From Ectocarpus siliculosus (lineage: Eukaryota; Sar; Phaeophyceae; Ectocarpales; Ectocarpaceae): DNA of 64,000 nt. The translations under genes were made by a program, and so were the position numbers. Below, piece after piece: positions 1 to 64,000 of the stretch; position 1 is the first letter of the stretch; each line of letters starts with the position of its first letter. The notes beneath the pieces were generated by a model. That model had not been told where the DNA came from. It ran no database searches and was given only the letters and a program-made list of their open reading frames with translations. The DNA lies in the NCBI GenBank assembly GCA_000310025.1, contig FN647849.1:250607-314606 (forward strand), in the 5' to 3' direction.

Positions 1-1657
1 GGGGGGGGGGGGGGGGGTCGCATGCAGGATTTTGGGTAGTGTGCGACCATGAGTTCGGCGCAACCCCGAGCTGCACGGAGGACGGACGGCAGGAAAACGA
101 ACAAATGTCTTTTTATTATCCAACACACGACAAACTTCTTCTACAGAGTTATGGACGGAATGTTCGGGAAACAGGCTGCTATCTTTGGAAGTGATGCCTT
201 TCGATTGCAAGGATCGAAGGAGTGCACGTTCCGGTTCTCTCGGCAGCTCCGCTAAGCGTCATGCACGAAGAAGAAGCACAAAACGAGAACGGTTTCCGCC
301 TTCGGACACTATGAATGAAAACTGATGAAGTATGGTGCAGTCATCAGTGAACAAGCTTCGGTTAATATACGCCGTACCGACGACGTGCCTCTACCTATGG
401 AATAAACTGCGTTCGGAAGGACAAAGAGAGCGCTTGAATCTAGTCACGCAAGGTCAAAAGGTACCACGAGTTACTACGTGACTTTCTTCGTGCATGAAAC
501 CTCTCCACCGCTCGGCAAGCAATGGACGGCGGGGTCTCGCTCGCTTGAAGTGCTTTTGCGCCGTTGCGTGCGCTTGCGACGTTGTCCAGGCCCCGAACCG
601 CAGTCGTCTTTTGTCATTGGTTCGGTTCAGCGTGGGTGCAACTGGAAGGGCCATAAGTTCGAGGAGCACGAACCGTTTTGGTTGATGGTGATCTGACGTC
701 GTTTTCTTGGTGCTCGCACTCACTACATAAATCGAAGTCGTGCCGTCGATGAACGCGAGAGAACATCACGCCCCCCCTCCCTCACTCGAACCCATTTTTC
801 CAAACGGGGTACATGTAGGCTTAGGTCACGCTGTCTCAATCAATGAGGACCTTGTGACTCCGAGCACGCGATGACAATATAAACACAGACACATGTAGGC
901 TTGCATGGCCAACGACATCGCGGTAGGCACCACACCGCGAGACTAACACGACGATACAGATAGGCGCTCAAACAACTGACACGGACACAAAATAAACGTG
1001 AACATACTCAATCAAACGCATGCATGTTCACCGTCAAAACTAACGCAGCCAACGAATCACAGGCCCTGAGAGGGGTTTCAAAGAAGCTTCGAAAGAACAT
1101 CACGTGATCGCACTGATTGGTTTCGAGGCTCGACCGACCACCAAAAATGGCACCTACACAGTGCCTCCGCTTTCAAAATTCCTTTTCGTGCTCCCTGCTC
1201 TCCCTCGTCGGCTTGGCTACGGACTCGATGCGTGAATACCATCTTCGAACAAGCCGCACGTTTAAGCCAAAGCACAAGAACGACATGCTACGACCGATAC
1301 ACACACACGCTCGCTTGGGTGTCCACTTTGCGGACGTTCCAAGGGGAAAAGGAGGACTGCCTGCCCCGTTTGAGCGCTTGCCCCTATTCACAACCGGGCG
1401 TCGGAGATCTTTCTGTACAAATCAATAAAACTGAAACCAGGCATCACGTGCTGTCGCCCCCTCTAAACGATGCAAATGAAACCAAGGACAACTCCCTGAC
1501 GTCTTCTTCCGTGATCGCGCTGTCTCAGTATTCTCGACACGGAGACCCACGGGTGGGTGGGGGCCCACAGAAAGACAGACGACGCTGATCGTCACGAGCA
1601 GGAGCTAAACAAGAACGAGAAAGGGACAAATTAAATAATTCGTTGTCACCATCATCA
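1..1657. other. Window start, no supported gene
   Basis: The first 17 bases are a pure G run, which looks like a contig end or low-quality sequence. The remaining 1.6 kb holds only short overlapping frames on both strands with no splice-consistent exon, no recognisable motif and no RNA gene that I can see. The part next to 1657 should include the 3' untranslated region of the minus-strand gene that ends at 1658. Confidence 0.5.
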
Positions 1658-4600
1658 TCAATGGAAGCCGGAGTAGGGGTCTGAAAGGCGGACGAAAGTG
1701 TCCTCCGGGAGGGCTTCCGCCTCATTCGCCGTGCCGAGCCACCTCCTCCTTTGCCTGCGGCGGGACGAGGTGATGGCCAGCCACGCCACCAGGCCGAGAA
1801 CAAGACCCCCCGCGAGAACCAAAGCAAGGACCGTGCCGCCCTCTCCTCCGTCACCGCCGCCGTTGGTGGCATCGACTGATCGATACAACGAGGAGGAGGG
1901 CGGTGTGGAAGTGCAGGAACAGGATGAGGGGGGTTTCGACGAATGGAAGGAAGGAAATACGTGAAAGTCTCCTACAATGTCTCAAAGTGATGTCAACGAT
2001 AGAGGCTGCTGAGAAAAACCATTAGGGGGGTTTCTCTTAACCCGCATATGGAAGGAAAGAGAACGTGAGCGTCTCCCTCGATCCCGCAAAGTTTCAATCA
2101 ACGACTGGGTCTGCTATGGAAAGGGACAAAGCAAGCGCTTCACTCGTTGGGGGAGAAACTAATGAAACCACCGGACTGCAACGTTACATCAATAATCATT
2201 CCATGTTATAAGAAAAGTTCCATACCGTCGGCGGCGGTTTCCTCCATTGCCGCGAAGGACACGAAGTCGCTGCAGGCGTAGTTGTCGTAGTCTTGGGTAT
2301 CGTACACGCAGGACTGGAGCTGCCCATCGCGGGTCAGGTCCCAGCCCATCATCGACCAATCCATGCTTACCTCCTGGTGCGACAGCATGTCGTTTTCTAC
2401 GTTCTGCGTGATGTCAGCGAGGGGGAGGTGGTTGTCGTGTGTGTGAGTGCGTCGTCCGTGGTCACCACCCTGCACGGCCTCAGCAGTTTCTCAAGCTTTT
2501 TTTTCTGGGTGCAATGAACCGTGGCAATAGCGGTGGAAGTTGTAGCAACAGGGCCTAGCGGGGCACATTCAGCCTCTGCATGCTGGATCGAACCACGCAG
2601 CGTCCAACCATGTCTACCCTGCTGAACACCTAATGGTTCCCACTCACCTGCTCAACCACGAGCTCGACCCACGCCGGGGGGTCAGACTGCTCAGCGACAA
2701 GCCAGATGTCGACGAAAGGGGCAGTGTCTTCGAACCCTCCAGCGCCCCCGCCGTCCCCCCACGTGACCGAAAACGACAGATATGACCCGTTCTGTTCGAC
2801 ACGCGGGACGTCGACGTTGCTGATGCCGTCCCCTTGGGTCGCGGAGGGAGCTTCTGCCTCGGGAAGGATGCCAAGCCCCTTTGGGTATGGTGAGGAGGGA
2901 GAAAGAGGTCAAGGTGTTGACGTGTGGAGAGTTCGGTATCGGCGGAACGCAGATATTGCCTGCGGTTAAGACGGAGCGGTCGAACGTGGGTGCTTTCCCG
3001 GCAGAAACCTGTGCCTGATGCATGCTGGATCAAAATTGTTGTTGTTTGTTTCGTCGACGGGAGTCGAGGAATAAAGGTTCTGTGTAGACGGAAAAAGTTT
3101 CATGTACTGTAGCCACGGTGTCATGATGCTGCCGGCGAGGGCTCGCGACCGAGGATGAATAGGCAAACAGACATTGCCGGCTTGGTGAAGGCTATTTACT
3201 GCACCGGTCAAGGGTGAGCAAAAACAATCCTTCCACACCTAGGTACCCATTTCACATTTCGGAGGATTCGAGGGGGCCGGTAGCCTAATTCCAATCACGG
3301 CATAGGGGACCCGCGGAAGGGGGTCATATTTTTGTCCCGGTACCCTAGGGTAAGGCTAGGGTCCTCTCTTGTGAACCACCATTCCATGATCACGCGAAAT
3401 GGATACAGACATAGCACATCAAGAGAGCACATGCCCCCCTCAATATATGCGTGAAACGTCTTCACTACAGCAGTAGTAGCAAACGATGCGTCCCCAGTAA
3501 CCGGTGTGCGTGAAGTGGGTAATACCCAAGAAGAGGACAAAATCAACAACTTTTTTTCAGGCCGTTCCGGGGATGGGGTGGGTGGGGTGTGCTCAGGCCG
3601 TGCATGCCGTAGTCATTAGACCATTGACGTCGCATCCCTACAAAGCCGGGACGGAGCACGCCGGGTTTTTCACCGGACCAGTCTAGCACATCACCAAGCG
3701 CGAAGCGCCGTGAGATATTCGGCGAGTCACCGTACTGAGGTATCTACAGTGTATGTAGTTGCGTGGGATGACTTTTGACGGGCATCCTTGCATTATGTTG
3801 TAAGCGTGTCTGTCTTTGATGTGATTGTTTTCCAAGCTCTGGGTTCTCCGCCCTCACCTCGCTGCAGGCATTGTCGAAGAGGTCGTCGGAGTGGTAGACA
3901 CAGACGATTCCCTCCCCACTGATGGTGCCGTCCCAAGATGAACGAATTGCCCAAGAATCACCCGCGTCCATCCACATCGAACCGGTGTTTTCGACACCCT
4001 GTGGGTTCAGAAACGATATAAGTTTTCCGAGAAGTCTTGGTGGTTGTCTCCGGGGAGAGCTCTAGAGCAGCAGACTTTTCATCATTGTTGAAGCCGTGGA
4101 GAAGCTGAGCTTTTGGGCGTCATTGATGGCTCTGGCCGGCACACACACACGTGTTCGTGAGCCGCACTTTGTGCTGGTGGCAAGTCTGCTTCCGAAGTGC
4201 GCTTCCCCCGTCATTTTTGAAATGAGGGCGTTAGGCCCGGCTAGACTCAAGCTGATATACTTCTACTACCAGGAGGGCTAACAAGGGTGTGCGACCAATC
4301 GGGCTTGCTCAACAGGCCGCACTTCATTTCGGAGGAACTGGAGCCTACCGTACGGAGTGTGCCGCAATCTTGGTACATACATGATCCTCCCCAACGACCC
4401 AATCATACATCATGTCCAGCGAGCCCGGGGGGTAAACTTGCTGGGTGTACTTTGACAAGTACTGTGGTGTGTCAAGGGTGAACGGACATAATTAGTTTGG
4501 AGAAGACGACCTGGGCCCAAAGAATACATGGAGACTACCGTCATTTCGTATGCGTACACTGACTGGTACTTCGCACGTTAGGACGTCGCAGACAGAGAGC

Positions 4601-4989
4601 GTGCTGTTTCCTGGCCCTTGTCCTCTGACCATAGCAACAATCTAAATTATGAGCCGTGAAAATCCAGCCATGTGCAGAGCAACTTCTTTCAAAGCCGTCC
4701 CTGTATCTCACGATGTCCTGCCGTAGCAACTAACAAGTACCTGCTGGAGGACGGTCTCGACCATGGAAGAGGCCTCCGTCTGTCTGGTCTCGAGCCAAAT
4801 ATCGATCAACCCCGATCCAGAAGACGGATTCTCACTGGTGGTGTTGGCGGTGTCCCAAGATACCAGGAAGGACAGATCCAGGCCCGCTTGCTGAAATTGG
4901 GAGATCTTGACGTTTGAGAAGCTCGCATCCGCAGATGCTGCCTTCGCGAGAGCCACCACCGCCACACCTCGGATGAAAGGGTTTGTCAT
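1658..4989 (-). CDS. Type I membrane protein with a duplicated two-exon extracellular module
   Basis: Five minus-strand exons: 4741-4989, 3858-3998, 2648-2857, 2226-2403 and 1658-1875 (996 nt, 331 residues). All junctions are GT-AG and in phase. Exon 1 starts MTNPFIRGVAVVALAKAASA, a weak signal peptide. Exons 1 and 3 are related: both contain a LSF-x-V-x-W stretch and then IDIWL or VDIWL. Exons 2 and 4 are related: both begin with VEN and contain a VCVY or SCVY motif followed by D-N-x-ACS. The ectodomain is therefore a tandem A-B-A'-B' duplication. The last exon gives a Gly-rich spacer, one membrane helix (around TVLALVLAGGLVLGLVAWLA), an Arg-rich stop-transfer SSRRRQRRRW and a short cytoplasmic tail. 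I do not recognise the family; a cell-surface or wall-binding role is inference from topology. The acceptor of exon 3 could instead lie 2 nt downstream, but only the chosen one keeps the frame. Confidence 0.75.
3599..3728 (+). repeat. 130-bp dispersed repeat, copy A
   Basis: Lies in intron 2 of the membrane-protein gene. It runs from the CGTGCATGCCGTAGT side to ATTCGGCGAGTC. The same sequence occurs inverted at 52849-52977, differing at scattered positions. The copy has short open frames, but these are probably chance. Confidence 0.8.
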
Positions 4990-5703
4990 GATGAATGCCT
5001 TGCCCTGAAGTTTAGTCTAGGGGGAGTGCGGATCAGGGGTGTGTGAGTGTCGTTGCGGGGAGGAGGTAGATGGTTGCAGGAAGGTAGAGAGCGGCTGAAT
5101 AAAGTCCGTTGTGCTTTTTCCGTTGTACATGCACACCCCCTCTCTGCCCGCTTACATGTGGACAAATAACTCGAACTTTTGTTTTCTTTCGCACACGCCA
5201 CACCGTAGTACAGTGTGTACACACAAGCATACGTCTCACGAAAAAAAAGAAGACCTTGCACATCTACCGATAGGACGAACGTGCTGCCCGGTACATGGCA
5301 ATGAGTTCATGGTCTTATCCGACCTATCCGAGTTTCTACGACTCTTCCTCGACAAACATGCAGCGATATCCTTCGTACGGCAGCAGGCTCATCAACACAG
5401 TTTGGTGACATCTTGTGGAGTATCCGGTGTCGGGCCGCGCGACGAACGACGAAGACGAAGAATCCAAGAATAATGATCTTTTTGGCCGTTTCCGACGAAC
5501 AGGAACAAGTGCGGCGAGGTACGTGGAGATCCGCCCGCATCTCACCAGCAAATAAGCAAATCAGTCTGCTGTGTTCTCCAACACCAGTCAAGGGGGCACG
5601 CCATGAACACATAGGGGATTAAGAGGGTGGCATGTAGCGATGGTGTCGCTACACTTGATCATGTGCGTTCCGAGAGACTTCGTGATAACTCTACTGGATG
5701 AGG
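4990..5703. promoter_or_regulatory. Probable divergent promoter region
   Basis: About 700 bp separate the minus-strand start at 4989 from the plus-strand upstream ORF at 5704. Both flanking genes are transcribed outward from here, so the promoters of both, and their 5' untranslated regions, should lie in it. I see no clear TATA box or named operator; the assignment rests on position only. Confidence 0.35.
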
Positions 5704-5829
5704 ATGGACATGCCGTTGGAGGTGAAAGAGGGACCGCGTTTTGATGACGGATCCCTGGATCTTGCAGCCATGGAAACGGGTAGAGGCCTACAGCGCGCAG
5801 CAAAAGATTGCTGCACAATCGTGGGATGA
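5704..5829 (+). CDS. Upstream ORF overlapping the coiled-coil gene start
   Basis: A 41-codon ORF beginning MDMPLEVKEGPRFDDG. Its ATG has A at -3 and G at +4, a stronger context than the ATG at 5826. Its TGA overlaps that ATG as ATGA. It could be a translated upstream ORF that controls the main frame, or it could be the true N-terminus of the coiled-coil protein split by a one- or two-base error or an unseen splice, because its composition is protein-like. Sequence alone does not decide. Confidence 0.3.
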   Translation: MDMPLEVKEGPRFDDGSLDLAAMETGRGLQRAAKDCCTIVG

Positions 5830-8800
5830 GAGGCACTAACAAGGGGGATGAGGAAGCGGCCCCGAGGCCACGAGGCCATAGGTCCAGTCGCCTTCATGGC
5901 ATGCCTGGCTACGACCTGACGTCAGTGAGGCGACAGAGCCACAACAACAACAGGAATACCCCAGGGTGCACATCTGTTACTATTGGGCCGACGAAGCGCA
6001 GCAGTCTAATGGGCGGCGGACCAGCACAACTTGTGCATCGTCAGAAAGCTCCTACTACCAAGAATAGATGGAACGCCTCCCGCATTGGAAGTGGCGCCAG
6101 CGCACTAGATGTTGGGTTTTGCCCACTATCCCGCGACACCTACTTCAAAGGATCCGATGCTTCTTCTCGTGTTCTAGACCTAGGGGAGCCGCACTTTGAT
6201 ATCTTGAGGTTGGGGCGGTCGCAATCGGCCTGGAGGAAGACACAGGCGGTGGGCCGTCATGCTACAAGGTAGGAACACGTTTGGGACCGGCAGTCGGTCG
6301 GGAATCCTGGGACAAGCGGGACCGTGAGAATGACAGAGTGTCCGTGCGGATATGCATACCGTACAAGTAGGCTTGGCGTAAAATAGTGCAGAAATCAGCT
6401 GCGGCATGTGGCTGAGTTGAAGTCATTGGCGAAAGGCACTCAATTTAAAAGATGCTGGCGGTCTGAGGCTCGCTCTACTGCTCCGATTTGCCTCCGTCGC
6501 GTGCATCCTGCGCTGGTTTCCTGCTTTCCTCTCACTGTAGAGCGGAATATTTGTGGAAACGTGCAGACTACCATATCGACCCTATCATGATAAATCACAT
6601 TTCGGGGCTGAGCCGGGTTTCCTATGTGGAGTGAAGGCCTTGCATCAGTCTATTGCACATAACCACGAGCGGAATTCTGAGCTGACGCTCGCCGATTTCG
6701 TGGTTTCCCTCGAACCTCAGCCTCGGTTTCTTAAATTTTTCTTTAGCGGTTGGGCCCGGACGGCGCTATGTAAGGGTAATTCATGGCACACAATCTTCCC
6801 TATGTCCACGGATGCAACCCACTACTTGGTACAGGAGCCAAGAATGCGTAAGCGCGCGGTATCAGGGGCTAGACCCTCCTGGTGGTGGTGGTGGTGAAGG
6901 CGGACGCCGATGGGATGGTAGGCCGGGGGATAGAAGTGGGCACCATCGACTACAGGCATGGTCCCGCTCGTCCAGTCCTCGACAAACGCATCTGATTCCT
7001 CGACGTGAGGGCGATGGCAGCAGAGACGAAGCTACCGACACCAAACAGTGCTATGCAGACGGACCGAGGTGGTTTGACGCAGTGGTGCATCCTAGCTCAA
7101 CAGCACTTCCGTCTCCGTCTGACCTTGCAAGACCGCAGCAGGAGTTGACCCGGCGGCTAGCAGTGGAAGGATCGCTGCCATGGTCGGGGTTGCCCGACGA
7201 TGCGGCTGCTTCTGCTGTGGTATCGCACGGTGGCAACCGAGTAAGGAGCATACACGAGGCAGGCAAAGGCACTGCGACCAGCACCGCTGACTACGGAGGA
7301 CGGGGCGAGGTTCATGAGGTGAAAACCGGGCATTTTCCCGCTTGTAGGAGAAGCAACACGAGTGAGACGAGCTAAACCAGAAGTAGAGCTGAAACGCTCG
7401 AGTCGAGAGACGACGGGGACCTAACGTTCTGTAAGGTAGGAGAACAAGCAGCGAAAATTCAGACAGGCGATACGGACGTCGAGCGCCGAGCCAACCACTT
7501 GCCGAAATTCCGTACGTTGACACTCGCAGCACCGGCCTGCAAGAGCAACAGAAGCTGGGCGTGCTGGAGGCTGCCCTCTCCAAGAATGTTTGACACGGGA
7601 CGTCAAGGCTGATGGCCTACGAGAGGGAGACAATCTCCGGGATATCATGGAGGCTTTGGCCCGCGCCGAAGCACAAGCACGGTGCGTTTAGAGTAGAAGA
7701 ACACTATACACGTGCGGGACTTCTTCAACACACACCATAAAATCAGGTGATTGAGCCTTGGGGGATGTACTTGGACACCAATCGGTTATCTGTTCACTAA
7801 ATGAGCACAGGTAGTACGTGCCAATGAAATACACGACATGTTGGGTAATGTCACTGAGGATTTTTCTATTGTTACGGTGTTTTCGCATCCAAGAAACCAG
7901 TTCTCCCTACGCGTAAAACATTAACACAGCCGAACGTCGTCATCCCGTACGATCATGCATCCTTACAGACGAGAGGTGGAAATCGCGCAGAACGGGGCCG
8001 ACCGCGAGCGTACCGCCCGCGCCGTCGCCGAGGCTGCCTTGTCTAATGCCCGCGAGTCGCTGAAAGAGACTCACGAGATGCTGATGGAGAGCCTTGACAA
8101 CGGCCCCAAGGCCGCCCTCGCCGCCCTACTGGAGGAGAAGAGAGCTGCCGAGGCCAAGGCGGCGGAGGCAGTGGCGATTGCGGAAGCAGCGATGGCGGAA
8201 GCTGGAAGGATGCGCGCACTGAGGCAGGGAAGGGGGCAAAACTCGTCGCTGCCGGAGAAAGAGCGAGACCAGGTGATGTAGGGTCGAGGAGGTGTTATTT
8301 CATGGAGCTATTGAGGTTCCCTGCACAGGATTGAGAGCAGCAATCCCATCCCCGTGTCGGCGTGCCCGTCAACGACTTTGTACACACACTATAAATCTTG
8401 TTCTGTTGGATCACCTTTGCAACAATGCAGGCGCAGAAGGGTCTCGTGGGTAAGCGAAGCGGCGGGCAAGAACAAACGCGAGATTTCAGTGCGGCGTTGG
8501 TCAAGGCGAGAGGCGATGCGCTGACCTCTAGGGCAAGAGCTTTCCCCGTTCAGGAGCGCCTGGACCAGGTGGATGTCTCCGGGCTTCAGGTGAGGCCAGC
8601 TCCGGTAGCCATTTCTTCCCAACCGTTTTTTTCGCTCAGAAAGTACCACGCCTTCAGCTACCCGCCGTTAGTGCGCTCGTTGCCTTGCTTGTCAATCAAG
8701 CGTAGGGACTGACGGTGCCTTTCCTGGATGGTGGCTTTCCTTGTTTGTGCCTTTCCCTCCTCGTTCGTTTGTCGGCGTGACAACGCAGGCCAGTCTCGCC

Positions 8801-11800
8801 TCCCTAGCCGCCGAAAAAGCGACGGCCCATACACGAGCAGCCGAGCTCCAGGCCAAGCTCGCGCGCGTGACCAGCGAACACCGCCGGCGTGCCGAGGCGT
8901 CTCGCCAGGCTGACGCCATCGCCGGTGACCGCTTGTCCTCCGCGGAATCTCGGGCGTCGGCAGCGGAGGCGCGGTTGGAATCAGTGCTGCGGCACTTGAC
9001 GCGGAGCGAACGCCGGCTGCGAGAGGCCGAGCGGGCGGCGGTTGCGGGAGACAAGCGCGGAAAGGAGGCCGAAAGCAATTTGGAGGTGGAGGGAGTGAAG
9101 TTAAAAGACGCCGGGAAACAGGAGAGCGCAACGGGAGGTTACAGGCGCAGAGATCCGCATGCTAATGTGGTTTCGGCGGGACCCCGTAGTAGGACGGGGC
9201 GTCGCCGCCTGAGCAGGTGCTCAGAAGAGCGCTTCTACAGCCAAGCTTCTGACAGTACAGGGGTGCCCGCGCCTGATGGGGTACGGCACACCGCAGGTTG
9301 TGTGCGACGTGTCGGGGAAGTGCCCTCGAGCACCGACGCTGGGGTGCGAACGGCAAGACGCCGTGCCAGCAATGTCGGTGAAAAACAACGGCAACGGAAC
9401 GACAAAGAAATAGGGGCCTTGCAGGAAAAGATGAACGCTTCCAACAACGCTCCAACGGAAATTTTCGGAGTAGCGAGTTCAGACGATGAGAACACCACCA
9501 CGAGCAGCCTTCGCGAGGTCAAGGCTGCTAGACTGCGAGTAGCCGATGCCGAGCGAGAAGCCGCCGCGTTTAGGGCCGACGCGGACAGAGCAAAAGTCGA
9601 GGCCGCGCGAGCGGCGGCTGAGGCTGAGATTGGTAAGGAACGAGCGGAGATGGAGTGCGAGCGGTTTGGGCGCGAGTTGAGAGCCACGGAAGAGCAGGTG
9701 ATACGGTGTGGGTCCCTTTCAAGGTTTGAAAGATTGAGCGGGCTGAGCTTGTGAGCGGTATTTTCCTTCTCAATTTGTGGAGGAGTCCGTGTTTTTTTTA
9801 TGTTCCAGTGTGCGGCAGTCGCGATAGGGTAGCACGCCCCAAGCTTCGGTAGATCAAGTTTCGATAGAAGGACACCGCGATGGACGGGGAAGTGATTACA
9901 GTCTCCGTGGCTCCCAAATCTGTCACCCGTCAACCTTGCCACTTCTGTCAACCGTCAATCTTTCTTCTTTCAACATCTTCCATTCTTCAGGCCAATAAAC
10001 ACCTCCCTCTCTTCCAAAACACGCGCCGTTTAACGTCCCAGCTACGTGCATTGCAATGTGCCCTAAGTTCGGCTCAGAACGGGAAAATGAATGACTTCCC
10101 GGCGATGGGAGGGTCTTGCATCAACCCGAAGGTGTCGGCAATCGGAGGCATCAATGAGGCGGACATGAAGGCCCGGGTCGTCAACAATGGAGGCACGAAG
10201 ACGTTTCCGCCGCAGCACCAAGGGCAGCAGCAGGAGGCAGTTGGACAATGCCGTTCGGGCTATGCAATTGAGAAAGACGCCACCACTCACCAATATGTTC
10301 AGGCCACGAATTGCCCCAGCAGTGGTAATCAAGCTGACACCACCATTGCAGTCAAGAACAACAACAGCACTCAACCAGACGGACAAGGCGTGTTCAACGA
10401 TGGACCAGCTGGGTTTTGTCCGGCGGAGGACGGCACGTGCTTATTAGCCAAGAGCGACGAGCAAGGACGGACATGGATCGCCGATGAGGAAGAGCTCTTG
10501 CAACAGCCACAGCTTCACCATGCGGCAAACGTGCGGCTCACGGAAGTTCCACCTCCGAGAACGCGAGCGAAGGTCCGTGCGCCTAACCGAGATCCTGGAG
10601 AAGAGGTGGCGGCCGCGGTAACGGCAACCGGGTGCCGGCGAGTGGCCGAGGATAGAGTGCGAGAGCTCGAGGAGGTTCTCTCGGTGTCAGAAAAGCAGCA
10701 TACCTTGTTCAGGGCCAGGGCGGAGTCTAGACTTGAGGTCTTGAAGCTGGCGTTTGCCCAAGAGCAAGAAGAAGGAGGAGCCCAAGTGAGAGACAGCAGT
10801 AGTGGGTAGGAGGGCAGCCCTATGGTTGACTGTGGTATCCTTCCTGCTTTTGGGACACGCCGCCTGATCTGTAAAACGTTAGATTCGTGCGGTAGCGCCC
10901 GAAACAGCTTCGTTTTTCGTATGTGGAAGGGTCGCGTTGGCGGAGCACAACATCTTGCACCCCTTGTTATTGCCTTGATGTTCCAAACGTCTCCAACGTG
11001 CGGGCAGATGGTATTTACTTCGATCACCAAACGTTTTCACAACACAAGTCTCCTGGAGTATTCAGAAAAATATGGGGAAGCTAGCACACGCCTGTCAGTC
11101 TTTCCTGCCCCCTTCGTTGCTCGCCTTCGCCTGGCTACAAACTCTCACGAACCCCAAACGAACCCATATCCTTTTAGATCGCCTTAGCAACCCTACTGGA
11201 TGAGAAGCTGCGAGCAGAACGTCGTGCGAACGAACTGGAGAGCCGCCTCAACGACATAATTGCCCAAGCTGCTCAGTCCGAATCCGACCAGCTCACCATG
11301 GACATCGAGGAACCACCTCGCACTGCCAACCCTGGCAAAAGTCATCTCCAGGACGAAAAAATGCCGGAAACCGCGGCAGAGCTTGGCTCAGACGCAGTCG
11401 ATACCACTAGTGAATCTTGCCTCTCTGCTCCCCTTGTCCGGCTCAAAGCGGATCACCGACCAGTACACTCGGCTGCAAAGGACAGAACTACCGTGAGCAT
11501 CGTGCCGGGCCTCGCCACCTCGTCAGCAGCGACTGGCGCGGAAGACATCGTCAGAAGGGGGCTTGGCATTACCGCACCTCGATCACCAGTGCTCCGCCTC
11601 ACCGAAGCAGGAGAACGGATGACCTCGTCCGAGCACGCGCTTCAAGAAGCCAGAGAACTATCCCGGGTTGCCATGGAGGAGTCAGAGCTTCTGGGGAGAC
11701 AGCTGGACGGCGCGCAGGCAGCGGAGAGGGTCGAGGCGGAAGGCAGACGCCTGGCCCAGACCAAGATAGCTGATCTGGAAAGGCAGCTCGAAGGCGCGGC

Positions 11801-14800
11801 AAAGGAGCAGGAGCGCATGCGCCTGCGGGCTGAGTCGAGGCTCGAGTCGTTGAGGGCGGCCTTCGAACAAGAGGAGGCGGAGGCTGGCGGGAAGGTGACA
11901 AACATGACGAGTATGCAATAGGCAGCGTAGGCGTATTTTGAATACCTATTTATGCGCGTAGCGCGTGCGATAAAGTTGGTAGACACACGGAGAAACAGAC
12001 TTCCCCGGCATCCCAGAATGAGCAAGCGAGGTGAAAGACGAGGGGGGGGGGTTGGGAGCGAATTCTTGACAGGGGGTTGCCTCGTCATGGCAGTGAAATG
12101 ATACACCGCACATTGCACATGTGTGGGAGAGCGCGCCAGAGTCATCGCAACGTCGTAGCGTTCCACATTACCTGTTGACAGTTTCCTTCTTACTCGCATG
12201 CTTACTGACGGTTGTTTTCCTGGCCGTCGCGGTGCCTCAACAAGTCGTGAGAAGCTTCCCGCCTGCACTCCACCCAAAAGGTATGGCGAGCGTCTCGTAC
12301 TTGTAGTCATGACGTGTGTCAATAAAAAAGACCACGAGTTGCGTCTCGACCCCCACGCGCTGGGATTGTGCGATGAACAGGCCGCGTTGGAATGCTTGCT
12401 GGGTGAAAAGGCCGAGCTATTGGCACGAACGGCTCATCTCGAGAACCGGCTACACGAAGCCGAAGCGGCAGTGGCAAAGGCAGCTGCCGCGGCTTCCGCT
12501 CTCTCAGAGGAGGACAGGACTTCCGTCACCTGGCCGGCCGGAGGTGTACATGTCGATGCCGGTGGCAGGACAAACCGCTGCCGCTCTGCAGAAGTGGCAG
12601 CAACCCCAGCTGCGGGAGGAGAAGCGGGGCAACAGCAGCAGGCGAAGACGCTGCTGCTGCGAACCGCGGGCATTGCTTCGAAACAATCGAGGGACGAGGC
12701 CGATCGCCTCCGCCACGAGCTCAAGTCCGCTCGAGCCGAGCACGCGGAGGTGGTAGCATCGGCGGCGGAGGAAGGGGCCCGGTCGGCGAGGAAATTGTCC
12801 ACACTGCAGGACGCCGTCGAGGAGACAAAGCTGGAGTTCCAGAGCCACAAGGTTATGGCCGAGGCTAGGTTGGAAATCCTCAGGGTGGCGTTTGACCAAG
12901 AGGAGAGGGAGAACAACGCACAGGTACGGCATCATGTTCGGGGTACATGTTCGTGGCCTTGCTGGTCTGGGTAGCTTTCGCCGAGGGTTTGCCATGTGCT
13001 ACTGGTGAAATGGGTATTGACTCAGAAGCGTGACTGGAAGCTGTGGCCAGTTCTGGAGGGTCCTTGGCTTTGCTAATGCTAGACGCATATTTCCATTATT
13101 TTACAATGGTTTAGTCGAGCTTGAGCGCCCTGAAGACTTCAGGGCACTCACAACGCAATCGAAATGTGCTCTGCACCAGGTGTGCCAGAACGCTGACTCA
13201 GTCAACCAATCTCATGCTTTCCCTGCTTTAACCGTACCCTCGGGTTGTGATTTCCCGTACCCCCCAGGCAGCAATAGCAGTCCTCCTGGAAGAGAAGGTA
13301 CAAGGGGAGCAGCGGGCCGGCGACGCGTGTCGCGCCGCAAGCGAAAGTCGCTCGGAGACGGCACGGCTCCGAAAACAAGCGGACGGGATTCTCCACGCCA
13401 GGGAACAAGAGGCCAGCACCCTCAATGGCAATCGTACAGTCGCCGGGATGATTGGTGGAACCCATTCCAAGGTACTCCCCGCCGTCGAGACCAGGTCGTG
13501 GAAGGTGCATGCCGCGCTAGAGAGCAGCGAGAATCAATCGAGTGGCGAGCAGAACACAGCTGGCCACAATGATAGCTCCTGTGGGAGCCGGGTCGGGACC
13601 GGGAACTCCATGCAAGAGGTAGTCCAGGAGTTCAACATGGCCGACGGAGAGGTTGAGGCTGTCGGGAACGACCGAGTTCGAGGCCAAACGGAGGCTTCGA
13701 TGACCAGGGCCAGCGAGCACGCCACCGCCGTCGAAGCAGAGTCTCAGGGAACCTCCCGCCAGTTGACGAGAGTTGCCGCGGCAGAGCGGACGGCGTCGAG
13801 GGATACCGCCCTTGGACGTACCGAGAAGGCACTGCGAGGCGCTAGGACAGACGCAGAGCGTCTTCGAGGGGAGCTAGAGCGAGCGCGAGCAATGGAGACA
13901 ACAACCCGGGTGGAGGCTGAGGGGAAAAACAATGAGTCGATGCGCAAGATTGCCCAGCTCGAGGGGAGCCTTCGGAAGACCGTTGCGGAACACGACCGCT
14001 CCCGGGAACGGGCGCAGGTGGAGCTTGGGCAGCTGCGGGCAACGCTCGAGCGCAGAGAACGCGAAGAGCGCGCGGAGAGGGCAGCGAACGGAGTCTCTTC
14101 CGTGGTGGAGACAGAAGAGGCAACTGTAGAGGCGGCGGGCGAACGAGGTGGAAGCTCGGAAAACTCGAGAGACGAACTTCGCGTCGCCGAAGAGGCTGTC
14201 GGTAAAGCCACGAAAGAGGTTGCGTTTCTCAGGGAGGAGTTGGCACGTTCGGCTGAAACGGCGGCAAGGTCGAAAGAAGGGCAGGAGACCGCGGAAACGA
14301 GGGTTGCCGAGCTGGAAGGCGCGTTGGAGGGGGTGGCAGAGGAGCACGTTCTCTTCCGAAAGAGGGTAGAAGAAAGACTCGAGACGCTTAGGGCGGCGTT
14401 TGAGGAAGAAAACCAGGAGAACGGGGCACAGGTGAACACACATTTTTGAAGCACTTGCACTCAAACCAAGCCAAGGTTACGTCTCTAGAGACGAGCGTGT
14501 GGGACGTTCCTCTCATTTGTGGGACTAATCTCTTGCATCGCCAGCATCAGGGACGCAGATGAGATGCGCAGAGACCGTGGTTTCGTTATGAAAACAACCT
14601 CCTAGGGTGACACAATGATACGACGAGTTGCCGGCTTTTATGCTAGGACCAGCACGTCGAAACCCCCTTCCAGAGGAGCTTGTCTCGGTATTTTATAGAC
14701 AGGTGAGTTGCTTCATCATCGAATGTTCTTGCAGTCTATTACCCTTCTTAGGACAGGGCTTTGGGACGTCACCGCTGTAATGCGTCCAAAGATCACCGTA

Positions 14801-17800
14801 AAAAACACCTCTCCAAACGACCCGAAGCGTCTCTACTACAACTTCCTCTTTTGCACGTTTTTTTCTTTTCGGCCAATTTCCGCCATCTTTCTCGCGTCTT
14901 ACAAGACCGCGCTTACGGCCCTGCTTATGGAGAAAGAAGAAATCGAGCGGCGTTCCGCGGAAGACCTCAACACGGCGGAAACTATCCGCTCCGGACTGGA
15001 ACACAAGCTCGAAGCCGCGACCAACGCACTGGGACCGGCAGAGGCTAGGCTGATTTCACTCGAGGCCGAGCTCGATGCCGCAAAGAAGGTCCAAGTGTCC
15101 GAACAACAGCCAACGGCGGGCAAAGCAGCTACTGCTGCGGGTAGACATGCTGGTGGCGATAACGGCAGCGACCATGACGAAGCCAGCAGCTCTGCCGCGA
15201 AGGAGGGGAGTGGGCAAGGTAGGGCAGCAGACTGCTCGGTTGCCGATACGCCGGGGTCAGACCCCGTATCGCAAGACGGCGTCCGGGGTCAAGAGCGAAG
15301 GCCGCAAAAGTCGGAAACAGATGCAGCACCGGCGGAGACCGGGGAGGGGCGTGCGGAGCTCGGCCGCCCGCAGGAAGCCGGGACTACGGCTATCGCCGCT
15401 GCGACGCAAGAGATCGAATCATCAGACGACAGGATATCTGTGCTAGAAAGACAAGTCTCCAAGGAGGGGGGGCGAAGTCAAGCGCTGCCGGAGACTCCGC
15501 TGGATGGGGCCCAACGCCAGGTAGGACAAGAGGAAAGGAGGAACGGGTTGCGGATGAGATGTGCGAGAGTTCCTTTCGCCTGGAGTGAAACGTGTGGTGG
15601 GCGACCTTACAATAATCTGAGGTATCCTTGCCCATGCTAGAGAGTGCCTGGGTTCGAGCTTGAAAATCGCATGATGTTCCTGCAAATGGAAAAAGTTTTG
15701 AACGAGGGCGGTGGGATATTCACGTTGTCATAAAACAAAGTCCGTGGAGGAATTCAGAGCGCGTACAGTCAGCCTTCTCGCCTGTGGCGCAATATCGATG
15801 GGTGCTGATCATATCCTGGAGTTTCCTCCCATTGTTATGACGTTTTAAACGATGCCGGCAGGCTGCCGAACGATTTGCGGCCCAAGAAGCAACGCTCCAC
15901 GGAGCAAAACAATCGTTGGACCAGGCCAGAGAGGAGGTCGACACTCTGCGCTGCCAGCTTGCCCAAGCACTCGCCCGAGAGAGGGAGACTGCCGAGGCCG
16001 TTGAGGACGAAAGGCGGGTGGCTGGACAGAGGATAGCTGAGCTGGAGGACGCCATCGCTGAGTCAAAACGAGAGGGTGCTCTGCTCCGGGAGCGTACGGA
16101 GGGCCGGTTGGAGAAGCTGAGGCTAGCCGCGGAAGCAGAGGAGGAGGAAAAGGATTCTCAGGTGTTCATGCGTGTGATACGGTCGCGTAATGCCGTGCAA
16201 ATGTCGTTGGTGTTCGAGCGAAATGTTCACCCGTAGGGGACGTACTTTCGATCTCTATACCCGTCCGACATGATTGACTGCACTGGCGCGTACTGGCATA
16301 GTTGGAACAACGTGATGCACCCCCCCCCCCACTAACTACTACTGCCTGCTGCTCTCGTGAAATATGCTGACACGAGCAAGCTTCCCCACCGTCCGATGTG
16401 CAATAACAAAAAGGCGGCCTTGGCAGAGCTGCTGCACCAGAAGTCCATCTCCGACGGCTTCGCCGCCGAGCTGACCCAGGCCGCCGTCGACGCACGCGCG
16501 GACTTCGAGCAGAAGCTGAACAGCGCACACGAAGCGCTGCGACTGGCGGAAGCCAGGGCAGCCGGCCTGAAGGTCGACCTCGAGGAGGCCGAGGCTAGAG
16601 CTGCCGCTTCCGCAGTGGCGGGACAACTACCGGGAGCGGCAGCAGAAGGAAACGCCGCTCTCGTACGCCATGGCACGGAAGGACGGCCCCTTGCGACCGA
16701 AACGGTCTCGGTGGCGGCAGGAGCAGGGGAGACAGAAGCGCCGTTACCGCGGAGCTCCGAAGACAAGGTTTCCTTCCAAGAAACAGGGCGTGCCACGCAA
16801 CACTCGGAGGAAGCCATCACCAGCGCAACCACCGGGTACTCTTCCCCCCGACAAGAGACGGAGACGACAGCGCAAGACGGCGACTTGAAGAGGCGCTTGG
16901 AAAGGGAAGTCGGGCGGGCCCGGGCGAGCGAGGCGACGGCGAGAGACGAGACGGCCGCATTGAGGAGGAGGGTGTCGGAGCTGGAAGCGTCGATGGCGGC
17001 GTCTCAGCGGGCGCACGACTCGTTCCGGGAGCGCACGGAGCTGAGGCTGCGGAGTCTGAGGCTGGCGGTTGAAGACGAAGAGCTGGAGGGGGGAGGACAG
17101 GTAGGTTTATCGGTCACCCTTGCACATTGATTTTTGTTGTTCGCTTCTAGGCGCAACAGATTGGGTGCCTCTATACGAATCTAATGGTGCTGCTCTTGTT
17201 GATATTCCTTCGTTAGTCGTCATATTATACTTCCACCCAAAAGGCGTTGCGTTTTTCTGGAATGGCATCGTCATCCACAAAACACCTGTCATCAGTCCGT
17301 TCCTAACCACACCGATGTGGCCGATATGGACATTGTACAACCTTGTCACTAAAGAGCACCGAACCCAACAAGACATTACACAATACCCTTATAAAAAATC
17401 ATGCATCGACGCGACCCTTGATTCGGGTTGCCTTGTGCTAGTAAACACCCGAAACTCACGCGAGGCCGCATCGCGGGCCGTTTCGGATGCCTTCGGCACG
17501 AACATCACATCGATCTTGCGCGCGACCGCCCCCTAAGAAAAGCAGTAATGGACAAATCCCTTGTCTCCCACTCCCCCAGGCCGCTCTCGAGTGCCTGCTA
17601 CACGAGAAGACCGAGGACCAGGCAAAGGTAATCAGCCTAGAGGCTCGGTTGCTCGAAGCTCGCGACGCAGTAGACACCACGGAGGCTGAACTCCAAGCGG
17701 TAGTATCGGAGCTGAAGCGAGTGGAGTGCTTGAACTCCGAGCTGTTAGAAGCGGCTACCCCAACACCGCCAGCGGTGGCGTTGTTGGACCGACAACCGTT

Positions 17801-20800
17801 GGAGGCTAGGTTGGAAGGGCTTCGGGTTGCCGTAGAAGAGGAAGACGAGGAGAACGGGGTACAGGTGCGCCGGCGGTGGGGAGGGTTTCTGTTAAAAAAA
17901 TATTTTCAAGTAACGTTAGCCTCGCTAGCGGGTGGTGTGAAAGATACTGAATTTTTATAGTCATCTTCGTTGTGATAATGTTTCCAACTCGTTCTCGTTT
18001 CGTTGGCGCGTGTTGCAATGAAATTGGTTTAGCAACATGCAAAGCGATATTCGCTTGGCCAAACAACCAGAGCGCGAAATGAAGGAGCTTGATTCAGCAT
18101 CACCAACAACTATCTGACACGACACTTCCGCCCCCCGCGTGGTCCAGGCTTCTCTGGCGGTTCTTCTCGAGGAAAAAATGAAGCTTGAAGGTCGCGTGGT
18201 GGACTTAGAGCGGCAGCTGAAAGAGGCCTACGAAGCTGCCCACCGGGCGAAAGGGGATAATGCACCGACACCGCCAGTGACGCCGCGGCCACCCGACGCA
18301 GAAGCTGATGATGGTTAGACTCTAGCTAGATGAACGCGGAGGCAAAGAGAGTCAATATCGTCAATCTTCTTTATCTCCAACCATCTCCAGGAATCGACCG
18401 CGTCAAGTACGAACAGAGGGAAGGATCGGAACGGTTTAATATTGTAAAGACACCAACAAAATTATGTCATTGTTCTTTCCGGACAAGGTAATGGTTTACC
18501 ACTGGTGCTCTTCCATAACCCCGCACGGATTTCGCAGGAGTACCAACACCGAAACCAGAACGTGTAGATACAGGAACACAGGCAGCAGAACCAAAGGCAG
18601 GAGCCGCAAATGCAGAATCGGCAGCGACAACGGCAACGGCAACGGCAGCGGCGGTAAAAAGAGCCGCAAATGCGGAGGCCGCCCTGGCCACGGCCCTTGA
18701 AGAGGCGGAAGAGTTAGAGGCAAGGTGCGCCTTGGCGCAAGCAAGGGAGTCGGAGGCCAAACGCGAGGCCAACGAGCGGGTTAACGAGCTCGCCAGAGAG
18801 CTCGAAGAAGCCAACGACCACGGCCCACAGGTGATCGTGGTAGGGTACGGGTTGGTCGCATTCCGATGGTTGGCCATCATCTACCACCCCATACAGAAGC
18901 CATGATAGGACGAGGTCGGGATATTATGGTGGGCTGTTGGCGGGATATTCGGGGTCAAGGATATTACGAAAGCTTGGCACCAGCGGGGTCACACACGTTT
19001 TGGCCTGAAAACTATACAATCATTGTTAGCGAGTTGTTGGTCACGACCGCCAAGATTGATACGGTAAGCCCGATGTGCGTCCTGCGTGGTTTGCAGGAAA
19101 CATACACGTGGCAGCGATGGTGGTATGTGTATTTCTCGCGTGCGCCGCTGGTTTGTGGGTCGTATGATGGTCGGCCTGAAGTTATTGGCCACTATTGGAC
19201 CATTTGGTAGTAAATGGTCTCATAACTGTCTCCAGCGGAAGCACATTCTCGAAAATAAGATGACTGACAACCGTTCTTTGGTCCCTTCTTTGCCACTGCT
19301 GCCGTCTAATCGTGCAAGGCTGCCCTGCGTGCTCTGCTGGAGGAGTCCGCGTGGAGGTCGTCAACGGTCGCCACAGCCTCCGTAGCCTCCGAGGGTGACG
19401 TTCACGGCAAGGATGACGGTGATTTCGATCGAGTATCGCTCTCCGCTGGTAGCGAAGACGGTGAAAACGAGGAGGAGGGTGCCTACACGGGCAGCGGGGG
19501 AGGGACTGTTCTCGGACTTCTCGCCCAAAGAGATGCGCTTCTAAGGTGTGAGTTGTATTCGACAGGCGGGAGGCCATACACCGCTCATACAGATGGAGAG
19601 AAATCGTTCTATGGGAAAGCGAAAGTTTGCGCATAGCAGTGTCTAACGTCCTATGAGTCTTGGCAGAAGTTCGTCGTGTTGGGGAAACGCGAGCAGTAGC
19701 GCGAGAGAGGATATTGAGTTAGAGCCCAGAGAACGTCTTCTCATCGGCACTTGAGGACTGATACCGTCCGACACAACGGTTGGCGCAAGTCTCAAGAAAC
19801 CCGGTCGGAATACATGATGCTAGGGCTTGATACAACGATGACAACAACATTAAATCGAGTGTTTTTTATTGTCATACGTTTCTCCCTCTGTTGGAAGGGT
19901 GGGAAAACACTGACACCATCACCCTTGGCCATTAATTGTTCCCACTCAATTCAGGGAGAAAGAACGGCTTGAAAGGGAAGCCGAAGACCAGCTCTACGTC
20001 CAGCACGAGCAAGCTTACCGGCAAACGATCAATACTGGGCGGTACGAGCTCACCTTGGACATCCTCGAGGAAGACCTCGGCAATGCTCGAGAACAACTGG
20101 TGACAATGATGGTGGTGGTAGTGGTCGTGTCCGACGCGTTGTACCGCATCAACAGTACCGCCACTCAAGGTTTCGCTTGCCAGATACCACAGTCAGCTGC
20201 ACAGCGTATCATATCAAACGATGGGAAGGAAACCCGTTGCCCCAATTGCCCCGATCCGAACCATCGTCCTTTGCTCAACGTGCCTTCGTTACAGAAATAC
20301 CGAGTTGCGAGTTTTCGTTCAAAATCTTCTTGAATTTAATGTCTACCTTTAGTCCTAGCTATTGTTTCGCACGAATGTGAGCCGAAACTCGGGTGGGCGT
20401 AAACAGGCCAATGCTGACCTTTTTGCAACCGCTGAAGTTAATGAACCGTATCATCAGCACGTGACCAACGTTGGGATCTGTAGGCAAGCAGCTTTCCCGA
20501 GAGTCCACCGTGACAACGACAGAAGAGTAGATAGGCAACCCCGACGAATTTGCGCAACGTCACCTCCGATGTTTCCTTCATGCGCTACGGCTACCTAACG
20601 GCAGAAGTCCATGCGTTCCCCCTTCCCCCGTGCTTGGCGTGATCATGTCGCCCGCTACTAGGCGGAATCTGACCGGCTCCGAAACGACAACGATGGACAA
20701 CAAGGCCTCTTTAAGGCGATCTGTCAGGTAGTTTGATCCGACGGAGGAAACGACAAGAACCGCCCCACCCTATCTTGTCTTTCACTGGGTACACTGTTTT

Positions 20801-23650
20801 GCCATGCCTTGACTTTTGCAACTACCATGCTGCTTCACCCCGCCGGTCAGGCCTACAGTACAACGTCGTACGAATGCGACACGGCTCAAACGAATGCCAA
20901 CATTGCGGTACAACGGCGTACAAATGCGAAATAGTTGACTCAAAAATGCAAACATTTTGCGGGGGAGATCTTCCCGGGGTGTTGAGAACATCATTTGTTG
21001 CTGTTTTCCAAGCATGGTTGCTGTGACTCTGGACCGTGCCCGAAAAAGCGAAAAATTCATTCATGCGTTTGGAGTTCAACACCTCTTTTTCAACCGCTCC
21101 GATGTTTTCGTCCCTTGCGGGTTCTGGACTCTTCCCCACGAATTACTTCTGCCGATGCAAGAGAGCCAAGAACGCCGACGACGCCAAGATGAGGTGCGAC
21201 CTTGCGACCAGACTGACTCCTCCCACTCCTCCCCAGTATCTATAGGAAGTGAAACGGATTGCAGTAGGAGTGGAGCGAGTTGGAGCGAAGTGAAGCAAAG
21301 ATAACGCGACGTGAAGCAAGCGGAGTGAGCATAGGCTTGTTGGAATCGGCGTTTGGGAATTTTTGCTATCAATGATGATGTAGGTTTGGCGGCAGGACGA
21401 GACTAGGTTCGAATCTTCTTAGCAACTTTTCTCCTACTTTGGAGTTGCCGAGATCAAAGGTTCTTTTTTTGAGTGAAACGATTCAGTTTGGACCTTTTTG
21501 TGATCAGTACACTTGCAGGTGCTCTGTAACGCTCATATTGCGAAGCATCCTACATGGGCAAGGCAACACTTTCCTGAGAGTTTCACGTCCATTTTCAGAA
21601 CTTCTTGTTTTGACATCGTTTACCTGAGGTTGTCCCTCGCTCTTGCACAAAATTTTTCACGATTCTTCCGTTTGGTTATGACCCCACCAGGGCGGACGAG
21701 CAACTAGCAGAGACTCAGGAGCAGCTCGTCATTGTTTGCCAAGCGCTCAGTAATCTGGGAAAAGACGACATCCGCATCGACCTACAATCCGGCGAGGTAG
21801 AACTTTCATCGTCTTCGGCACAGCCCAGCGTCGCCAGTGTTCAACCAAGAGAAGCGTTGTCACTCGTACCGACCCCTCCGGCGCGTTGTGATGAGGAAAT
21901 TGCTGCCAAGACCGATGAGTTCCCCGCCCAAGTGGCGCCCCCGCCTACGACAACGGTAGTCTCCGTGGAAGAAACGATGAAGAAACGTCGTGGCGTTGGT
22001 TCAAGTTCCACCACCACTACCGCCTCTCTTATAGTCCCGTCGGTATCCGGCCCTGGCGCCGCTATCAATGCCGTAGCGGAACCGGCAGAAACAAAGGCCG
22101 AACTTGCAATAGGGTTGGATCTGGAGGATGGGCGCGTCGTACACACATCCGCGAGAGGTCCGGACGCGTCCCTTGCTTCCATCGACCCCACCGTCCCAGC
22201 ATCTGACCTGTGCTCGGACGCCAAGCAATCGGTCGGACGATCCATGCAGGCCGAAGAGAACCCGCTGGGGCAGCCAGACGTGAACCGCGAGCCCGCACCT
22301 GCCGCCAAGGGAATGCCCAAGAGAGGGGACAGCTTCTCCTCTACTCGTCTTCTTCCTCTGAACGCTGCCGCAGACCGAAGCGCGACACCGGCCGCAGACC
22401 TTCGCGACGCGATGAATGTCAATTCTGGTGCCACCGGCAAAGCGTCAGGAACGCCCGAAGGACTGGACGAAACACAGCGTGGGATAAGAGCAGCGGTCGA
22501 TGAATCTCCCCAGAGAGATGGAAAGTTTTCCCTGTCTTCCGCGGAGGTCGGTTTTCGAAGTGCGGTGTCGGTTCAAAACGATGATAACGACACACCAGTG
22601 ATACAATCATTGAAACCCGTACCGGCGGACCATGTGAACAGGCCCGCCCCGGAACGCGAGGATAACGCCCGCCCATTTCGCAGTGGGCTTGACACGAGCC
22701 CCTCGAGCTCAGGGGGTTTGCCTTCGAGCTCGAGGCGAAGACGAAGCAGCGACGGTCTGTTCGGCCTGCCAAGGTTAACGTCGATGAACACAATGCGACA
22801 GGAGCGGCAGGAGCATCAGGAGAAGAAGAATCAGGAGCTCCAGCAGCAGCATCTTCTTCAAGAAGGAAAATCCAATGCGCAACTCCCTGAACATGCAATA
22901 CACGCAACCGTGGGGTTGAGAACAAAAAAAACGACTGAGAGCGGGCGAAACAGAAGCCTACGCGATTCCCCGCCCCCAAGCGGTAGGGTTGCAAACGGGC
23001 ACGCACGGCTCGGTACACAAGGAGAACGTGGAGAAGAGACCCGACAACCACCGGAAACCGGTACAGCGGCGGCGGCGTTGGTTGCCGGCAGGAGAGGTGA
23101 ATGGCCTGAATGGCCTGACTCACCCTCTTCCTCTCGTCCTTCTCGAGGCGATGCTACGACGAGCGAAAGGAGAATCGGACGGCTGGGGGATCGGTCTGGG
23201 TCCCCGTCCTCATCCCCTGAGTCCCGAGGCGGTGCGGCCTCGTGCGGGAAGGTGAAGCCAGAGCGAGGACGGCTGCTCCAACGCTGCCAAACTCCACAAG
23301 GCCGATCGCTCTCTTCGCCAGCGGCGGAGCGTGGGCAATCGGTGATGCTAGGCGAAGAGAAGCAGCAGCCGCTGGGGCAGCCACCGCGAACGTATGGCGG
23401 GGTGACCCAGTCCGAGAGTGCCTCAATCAGCGGAGGCAATTGCAGCAAGCATGCCAGCGGTGACGGCATCGACAACATAAACGCGACTGGGACGGCGGCT
23501 GCTGCGGTGCGTAGTCAGCACCAGCGCGGTCGGTCGTCAGGCTTAGTATCTCCGTTGCGTGGCGGCAGTTCAGATAAGTCCATCTCTCGCAAGAAAAGAG
23601 GAGGAGGTAGCGGGTGTATTCGTTCAGAGTCGCCGGAAGCGCGTGGATAG
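5826..23650 (+). CDS. Giant exon-repeat coiled-coil protein (about 3,480 aa)
   Basis: Twenty-one exons: 5826-6268, 6835-7318, 7530-7681, 7969-8272, 8431-8589, 8789-9697, 9991-10785, 11178-11894, 12381-12923, 13268-14431, 14906-15520, 15862-16161, 16414-17100, 17580-17864, 18148-18313, 18538-18830, 19319-19545, 19955-20099, 20662-20727, 21162-21193 and 21691-23650 (10,446 nt, divisible by three). Residues 1-360 are Gly/Arg/Ser-rich and probably disordered. Residues of about 360-2870 are Ala/Glu/Arg-rich heptads. Exons 6, 8-11, 13-15 and 17 open with a motif of type AALAALLEEK, also present inside exon 4. Exons 7-10 and 12-14 close with R-x-x-x-RLE-x-LR-x-AF-x-x-E. Most introns in this part are phase 0. 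The last 600 residues are Ser/Arg/Pro-rich. No catalytic domain is visible; a cytoskeletal, rootlet-like or scaffold role is inference only. The start is uncertain: 5826 is the first in-frame ATG. Exon 15 uses a GTTAGA donor, and exon 20 is a 32-nt microexon. Confidence 0.75.
7969..19545 (+). repeat. Exon-encoded coiled-coil repeat array
   Basis: This is the repetitive core of the giant coiled-coil gene. One unit begins with a hydrophobic-Ala motif (AALECLLGEK, AAIAVLLEEK, TALTALLMEK, AALAELLHQK, AALECLLHEK, ASLAVLLEEK) just after a splice acceptor. It ends with an RLE-x-LR-x-A motif followed by an acidic patch and Gln just before a donor. Units at 11178-11894, 12381-12923, 13268-14431, 16414-17100 and 17580-17864 are single exons. 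Units at 8789-10785 and 14906-16161 are split over two exons. Unit lengths differ (about 95 to 390 codons) because the middle parts are divergent. Confidence 0.7.
18391..18457 (+). repeat. Partial copy of SINE-like element
   Basis: Shares GAATCGACCGCGTCAAGT and then a diverged body ending in a TTTAATxTxxAAGAC-like stretch and CAA-rich tail with 46260-46360. It lies in intron 15 of the coiled-coil gene and lacks the left part seen in the other two copies. Confidence 0.5.
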
Positions 23651-26055
23651 GGGTGGGGTGGACCTATGCAGTGTTGTGAAAAGCCGCCGTCTTCAGGAGT
23701 TTATGGTTGGGTGTGTGTGTGTGAAAAACACGTTTATTGTACTGGTTGCAACGATTGATTCTGCCTGTTGCCCGTCGGCCTGACGTTCTCCTTGTTGCCG
23801 TTATTGCAATGCCGAAGGAAGAGAGAGGCGGTCGGGCAACGAATCGCAAATAATGGTGTGTGCTCAATTTTGTCCTTTTGGTGCCCCCCCCGGAATGTTG
23901 AATTGAAAGAGGGGGCAAGAATTTTCTGGTGTTGTAGACGTCGTCTGCATATCTTTGTGGTTCCCGAGAATTTCTTGTGTCGTCCGACTGCTGTTTTCGT
24001 GCTGAACTTTGGTGAATGTGTCAAGCTTGATGGCCGATTCCTTCAAACCATTAATCTTGTTGCCAGGCGCGATTTCTACGAAGACATCAGCGGTGTAAGG
24101 TAGGACAATAGTATTGTTGTTGTTGTTGTTGTTGTTGTGGTCTTCACATAAAACAACAGTACTGTCTGTCCGTACTATTATAGTCTAACATTTGACTTGG
24201 TCGATTTTTCGTGGTCACAGGCTAACTTACCCAAAAATGTATACCAGAATATAATTGGACAGGAAGGGACTGCAAGTCAACAGAAATAAACGACAGATAG
24301 CCTAGAACCCTCCGCCCGCCTCTACACGCTACTTGTATGTGAGGGAAACATTGGCAGACTGGAAGGCGACCTAACGGTATAAATAGGGAAATTTGGGCGA
24401 TTTGCGGTACGGTTTGGAAACAGTCCAAACCGATAATAAAGCGCATCAAAGACTCCCCTCTGGTTGAATTGGAAGCTCGGGGAGAACAAGACTTGACGCC
24501 GGCGCCGCAGCTAGTGCCGCAAGCGCCGTGGCGCTTCAGTCGGCGTGGGCGTCGGGTTACTCTGTTACTGTAGACATACTCGAGATGTTTCCTTCCTCCT
24601 CGCTACTATTCTCGGGTTATTGCGCAAGGGAACAACAAGGAATGGTGGATTACACAAACTTCAACATGTACTAATTGTGGCGAGCGTGTTCATATTTGTA
24701 TACGTCTTAGTATGGAGTAGAAGTACTTGGTATGTAATCAGTTGTTTGCACTTGTTGGCCGACATGTGGACATTATTTCTTTGTCCTCTCTGACGGGGTG
24801 TATTAAGTAGGCAAGGACCTTTTTCTCGTCACCCGAGTTGCTCGTCACCCGAGGCCGACCCCCGGATACCTTTCCCGTTGCATACGTCCATCTCTCTCTT
24901 CTCTTGTTGTCGAGACACGTACATGCACGGGATGAACGTGGAAAGGCGTATTGGCATGCTCATGTCGGGGTCACACGGAAACACACGTCGTGCCCGAGGG
25001 TGCGAAGGTTCATCGCGAGACTTACGACATTTAGTGTAATTGCGCCGGGCAGGGGCGCCCAAACGGCGATGGAAACCAAACGCTTACTTTATCGACAAAA
25101 ATTCTTTATTCACACGCACGCCTCGTTGCTTGTCACGATCTGCTAGGCAAGGGTGGCTTGCAGTTTTTTATGGCACAACGAATCCATCTCGTAACAGTCT
25201 AGGCGGCTTGTTTTTGCGGCTGGGGGTGCCTTGGCACAACCAACAAGACTACTCGCAAAATGAACCACTGGTGGTCCACACAAATAATTTACGTAGGAAT
25301 ACATAGTCTGCAGTTTTAAGGAAGAGCCCCCCAAAAACATGCAACTTTTGTCCCCTACAAACACGTTTTTGTAGCCGCAGGACCACTTAGTTGACCGGAC
25401 TGAGCACAACAACGTGTTGCAGAGCTCTCTCGTTGTTTGTCAACAACAACATTCTGCCTACTCACTAAAAACAATAGTTTTCGGAGTCAGTTGTTGTTTC
25501 ACCGTTGTTTCTCCGATGACTTTCTACCCAACAAACGCAACTCATCCACGCCCGCAAAGGCGAGCAAACACTAAACGATGCGGTGAGGTGTCGTCTATCT
25601 CGCGTCCAATCCGAGCACGGTACCTCGCACTCCCTCGCAAGGTGTTTCCCGAACTCTGGTCATTGAACACATCGACCATCACCACTACAAGACCCCCCCC
25701 TGGATATGCACATGATGCAACATCCCTTCTATTTCCCCCTCTTTAGCCGCTTGATTGTATACAAGTTCATGCAACTACCTGCGCCAGATCTGAGGCCCTC
25801 CCAATGGCCATGATATTAAGGACCAGCCCAAACTGGAGGGTAGGCACTTGGCCCACACTCTACTGTAGATCTGAATTACGACCGACACCCACCACCTGGA
25901 CCAGTGCAGGTAGGTGTAGTTATTGAAACCTACACAACAAATCGAAACAACCCGATGGCCTCACTCATTGTTCCGCTGGGCAGAACGTTTCTGTTTCTTT
26001 ACTACACACGCAAACCTGGGACAGAGAAGACTAGAGGGGCCCTCCCCGAAAAAAA
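23651..26055. other. Convergent intergenic region
   Basis: Lies between the 3' ends of the coiled-coil gene (plus) and the epimerase gene (minus). It should hold both 3' untranslated regions. Apart from a SINE-like copy near 24.1 kb I see no gene: frames are short, have no matching splice sites and show no recognisable motif. Confidence 0.5.
24106..24245 (-). repeat. SINE-like element, inverted copy
   Basis: Read on the minus strand it begins GGTATACATTTTTGGGTAAG, passes through TGTGACCACG and ATCGACC, and ends TATGTGAAGAC followed by a CAA repeat. The same order of blocks is found on the plus strand at 46223-46385. A short body with a simple-sequence tail suggests a non-autonomous retroelement. 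Confidence 0.55.
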
Positions 26056-29000
26056 TTAACACGTGTCGGGCAGGCTATCGTAGCTCTTGAAGTAGTCGGT
26101 GTTGTCGTCTCCCTTGAGGCAGATACCATCGGGGACCAGGTTGTTAGTCCAGACGACGTCTTCGCAATCCTCGAATCGGTACTCCTCGCCGCTGCTGTGC
26201 TCGTAGAACTTGTTGTCTGTTGATATTTTTCATTTTCCAGGTGGAAGGACGCGCGACGAGGAGGGTGTCAGTACAGACAAGATTACGTTTTTTTTAAGCC
26301 CCTATTCCGGGCAATGATTCCGTCCAGCGTGTGTTATCGGGCGCCCTTAGTGGTTGGCTCAGGAGTGGTTTGTGGAAGAGGGGTGGCACAGGGCAGCCCT
26401 GCAAGTGTAGTGACCAATTGTCCACGATACCGGGATATACTCAACGTCTTTGGATGTTTCTCCTGACATTTCAAGCTAAGACATGGGCCCTCAGGAGCGC
26501 CCCATTAGATTTGTGCTGTTGGTAGTACTTAATGCAGCACTCAACGTAACTACTATTGCGCCAGGACCAACTTCGTACTTGCTGCGCTCATCTAGGTAGC
26601 ATCTAAACAGACTGTCAGCAGCCGATGATCACGATATTGCACCGCAGGAAGGGTTGGGGGAGAGGAACCCTTCTGAGTGACCACGGATTGGAGCTCCTGC
26701 ACGGCAGAAATGCTGTACAAGCTGTGAGCGCTGATTCTAAGTGATGAATAAAAAAGTGCGGTTTTCAGCTACAGCAGAATAAGCATCGCAGAAGACGGTG
26801 CACGTAAACGTAACAACCAAAGAGCATCAAACGAGTTGCGACGAAGCGACTTGGGAAGAAACAAAGGTGTTCTACATAGAACTATACGCCAAAACGCCCC
26901 CTTCAACACATTCCAAACGTCGTATTCGCTGCATGCTGTTTCTCCTGTTCTTCTCTAACGCTTTCACCTCGCGGGTTTCTTGTAGAATCGCCTCGCACAA
27001 CGACATAAAATTAACATTAGCTTCGACAAGGACAAGTGTGAACGAGCGTCCATCGGTGAACCCTTCCTGCGACATCCATTCATTTCGACTTGAGGACACA
27101 CCGGTAAAGGCGATTCCCTCGGCCTTCTGGATCTTGACGCCGCCCTCAACAGTGTTGGCATGGAAGGTGTTGTCCACCAACAGTCCGTCCCAGTCTTTGG
27201 AGGCCTCGGGCTCGTCGTTTCCTTGGTACGTGTAGATGCCGTCTGAAACGTCAACAAGATGGGAGGAAGAAGCAGAGTGTGATTATGGCATGTTGGCATC
27301 ACAATATGGGTGAATATTTGTGTGGGCTCATCGAAAGTGGTTCTCCTTCACAAGCCTCCTCTCTAGGTGCCAAGTCTTTCGCAACTCTCGACTGGGCCCC
27401 GAGCAACGAGAAAAAACAACGCAATAGTACACAACATTTCTCCCCGCTAGCTATCGAGACCCCACGGTGTCGCCGTAGGTAATGCTTTTCGCGTGCATGT
27501 ATCGTGGAAGTGGATACGCACTGAAAGCCCGGGCCAACTTCAGTTTGTCTGTAGGTTTCGCAATGAACATTATTCAGGATGGAGGGAAACATTTTCTAGA
27601 GGTTTCCCGTGTTTCACTGCTTTAGGGAGCGGAACAAGACCACACAGAACTCACATTGGTCGCATTCGGAGAACTTGTTGTTCTCCACCACGTTGCGCGA
27701 GGCACCGACAGAGAGTCGGATGCCGTATTTGACGTTAGTGAAAGTGTTGTCGTAGATATGAGCGCCCATCGACTCCATGATGGCCATGCCTGCATCCTCC
27801 ATGTCATAGACAGTGTTTTCTGGCGCAAGGCGTACAGATGGTTGCGAAGAAGGCGAAAGTGGGAGAGGATCGAGGGTCGAGAGTGAACAATGGAACAGGG
27901 CATCGTTTGGTCTGCAGCAAGAGCAAACGAGGCGAGTAAGGGAGAGGGCACGCTACGCCAGCCAAAAATTACATCTACCCTCGCTGTCATTTTGGTTGCT
28001 TCGGGATGTGCCCTCTACCAAATACATCGTTTCGCCTGCACACAGGTATTTGCAAGACAAGCAAGCACGGCGACTTCACCGGTTGGCTTAGGGTCGTTTA
28101 AAACAGGGCACTTATTCTCCAAATATTTGGAATATTTCCAAATTTGGGAACTTTGCGCGGCGAATTCGAAGCAATAACTTTGGAAACTTTCCAAGAACTT
28201 GGAAGCTACCATTCGAAAGTTTTGGGGCCCTGCTCACTTCCGAATGCATGTTTGGAATTTGGATATTTGGAGAAAACCGCCATGATTGAAACGGCCCTTA
28301 CCCCAGACTTCGCAGTCGTCGGAGCTTCGGTGGAGGAAAATGCCGACCGCGCCTTCCCCCCCATCGTACACGGTGTTGTGGTGGATCTTGACGTTGTTGC
28401 AGCGCTTGGAGGCGATGATGCCTACGAGAAAGAGCGCACAAGCAGCGGGGAGGAAGAAGATTCATCATCGAACCCCGCCGGGATGTCGTACGATCCACGT
28501 TGCACTCCTCTAAGCGGGTTTGGTCTCTCGGAACCCAAGCATCCGCCTTTCGGGCACCACCGTGGACTACTATCAAACTGTCGTTGCCGGACGGTCATCT
28601 TGGTAAGAAAGGCAGCAGTACAGTAGCAGGCTATTTATCTGACCTCTGCGCAGCCTCGGCTAACTATCGGGTGGTAGTGAGTATAGAGACGCATGCCAGG
28701 GAAACGGACATGGGCTGATGCTCTCGAAGGGCAGGAAACACGCTCTAGGTCGGATGATAACAACAAGCGAGACCGGACAAATAGCCTTCTCTCGTACCGT
28801 GGTTGCCGTTCCCCCAAACAGTGTTGTAGGCGATCTCCAAGTTGTCGGAGTCGTCGTGGGGGTCGAAGCCGTACTGAGCGTTGTCGTGCATCTGGGAATA
28901 TTTTCGATAGATCATCGTCACAACCACCACCATCGGCAGCAGCATCCACGGGCAGGGAAAAGAGAAAAGTGAGATCAAACGCAAGCAGTTATGCCCCAGA

Positions 29001-32000
29001 AACAGGTCTTGAATGATCGGCTCTTGTGTTCAGAGCCCTACGCCAAAGTTGGGCCACATCTCGCCGTCAACTAAACAAGCATGGGGCCACACTCGGAGTA
29101 TCGCATACTATATGGTCTATTCCGAAAGTATGTGATCGACAGATGGTCCAGAAGAGAAAACAGCTGTGTTGACAGATTTTGCAAGCAGAAAAGACGTGAA
29201 CAATGTGAGCGAGGCCTAAGAAATGTCTGCACGTTTGTACCTGGTTCCCAGTCCATATTCCTCCGTCATGGCCGAAGGAGTAGTGGCCGTAGTACATGCC
29301 GTAGATATTCGAGTCGATGATGTCACCACGGACCTGGTTGGTTTGTGGAATTCGTGGTAAGCGGCGAACACGAAGTGGAGACTTGCTCAGCTTGCGCAGC
29401 TATAGTGTGATTGTTCACGGAGTTGACTCAACAGCTAGCGTGTACGTTTCAGGGGGTCAGGAGAAAAAGCTGGGGCGAACTGCTGGGGGTGTCGCGATTA
29501 GCATTCACGGCCCAAAAACTAGTTGTTATGCAGGCAAACATCGAAAATCAGGTTCATCAATCGAATTTCGATAAAAGTAGGGTCAATGTACAGCTAGCTG
29601 TCGTAGATGGCCCAACTTTTGGTATTCGGGATGGCGCCCTTCAATCGAGTACGTATGTAAGATATCCAGTCGGCATCAATGCTGACAACAAGAATATCAC
29701 GAGATCCCCCACCCCCCCCAAAAAATACACCAATACAATAGCCGCGTCAACATCAACAGCAGCAACAACAACAACGACGACGACGTAATCAATCGGGCGA
29801 AGCGACGGGTTGTTACTGAACAGCAGTATTAGCTGCTGCGATTCCAAAAGAGTATACGGCGAGTCGTCCATAGTTACCCGGGTGCGCTCGAAGAGTTCCG
29901 GGTTGGGGTCCTCGGAGCAGTACCCGCGGACCTTCCAAGAGATACCGTAGCTCTCGGCGGCGTCGTAACCCATTTCCCCCATCTCGGATCTGATGATATC
30001 CTGCACGGTGAGGTTTCGTCGCCGTCGTGATTTTAGTGCACGCTTGGTATGTTTTGACCGGGGGGTTCGGTAGTCCTAGTGGTACAGCTAGAATGGCTTG
30101 ATGGGGCGGAACAGGAGAATGAATGTACTTCGCCACTTGAAAGCTAAAATTGTTGAGTTAGCGGGAGACAACATCCATCGGGTGAGCAGAACTTTGGATA
30201 TTCGGAGACTACACAGCATGTGGCCCGTCACGCAGCTGTTTACGCAGCTGTTTACCGATTTGGTTAGGCCTTTTTTGAATGATTGGGTACGTCGAAACAT
30301 GTTTCGAAGCACACCTAATCTCCTTGCGTGCAAAACCCGCGGAGGATTACAGGAGAAGGAGAATCAATAGTGGAGGTGGGCACACGGACAGCTGCGGAGA
30401 CGCGCCGGCCAAAGAGCGTTGGACCCGATAATTTAGCCGAACTTCAACTACATAATCAACAACCACCGTACCACCATCATCATACTCTCGCTCTCCTCTC
30501 ACCATCCTGCACTCCCCCATGTGGTTCACTGCATGCCCGTCGCACGTGTCCGGGTTGTCCGCAAGCTCCTCGCTGACACATCTGACGAAGGACCTCTCCT
30601 TGTTATAGTTGGTGTTCACCTCCTTCTCGTCGGTGTCCCAGGAGGTGACCTGCGCATTTGAACGGAAGACCCCACCAACACATAGGGTGAGGAAAGACAC
30701 GAGCCGTCAGGGAGGAGGGCGGTCGGCGACGTGGCGAAGCCATGTCGTCGCTAGTGTCAAACCTCGCTGTTGTTGGGACTCACCACGAGCAGATTGAGAG
30801 CGGTGACATTCAGGTGCATTGGACGACGTCACCTGAAACACGCAGTACGACAAACATGAATACCAAGACCATCACCACTCGCTTCAGCAACACAGCGAGC
30901 CCCGGCAAAGGAATATCACTGCCAGGAGTATCTTCAATATCAACCGTAATGCGGCAGGTCTTCGCAAAGACCGATGTAATAATGTTGAATGTTGCACGAT
31001 ACCGGGGCACAATACCAACACGGTTCCAAATACGGCCGCCGTCGCCGCTGCCACCACCACCAACAATGCCAACACCACAACAGCAACCATTACCTTGGTG
31101 TCCATGAAAGACAGGCTGCCTCCGTGACCGCGAATCTCGTAGTAGTCATTCGATGCGGTAGACTGGATCCGCAGAACTCTGGCGTCTCCGCCAGCGTCCG
31201 GCCCGTGCACCTGATCACATCATGCACGCGCAAAAAAAACACCACCGCGATAGACGTTCACGCGTGCTTGAGCGCTTTGTGGTTGTATGATAAAAAAAAC
31301 TGAATGCATATTCTAATGTTTGAATTAACACCCAACGGATGAACGCTGTTGCGCAACCAACCCTGGATAGGCACTATTTCTTTGAGGGGCAAGACCTGAC
31401 GTTAAATACAGGGATTAAAAGAACAGCATTATGATACCGGCGTTTCGCTGCTGCTCAGCCACGACGAGCGGCAACGCAACTCCACCCCAAAAAGAATTTA
31501 CCCAGCATACAGAAAAATTAAATCATATAGATCCAGTTTTACCTGAAGCAATGAGTCCTCTTCGACATGGATGTCCCTCATCAGCAACCAGTACCCGGTA
31601 GGGCTTCCGCCCACAACATTGTCGTTCGAGTCGAGCACAAAGAGGGGGCCGTCGTCGTTATGCCCGCCCTGGGCGGTGTAGATGTCGGTTAGGGTGGCGC
31701 ATCCCCCTCCCCTGATGTCTGCGGGTGATTGAGGGAGCCCGAAGAAGATTCGAGTTGATCAGGCGAGGGCAGAACGGTGGGGCGATCTTCGAGTTCGGAC
31801 CGGGAGCTCGCGGCTGCGGGTTCAATGTTTCAGCTGCAGGGCACATGTAGGACACTGCTTCGATGCAACAACCACCATTGTGCCCGGCAGTGGAGCGAAC
31901 CGGGATGATGAGGGCGTTGCAAGAACATGCCATATATTCCACGCCCTACTTTGTGGGTAAATTTCCCTTGCGCTAGGGCACGAACAAGTGAAAAGGTAAA

Positions 32001-35000
32001 CATGCTTACCCTGTGGCACCTTCACCACCATGGCAACTAAATCCACTGTAACGCACCGAAGTGGCTAAGGGTGTTACCCGACCACCACCATCAAATTTGG
32101 GTGCACGATTGTCTGGTGACTTGGTGAATAACAAGCAACGATAAGGGTCTTACAAAGCATACGCGTAGGCACAACTTCTCTGGAGCCAAGCTTACCTTCT
32201 TACACGTGGTCCTAAAAAACTCAATTTCTTTTCGGCTTGCAATATTGCGGTCGACAACCCCCATTGGTAGCGCCCATTGGGCAGAGAAAGGAAAGCCTCC
32301 CTGAAGGGGTACTAAAGATTGTGTCATGTGGTATCGTCCACGCGGTAACCAAAGGTAGCGTATTTCTCCTGACTCACAGTTCTTCCCTCCGTTCTTCTTG
32401 GAGCTAGTTTGGACGTTGTTCTTGATTTCGATTGTGACGGTGGATTTGCTGTAGTCGGTGCAGGTGGAGGTGAACGTCGTGCCGTCGGTAGTGGTGGTGG
32501 TCCCGTCGACGGTCGTCGTGGTCGTCGTTGACGCACCTGCGGCGAGCGCGCGGTCGAAAGCGCGCAGCGGGCGTTAGGCGAAAAGAGGGGTTGGGGGGGT
32601 TCAGTCTAAATGACAAGCTAGGTCCGGCTAAGCCTCGACCAGAAAGTTGCTGCAGAAGACAACGGCCCGGATGGGATCGTATTCTGTGGTAGTGTAAATT
32701 TGTGCTTGTCACGACGGTGGTTGCGCATTGAAGGACAGTTGGTTCGGAACGTCCAAGGCATACGCTGTTCCTTGCTGGAGCCCCAGGCACAAGCCTTCAG
32801 ATTTCTTCTCTTGACAAGTAGATTGTAGCCGAACCATGGACGTTAACGATACTTATTCTAACGCCGAGCAGTGAAAATCTTCATGCCTGTAAGAGCGTAC
32901 TACAATGTCGAAACAACTTACTGTCCATCAGGCACGGAGACATTCCGGTTACGGAGCACAGGTTGGCGGCGGCGTCGTCCGTGCAGCACCCCTCGCCTCT
33001 CGTGCCGCATCCAGTACCGCCGCAGGTGCCGCAACCTGAACGTGCATGAGGAGCGGAGGTAGTTCGTCCTCATGCCACTGCTGTGGGATCAACCTGATAC
33101 AAATGTTCTGCTTCACTCCATGTTTTCCCGGTTGGAGGAACGAGAAAGGGGGAAGGGGATTGAGCGTGTGACCAGGTCGAGCTGCGCTAGGCAATCATGG
33201 CCCGTTTCGAGCATACGTTAAAATATGCCCCCCCGGCTTGCCAGAGAGACTGAGGAAAATAAACGCCACCCACTGATCATCTACACACCTGCGTTGCAGC
33301 AGTAGGCACCCTTTGCAACTCCTCCACACGACGTCGCCGTGGAAGCTACCGATCCGCTAGAGGTGTCGGTGGTGTAGGTGGTGTAGGTGGTGGTGTCGGT
33401 TGTGGTGGTGCTGGTGGATGAGGCTGCGTGGTGAAGAGGCAAACGGGACACGAGTGATTGCTTGAACAAGGGACCCGTGGTTACTTTTTCGCCAATTCGG
33501 CGAGCTGTGACGCCCTCTATACGCTCCTACTTGCATGTAACTCTTGGTAGAAGAACCGAAGCGGATCGAGTCAACGCCGTCCCAGAATATTTTCTCGAAA
33601 ACAAAACTGGTCATACCAAAACATCGGAGGACTGATGTATCCCCCCCGATTATGTGCCGTACTGGGTTAGTGGCAACAACTTACTTTCCATGAGGCACGG
33701 GGACATGCCGGTGGCGGAGCACAGGCTAAGCGCGGCGTCGCTTGCGCAGCACCCGTCGCCCCTCGTGCCGCATCCAGTACCTCCGCAGGTGCCGCAGCCT
33801 GTAGTGTGCGTGAGGAAGAGAGGAGGTTCGTTATGACATTGTGGGATCATCCTCATATGTGTTCGGATTAACATTGTCTACGGGGCTGGAACAAAGGGGG
33901 AAGGGGACTTGCGTGCGGCCCGGTCGGGTCATGCCTAGCAGCCATGGCCCATATGTTCGAAACTCTTGTAAATATCTCTGCACTTCCCCCCGAGTCGCGA
34001 GGGCATGACTTGACAGGAACTGTCCTTGCCGTGTCAGAGGGGACAGAGGGAAAACAATGTCAACGCCTGACCACAACCTTGTACACGCTCAAGCACCTGC
34101 GTTGCAGCAGTAGTAGCCGCTGGCGACTCCTCCGCACGACGTCGCGGTGGAAGCTACCGATGTGGTGTCACCGGTTGTGTCGGTGGTGGTGTCCGTGTTG
34201 TCAATGATGTCCGTGGTGGTAGCGGGGATCGCGGCTGCGTGGCGTTGAGGAAGTCGTATGAGGGCGAGAGAGTTTTTCGGTTTGAACATGGGAGAGTGCT
34301 TGTTCGCTCCTTCGAACCAATACCCGTGCGGATAAAGCACCATCGTTTGCGTTCAGTCGACGAAGAGATCAGCCTTGAAGGACCCAGGTACCCTTGAGGC
34401 AGGCCCGTGGGTTTTGAAGGACAAACGGAGCAACATTTGTGCTCAACGGCTCTCGTTGTTGTTTCTAAGCGTCCGTGCAACCCTTTTGAATGCGGCTCTC
34501 GCGGTTAGTTCTATCGTGGAACGACACTCCCTGCACATGCAACAACTTACAATCCATCAGGCACGGAGACTTTCCGGTGACGGAGCACAGGCTAAGCGCG
34601 GCGTCGCTCGTGCAGCACCCTTCGCCTCTACCGCCGCATCCAGTACCGCCGCAGGTGCCGCACCCTGGGTGTACATGAGGATGGGAGGTGGTTCGTCGTC
34701 ATTACACTGTGGAGTCCAACCTGTTGTATCTACTGGGTCTTTCGTCTTTGAATTGGAAGAAAAGAACGAGAGGAAGGGGGCCAGCGTGTGGTCAGGTCGG
34801 GTTGCCCAAAATTGCCATGCCCCTTTCGCGCGTGAAGTATCCCTCTATTGTTCCAATATCTGCGAGAGAGTTAGTTGGCAGGGCACAACCCTTTGCAATG
34901 TCAGCGAGGACCGAGGAAAGTGAACGCCATCGCGTGGTCACAACCCGACTATTTCGGGCCACGTCCACGCACCTGCGTTGCAGCAGTAGGCGCCCTTGGA

Positions 35001-38000
35001 AACCCCGTCGCACGATGTCGCCGTCGCATCTGCCACTGAGATGCCGCTGGTCGTGTCGGTGGTGGTGTCGGTGATGGTAGTGGCGGTGGACGCGGCTGCG
35101 TAACGTTGGGGGGGTGGTATACGATGAGAGAAGCGAGTTGGAAGAATGCGTCCGTGGTTGATTGGTTCGAAGCTACCCGTACAGATGGGAGGACACGCGT
35201 CGGAGCAAACTTCGCAGGGGAGGTCGGTTTTGTTAACCTGTGGAGTCTTTGCAGTCTTAAGGAAGCGTCATTGCTGTTGAAAGAGAATCTCGTAAGTGTC
35301 GAGATGAAAATTAGCAGCAATATTCGTGCTCAGTGACGTTTGTTACCGTGTTGATGCCGACCGTTGCAGCTCCAGTGACTGAAGCAGTTTTCACGGGTTG
35401 GTTGTGTTTTGGACCGATACCCCCTCCCATCATGTACAGCATGCAATGTCAAACAACTTACAATCCATCAGGCACGGAGACTTTCCGGTGACAGAGCACA
35501 GGCTAAGCGCGGCGTCGCTCGTGCAGCACCCTTCGCCTCTCATGCCGCATCCAGTGCCTCCGCAGGTGCCGCAACCTAGGTGTGCATGAGGAGGGGAGGT
35601 GGTTCGTCGTCATGGCCCTGAGAATTGCCAGCCAGTCTGACTACTGTTGTAATTGCTAGGGGAGACAGCGATAGTGAGAGAGAACACTGTGTGGCCAAGG
35701 TGTTTCGCTGCGAGCAATTGGAACCCGTTTTATCGACACGGGGACTTCCACCGGTATCCCTCCGAGTCACGGCCGGATCACTCGAGAGGAAATACCCCGT
35801 GACGTCAGACGGGACCAACAGGATTGAACCATGTGTACACATGACAACAACAACCCAACAATCGTCTTGCGCCGAGATACCTGCGTTGCAGCAGTAGGCG
35901 CCCTTGGCTACGCCGCCGCACGACGTCGCCGTGGAGACTGCCTCTGAGGTGCCGCTAGTCGTGTCGGTAGTGGTAGTGATGTCGGTGGTGGTAGTGGTGG
36001 ACGCGGCTGCGCGACGTCGAGGAGGCGGCACGATCGGACCACGCTTGTTGTTAGAACATGAAGTATTGCGGTCGCTGGGTAGTCTATTGCAGGTTGGTCC
36101 GTCCAACAACGGACATTTGACCATCATGATAGCTTGGACGAAAGCGAACAACAACGAAACCCCATTGGCTTCACGAAGAAACTTTTGCACTCGAAAATTG
36201 TCATGCACGAAGAAAAAGAGCGCACACGCAAGCTGCAAGGAAGCAGCGTGTTGTTCCACCTTGCCGTTAGAACCGTAGCGTATTTTTAGCTGCTCATCGT
36301 CGGCTTTGGAAAACCTTCGCGAAAATATTTGCCAAGCAATACGTGCACGATGACAACGACGAATAACTTACAATCCATCAGGCACGGAGACTTTCCGGTG
36401 GCGGAGCACAGGCTCTCCGCGGCGTCGCTCGTGCAGCACCCTTCGCCTCTACCGCCGCACCCAGTACCGCCGCAGGTGCCGCAACCTGAGTTCACATTAG
36501 GCGAGGAGATGGGGTTTCAAAATGATCGCGTGGCAGAGACAAAAAAGGGGGCTGGAGGGTGACCAGGCCTGGTCACACCGAATGGTCAGCAACGCTGCAC
36601 TGACAGTCCCGTCATGTCCCCGAGTAGCGGAACATCACGGTTGCAAAACAACCCTATGGGGTATCAGGCGTGAGTATCCAAGCGGCGAGAATAATGCCTC
36701 CACGCCACTACAACCTACTAGTTCTACTATAGATCCACGCACCGGCATTGCAACAGAAGGCACCCTTGGCAACTCCGCCACACGATGTGGCCGTGGAGGC
36801 GACCGACGACGTGCCGCTGGTTGAGACGGTGGTGGTAGTTGTTGTTGTGCCGGTAGTTTGGCCGGCGGTGTCGCCTGAAAGCGTTTGGTGAGTCGCAGGG
36901 AGAAGGGGCGAGGGTACAAGCAACATCGCGTCTAGACAAGAAAAAGTACCACGTAATATTCGGCGAACTATTCTCCCTATACAACCTTTCTCCATGTTGT
37001 GAAGGTCTCTAAATTAATACTCATGCACGCCGTGTGTTTCCTGGCAGTCGGATTGTTTTGGGTACGCTGTTCGTGTAACCACCGGAAGTTCCGTGCCGCC
37101 AACGAGTTATTTTTTTCTTGGAAGCCGGTGTTCCAAGCGTCAGTCGGATTGTTTTGGGTACGCTGTTCGTGTAACCACCGGAAGTTCCGTGCCGCCAACG
37201 AGTTATTTTTTTCTTGGAAGCCGGTGTTCCAAGCGTCATCTTCGAAACAGGTGCTTAATTCAGCCTGTTGTGGTAGTGTCAAGAGTTAGTGGTTCTACCG
37301 TTGACTGAACACATGATGGACTTGAGCAGCGAGGTGTCATTAAACACAGCTCAGCCGCATGCAGGCAGACCTATCATTGTGCTCAGCCCCAGCCAGAAAC
37401 TACTCACCAAGGTCGCTGCCGCCGCTCATGACGCACGGGGCAGACTGGTCGTCGCAAGATTTGTTGGCCGCGGCGATCGTGCTGGTGCAGCACTCGTCTC
37501 CGCTGAGGCCGCCCCGCCCAGAGCAACCGGAGCCACCACAGTAGCCGCAACCTTGAGTGCGCACGGAAGGGGTGCGGTGGGAGGGAGGTTTTTTCTCCTC
37601 ACGGCAGTATGTTTTTCTTCGGCCAGCGTTTATTGCACTGTAAAAGGATTTTTACACTGCAATACCGGAGAACGAAAACACGATGGAAAGGGAGAAGGCC
37701 TTCAGATAGAAATTCAGACGAAATGGTGTTGAACCCATATGTCGAGGGAACACCACACGAAAAACCGGTGAGGTCAAAGCGGAGCGGAGCAACGCACGCG
37801 GCTGAAACGACAACAATCTAGGATTGGTAGTATCCACATACCTGCCGAACAGCAGATATCGCCCTTGGCCACGCCGTTGCTGCAGGTGGGGTCGGCCTCC
37901 GTCTATCCAAGGGGTGGGGCGTTGGCGGGTTCAATTTTTGGAGTCAGGGAATGCTTAGTTATCGTATGGAGTGGGTGTAGTAAACGTAAGAAACGGGCGT

Positions 38001-39201
38001 AGTCTAGTGGCGTGTCACGCCCGTAGTTGACTGCACGAACAGATGGCAGGGTTCCTACAGTGACGAAACTGACCGATACGACGACCTACAGCCACATTAC
38101 AAATAGCATACCTCCTCGTCGATGACGCACGGAGCCTCCTGAGTGACCGAGCACAAATGGTTGTCCGCTTTGATGGTGGATGTGCAGCAGTCGTACTTGG
38201 TGAGGCCAGGCCGTGACCCACAGCCTTCGTTGTACAGGAGAAAGAAAGGTGAAGAAACCAGAAAGGGGCGGAGGGGGCGTGAGGTCTTTATCGAATGGAA
38301 CAGAAAAATTCTACCGAAGCGACACACTACTTTGAAGAGAGACAGCGAAAGGTAGAGAAGAGACATACGATATTTTATTATGTGCTTCTACCACGGTCTA
38401 CACAGAGAAAATGAACGAGAGAGAGAGAGGGCAGTATTCGCCAAACGTACCAGTTCCGCCGCAGGTCCCACATTCAACCGGACAGCACACACCGCCTTTC
38501 TCAAGCCCGGAGAGGCCGTTGCTGCACGTGGTGCCACTGGCTGTTTGCACAAGTACGATCGACAGACAGGGACGGCAGGTAGATGGGGGGAATCATCACC
38601 AGATAAACAACATTATATCATTTAGCGGAACTAGCGCCTTGTTAGAGTAGTGGTGTTTTGCGTAGAAGGGTCAAAGGTGCCTTAGTTACACCAAGACCAG
38701 CTCTTCGTTTCCTTCGCCTTGTCGTATTTTTCTCCCGGTATTTTTTATTTGCTCTGACCTTGTGACTGTTGTCTACAGTACTGTTGTCGTGCCCTCCAAA
38801 ACGCGTTCTGACCTCTGTCCAGTTTTCTATCTGATTTGTGATGTCGACTTAACAGCTAAATGATGGTTCTTCAATGCACGCGTACGCACGTACTACGTAC
38901 GTTGACGTTGTTGACCCCCCCCCTCGAGAAGGTCCCGTTATCCGAGCAAGAATACTGATGATGTGGGACGTTGGAAAAATGAAACGTCGGAGTACCTTGC
39001 AAGGCTACAGACCTAGTCTATTCTTGTACCACATGAAAATTTACGAAAAACAAAGATTGTATCCCCATAAAGAGAGGCCCAAGGAAAAAAATGCGAAATA
39101 ATAAACATACGTGAAGCAACAATGTAACTGGTGAGGACCAGGCAAGCCCACTCACCACGGGCGACCCCAACCGATAACAGAATCAGCTTGAAGAGATGCA
39201 T
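26056..39201 (-). CDS. Secreted mannuronan C5-epimerase with seven Cys-rich modules
   Basis: Twenty-seven minus-strand exons: 39156-39201, 38451-38540, 38112-38224, 37842-37902, 37408-37551, 36743-36874, 36372-36485, 35881-36006, 35462-35575, 34973-35095, 34551-34664, 34097-34234, 33685-33798, 33289-33423, 32922-33035, 32378-32536, 32010-32045, 31543-31718, 31094-31210, 30503-30649, 29878-30000, 29241-29333, 28798-28891, 28302-28421, 27655-27819, 27102-27242 and 26056-26216 (3,210 nt, 1,069 residues, all GT-AG and in phase). Residues 1-16 are a signal peptide (MHLFKLILLSVGVARA). Residues 17-560 are seven ten-cysteine modules with Thr-rich linkers. From about residue 560 a right-handed beta-helix like AlgG follows: TSWDTDEKEVN, then YYGHYSFGHDGG, then YGFDPHDDSDN (DPHD near residue 853), then N-rich coils. 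In AlgG the His of DPHD is the catalytic base. The enzyme converts D-mannuronate to L-guluronate in alginate, at or outside the plasma membrane. Substrate preference cannot be read from sequence. Confidence 0.9.
32922..38540 (-). repeat. Seven tandem two-exon Cys-rich modules
   Basis: Each module has two exons joined by a phase-1 intron: (38451-38540 + 38112-38224), (37842-37902 + 37408-37551), (36743-36874 + 36372-36485), (35881-36006 + 35462-35575), (34973-35095 + 34551-34664), (34097-34234 + 33685-33798) and (33289-33423 + 32922-33035). The first exon ends near CGGVAKGAYCCNAG. The second reads CGTCGGTGCG, then GCCTSDAA, LCS-x-TG and SPCLMD. Ten Cys are kept in every module. The second exon is exactly 114 nt in modules 3 to 7. 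Modules 1 and 2 are the most divergent. Intron sequence next to the 114-nt exons is also shared, so whole exon pairs were duplicated. The fold is unknown to me; carbohydrate binding is only a guess. Confidence 0.85.
37045..37236. repeat. 96-bp direct tandem duplication in intron
   Basis: Two identical-looking 96-bp copies (37045-37140 and 37141-37236), each beginning CAGTCGGATTGTTTTGGG, sit in the intron between exons 5 and 6 of the epimerase. The lack of visible differences means the duplication is recent or an assembly collapse or expansion product. Confidence 0.9.
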
Positions 39202-40860
39202 CTTGGTTGTTCACTTGATCCAACGGATATGTGATAAACGAGGAGACTGCTGAACGTGAGGGCCTGAAACAAAACAAATCCCAGAAGCACACGCGAAAGA
39301 GAGTGGCCGAGGGAGGTCGGCGAGTTTTTTTGTCAGAGAGAGCGATAAGATAGAGGGCGTCTGAATCAACTCATCATCAATTTAGCCAAACAAATGTCGT
39401 CTTCATCGCCAGAATGGTACCTCTTGTCACTCTGTCATCGGGTCCCGGCGGGCGGTAGTACTATCGGTTGCAAGACAGAAGTTGTCCAAGGAGGGTGGGA
39501 TGGTGGGGCAATGCACTGGGTAAGGTATTCATAATACCGTCTTTGAAAGGTAGGTGTGAGGAACATCGAGATACATATTATTTTGAATAAACCCGAAAGG
39601 ATTGATGCGGGTGACAAGCACATGTTGCCCACATATGTGCACGATCCAAAAGAAATCCCCCCGGAATGCGAAAGGCGACAGCGAACGCCCGAACCGATGG
39701 TTGCCTAGACATAACAGTCTATGAACGCACCTTTTGAAAAACACGCGCGCGGGATTATGATAGCAGCAGTGCGTACAGAGTCTTTAAACTGCTCGTGGGA
39801 GGACCTGTCCGCAAAGGTGCGAAGTACACGAACGAACAGAAATGACGGCTGTTCGCGGCAATTCAAATCAGACTCCCGGCAGGCTGGGTACTACAGTAGC
39901 GAGCATTGGCACCATCCGCACAGAACACTTGGCGAGTGGTGCTCATGATCCACCTCACATATGGCATCCAGCCCATCTATTGTAGTGTTGGTGAGCTGTT
40001 CGCACTCGTCAGCTCTAGCTAATTCTACATGTGCTCCCCCAGATGTCCCGCCCAGAGTGGTTTCCAAGAATCGCGAGTGTACACACGGCAGCCATGTGAC
40101 TCCAACGGAACGTCAACACCCTTCCTCACACCCCAACATTACTACTCGTGCTACTCGTGCGTACTTGCCTCGGTAGAAAAGAATGATGTGAAAAGAGCCC
40201 GTGGGCTTGTCTGCAGCCAGAAGTCACTGCCGAGGCAGGGGAAGAAGTGTGTGTGACGAAGGGGCCAGTGCGAGCAAGCGCCAGGTGTTTGGGCACATCA
40301 AGACATCAACGCGATTGTGGCCAATCAGTCGCGCTCGCTGCAATACGCGTCGGGGGTTCATTTCATCATCTCCTCGCTGGAACTCGTCTCTACAAATGTG
40401 ACCAGTCGTCGCCAATGTACGTGTTCTATTTTGTCTTGTCGAGGAGTTTCTACTGTATATCTATTTACATCATGCTAGGTGGGCACTCGTCGTGCCTACC
40501 TCTCTTGTACATGCTTCGGTAGTCCACATTAGTCTACAAGGGCAGCAACAGCAGTTGTTGAATTCCAACATGTATCGCCCCCGGGATCGTGTTATGTTGC
40601 CTGGAAGCCGGCACGGAGAGATGTGCCGTTTGGAAATGTATCCGTTCGTAGTTTTGACTCTTCGTTCGTATGTGCACATTTTTTTTTTTTTTTCTTAATA
40701 TGACACAACAAAACCATCTCTATCATATTTGTTCCGCAACAATCGTTTTCCATCAATGTTTTCGTCCGTCAAGGGTTGCGAAAACACACGACTACTTACA
40801 GCAGTCCGCTCGTTCGCTACTGTAAATATTGTTCACCCGCCCGTCTTTTTCTGGTGGAGA

Positions 40861-41104
40861 AAAGTTAAGAAGGGAGTCGAACTTGTCGAAACGTCACATT
40901 TTTCTGACAGTTTCATAACATAGACTATGCATACGCAGCCTCGGTAGTGGATCTTAAAAGTTCTGCCAGAACTGCTGTATTAAAAGTTAAGAAGGGAGTC
41001 GAACTTGTCGAAACGTCACATTTTTCTGACAGTTTCATAACATAGACTATGCATACGCAGCCTCGGTAGTGGATCTTAAAAGTTCTGCCAGAACTGCTGT
41101 ATTG
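40861..41104. repeat. 122-bp direct tandem duplication
   Basis: Copies at 40861-40982 and 40983-41104, each starting AAAGTTAAGAAGGGAGTC, appear identical by eye. The duplication is intergenic and the copies carry no open frame of note. Confidence 0.9.
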
Positions 41105-43140
41105 TACGTATATCCAGGGATGGATGCATCCAGCACCCATTTGGCGCTGCTGATGTCGAGTTTCTTCACAACAAGGGAAAAACCCTTTAGACCGTAGGGT
41201 AGACCCTCCTATTTTGCTAAGGCTTGAAGCCCGGTATGCACCGACATTTATGGTGTTCGACCAGCTACACTACTGTGTAGTCTGGTGGTTCTCAGCGGAT
41301 CGAAGTGTTGACCATCGTCGCTAAAAGCACTTCTACGATGTATTTGCTTGCGTGGAAGATGTATGTGGTGAGTGAGTGTGAAATCGTAGGAGAGGGATCT
41401 TGAGTAAATAGCGCTGCACGAGCACGCTAAAGAGGGGTATGGGTGGTGTGCGCATGTCTCAGCCGGCAGGGTCGCCACATACTGCTGCTGCTGTTTGGTA
41501 ACGAGATCGAAAAGAAAGAAATGCGGCGCTCCTACTTGTTCCGCGTTGCATTGCGTGGAAAGACCCAAAGGCCGATTGCTTTCACTTGTGGGGTTCTTCT
41601 GATCAGGCGTGCCACACGCTGAAAGAAGTTGGGAAAGTTTGTTGTCGTTGTGGTGCTCACAGTAAAAAACATTTGGAGCTCTAGCTATGTTGGCACATGG
41701 AGCACATTCTCTTCCTACTTTTCAAGACGTACATGCAACGAGTTTCCGGGATCGCCTACTACCGTACCCCAATTTGTCACAAACATGCACACACATAACA
41801 TGCACATGGCAAACAAAACATCACTCAGGAAGCTCTGGACATGATCTGAACGTCACAGAGGACTAAAAACTGTTGTGCATGGACAAATTGAACAAACGGG
41901 AGCCGATCGACCCCAACGCCAAAAGTTCTGGCTGCCGCAACACATCACGCAGGCACCAACACACCCAATCAAAGCAAGCCGCGACTGCGAATGAAGCATG
42001 GATAGGATACATCCAAGTTGCACCTCTTCTCTTCCGGAGATGACAGAGTAATCCTGCGATGCACTTCCAGTTTTCGAAGGGCTTTGAACATCATCATCAT
42101 CAGATCAACTATCGTACGAAGTAAATGTTTCACAAGGGTAGCAGCAGGTCGCCCTCGACTAGGCCAGCCGCCTGATGTTTGCGTCGATTTGCCCAGCCGC
42201 GCTTCTCAATATCTCCCATTGAGAGGGATTGAGCGACATTCCTTTCTTTCCAGGCCTGTACTCCTTCGCTTCCTTCAGGTAAAACTCTCTGATGTCCACC
42301 TATGAAGAGCTCAACATACGATATATACGTCGGGTACAAGCAGGGGGGTTCGGGAGCAGCAAAGTGTCTTGGGCTTGTCAAAGGAAGCACCAAAGCGGAC
42401 GTACATACTTCACAATACTGCTTCGAAAATAGAAAATAGAAAAGAACTACATGTACATGCCTCATTCTTAAAAATAACTACATAGCAGTAATGCTTCGTC
42501 CTAAGAACACACAAAAGAAATACCACAAAATCAGAATCAAAGAGAGCCTATCGTTCGAGACAAAATACCGTTCGAAGGAATGCGTTGAAGCCAATCCGTC
42601 AAGGGAGACGACAAGCAACACATGTTGACAGCCGTTTTGAACATGGAGCAAAAAGGCATCATAACGAAATGCACAGCAGTCGCATCGGAAGAGCAGACAC
42701 ACTGGCCTGGGGTGCCTAATTCGGAGTAAAAATGACGTTAAAGGGAGTGAAAATGGGTCACACAACCAGGCCTTGACCCCCACCACCCAACGGCGGATTG
42801 CATGCTGCCGGCCTGCACACGTTGATTGCCACTACAGCGGCCAATTTCTCAAGCGCAATCAACACGCCAGACCGCTTCGTCAAACGTATGGGATGCCCCC
42901 TACCAGAGTGCGCTTGTTCCAGGTCCTGACGTTGACTTGCTTCCTCGCACTCTTCGTTTCTCCCAGCTGTCGCAAAAAAACGGAGAGAGGCATTCGGTCG
43001 TGTTGTATTTGCTAAAATGCGTGCTTGACACGTGACCGAAGCGCGACCAAGCGCTACCTCCATCTTAGAATGGCCGGTTTTCGTCGTGGGGATTGCTGTT
43101 TCTGCGACGCGCACGACCTTGACCACCGCTACGATGGCAA

Positions 43141-43212
43141 CAACAACAACACCACCACCAACAACAACAATAAAACAGCAGCAACTGCGGCAGCTGGAGC
43201 AGCAGCAACCAA
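43141..43212. repeat. CAA/CAC/CAG-rich simple sequence
   Basis: Imperfect trinucleotide tract of CAA, CAC and CAG units. On the minus strand it translates to long Val/Leu runs that mimic a membrane helix; I treat that as chance. Confidence 0.7.
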
Positions 43213-43586
43213 GTCACCACTCACATGGCATGGAAAGCCATTCGCTTTGATTGAGGGAGGGGCTAGGCTCAGCCAAGCAAACCGGAAAACACCGCCGCTC
43301 GTGGCGGCCTGAAATCTCAACAAGCTGTGGGCAACCCTTCTGTTAAACAAAGCATTGTAATCCACATGACGGCCGGTTCCTGACCGATTGCGTCACTCGG
43401 AATACGGCAAAAGTTATTGATGTGCACCCTGTATCTTCGTATCGAGGTTAATAATGCACCATCCAACATCAACGATGGCCTGGAGAGGTTGAGCGCAAGG
43501 CTAAAACAAACATCACCGCGAAAAGGCAGAGGCCACGCTAGTTGACAAAACGACTCGCAATACTGACGGCAGCGACCGCCGCACCC

Positions 43587-46500
43587 CTAAGATATCGAAA
43601 ATGCGCACACTGCTGTCTGCGCCGTCTGCCCTTTTCGCACAGAGGTGCCCTGCTTTCTCACCACGCACACCAAGTCCCCGTCTCCGCCGTCTTCCCCGCC
43701 GGTTTTTCGAATGTCCTTCTTCTGCTTCTTCCCCTCCTTCGTTCCGACTTCCTTCCCGTTACCAGCTGCGTCTGTTTTATTGCCACTATTTCTGTTGCTG
43801 TGCTTGTCGCCGGATGCGTCTTCGCCCCCGGAACCAGTCGCGACCTTCCTTTTCGTCGACGAGTTTTTCGGTATAGCAGAACGGTCGTCGGTATCTCCGC
43901 GGCTGCTGTAGATGTGCGAGGGAGCAGGAGCGGCGCTGCGCGTGGTGTCGTCGACGAATTCTTCTTCTTCTTCTTCTTCTTCCTCTTCCTTGGCCGTCGT
44001 CTTTGCCCGATCCGCTTCGATGTCGTCCTACCCGCCAACCAACACAAGGGGAGGCGGCGGCCCGTCAACACACCAGCTCACCGGGTGAGAGCGTGGGGGG
44101 GCTACAGCAGCTGGCCAAGCTCAGGTTCTTGCCGTTGCGGGACTCTCGCCAAGCAAAACCCCTTTCGCTCGAAAAAACTATTTTATCGGCCACGAGAACA
44201 CTTCGCCGTCATCGACATTTGTCGATTTGTTTTTGCGGCAGTCTTTGCAAAACGGGTCTCGTTGTAACCAACACTTATATTCTGAGTTGGCATCCTCGTG
44301 GTTGCTTCATTGTGGGCTTGTAAAAATATTTGTCCCATAGTTTCCATCACTACGGGGTCTGAAAGGTGATGTGGGGAAACGTGCTGAACTTCACAATGGT
44401 TCTCTATCAACGCCGACCACGACAAAAACTAGGGCGTCGCGGTCACGATGTTGGTCGACTGGCTAGTCTCTGGTCCGCTACAAACAGGTCGGCAGCATGT
44501 GGAATTATCCCCGAACGACCCGTTCCCGAGCATGTTCTACTGTACCTCGCACGTAAGGTTCACCGATGCTTGGGGGTTGCACTACACATTGTATGCTTCA
44601 ACCTACTCGTTGAGAGATGCTTACTCTTCGACCCGTAAGATCACATCGAGATCCAATATCGCTACTTAGGTTTAACGACGCCGCCTTCCTTTCCTTCAAA
44701 TCTGCTCTAGAAACAGACTTGCAACTACCGGTGTCGGGAACCTATGTATGCCACGAAAGGCGAAACTTCAGGTAGGCGGGAAAATTGACTCCTTGTTCGT
44801 CAAGGAAACGATGGAAATGGCGATCACTCCGACGGGTCCCACGATAGATCAATTCGTGATGAAGAATCTAAGAATTTTTGAGGTGGCCTGCAGCCGACTG
44901 GTTCCGTACACCAAGATATGGTAATCAATAACGACTCCAAATGTTCGCGCTCCAGAAAGAGACGCACAAAGACAACCACACCTGTGCTGCAAGCCGCTCC
45001 AGCAACACAAAGGTTAGCCATCAAAAGCAAACGGAACTCATACACAAGGTCGTCTTGGTCTTGTTCTCACCATGACAGAATGCACAGCCTCCTTGATCTG
45101 GGACTTGAACCCCTTGTGCAGCGACCCTTCCGGAAGACCCAGCGACTCTTCTACCGCCAGACGAACCTGTGTGTCAACCAGGCAAGGCCGCGCGTGGATT
45201 TGGTGGGAGCGAATCGGAAGTGCAGTGGAGGTACTCGAAGAAGGCGGTCTGCATAAGGCGGCCGCCCTGTATAACGTGGGTGAAGTGGTTGGCATAGACG
45301 GAACAATCAAGTTGTTCTACACATTGTCCAAGGCAGCTGCCCCTACAAGACGGTCATTATCAGTTGCCCAACGACCGCCATACTCGGGGACCCCGACTGT
45401 ACGGGAAACGTCCCACGCGTTCTCTCCACTGCAGAACGGTTTCAACCTTTTTCGTTGGCTACCCTATAAGATGGTGGGCATTAGTCCAACAACGTCGGGT
45501 GTACAAGTGTAACCCTGCAGTGGGGGGACCGCTTTAGCGCCCCCCTGCGTAATGATGTGCCCTGAGCAGCGGCCACACTTCGTCGTGACACTAGGGGTCG
45601 CTATACCGGCCCCCTCCCACTGGAACGACAAATGTGTCGTGGCCCTTACAATGCGGCGGCACCCGGCGCTTTGCATGGCTTCGACGACGAGAACGACCCA
45701 GCAACAAAGCTCGCGTCCATCGCACTTTCCCCCGGTCGTTCTGTTACGCTTGGGGGGCGACTCGCCCTTTTTCCTCCGCAATAGAATTCAACATTGCCAC
45801 GCTAGCGAATGACTTCGTACAACCTCGTCGAGTCCTCCTGGTTCTCCCCTTTGGGGCACTGCAATCGTTTGATCACGGGATAATAGAGATAGACGCCCGC
45901 ACGAGAGGGCTCGCCCTCATACGGGCAAAGCTTGCCGTACCAAATGATCGCCACCAAGTTGCAAGATGCACCAAAATTCAAAGCAAGAACAATGCTACCT
46001 CGTTCTGCTGGGATCGGCCCACGGTTGGGGCCCTCCCAGTCGTTCGACCATCGGTCCTCAGTGCGCTCAGCAAATTTGTCCGGTTTCTGTTCCTTGAATC
46101 AGAGTGAGGCACTGGGAAACTGGCAAAGACGTGCTGTGTGTGCGCGAGTGACACGCTTCCCCTGCTCGCCGGGCACTATTCAACACACGGCTGGGCCAAA
46201 ATATGCCTTTGCTAAAATTTTAGTATATACCTTTTTGGGTAAGTTAGTCTGTGACCACGGGAATCGACCGCGTCAAGTGTTTGACTAGAGTACGGACAGA
46301 AGAAGCTACTGAGTAGAGAGGACGGAACGGATTTTAATGTGAAGACAACAACAACAACAACAACAACAACAATAACAACAATAACATGCTTCTGCATGCT
46401 TCAACTAGCGCATGAAGTTTTCCAGCACTAAAACATTTTCCGGTCATGCTTCCTTGCTTTCTCTCTTGGAAGCTTGAGCATTCCATTTCGCTCCTCTAGA

Positions 46501-47800
46501 GCGCTGAGAAACGTCAGTTTTTCGATCGGAGAAAATTGAAATTCTAGGATGAGATGGCTGACGGGAATCTTCCTGGAACCTTCCTGTACACAACAACGTC
46601 TAGAATTCCAACATACCCCGATGGATAGATTGTTTTCTTTCGAAACTACTGGTTCCTCTGGTTCGAACACGGCCCGCTGTACATTTTTCTACACTGCTCC
46701 AAACCTATGGAATATAGTCCTATCCCTGACCCGAACACAAATAACCATACTCGAAGCAGTACCATGGCTGCTAAGCGCTAGGTCACTGCTGTACGTAGTA
46801 AACCTAGGCAGCCGCGNNNNNGCGCGGTTAGCGCTAGGTTGCTGAACGGTGAAAAGCTAGGTTGCTGACGGTACTTGTAGACCTAAGGCAGGGCAGGTGA
46901 AACACTAGGTCGCTCTACGTGTAAGCTTATGCCGCGTCGCAAGAGCGGGGTAACGGCTAGGTTGCTGTTCCGGTAAGCGCTAGGTTGTATAGGCGCTATG
47001 TAGGGCACTTGCCAATGAATGTATGAATGGTATTCCGATGGTCAACTATTGCGTTCGACCAAGTTATTGAGTATAATTTAAATTCGAGATACGGTGGTTG
47101 GGTGAGCGTGATTGACATCACTCACGGGATCCGTTCCAATTCAGCGACTACTACACTGTAGTCAGCTGGTGGACTGTAGTCCAGCGCTTTGGTATCACAA
47201 ATGAATTCACTGCTTTCCGTTCCATATTCACAGCAATTCGTGTAGACCATTCCTGGTAGAGTAGTGCGGTGAGAGATGATGTCAACTGAAACAAGATGGA
47301 AAACGTAAAAACAAAGATTGCTTTGCTGTGATGATATATTTCGAGGTCCTGGGCCAGCGTTCGCGAGAGGGACAGGTTGCAGAGGGGGGAACACAGAAGG
47401 TACCTAGAGGGTAGATGTACAGTCATCATACAGATTGCATACAGACCGAGCAAACCGAGAGAGAGAGAGAGAGGGAAAGATTACGACGGATACAAGGCAT
47501 GGTCCGCAGAAGGAATTGTTCTGCGTGATCCCAGGAGTGCAGGACCTGATGACAAGAAGTTGGTGGCGTTAGTGCGGATACTCTGCGCGAGTAACCAATG
47601 GCACCACCACAAACAGCAGAGATGACCAGGCGATGAAATTACGAAAAAAGAAAAAAAAATCAAACTCCGTGATTGCACCGCGTCCTCACTTGTTTGAATG
47701 TGAGGGCGTTCGGATCGGCTGCAGCCCGCAGAAAGGTCGAGATCTCTCGGCGCAGGGTTCCCGCAGAAGGTAATGCTGTGCTGTCCGATGACGAGGCCAT
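43587..47800 (-). CDS. Small DEK-C-domain-like protein with charged tail
   Basis: Three minus-strand exons: 47690-47800, 45071-45166 and 43587-44027 (648 nt, 215 residues; phase 0 at both junctions, GT-AG). Exon 1 starts MASSSDSTALPSAG and runs into a helical segment LRREISTFLRAAADPN-ALTFKQ. Exon 2 continues VRLAVEESLGLPEGSL and then FKSQIKEAVHSVM. The spacing of hydrophobic and basic residues over residues 14-70 resembles the DEK C-terminal (DEK-C) fold used in chromatin proteins; this is recognition by pattern, not by search. Exon 3 gives an acidic run of ten Glu, then a Ser/Lys/Gly-rich disordered region with basic patches. The last exon may instead splice at a GTGAGA donor at 43661, leaving a different C-terminus. 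In plants and fungi such N-termini often precede a SWIB domain; I found none here. A nuclear location is inference. Confidence 0.6.
46223..46385 (+). repeat. SINE-like element with CAA tail
   Basis: Begins near ATATACCTTTTTGGGTAAG, continues through TGTGACCACGGGAATCGACC and ends TTTTAATGTGAAGAC followed by about ten CAA units. Inverted copy near 24.1 kb and a partial copy near 18.4 kb. Lies in intron 1 of the DEK-C-like gene, antisense to it. Confidence 0.6.
46773..46995. repeat. Degenerate GCTAGGTTGCTG tandem array
   Basis: At least six copies of a CGCTAGGTYGCTG-like unit recur at irregular spacings of about 25-80 bp, some as the partly inverted CCTAGGC. The array is interrupted by the five-N gap, which suggests it was hard to assemble. 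Confidence 0.55.
46818..46822. other. Five-base assembly gap
   Basis: Run of five N inside the CTAGGT array, flanked by GCCGCG and GCGCGG, which are complementary and may have formed a hairpin that stopped sequencing. Confidence 0.95.
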
Positions 47801-48063
47801 CGTCTGCTGGCTGGTGGGCAAATGTGTGTGTGCACGTGTGCACGACCCTTCTGTTCAAAACAAGTGGCTTGGTGCTTTGTGCGCATGTACAGCCTATAAG
47901 ATTCTACGGAGCCCCCTCCTTTGGTTAGGCTCTGGTGTATGCAACACCCTGCAGCACAAAGCAGCATCCCGCTGTCTATTGGCTTGGTACATAGGGCCCT
48001 ACATCCCGGTGTCACACCTTCCACCCGAGACTTCCTTGGAAGTCTAGTACGCGTAACACCTGC
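47801..48063. promoter_or_regulatory. Compact divergent promoter
   Basis: Only 263 bp separate the start codon of the minus-strand DEK-C-like gene (47800) from that of the plus-strand kinase (48064). Both promoters must lie here or overlap the first exons, unless either gene has further upstream exons. No named element is visible. Confidence 0.4.
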
Positions 48064-51000
48064 ATGGCGCTTCTGTGTCCTGCGTACGCGAAAGTGCCCT
48101 CGGGTGATGCGATCTCCGTCGCGTGGTTGAACAGCGTTCTTCCGCAGCAGCAGCAGCAGCAGCAGCAGCACGGGTCTACACAAGCAACGATCACCCGCTT
48201 CAAAGTCGACGAGGCATCCACCATCGAAGGCAGACACTCCGTGACGTTCAGGCTCCTTTTGGACTGGTCCTCTTCTCGCGTAGAGGCTGCCGGCGATGGG
48301 AACGCGACGGGCTGTGGACGCGTGTGCAGCGGTCCGTTGGCATCAATCTTCGTGAAGCGCATGACGTGTCGCGAGCTTCCTGCTCGATCTTTGACCAAGT
48401 GGAGGTAGGTGACCTTATAGAGCGTACGTCGTGCGTTGAGTATAGTGTGGAGGTGCGGGTGTTTAGTAGCGTGGAGGTACGCGTATTATTTTACATCGCC
48501 GACAAGGTGTTTCGCTATGTAGGTGCATACAGCGCATGTGTGCACGACGACCGTTATTATGTTATTATCGTTGATCTGTGTGCATAGACTGCGTATATAT
48601 TTGTATACCTGAAATCATTTCGATCATGTGTACAATGTGCACGTTCCCACACCCAAGGTGAGTGGACACAATAGCCACGACCGCACACTCACCAAAAGCA
48701 TGCTACGGTACGATACGCGTGTCATGCATTCTCTTTCTACATGATGTACCTTCGTTTATGTTTCCCGAACCATTGCTCGGCAACGACGTGCACTGTCTCG
48801 CTCAACAGATTTGACTGTGTTTAAAGTGCAACACTTGCGGATTGTAACACCTGTGTCAAACGAGGCGCACTTGGTTGAGTATACGTAGTCCATTAGCTCT
48901 TGCTTACTGACATGTAGAATTTGAGCCTTAAAAAAAACAACTAAATCGAGCACTTGAGCACCGTTTTGTGAGCCCGACTGAGATCCCGTTTTACACTACA
49001 ACCAGTAATGTCCATTCGTAGCCCACGAGAGGTAACCAAGAACCCCAACCTCCAAAAGTAGAGGTTCTCAAGTGCGGGTGCTATCTGTATTGCACCCCCC
49101 GCATTTCTCATCCATTTGTCGGCTTGTGTGAATTCTCAGTAAACTCTTGACAAGCTGCGTCTGTGTGCAAAATTCGCCCATTTTCAGCTCTTCATCTGCG
49201 CCACATTTGGGGTGGTGGAGAGGGTGGGGGCGTCAACTGCCACTTGCTGTCGCTCTCGTTGCCGTGCGGTGGGTGAGCACCGTAAAAGAAGATCTACAAA
49301 GCCTGCTGCCCGATTCGGTCCCCAATCTGTGTGTGTGTGTATGTTTGAGCACCGACCGCGCTACATAAAAAGGACGCCAGTCTTGCAGCGGGACGAAAAA
49401 CACGAACAATTTTCTAATCAAAATGTGTTTGTGTCTGTACACTACATTAGCATCGACCGCGTTAAACGGCTGTGCGCGTGTGTTGCGTTTGGCGCGTGTC
49501 GACATACACCCGCCGCAGGACTAGCATCGCCTCGTACCGCGCGGAAGCGACGTTCTTCAAGACCGTCGCCGGCTCCGCGGCGCTCGACGCCATCGTCCCG
49601 CACGCCTTCTGGGTGTACGTCGACGACCGCCTCGGGGGGGGAGAGGAGACCGGCACCGCCGCCGCCGCCGCCGGCACCGGGGACACGGAGGCGGATGCTG
49701 CTGTGGTGGAAGCGCTGCGAGAGTCTTGCTTCATGATGATTACCGGTGGGTGGGTGTTGGCGGTGAATGACGTACTCTTTGCTGTATGGTAGGTCAAGAG
49801 TTGGGCGGGCGGTGAATGTACCGTAGGTGACGCAAGACATCACACCCTCTGGGGACCGACTTAGAACTCGACTGCCCCACGACGATGAGACGACTTTCAG
49901 AGCTCGGCTGCCCCACGACGATAAGACGAATAATCTAAAGGACAAACGCGTTTTCGGAAATCTCTCCACGAAATGGTTCCCAAGCAGCCTTTTTTCGGAA
50001 CCCACGCTTGACGCGGTGGACAAGTCGAGCTTTGAAAACGAGTCCAGGGAGTGTGATATCTTGTGTCATGTTACCTATTGTGGTGACTGGGCGACAAGAA
50101 CAGGGGGGCGGTACGAGAAACGAAATCATTCTGGGCATTGGGTAGCACTGCGTTTAGGTTGCAAGATGTTTTGCGGGGCTGAACAGCAAAGCGAGGTCGA
50201 TTGCTAAAAGGCCTTGTAGAATTTGCAAGTGGCGGTCGTGCTCATTGGCGATCACTAGTGGGAGACATCGCAGAAAACGTGGCAGTATGGTGAGCTTTGT
50301 AGCGTCCTTCATGTCAAGGAATATCAGCGGGTATTCGAAAGGTGAGTTACATTTTTCCGCGACGCAAACGAGGTGATATGATGCGGTGTGGGGATGAGGT
50401 TTCAGTAAGGCTTGCTGTATTTTCTCCCAATTCACACGCGCTACTTTTTTTTAGCTACCAAGGCCACGCAGGGGTAGTGACAAGTGTCGGTCCACTTCTT
50501 TCTGTCTACTGCTTGGGCGATGCTATGTAGGTTTCATGGCAAACCCCCTCTTTCGTCGCAACCGCCCCCTTGAATTGTGGGTAGCCACAAAGCCTCTTTC
50601 GTCGCAACCGCCTTCCCTATATTACTCACGCGTTGTTTGTGCCCTGGGAAATATTGGTGTGATTTCGAACACAGGATGCCGACTTACATTGGGCATGTTG
50701 TATTTACAAACGCCGGTGCCAAACACAGAATTCATTTGTCGTGGACGGTGCTCGCCTTTGTGTTGCTACAAAAGAGGATCTTGGGACGGTATCCCATCCC
50801 GGATGCGGCGAGAATGACCCAGAGGCGGACGCGGAAAACCGTGGGCCGAAGAAGGCAGACTGGGAACAGGTGAGCGGTGGGGAAATTGTCTTGTGTTTTT
50901 GTTTTTGTTTTTTCTTAGGGTGCCGGCAGAATGGTGCGCTCTCTTCGGTCTGTCTTGTTGCTGGTGGTGTTCTTCGGATCAATCAGGGAGGCAGAAGACA

Positions 51001-54000
51001 AGGTTGATCCAGCGGAATAGCGATGCAACACCACAGCCTTCGAGTAATATGAAAGCTCTCCCCCCACCTCGCTTGGCCTGTACATCGTGTCGAGTGCTCC
51101 ATGTTGTTTCCTTTCCCTGCTGTCCCCCTTGAAATGCTATGGGACCAGTTGTGTAAGTCTACTCCTCCCCAACGACAAGCTGCCATCAACATATTGGTGA
51201 TATCCCTGTTCGGAGTACGTACGGTGCCCCTAAGGAATACCGCCGGCCAATGGCCTCAACTAAAGGTGAGTTCCAACCTATCCCACCCCCCCCTTGGCCA
51301 TTGGTCTAACAACTAAGGCATGCGAAACATGACCTACCCATGCCCTTGAAAAGGTCGGAGCTTTGGACCTCGGACGGGCGAAGGCCGTCCTCTCCGCCGC
51401 TGCCCACCTGCACGCCTCCTTCTGGCCAGAACCCCCGGCGGCGGCGGCGGGTTGGGAACCCCGTCGTCACTCCCAGCCGCAGAGCCCCAAGCGCCAGGAG
51501 GACCACGGGCGGGAGCAGCAGCGACACCCGGACCTGGGTCCCGGCCACCACCATTGCGACGGCGGAGGGCGGTACGCTCGGGGACTCCACAAGCAGGGCA
51601 CGTTCTGGTCCCTCGAGAAGAGGGACGCGGGAGACCTCGCGGGGCTGGAAGAGGAGTACCAGAAACTTCTGGGAAATTTCCGCCCGCTGCTGCCCGCGGC
51701 GTGGTTCGAGTCTCCGCACCAAGGGGGAGACGCAGTCGGTGATGCCGCCCGGCATCCCGGAGTGTGCGCTGGGGCAGATGAACGACATCTTGGTCGCCGT
51801 TTGGCGGCGCGAGCGTTGAGCCTCGATGCGGCCGTGCATGCGAACGGAGATGGTGTTTTGGCATCCTCAGGCGGCGGAAAGAGGGGCAGGAGCCTGGTCC
51901 ATGGGGATTTGAAGACCTGGAACGTTTTCTTCAAGACGGGAGGCTGGGCAGAGGCTGGAGAGCAAGGGGAAGGCGCCGCAGCTAGAGACGGTGGAGGGGT
52001 TGATGCTCAAGGGCCGGCTGCTGCTGCCGGAGGAAAAGTGAAGATTATTGATTGGCAGGTGTGGTTCGTGTTGGAGGTCGGGGTGGTGACGAACGAGGTA
52101 TTTTCGTACTGTTTTTTTTTTCGCATGGAATCCGTTTGTTTTTGAGAGGGTGGGCTTGACAGTTGTATTGGTACACAGAGCGTGCTTTCTTTGGCACGGA
52201 TGCGTTACCAGCAGAAAACCTTCCAAAGTGTAACCATCAAGGGGAAGACTGACTGTCACGTCAGGCGTGGTGGGCGTGGTTACTCTTAGGGCCCTTGGAG
52301 CGGAAAATCTGCCTGCTTTGAACGAGCATCTCTCCAGGATATGATCATCAACGTAGATCATGGTTGATACCACCCCAATGCCATCCTGTTGTGAGTGTGG
52401 CCTCAGATCCGGCAGTTGTTTTGGAAAGGCCTCCGATGCTGCTCTAGAACGTACCCCTGTCCAAGCCCCCCGGTGTTTGCCATCGGGGTTGGGTTTTCGT
52501 CGCTTGGCAACGACGTTGTAAAACAAGCCAATTCACTTCGTGAACTCGGCAACCAGGTTACCGGGTTTTTTTTACCTCTGTTTTTTTTTTTGGCGGTAAC
52601 CATAATGGTGGTCGAGTAGATCATGTTGTGCGGGGTGGAGAAACCTCACTCCGCGCATGGGGGATGATCGCACCACGTTGTGTTAAATTGGTCAAGCATC
52701 CTCGAGGCAGCTACACAGTACTTATAACTGTCTCTGGAAGTGAAAGCGCCAGAAAATAAATTCAGTCATACGCAGCTGTCATCCGTACGCAAGGAAGTAA
52801 GCGCAAGATGCCTAACACCCTTAGCAGGATGCAGCTCACCCTTCATGCGACTCGCCGAATACCTCGCGGTGCTTCTCGCTTGGTGATGTGAGAGCCTGGT
52901 CCGGTGAGAACCCGGCATGCTCCGTCCCGGCTTTGTAGGGATGCGAGGTCAATGGTCTAACGACTACGGCATGCACGACTATGAGTACACCCCCCCCCCC
53001 CCCCCCCTTGGCCTTGTTTCTTCCCCGGAAGAATTTGTGCTCCACACAATGCGCCAGCAATGAGTTGCATCACATCCTACTGGACTGTCATTCTTTTGCC
53101 GGAATGGCTTTGATCTCAATACCAGCATTGACCTACAGCATCCTCGGAACGTTGCAAATCATTTTTGCCTGGTGATTCCGCTGACGCAGTGGTGCGGGGA
53201 AGGGCTAGCAGCAACGGACGCCGCTTACGTAATCTGCACCAGCCTGGAACCATCGCTCTTGTCGAGGGAGCGAGAACTGCTCGACCACTACCACGCCGAG
53301 TTGTCCCGGGGCTTAGAGGCGCGCTTCGGCAAGCCGTCGGCGCCGGAGGGAGGGGGAGGTAGCGATGGTGCCTGGTATCCGTCGGGGCAATTCGCGGACG
53401 ACTATCGGGTTGCGTTTCTCGACTACATGAGGTGAGAGAAGAGGGGCTGAGAAGGGCAGCATACGCGGGGGTGTACTCATAGGCATTTAGACTACATAAG
53501 GCGAGAGAAGGGAGGCTGAGAAAGGTTGCACGCGGGGGGGGAAGTGGTTACTAATGTCTGGCGGTGTCGCCGCTCTTCAATATCGGAGGAAGTTTTTGCG
53601 GACTCTTGGGAAAGGCTCCCAAAAGAGACAGAGGAAGCGGGATAGATTGTGAACGTGTGGAAGTTGGGAGCCGGAGAAAGGCAAGTATTCTACGCGTCGC
53701 TGTTGTTGGTGCGCCCGCTGGTGTCCCTTTCTCCCGGCGCATCGCACTTGTCTCCTTATTCTGCACGAGCATATCTGCCATTCATCATCATCACGTGGCG
53801 TCCCCGCTCTCTGTTTCACTGCCTTGCTGGCACAATAACACTCAGGTGCGTGGTCAGCACACTGTGGAAGGGGCTGACGCCAGAGAAGATGGACAGAAAC
53901 CGCTCCTCGGGACCCGGTAAGTTCGGCGTGTGAATGTAGAGCATACCAAAGGAACGCTACAGCAACTGTACCTAGCGACTGTCGCCTGTCTTTTTGGCAC

Positions 54001-54231
54001 TTGGTTCAATCCCGGTCCTCACCTAGCAGAACGAGCACACCGAGTTGCTAGCACAAGGTCTGGCGTAAGAGTGTTTCATGTGTTTACCCCCGACCCGCCG
54101 GACTCTGCTTTTATGCCGACCTTGACCCAGGTATGAGCCTGATCAACCGCTCCGCTCGACACATGCAGTGGATGATCGAGAAAGCGACAAGGCTCTTGGA
54201 CGAGCTCGACAGCCTTGAGGAAGACAAGTAG
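48064..54231 (+). CDS. Aminoglycoside phosphotransferase/EcKinase-like small-molecule kinase
   Basis: Seven exons: 48064-48404, 49519-49745, 50775-50869, 51354-52058, 53190-53431, 53846-53916 and 54131-54231 (1,782 nt, 593 residues, all junctions in phase). The N-lobe begins ISVAWLNSVLP, has a CAG-encoded Gln run, then TIEGRHSVTFRL and IFVKRM with the likely ATP-binding Lys. The second exon has YRAEATFFKTVAG, and exons 2-3 join as MMITEDLG, the usual hinge of this fold. Exon 4 has LHASFW and the Brenner motif HGDLKTWNVFF. Exons 4-5 join as KIIDWQ-WCGEG, the metal-binding Asp followed by the typical Gln-Trp of EcKinase/CHK families. The C-terminus is helical, ending LDELDSLEEDK. It should phosphorylate a small hydroxyl or amino substrate in the cytosol; the substrate is unknown. 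The middle of exon 4 is unusually His/Gly/Arg-rich and may contain an insertion. Confidence 0.85.
48144..48170 (+). repeat. CAG microsatellite in kinase exon 1
   Basis: Eight CAG units followed by CAC encode Gln8-His in the N-lobe of the kinase. Length is likely polymorphic; it lies between the first helix and the first beta strand, where it can be tolerated. Confidence 0.9.
49864..49935. repeat. 36-bp tandem duplication in kinase intron 2
   Basis: Two diverged 36-bp units (49864-49899 and 49900-49935) share CTGCCCCACGACGATxAGACGA. Intronic, no coding meaning. Confidence 0.75.
52849..52977 (-). repeat. 130-bp dispersed repeat, copy B (inverted)
   Basis: Reverse complement matches 3599-3728 along its full length with scattered substitutions. 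It lies in intron 4 of the kinase gene, about 200 bp before the acceptor of exon 5. It is followed on the plus strand by a long C-run. Confidence 0.8.
53421..53540 (+). repeat. Duplicated exon end and splice donor
   Basis: The last bases of kinase exon 5 and its donor (GACTACATGAG then GTGAGAGAAG) recur 69 bp downstream as GACTACATAAG then GCGAGAGAAG, followed by similar GCTGAGAA and CGCGGGGG stretches. The downstream copy carries GC instead of GT and ATA instead of ATG, so it is probably a dead or weak donor. Confidence 0.75.
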
Positions 54232-55443
54232 TGGCGACTCTGTGCATGTTGGGCCCCAACAGCGCTGGCATCGATCTTTGCGACAAAGACCCAGGATCCG
54301 ATGTCGCACTAAACTTCTCGAGAGCCCGTCCTGGTATTGGACACGTTGCCGTGGTATCTTTCATGTTCTGCGGTTGGTTGCACAAAGGAGTCGTGCTTGG
54401 TATGTGGTAGCATTTCTGACATTCCTTCGGGGCGTGAACATGGAACGCGGTCGCGTCTTCCCGTGAGACTCCCGCGACCCCATTTTTTTCTAGGAGAAAG
54501 TCTGAGGTTGAGGTGTCTCAAACCAGCGCACAGCTTAATTGAACCTCCTGTTTTGCGCAACCCTGGAGTTATTCGTTCATGTTGGTTTGGTTTGGCAACA
54601 GCTACTACATACGGGTGCCAGTGTTGGGTCGGGTTTATGTTGTTGTGTTTCGAGGTACTTGAAGCCTCGCGACAAACTTTACCCTGGTGTTGTCAACTGC
54701 GGTGCGGGGATTTCACTGCTGTTCGAGTGTTTTGATGCTTACGCGTCTTCTTGCTGTATCTTGAACGCCCGTTGAAGAAAAGACAGACAGACAAAGCAAT
54801 AGTGTCAAGGGTTGGTGATCGGCTTACAATACCGTGAGAGGCGGAGAGATGGTGGCACCAGGCGAGGTACGCAAAACACAGTGAGTCACATGTCCTTGTT
54901 TCGATTTCCGCACACGGGTCAATGCGATCGCACCCCAGGTACCATCTCGCCGACCAAAAATCCAAGATTGAGGTTTTCGCAGGTGGGGGCCACTCTTTGA
55001 GCTGCTTGTGAGGAGGAACATGTGGGTACCCTTGACGCGTGGTGAGGATATAAGCGAGCAATACTCCAAAATATTATCGCTTGCTGTCGGGGATGTCGCA
55101 CCGGGTGCATGTTTATAGCACCGCCGCAGCATCAAGCTGCTGTGTGTATGTAAATGGGCATCGCACCGGTCGGAGAGATAGCACCGGGGCGCCTTGATAC
55201 AGCTACATAGGAAGAGATGGTTGAATGCTGGTCCCGCACTGGGGTCGGTGAGATGGCACGTGTCGGAGACGTCGCACCGGGTTGCAAACATTTACGAAAG
55301 ACGATTGCACCTGGTGCCATCTCTCCGCCGCCTCCCTCACGCTATTTTGCTTGGTGCGGTACATAGACTGCTGTGCATAGGGCTTGGTCGTTCAGGGGCT
55401 ACACTTGTGGACGTTCTGCTGGCAGATATGTTGCTCGTTTCAG
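54232..55443. other. Region between kinase and next plus-strand exons
   Basis: Contains the 3' flank of the kinase and the first cluster of CACCGG/ATCTC units from 54.85 kb on. I see no splice-consistent coding exon in it. Confidence 0.45.
54845..55331. repeat. CACCGG/ATCTC short-repeat cluster 1
   Basis: At least six units with a core like GGCGGAGAGATGGCACC or its reverse complement GGTGCCATCTCTCCGCC, often preceded or followed by CGCACCGGTCGGAGA. Examples start near 54846, 54925, 55084, 55156, 55242 and 55306. Units occur in both orientations. Confidence 0.7.
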
Positions 55444-56454
55444 GTCGATGAGAGCAGGGCAGCGACGGTTTTCGAGCCCCGAGCGAGAAAAAGGGCTTGC
55501 TTGGAGGAAACAACGCAGCAGGTAGGTGTTGTACGGCTTCGTTGTGCGTGTGTTTTGGGATTCATTTGCTAAAAATTGTTGGCTCCGGAATCCCGCTGCA
55601 CTGCTGTGTCTCTCCCACCACTGCTTTTCCTGTAGGTGGTGACACAGCAATGAAACGGTGGGGGCAGAACTACTGTAGTTCATGGTTCCTCTCCCTCCCT
55701 AACAAGATCTCAGCACACACGAGACATGGATCTCTCCGAAAACTACGTACCATAACTACTTCATGCTCGGGAGGGAGGGGCTCCGTACATCAACAGCAAT
55801 ATATATGCGGCATAATTAGTGAAAGAACCGGACAAGCTGGGGTCTCGGGGTCCTACACAACCACCAAACAACAAAAAATTGTGTGTCAAGTTGATGTTTT
55901 TATTGATGTTGTTGTAGGGTCGTCTGGCCTCTCACACTGCTGCCGCACACCTAGCTCTCATCGCCACTTCCCTCTCTTGTCTTGCTCTTGTTGACAATCG
56001 AAGAGCGATTGCGCAGCAGAACAGCACCAGGCGTAGGACCGGCATCTCGTCCTCTCTCTGCTTCCGAGCCGCGTGGCAAACCGTAGCCAGTGCCCACGCG
56101 GAGAATCTCCCATCCATCTGCGCCATCTCCGGCCTTCTCACATACGACGAACTACAGCAAGCTGTAGCGTGGAGCAGCTTCCAGCTCCACAGGGTCGCAC
56201 CACCGCCGTATTGCCTCCCTGTGACGTGTGTGCGTCGGGAGCAGGAAGAGTAAGGTCGGCCGCAGCAGCAGCCGGCTTGGTGAAGGGCAACCTGAGAGGC
56301 GACACCAGCCTGACAAGAAGCGACACACCCGAGCAGCAGCTTCTACGTACCAAGCGGCAGACAGACCCTTCGACCTTCCACGACGACCAACAGCGGTGGT
56401 GCACCATGTTGGGGTCCCTGAGGTCTCTCGTTCGAGGGAAAAGCAAGCGGTGAG
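55444..56454 (+). CDS. Coding-like exons, splicing unresolved; possibly 5' part of phosphatase gene
   Basis: Three plus-strand segments look coding though they lack start codons. 55444-55521 (26 codons, from VDESRAATVFEPRARK) has a CAG acceptor and a GTAGGT donor. 55919-56250 follows a TTGTAG acceptor in the matching phase and gives a helical stretch with AAHLALIATSLSCLALVDNR and later SGLLTYDELQQAVAWSS. A third segment in another frame, about 56220-56454, reads VKGNLRGDTSLTRSD and FHDDQQRWCTMLGSLR before a GTGAGA donor. The second and third overlap in different frames, so there is either a short intron near 56.1-56.2 kb or a sequence error. Short candidates near 56.66 and 57.0 kb could link onward to 58257, but several phase solutions exist. 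No family is recognised. Confidence 0.35.
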
Positions 56455-58256
56455 AGAGAAGAGAAAAGGAGAGTGAGGAAGCGAGCGAGAGAGGGCCGCG
56501 AGGCATAAACCGCGCGAAGCAATGCACCTTATGTACACACACAGCAGCACCCACAAACACGTTGCTTACGTTTTTGTTCTCGGGGCGATCATGTTCCAGC
56601 ATTTTTTTGTATCCTTCCTGCTGCCCACAACAGCCAACAGATGTGGTGAGCAGCATCACCCACGACAACCTGCTCCTCCGTACCCGCCGCTCGGTACGTG
56701 TGACACCTGTCACACCCCCTGTGGCATTGCGATACCTGCGATGCGATGGGGGAACAACCATTTGAAATCGGGGGTCGGTTTTCCGTACACACCAACTTTC
56801 TTTGCAAATTTCTTCGGGGTCCTCCCTTACCTCTCACATCTCAACCGCCACTTCATGGTTGTTCCTGCTCCCAAAAAGGTGTTGCACATGACGCCAGGCA
56901 GAACAGAATATACACAAGCCCCCCCACACACCCTTCGTTGCCACACACACACCCTTACCGTGACGCCCAACACAAGTCCTTCAGCGCCTCCGCGACACGG
57001 CGGGTCCTTCCAAGCCATCCATTGGGCGTTCCATGTATGCCGCCTTGGAGTGTAGCTGTAGCGGTACTGGGGGGGCTGTATGTACCGGTAGGTTGTATCA
57101 CCACCATTATTTTTTAGTGCCCTTCCTCCCATCGACGGACTGCACCCTCCCTCCCTTTCACCCGAAATCGTCTCCGACACCGGATGAGTTGCCACGTGAG
57201 ATACCGCATCTCGAGCTATCTCGCCTCAGTCCCCACGGTGATGTGTACCATTTGTTGCCGCTTCTTTTTTTCCTCCTTCGGTGTCGCTGCAAATCAAAGG
57301 CTCTTTGGGGTTGACCATGTGAGATCTTCATTGGTGGTAGTTACTGCTGCTGCCACAATAAGACGCTGTTGTAGGTAGGAACATGTGTCACAACGAATGA
57401 TGCATATTTTATATTTTGGCCATGTTGCAGTCCACCACTGCCTCTCGGGGTATTATCGTTGTCCGCTTCGGGATAATATTCCGTTGGACAAAGACGAAAA
57501 TTTGCTTGAGATCCTGCAACGTTTGTATGATGCGCATACGTGTTCAACTGTGGAGAAAACTCCCTGACCAGGGGTCTACGTGGCGGAGGAAAGGGATCAA
57601 AACCCAGGTGTCGGGACGAAAGTAAAAAAATAGATACCAAATCTATGAGCTCTATTCCGACACTTCCAACCACGAGCTGCTCGGCAATCGTACGTGTTCG
57701 GCTACTCTTCACCTCCGATTCTGCACACGCAAATCCCTGACCTGCACGCAAGTGCACTAGTGCTGTATAGTCTAACACAGCAAGTCGGGCTACCACCACA
57801 TGAGCGCAAGCAACGGATACAGCCGTGGCAGATCTCGCTGGTGTCACTCGAGAGATCATTATGTTAAGTCGGGTAATAGCGTCATTGGCTGTGTACCCGA
57901 ACACATCATGTGAGTCGGGATATGAACAACGGGGTTCGATCATTTTTATTTCTAATAAAGTGTGAGGAGCCGCGCGCTACCTATCTAGCTCACCCGCCCC
58001 AGTAGTACAACATGAAATTTTTGGTCCGTGGTGGCATCCAATGGGTCGCTCTAGTGTCGGTCTCCTCCCCCACCGTGCAACGAGGACGCTGAATCGTGCG
58101 GGAATGATCGGCTGTGTGCGCTCTCGTCCATGCACTCCTGACCTGGCTCAAGACTACGAGACGCAAAAAATCATAACCAGTGGTAATCCTGTAAGCCGAA
58201 CGAGGCACAAATAAACAAACAAACCCATAACCGCGTTGTACACGCCGCCGAAACAG
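56455..58256. other. Intronic or intergenic DNA before the phosphatase exon
   Basis: Possible small plus-strand exons lie near 56659-56711 (reading VVSSITHDNLLLRTRRS in one phase) and about 56990-57031, both with plausible splice sites. A 200-codon minus-strand frame at 57341-57943 shows no coding character. No repeat of note is seen. Confidence 0.35.
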
Positions 58257-61200
58257 GTCAATCAAAGGTGCCGGCGCAGGCGACGACAAGAACGCTAACG
58301 ACGGCAAGGGCAGCAGCAACGGGAAGCTGCAAGCAGTGGGCCAGGAGAAACAAAACGGCGGCGGGAAGAAGGACGACGACGGCAGCCCGTCGAGCCAGTC
58401 CAGCTTCTTCTCCAGCGGCACCGGCGAAGCGTCTCTGTCTTCGGGGTCCGCCTCCCCGGTGCCCCCGGGCTCCCTGTCTCCGTCACCCACGCAGCCTCGC
58501 CACGTGAACAACAACGCCAAGGTCAAGGGAGGGGACAAGAACAACGTCAAGGCGGGAGGGGAGGAGGAGGCGGGCTCGGGCTCCCCGAGCACGCAGCGCA
58601 GCAACAGCGGCGGCAGCACAGGGGGAGGCTGGTACGCCGACGGCGGGGGCGGGGGCGGCGGCGGCGGCTCTCGCCGCCGCCAGGATGACATCCAGCCCCC
58701 TCCTTACCACGCTCTCGTCGCGTCCCCGCCGCAAGCTCCCGCCCGGTCTGACGCTGACGCGCCAGCCGGGAGGCCGAGGGGCCAGCGCCACATCCTCACG
58801 AAGAAGGACAGAAGCAGGAGCCGACGCCGCATGAAGGGTAAACGTAGCAGCAGCAGCGCCGCCGCCCAGTCGTGTAGCTACCCCGTCGGCAGCAGCATCG
58901 GCGGCGTTGGCGACCCTCACATGTCCCCGGCGGAGAAGGCCGCTCTTCGCGCGGCTGGCGAGGACAGCTTTGCCACCATCGAGGAGCAGCAGGGGTACCA
59001 CGACGAGAACCAGGAGCAGGAGGAGAGCGCCGGCGGCNNNNNNNNNNNNNNNNNNNNNNNNNNNNNNNNNNNNNNNNNNNNNNNNNNNNNNNNNNNNNNN
59101 NNNNNNNNNNNNNNNNNNNNNNNNNNNNNNNNNNNNNTTGTTTAGTTCCCCCTCCGGCAGCAGCTTCGGGGGGGTGGGCGCCCCCCACATGTCCCCGGGG
59201 GAAAGGGCCCCTCTTCGCCCGGCTGCCGAGCACCCCTTTCCCCCCCTGGGGGACCACCGGGGGTCCCCCGCCGAAACCCAGGACCAGGAGGAGAGCGCCG
59301 GCGGCGGTCGCGGGCAGAGGGCGGAGACAGAGGAAAAGGATCCAAGCAAGCAAAACGTACGTTGCGTCATGTGTGTTTGCTGTCGTGGGGGGGGAGGGGG
59401 GCCGAAGAGAACGTTAAAGTGTTAGATAGAAACTATTCTTTCAAAGATTATAGTCTTTGCAAGGTTTTATTGGTTTGCCTTGTGCGGCGGGGGGGGGGGA
59501 GGTAATCCTTGCCTCGAAGTACCAGATTGTCGCCGTCTATCCTGTCCCGTCTTCTCTCTTTGGGAGTTGTGTGTATATTCCACAGCTGTTCGCACGGGCT
59601 TTTGCTCCGCACTCTTTCGCCAACCACCCCTCTCGAGGACGTGTGGTCTAACCACATAAGGCATCACATAACACGAGGTACGCCCCCCCCTCCCCCCAGG
59701 TTGGAGTTCCCGACCTGGAGAAAGCTTTCATCAGGTCCCTCGCCGAGATAGACGCCGACGCGAAGGCCTACAACAACCGCGTGCGGCCGTTGCTGGCGCA
59801 CATCCCCCGTCCACGCCTCTTCGGTGCCGTGGCCCCCGCCCCCGGCGTCGCCCGAAGCGACGACGGCGGCTTTGGCGGCTCGAAGAAGCTGGTGCCTATG
59901 GGCCACAAGAAGACGCTGGTGCTGGACCTGGACGAGACGCTGGTTTCGAGCAGCCGGACGCCTTGCGACTGCGACTACAAGGTGCGGGCTTGGTTGCGGG
60001 GCCGGGCGAGGAGTGGTGGTATTCCGCACTTGTGTCGCCTGCCGTAGTCGTGCGACAACGAGGTGGGCTTTGCTTTGCTTGGTTGCTGAGGGGGAGGAGT
60101 GGTTGGTGTCTTGTTGCTTGTCGTCGTCGTCAGCCCCGCGCGTCCCCGCTCGAAACGGAGCTTGAGGGGGCGCGGCCGGCGGTCTGTGGCGCGGGCGAGG
60201 TGGGGGACCGGGGGCAGCCTTGGCAGCCTTACATACAACCTTGGACATAGCATTTGTGTGTTCATTTTTTTCTTTATTTTTTGTTGTGTTTGTTGGCAAT
60301 CTTCTTATTCTTTGCTTGAGGACGTGCACGAAATGGCGACGACGATCGATGGCTTGCACACGGAAAGATATAACTGCACATTCAGTAGCGTACGCGGCAG
60401 CAACCGCATTGCCCGTGTGGCCCGTGACATTGTTAGCTTGTTCGTGGTTCCTTCCTTGACCCTGTTCCAAATGACCCTGTTCCATAGGTTGCTGCTTGAC
60501 CTTTTCCATGGGTTGTTGCGTCCACCCGTAAAAAATCCTACCTTAATAGGCGGAGAGATGGCACCGGGTGCTTTCTTTTTTTTTGAACGTCCCCCCATTG
60601 TTTCTCGCACCCCGGTCCGATCGCTCCGACCCCGGTGCGGAAAAACAATTGAACCGTTTCGTTTATTTAGTTTTTTCAAGGCGCCCCAGTGCGATCTCTC
60701 CGACCGGTTTGATGTGCGATGAACAACACCCATCGGGGGCCTGCTGGTGCTCGGCGGTGTTGTACGCATGTGCCCCTGGTGCCATCTCCCCGACCGGTAC
60801 CATCTCTCCGCCTCTTATTATCTACAAGCAGCTGTGTGCGGCGTAGGTACCGTTGTTGTTGGCTGGGAGGGAGCACACGGGCAACGGCACCGTGAGCTCG
60901 TACGTAGCAGCGTTCCATGCAGCGAGTGGCCCATGGGTTGGAATGCGAGTTTGGCTATGGTGTGCCAAGGACAACAAACGATGTGGAAAGGGGCACCGGT
61001 AAACACGGTATCGGGTTGTCTTACGCTCTCGTTTCTGTCTCTTCCTCCACGAACACCAGCACGTACGCAGTAGTACATCATAAAATCGTTGTGCAAGTGG
61101 GCGGCCGACTTGTATGTTCGTCGATGAAATCTTTCTTGCCTCTCTTGATTTTCTTTGCGCACCCCGGTACGCCATCTCGCCGACCGGTGCCATCTCTCCC

Positions 61201-63851
61201 GCCTTACGGTGGAATAATATACTTCCTTCAGGTCGTGTTCAAGATTCACAGCCGAGAGAAGGCCAGCAACAACCAGGAGAACACGCCCTTCTTCGCGGCT
61301 AACGCGGACGCGCCCGATGCCAACAACAGCGATGGCATCCAGCACGCAGGCGGGTACTACGGTGGAGACGACGACATCGTGCAGGAGATCGTCTACTACG
61401 TGCAGCTACGACCGGGCCTGGCCAGGTTTCTCGAGAAGGTTGCCGCCATCTATGAGGTCAGCATACGAAATGCCATTTATTTTCCTCAACCAGTGTTTCA
61501 TTCTCGCATGTTTGAGGTCAAAACCAAAGCCAACCAATTTTCCTCAACCGGTGTGCCATTCTCGCCATCTATGTATGAGGTTGAATCAAGCCCAATTATT
61601 GAGCCTCGCGTGGGGCCCCGGGGGGGAACGAGATGAGTCAGATTGTACCTTGTCTTTGACAACTCCAAAAAAGACCCGAGCGTCACCAACAAACGCATGG
61701 TGTACCCTCACCCGCCCTGCTAGTTTCTTCAGACTCTTGTGTCAATGTTTCATGCGTGACGCACGACTTCACGGGCCTTGATACACGGAGCCAATACTGT
61801 ACCCAACGCCCCCGCACGTGGTCTGTTTATGCCTCCCCAGATTCTACGATCGGTAGTTTGTTGTCGTTAATTGTCATGGTCAGCTCCACTTTCCAGAGTA
61901 GAATGCATCTACACACGTTGGCTATAAAACTCGACGTGAAATACTCTCGTTAGTGTGTTAAGGGAGAGGAGGCGGTTCTGCCTGAGCGGGGGGGAAGGAG
62001 TAGGGGGGCACCAGGCAATTCACGAGGATGGCAAAACGAAAATGGTTAAGAGCTGAACATCCAAGTGTCGACATCTCTTTCGCTGAGTGACAGGTGGTCT
62101 GGTGCCCTTCGGAACATATTGGCGTGTGTGTATCGTTTAGACCCCGTTGAGGGTGTTTTCCCTCTGTTTTTACGGGGATGCTGGTGCGTTGCGCTGGGGC
62201 TTGCATCCTCGTACATGCACACATTCGTGTCGTAAACGCAATACCAAATGCTTGCTCTGTGATTGCTTCCTTGCGCACGCTCACCAACTACAGTGTCTTT
62301 TCGTTTTTTTCGTTTTTCTTCACATCCCCACCGGCTCGCTCGTCCATCTCGTCTAGACCTCCCCCCCCCCCTGCTTCGTTCTCGTTCGCTGACCCCCGCC
62401 TTCCCCGTCTGTTCCGCGACGCCTCATCAACTGCAGCTCGTGGTCTGGACCGCCTCGGGGAGGTCCTACGCCGACGCGATCATCGATCTCCTCGACCCGG
62501 CCGGTGACATCTTCGCCGAGAGGTTCTACCGCGACTCCTGCCTCCGTCACCACAACCTCTGCGTCAAGGACCTGCGGCGGCTGGGCCGGCCCATGAACAC
62601 GGTCGTCCTCCTGGACAACTACGTCTACAGCTTCGGGTTGACCCTCGACAACGGGGTGCCCATCTCCCCGTGGACTGGCGCAAAGGTGCCCCCCCCGCCC
62701 CCCCAACCGTCTCCCATTGCCCCGAGAGAAAATGTTCATTCAGCACACGCGGCTGGTGGACGTCTCCTCGATTTTTTTTTCTGGGGGGTGATGGGGGGTT
62801 CCGCGTTGTCGCCCGGGGGGGGGGGGTTAGTGCCATGCCAAGACGAGATCTGTTCTTGGGCACCTCTAACTACTTCCACCTCATCGTCCTGGCAACGTTA
62901 TAATTCTTTGTCCATGACATAACGTGTTCGAGACCATCCTTGCATGCACACCTTTTTCAGGGGCGTCCTTTTTGATCTCGATGCAGCCGATTTACTCATT
63001 TTGTTGTTACCGGTCCCCTGTCGTCGTTTTCTTCCCATTGTTGTCGCCCCTTGCGTTGCCCCTACCGTTGTTGACTCTGCCTCGTCGTCCTTCTTCTTTG
63101 CTCCCCCTCCCCCCCCCACGCTCTTGTATTTGTCTCCCTCTACTCCCTACCGCCCTTGCCACCCTCGCGCGCCAAACGTTTCCCCTTCCGAAACACAACA
63201 CCTATTCACAGGAGGCAAAGAACTCCGGCTTGACGACGGCCTATTCCCTTCTCCGTGGCATCTCCCGCTTCCCGGACGTACGCGTGCCTCTGGTCACTGC
63301 TTTCGACCTGCAGCGCAAGATCCACGGCTACCGCTTCCCCTTGCCCCCGACCACGCTGGGAGCCGCCGTACCAGCGTCGACGGCGAGGAGAAAACCGGGC
63401 TCCCAACACCACCACCAGCAGCAGCAGCAGCAGCGCAAGCGCTACCAGAACCCGCTTTCCCCCGTGCACTCCTGCTCCGCCGTCTCGCGCTCTTCCTCGG
63501 CGTCGTCGTCGCCGGCATCATCTCCGACGGCAAGATCTCCGGAGATCTTGACGCCACCACTATCCCCCGCTTCTTCCCCCACTACGGGGAGGCGTGCTTC
63601 CGGGGCGGGGGGGGGGGGAGCGTCCTCGACGGGGGGGGCCCGTGGGGGGGGGATCCCCTGCGCCGCTGTCCCCGGTGGCGGCCATGTGGGCCGCGAACGC
63701 GGAGGCGAGAGCGGAGGAGGAGAGGCTGGACGCGAAGCGAGAGCTTCTTCTGCCCAAGAAATTGCGGCAGGAGGCACAGACGGAGGCGGAGAGGGCGAGC
63801 CAGGAACTGCAGGCGAAGCTAGCCACACTGGTGGAGGGCGCAAAATCACGA

Positions 63852-63892
<41 letters not shown>

Positions 63893-64000
63893 GCGACACG
63901 ATCAGCGGGGGGTGCAAGCAGTAGCGGCGGTGTCGCCGAAAGCGACCACCACTATGAAGGGAGGACAGGACACAAGCTTGTCGCCGGTGGTGGCACAGTG
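58257..64000 (+). CDS. FCP1/SCP-type (DxDxT) phosphatase, 3' end beyond window
   Basis: Exons: 58257-59356 (contains the 100-N gap), 59700-59981, 61232-61456, 62437-62685 and 63212 to the window edge; all visible junctions are phase 0. The N-terminus is Gly/Ser/Pro-rich and disordered. The catalytic domain starts KKTLVLDLDETLVSSS, with the DxDxT nucleophile motif. It continues YYVQLRPGLARFLEKVA, VVWTASGRSYADAIIDLL, CVKDLRRLGRP and VVLLDNYVYSFGL with ISPW, all in the order of NLI-interacting-factor (FCP1 homology) phosphatases. An Asn/Asp-rich insertion of about 35 residues lies between the first two blocks. Such enzymes dephosphorylate Ser/Thr, for example on the RNA polymerase II tail or SMAD-like substrates; the target here is unknown. 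Past 63.45 kb the protein becomes Ser/Pro-rich, then after a G-rich stretch the coding-like frame shifts to a Glu/Ala coiled coil with a Gln run. The 5' end may extend to 55.4 kb. Confidence 0.8.
59038..59137. other. 100-N scaffold gap, probably an unmerged overlap
   Basis: Exactly 100 N, the usual size for a gap of unknown length. The 165 bases to its right (59141-59305) are a noisy copy of the 165 bases to its left (58873-59037), so the true gap is likely negative. Confidence 0.85.
59138..59305 (+). repeat. Low-quality duplicate of the pre-gap sequence
   Basis: Both copies encode the pattern GSS-x-GGVG-x-PHMSP and end QEESAGG at the same offset. The right copy is full of G and C runs, as expected at a low-quality read end. 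Joining 59037 to 59306 keeps the frame and leads straight to the donor after 59356. Confidence 0.8.
60548..61200. repeat. CACCGG/ATCTC short-repeat cluster 2
   Basis: At least five units in the intron before phosphatase exon 61232, near 60550, 60600, 60684, 60768 and 61158. The clearest reads GGTGCCATCTCCCCGACCGG followed by TACCATCTCTCCGCC. Same family as 54.85-55.33 kb. Confidence 0.7.
63853..63893 (+). repeat. CAG/CAA microsatellite in phosphatase C-terminus
   Basis: About thirteen CAG/CAA units. In the coiled-coil frame they encode Gln; in the frame carried over from the exon start they would encode Ala. Confidence 0.85.

Follow-up and report, generated by a model that had tools for sequence, protein, structure and literature searches.

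Seven ten-cysteine modules precede a predicted mannuronan C5-epimerase of Ectocarpus siliculosus and recur in bacterial proteins

In this study, we analysed a window of 64,000 nucleotides of the brown alga Ectocarpus siliculosus and found a gene for a predicted mannuronan C5-epimerase (ManC5-E) preceded by an array of seven modules, each with ten cysteines. Enzymes of this type make the alginate of the cell wall stiffer. The new finding is that, judged from profile matches, the same module occurs in bacteria with all ten cysteines kept. The protein is probably a secreted ManC5-E whose seven disulfide-rich binding modules would hold the enzyme on its substrate in the wall. Brown algal genomes are reported to code on average for 27 ManC5-E each, all with a DPHD motif (PMC11468063), and how these many enzymes differ in the alginate that they make was described as unknown in 2015 (PMC4444821). 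The covered portions of the main text of PMC11468063 contain no word beginning "cystein". The literature that we searched makes no mention of a ten-cysteine module on ManC5-E, and we do not claim that the module is undescribed. Nor did this literature confirm the statement of the preliminary description that modular brown algal epimerases are known.

The epimerase gene lies on the minus strand, from an ATG at 39201 to a stop codon ending at 26056, in agreement with the coordinates (26056-39201) and strand given in a preliminary description of this DNA. Our coding model, built by hand, comprises 26 exons instead of the 27 claimed there, with GT-AG introns and a continuous frame of 3174 nt for 1057 residues. 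From the N- to the C-terminus, the protein consists of a signal-like peptide, seven ten-cysteine modules with Thr/Ser-rich linkers, and an AlgG-type mannuronan C5-epimerase. Exon 1 (39156..39201, ending in phase 1) encodes the signal-like peptide MHLFKLILLSVGVAR, a hydrophobic N-terminus judged by eye. The gene model and the module frame pattern divide each module into a first and a second part on successive exons: exons 2 and 3 for module 1 (38451..38540 and 38112..38224, the latter ending in phase 0), exons 4 and 5 for module 2 (37842..37902 and 37408..37551), exons 6 and 7 for module 3 (36743..36874, opening with a Thr-rich linker, and 36372..36485), and then, with a linker on each first exon, exons 8 and 9 for module 4 (35881..36006 and 35462..35575), exons 10 and 11 for module 5 (34973..35095 and 34551..34664), exons 12 and 13 for module 6 (34097..34234 and 33685..33798) and exons 14 and 15 for module 7 (33289..33423 and 32922..33035). 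Exon 16 (32378..32536) joins the last Thr-rich linker to the start of the epimerase region, which continues in exons 17 (31543..31718, also seen in paralogous stretches), 18 (31094..31210) and 19 (30503..30649). The epimerase beta-helix occupies exons 20 (29878..30000), 21 (29241..29333), 22 (28798..28891, with the DPHD motif), 23 (28302..28421, with GIIASKRCNN), 24 (27655..27819) and 25 (27102..27242), and exon 26 (26056..26216) holds the end of the epimerase and the stop codon. Besides the gene model, exons 20 to 23 are backed by the PDB match, exon 24 by the Pfam scan, and exons 20, 21 and 24 to 26 by genome exon matches. At the level of sequence, the original observation of an epimerase preceded by a seven-module array is confirmed.

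The beta-helix epimerase with its DPHD motif, proposed in the preliminary description, was borne out by several searches. A Pfam scan of the protein returned NosD and Beta_helix above cut-off, and a PDB search retrieved the solved C5-epimerases 4OZY and 4NK6 (E about 1e-18), with whose DPHD motifs the DPHD at residue 841 is aligned. The protein also matched the NCBIfam model NF038177 (AlgG) at 98.9 bits, under the equivalog cut-off of 700 of that model. These matches identify the catalytic part as a right-handed beta-helix of the AlgG type with predicted mannuronan C5-epimerase activity. In P. syringae AlgG, Arg345 has been proposed as the catalytic acid; in the alignment to the solved epimerases, the Arg of SREVDN is matched by the Lys of SKRCNN, which has an Arg as its neighbour, and SKRC was also read in many paralogues. 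The beta-helix catalytic domain, the DPHD motif and the similarity to AlgG are common to brown algal ManC5-E, from which the present gene is set apart by its seven N-terminal ten-cysteine modules.

A regular expression for the module frame, C-x(8-12)-CC-x3-C-x2-C-x4-C-x(6-10)-CC-x(8-10)-C-x(6-7)-C, found exactly seven modules in the protein (residues 21-78, 90-143, 183-230, 263-310, 342-389, 426-473 and 509-556), each with ten cysteines, as the preliminary description had stated. The CGxCGGxGC core could be detected at the DNA level in six of the seven modules, where it lies whole within one exon; in module 1 it is split by an intron. No such core appeared in 100 dinucleotide shuffles of the window. 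The modules show no sign of the usual aromatic platform, nor of a plain positive patch that could bind a polyanion, because aromatic residues are few (one or two per module), the net charges range from -1 to -4 (-8 to +8 in 24 bacterial modules) and the linkers are without Lys or Arg.

The earlier remark that the module could not be matched to a named domain holds for the libraries that we scanned. Pfam returned no match for six modules taken alone (three of the seven in the window and three other algal ones), NCBIfam none for three modules, and PDB none for a single one. In a PDB profile search with the module, chain 4MCK (E 0.54) was the sole match. DUF6975 (PF22391) was rejected as a name for the module: the full-length protein, at 31.6 bits, exceeds the cut-off of 27, but none of its stretches does so by itself. 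The best-scoring stretch is a module end with linker, and the match was taken as repeat noise. The WSC domain was also rejected, as no PF01822 match covered the scanned modules and WSC merely adjoins modules in other genes. Neither does the module belong to the AlgE R-modules, since a Pfam scan of the whole protein returned no calcium-binding nonapeptide family. Known carbohydrate-binding modules (CBMs) were likewise rejected; CBM32 is larger than the ten-cysteine module. On the other hand, we found the module as a separate unit recurrently joined to carbohydrate-active enzymes, that is, to ManC5-E, PL14, GH16 and a beta-helix-like family. GH114 is close by, near modules on the same strand and presumably in one continuous gene. 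The best reading of the module is that of a carbohydrate-binding-like accessory module, with binding as its predicted function.

Modules accompany other epimerases of Ectocarpus as well. Our own grouping of 59 exon matches in the genome gave 21 ManC5-E loci, seven of which, including the present one, have same-strand modules upstream of the epimerase (7, 5, 2, 2, 2, 1 and 1 copies), and another locus, C368, has about five modules downstream of it. The chance expectation of such a module-bearing locus is about 0.1, a rough sum based on about 150 matches in 189 Mb. The preliminary description had singled out the array for its size and regularity. It is indeed the largest N-terminal array seen among the 21 loci, but it is no isolated oddity, given that seven or eight of these loci carry modules and that the bacterial homologues are clear. 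In a FastTree phylogeny, six of the seven loci with upstream modules group together in a seven-member clade (local support 0.984); the remaining locus has too few columns for the tree, which leaves out C21 and C25a (two of the 21 loci, with too few core columns) and whose query-anchored rows include some intron read-through. No module was seen at the locus at 2.03 Mb on C8, though it lies inside the module-bearing clade. The lack of visible modules at 13 of the 21 loci is not firm, because the number of scored candidates was limited (150 in the searches of the whole genome) and the scanned flanks short: 0.1-0.5 kb of upstream DNA at C181a, C25a, C25b and C16, about 2.4-5.3 kb at the other module-free loci, about 1 kb upstream at C368, and very little DNA downstream. 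Moreover, the first exons of some modules score weakly, such as those at C14 (E 0.05) and C8 (0.02), and C23 has a single weak match (E 0.002) amid catalytic exons. Throughout the genome, two profile searches with the module (E up to 0.05) gave at least 149 and at least 150 matches, two overlapping counts in which half-module exons are counted apart.

The bacterial homologues were found solely via a DNA pattern of the cysteine frame, which selected 51 bacterial loci; the HMM confirmed 24 of them, with E from 6e-17 to 8e-9. The ten-cysteine frame of these proteins is identical to that of the algal epimerase, from which they differ in having one module each, C-terminal in 23 of the 24 open frames, and other catalytic domains. 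A beta-helix-like family accounts for 19 frames (including the query itself), GH16 for two, from Archangium and Myxococcaceae, and PL14 for one, an alginate-lyase-like protein of Microbulbifer okhotskensis with an alginate lyase as its best-scoring match in PDB. Each of the ten genomes searched for further copies has one match. Pfam matches on the 24 frames never fell on the module.

Several readings of the array have to be weighed. That array and epimerase are adjacent, separate genes joined by an annotation artefact is extremely improbable and was rejected, even if their union in a single transcript is read from frame, splice phase and paralogues. The introns from within module 2 up to the first epimerase exon are all in phase 1, while the joint between modules 1 and 2 is in phase 0. 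The exon of the last module ends in phase 1, the phase in which the first epimerase exon starts, and this exon opens with a Thr-rich linker like those between the modules. In addition, six paralogous loci have modules 5' of these epimerase exons and in the same orientation. Passive expansion by unequal crossing-over, with seven copies doing nothing beyond what one does, is a quite improbable account of the repeats. It would agree with the DNA identity of 90-95% among the second exons of modules 3-5 and with the range of zero to seven copies among paralogues. Nonetheless, the module copies look constrained, because the exons are more alike (83-95% identity for second exons and 74-88% for first exons of modules 3-7) than the drifted introns within modules 4-7 (64-76% over 213-284 aligned bases), and because every module has retained its ten cysteines. 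In this comparison, other intron pairs scarcely align, and a shuffled control (50-100% identity, lengths unreported) is uninformative.

The reading that we favour, a secreted epimerase held on its substrate, would work as follows. After the predicted secretion, each disulfide-bonded module would bind a carbohydrate of the wall matrix, either alginate itself or a neighbouring polymer, and the Thr/Ser-rich spacers are probably O-glycosylated. Seven modules in tandem would provide avidity, which may hold the catalytic domain on the wall substrate so that one binding event allows many epimerisations. Tethering to the wall or to the substrate, as suggested in the preliminary description, would be consistent with the partners of the module in Ectocarpus and in bacteria. 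A single ligand common to all modules is doubtful, because the bacterial partners differ in their likely substrate (GH16 glucanase-like, beta-helix and PL14). Alternatively, the modules may bind another wall component (cellulose, fucan or protein), or one another by disulfides, and only fix the enzyme in the wall with its processivity unaffected. We consider this rather unlikely. In its favour, the charge of the modules does not suggest alginate. Long runs of the module are also common in Ectocarpus, one of them ending beside a WSC domain, as are module-bearing open frames whose linkers are of low complexity; both are likely structural wall proteins. However, the bacterial module is single and mostly found on enzyme-like proteins, with no brown algal wall to anchor in, and one bacterial partner is alginate-lyase-like.

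A substrate-holding array would have a functional parallel in the AlgE epimerases of Azotobacter, each of which has one to seven R-modules that reportedly act as carbohydrate-binding modules (PMC12269086). The likeness is one of analogy and not of membership: AlgE R-modules are C-terminal to the catalytic module and have nine-residue calcium-binding motifs, whereas the Ectocarpus modules are cysteine-rich and, except for the C-terminal ones at C368, precede the epimerase. Pfam returned no family of such motifs for the complete Ectocarpus protein, and we regard the two kinds of module as non-homologous. Other alginate-active enzymes likewise have non-catalytic parts, namely alginate-binding CBM32, CBM113 (UKD) and, in Nitzschia, the TARP repeats (PMC11960938, PMC13235733). 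UKD folds into a nine-stranded beta-barrel, and the TARP repeats bind alginate via Arg, which, like Lys, is absent from the Ectocarpus linkers. As with the R-modules of AlgE, the array may tune residence time and the length of G-blocks. More tentatively, the module may found an unnamed disulfide-rich carbohydrate-binding family common to bacteria and brown algae, which would have been recruited to alginate epimerases at least twice (N-terminal in one clade and C-terminal at C368) and amplified; the number of modules would set the residence of the epimerase on alginate and hence wall stiffness, as a convergent counterpart of the AlgE arrays. Should wall targeting or the length of G-blocks depend on the number of modules, that number would offer a testable determinant of how stiff alginate is, a property relevant to wall mechanics and to the alginate industry. 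The presence of the module on algal epimerases and on bacterial alginate-lyase-like and glucanase-like enzymes, unrecognised by Pfam and NCBIfam, makes it a good candidate to represent a new family of binding modules.

Several further searches were unproductive. Stretches matching the seven-module alignment (46 viral and 35 bacterial) were discarded, as none was confirmed by tblastn. The cysteine-frame pattern found one locus in viral contigs, without an HMM match among the matches listed, and no module was found in the plasmid records searched. PDB searches with the C-terminal part of the bacterial protein L074 and with the beta-helix-like protein L069 returned nothing useful. In a profile search of 282 genomes of one phylum, limited to the best 22 candidates per genome, at least 13 genomes matched; all 13 appear to have been found already by the DNA pattern (e.g. 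by frame length), so that none was added. At the bacterial locus L031, a Pfam repeat match (PF00526) lies outside the module.

Mannuronan C5-epimerase (ManC5-E) families are already well known, and what makes the ten-cysteine module worth pursuing is the link that it draws between algal epimerases and bacterial alginate-lyase-like and GH16 proteins. The module occurs in seven copies in the ManC5-E gene of the window, a minus-strand gene whose ATG lies at 39201 and whose stop codon ends at 26056. Translated in three frames and given exon borders by hand, it yields 26 exons with GT-AG borders, joining without frame error into 1057 residues. Exon 1 encodes a hydrophobic, signal-like peptide, and the seven modules occupy exons 2-15, two exons per module, with the intron between CC and the CGxCGG core in modules 2-7 and within the core in module 1. 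The junction between modules 1 and 2 is in phase 0, and every intron from within module 2 to the first epimerase exon is in phase 1, a uniformity expected for units open to duplication or shuffling. Thr and Ser make up 50-74% of the spacers located between modules 2 and 7 and ahead of the epimerase, which total 178 residues (82 Thr, 29 Ser, no Lys and no Arg). Within the intron that separates module 2 from module 3, a 96-base unit stands in two perfect head-to-tail copies (window 37045-37238).

The catalytic part matched NosD and Beta_helix of Pfam over their cut-offs and AlgG of NCBIfam under that model's strict cut-off, and the PDB C5-epimerases 4OZY and 4NK6 at E ~1e-18, with DPHD aligned to DPHD. 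Opposite the arginine that we take to be the proposed catalytic acid of the aligned bacterial C5-epimerase, the window protein has Lys, with Arg adjoining, and SKRC is also read at that site in many paralogues of the same genome. The source of 4NK6 is given as Pseudomonas syringae in a passage of PMC11468063.

All seven modules share the frame C-x(8-12)-CC-x3-C-x2-C-x4-C-x(6-10)-CC-x(8-10)-C-x(6-7)-C. Six intact cores were found at the DNA level in the window versus none in 100 shuffles, a number not expected by chance. In their second exons, modules 3-5 share 90-95% DNA identity, whereas the internal introns of modules 4-7 are 64-76% identical over 213-284 aligned bases; the shuffled control for these identities was uninformative, and the remaining intron pairs hardly align. 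This difference between exons and introns suggests that duplication was fairly recent and that the coding part is under constraint. The preliminary description could match the module to no named domain, and it indeed has no name in Pfam, NCBIfam or the PDB as searched. DUF6975 matched with the full-length protein, which we took as repeat noise.

Two similarity scans for the module confirmed no bacterial match. A DNA pattern for CC-x3-CGxCGGxGC returned 50 loci in species genomes of bacteria and archaea and one in viral contigs; 24 of these 51 loci matched the algal-module profile (E 6e-17 to 8e-9; next best 8e-4). All 24 keep the ten cysteines and the same inner spacing. By record title they are from Deltaproteobacteria or Myxococcales kin (15), Oligoflexales (1), Microbulbifer okhotskensis (1) and proteobacteria or bacteria without a finer name (7). 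In 23 of 24 loci the module is the C-terminal end of the frame. Nineteen, counting the query L069, a bacterial beta-helix-like protein, form one family (E < 1e-10 to the L069 core) with weak similarity, under cut-off, to beta-helix and hyaluronate-lyase models. The partner is GH16 in two frames and PL14 in one, whose closest PDB entry is an alginate lyase; two frames (L035, L074) have no recognised partner domain. Each of the ten module-bearing bacterial genomes checked has a single match. The module is uncommon in the one phylum sampled, since matches occur in 13 of 282 genomes, all of which the DNA pattern had apparently found before.

The Ectocarpus genome holds at least 149 and at least 150 module matches in two overlapping searches. 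On contig C4, 27 matches lie on a single strand (C4:5399565-5436873), and the end of this run, possibly a giant wall protein or a gene cluster, adjoins a WSC domain scoring over cut-off. Two single-exon frames have a WSC-like stretch directly ahead of the module, at 24.3 bits against a WSC cut-off of 27.8 in L092 and by eye only in L093. At C26:5.1 Mb, a GH114 domain (53.9 bits) comes after a module on the same strand. Another module frame (L014, C10:1570500-1575500) lies close to a Gly/Thr/Pro repeat region and near an acidic dockerin- or EF-hand-like stretch under Pfam cut-offs. About 7 kb past the right end of the window, a further module occurs in a plus-strand open frame of 139 residues (C475:322021-322227).

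The module recurs with polysaccharide lyase, glucanase-like enzymes, epimerases and wall-type domains, and is small, cysteine-rich and located at the end of enzymes. Judged from sequence, it therefore rather probably behaves like a carbohydrate-binding module. Seven modules in series on flexible and probably glycosylated spacers would provide avidity, and the array would hold the enzyme at the gel of the wall. Its few aromatic residues, its lack of positive charge and the diverse substrates of its partners count against a binding module; given these same features, either alginate or a different polymer of the matrix may be the ligand. That the modules do no more than anchor the protein to the wall seems to us less likely.

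In the 189 Mb Ectocarpus assembly (492 contigs), we assigned 59 matching exons to 21 ManC5-E loci. At seven of them, HMM scans found modules upstream of the catalytic exons and on their strand: the window gene (seven modules), C14 (five), C8:0.37 Mb, C26:6.81 Mb and C26:6.77 Mb (two each), and C21 and C56 (one each). At C368:535000-544900 (L026, L097) the order is reversed: a divergent ManC5-E precedes, on the same strand, a PTDD-rich linker and about five modules, one degenerate. The stretch before the linker resembles, by eye, the last beta-helix turn, and this is probably a C-terminal module array of one continuous gene. Modules were not found at the other 13 loci, within unequal upstream lengths (0.1-5.3 kb) and hardly any downstream DNA; C23 has one weak match amid its catalytic exons. 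In a tree of 19 sequences, six module-bearing loci form one clade with C8:2.03 Mb (FastTree local support 0.984), where no module was seen. C368 falls outside this clade of upstream-module loci, which suggests that ManC5-E recruited the module twice.

Six similar ManC5-E copies with no modules seen lie on C181, C13 and C25 (L023-L025), paired either in tandem or in opposite orientation; C181a, C181b and C13b are near-identical across the core. Unlike the other loci, which match as several exons, L027 (389-2725; C16, about 4.2734-4.2757 Mb) encodes ManC5-E in a single uninterrupted 778-residue frame, which closes with a tail rich in Pro, Thr and Ser and a hydrophobic C-terminus that is perhaps a membrane or GPI anchor.
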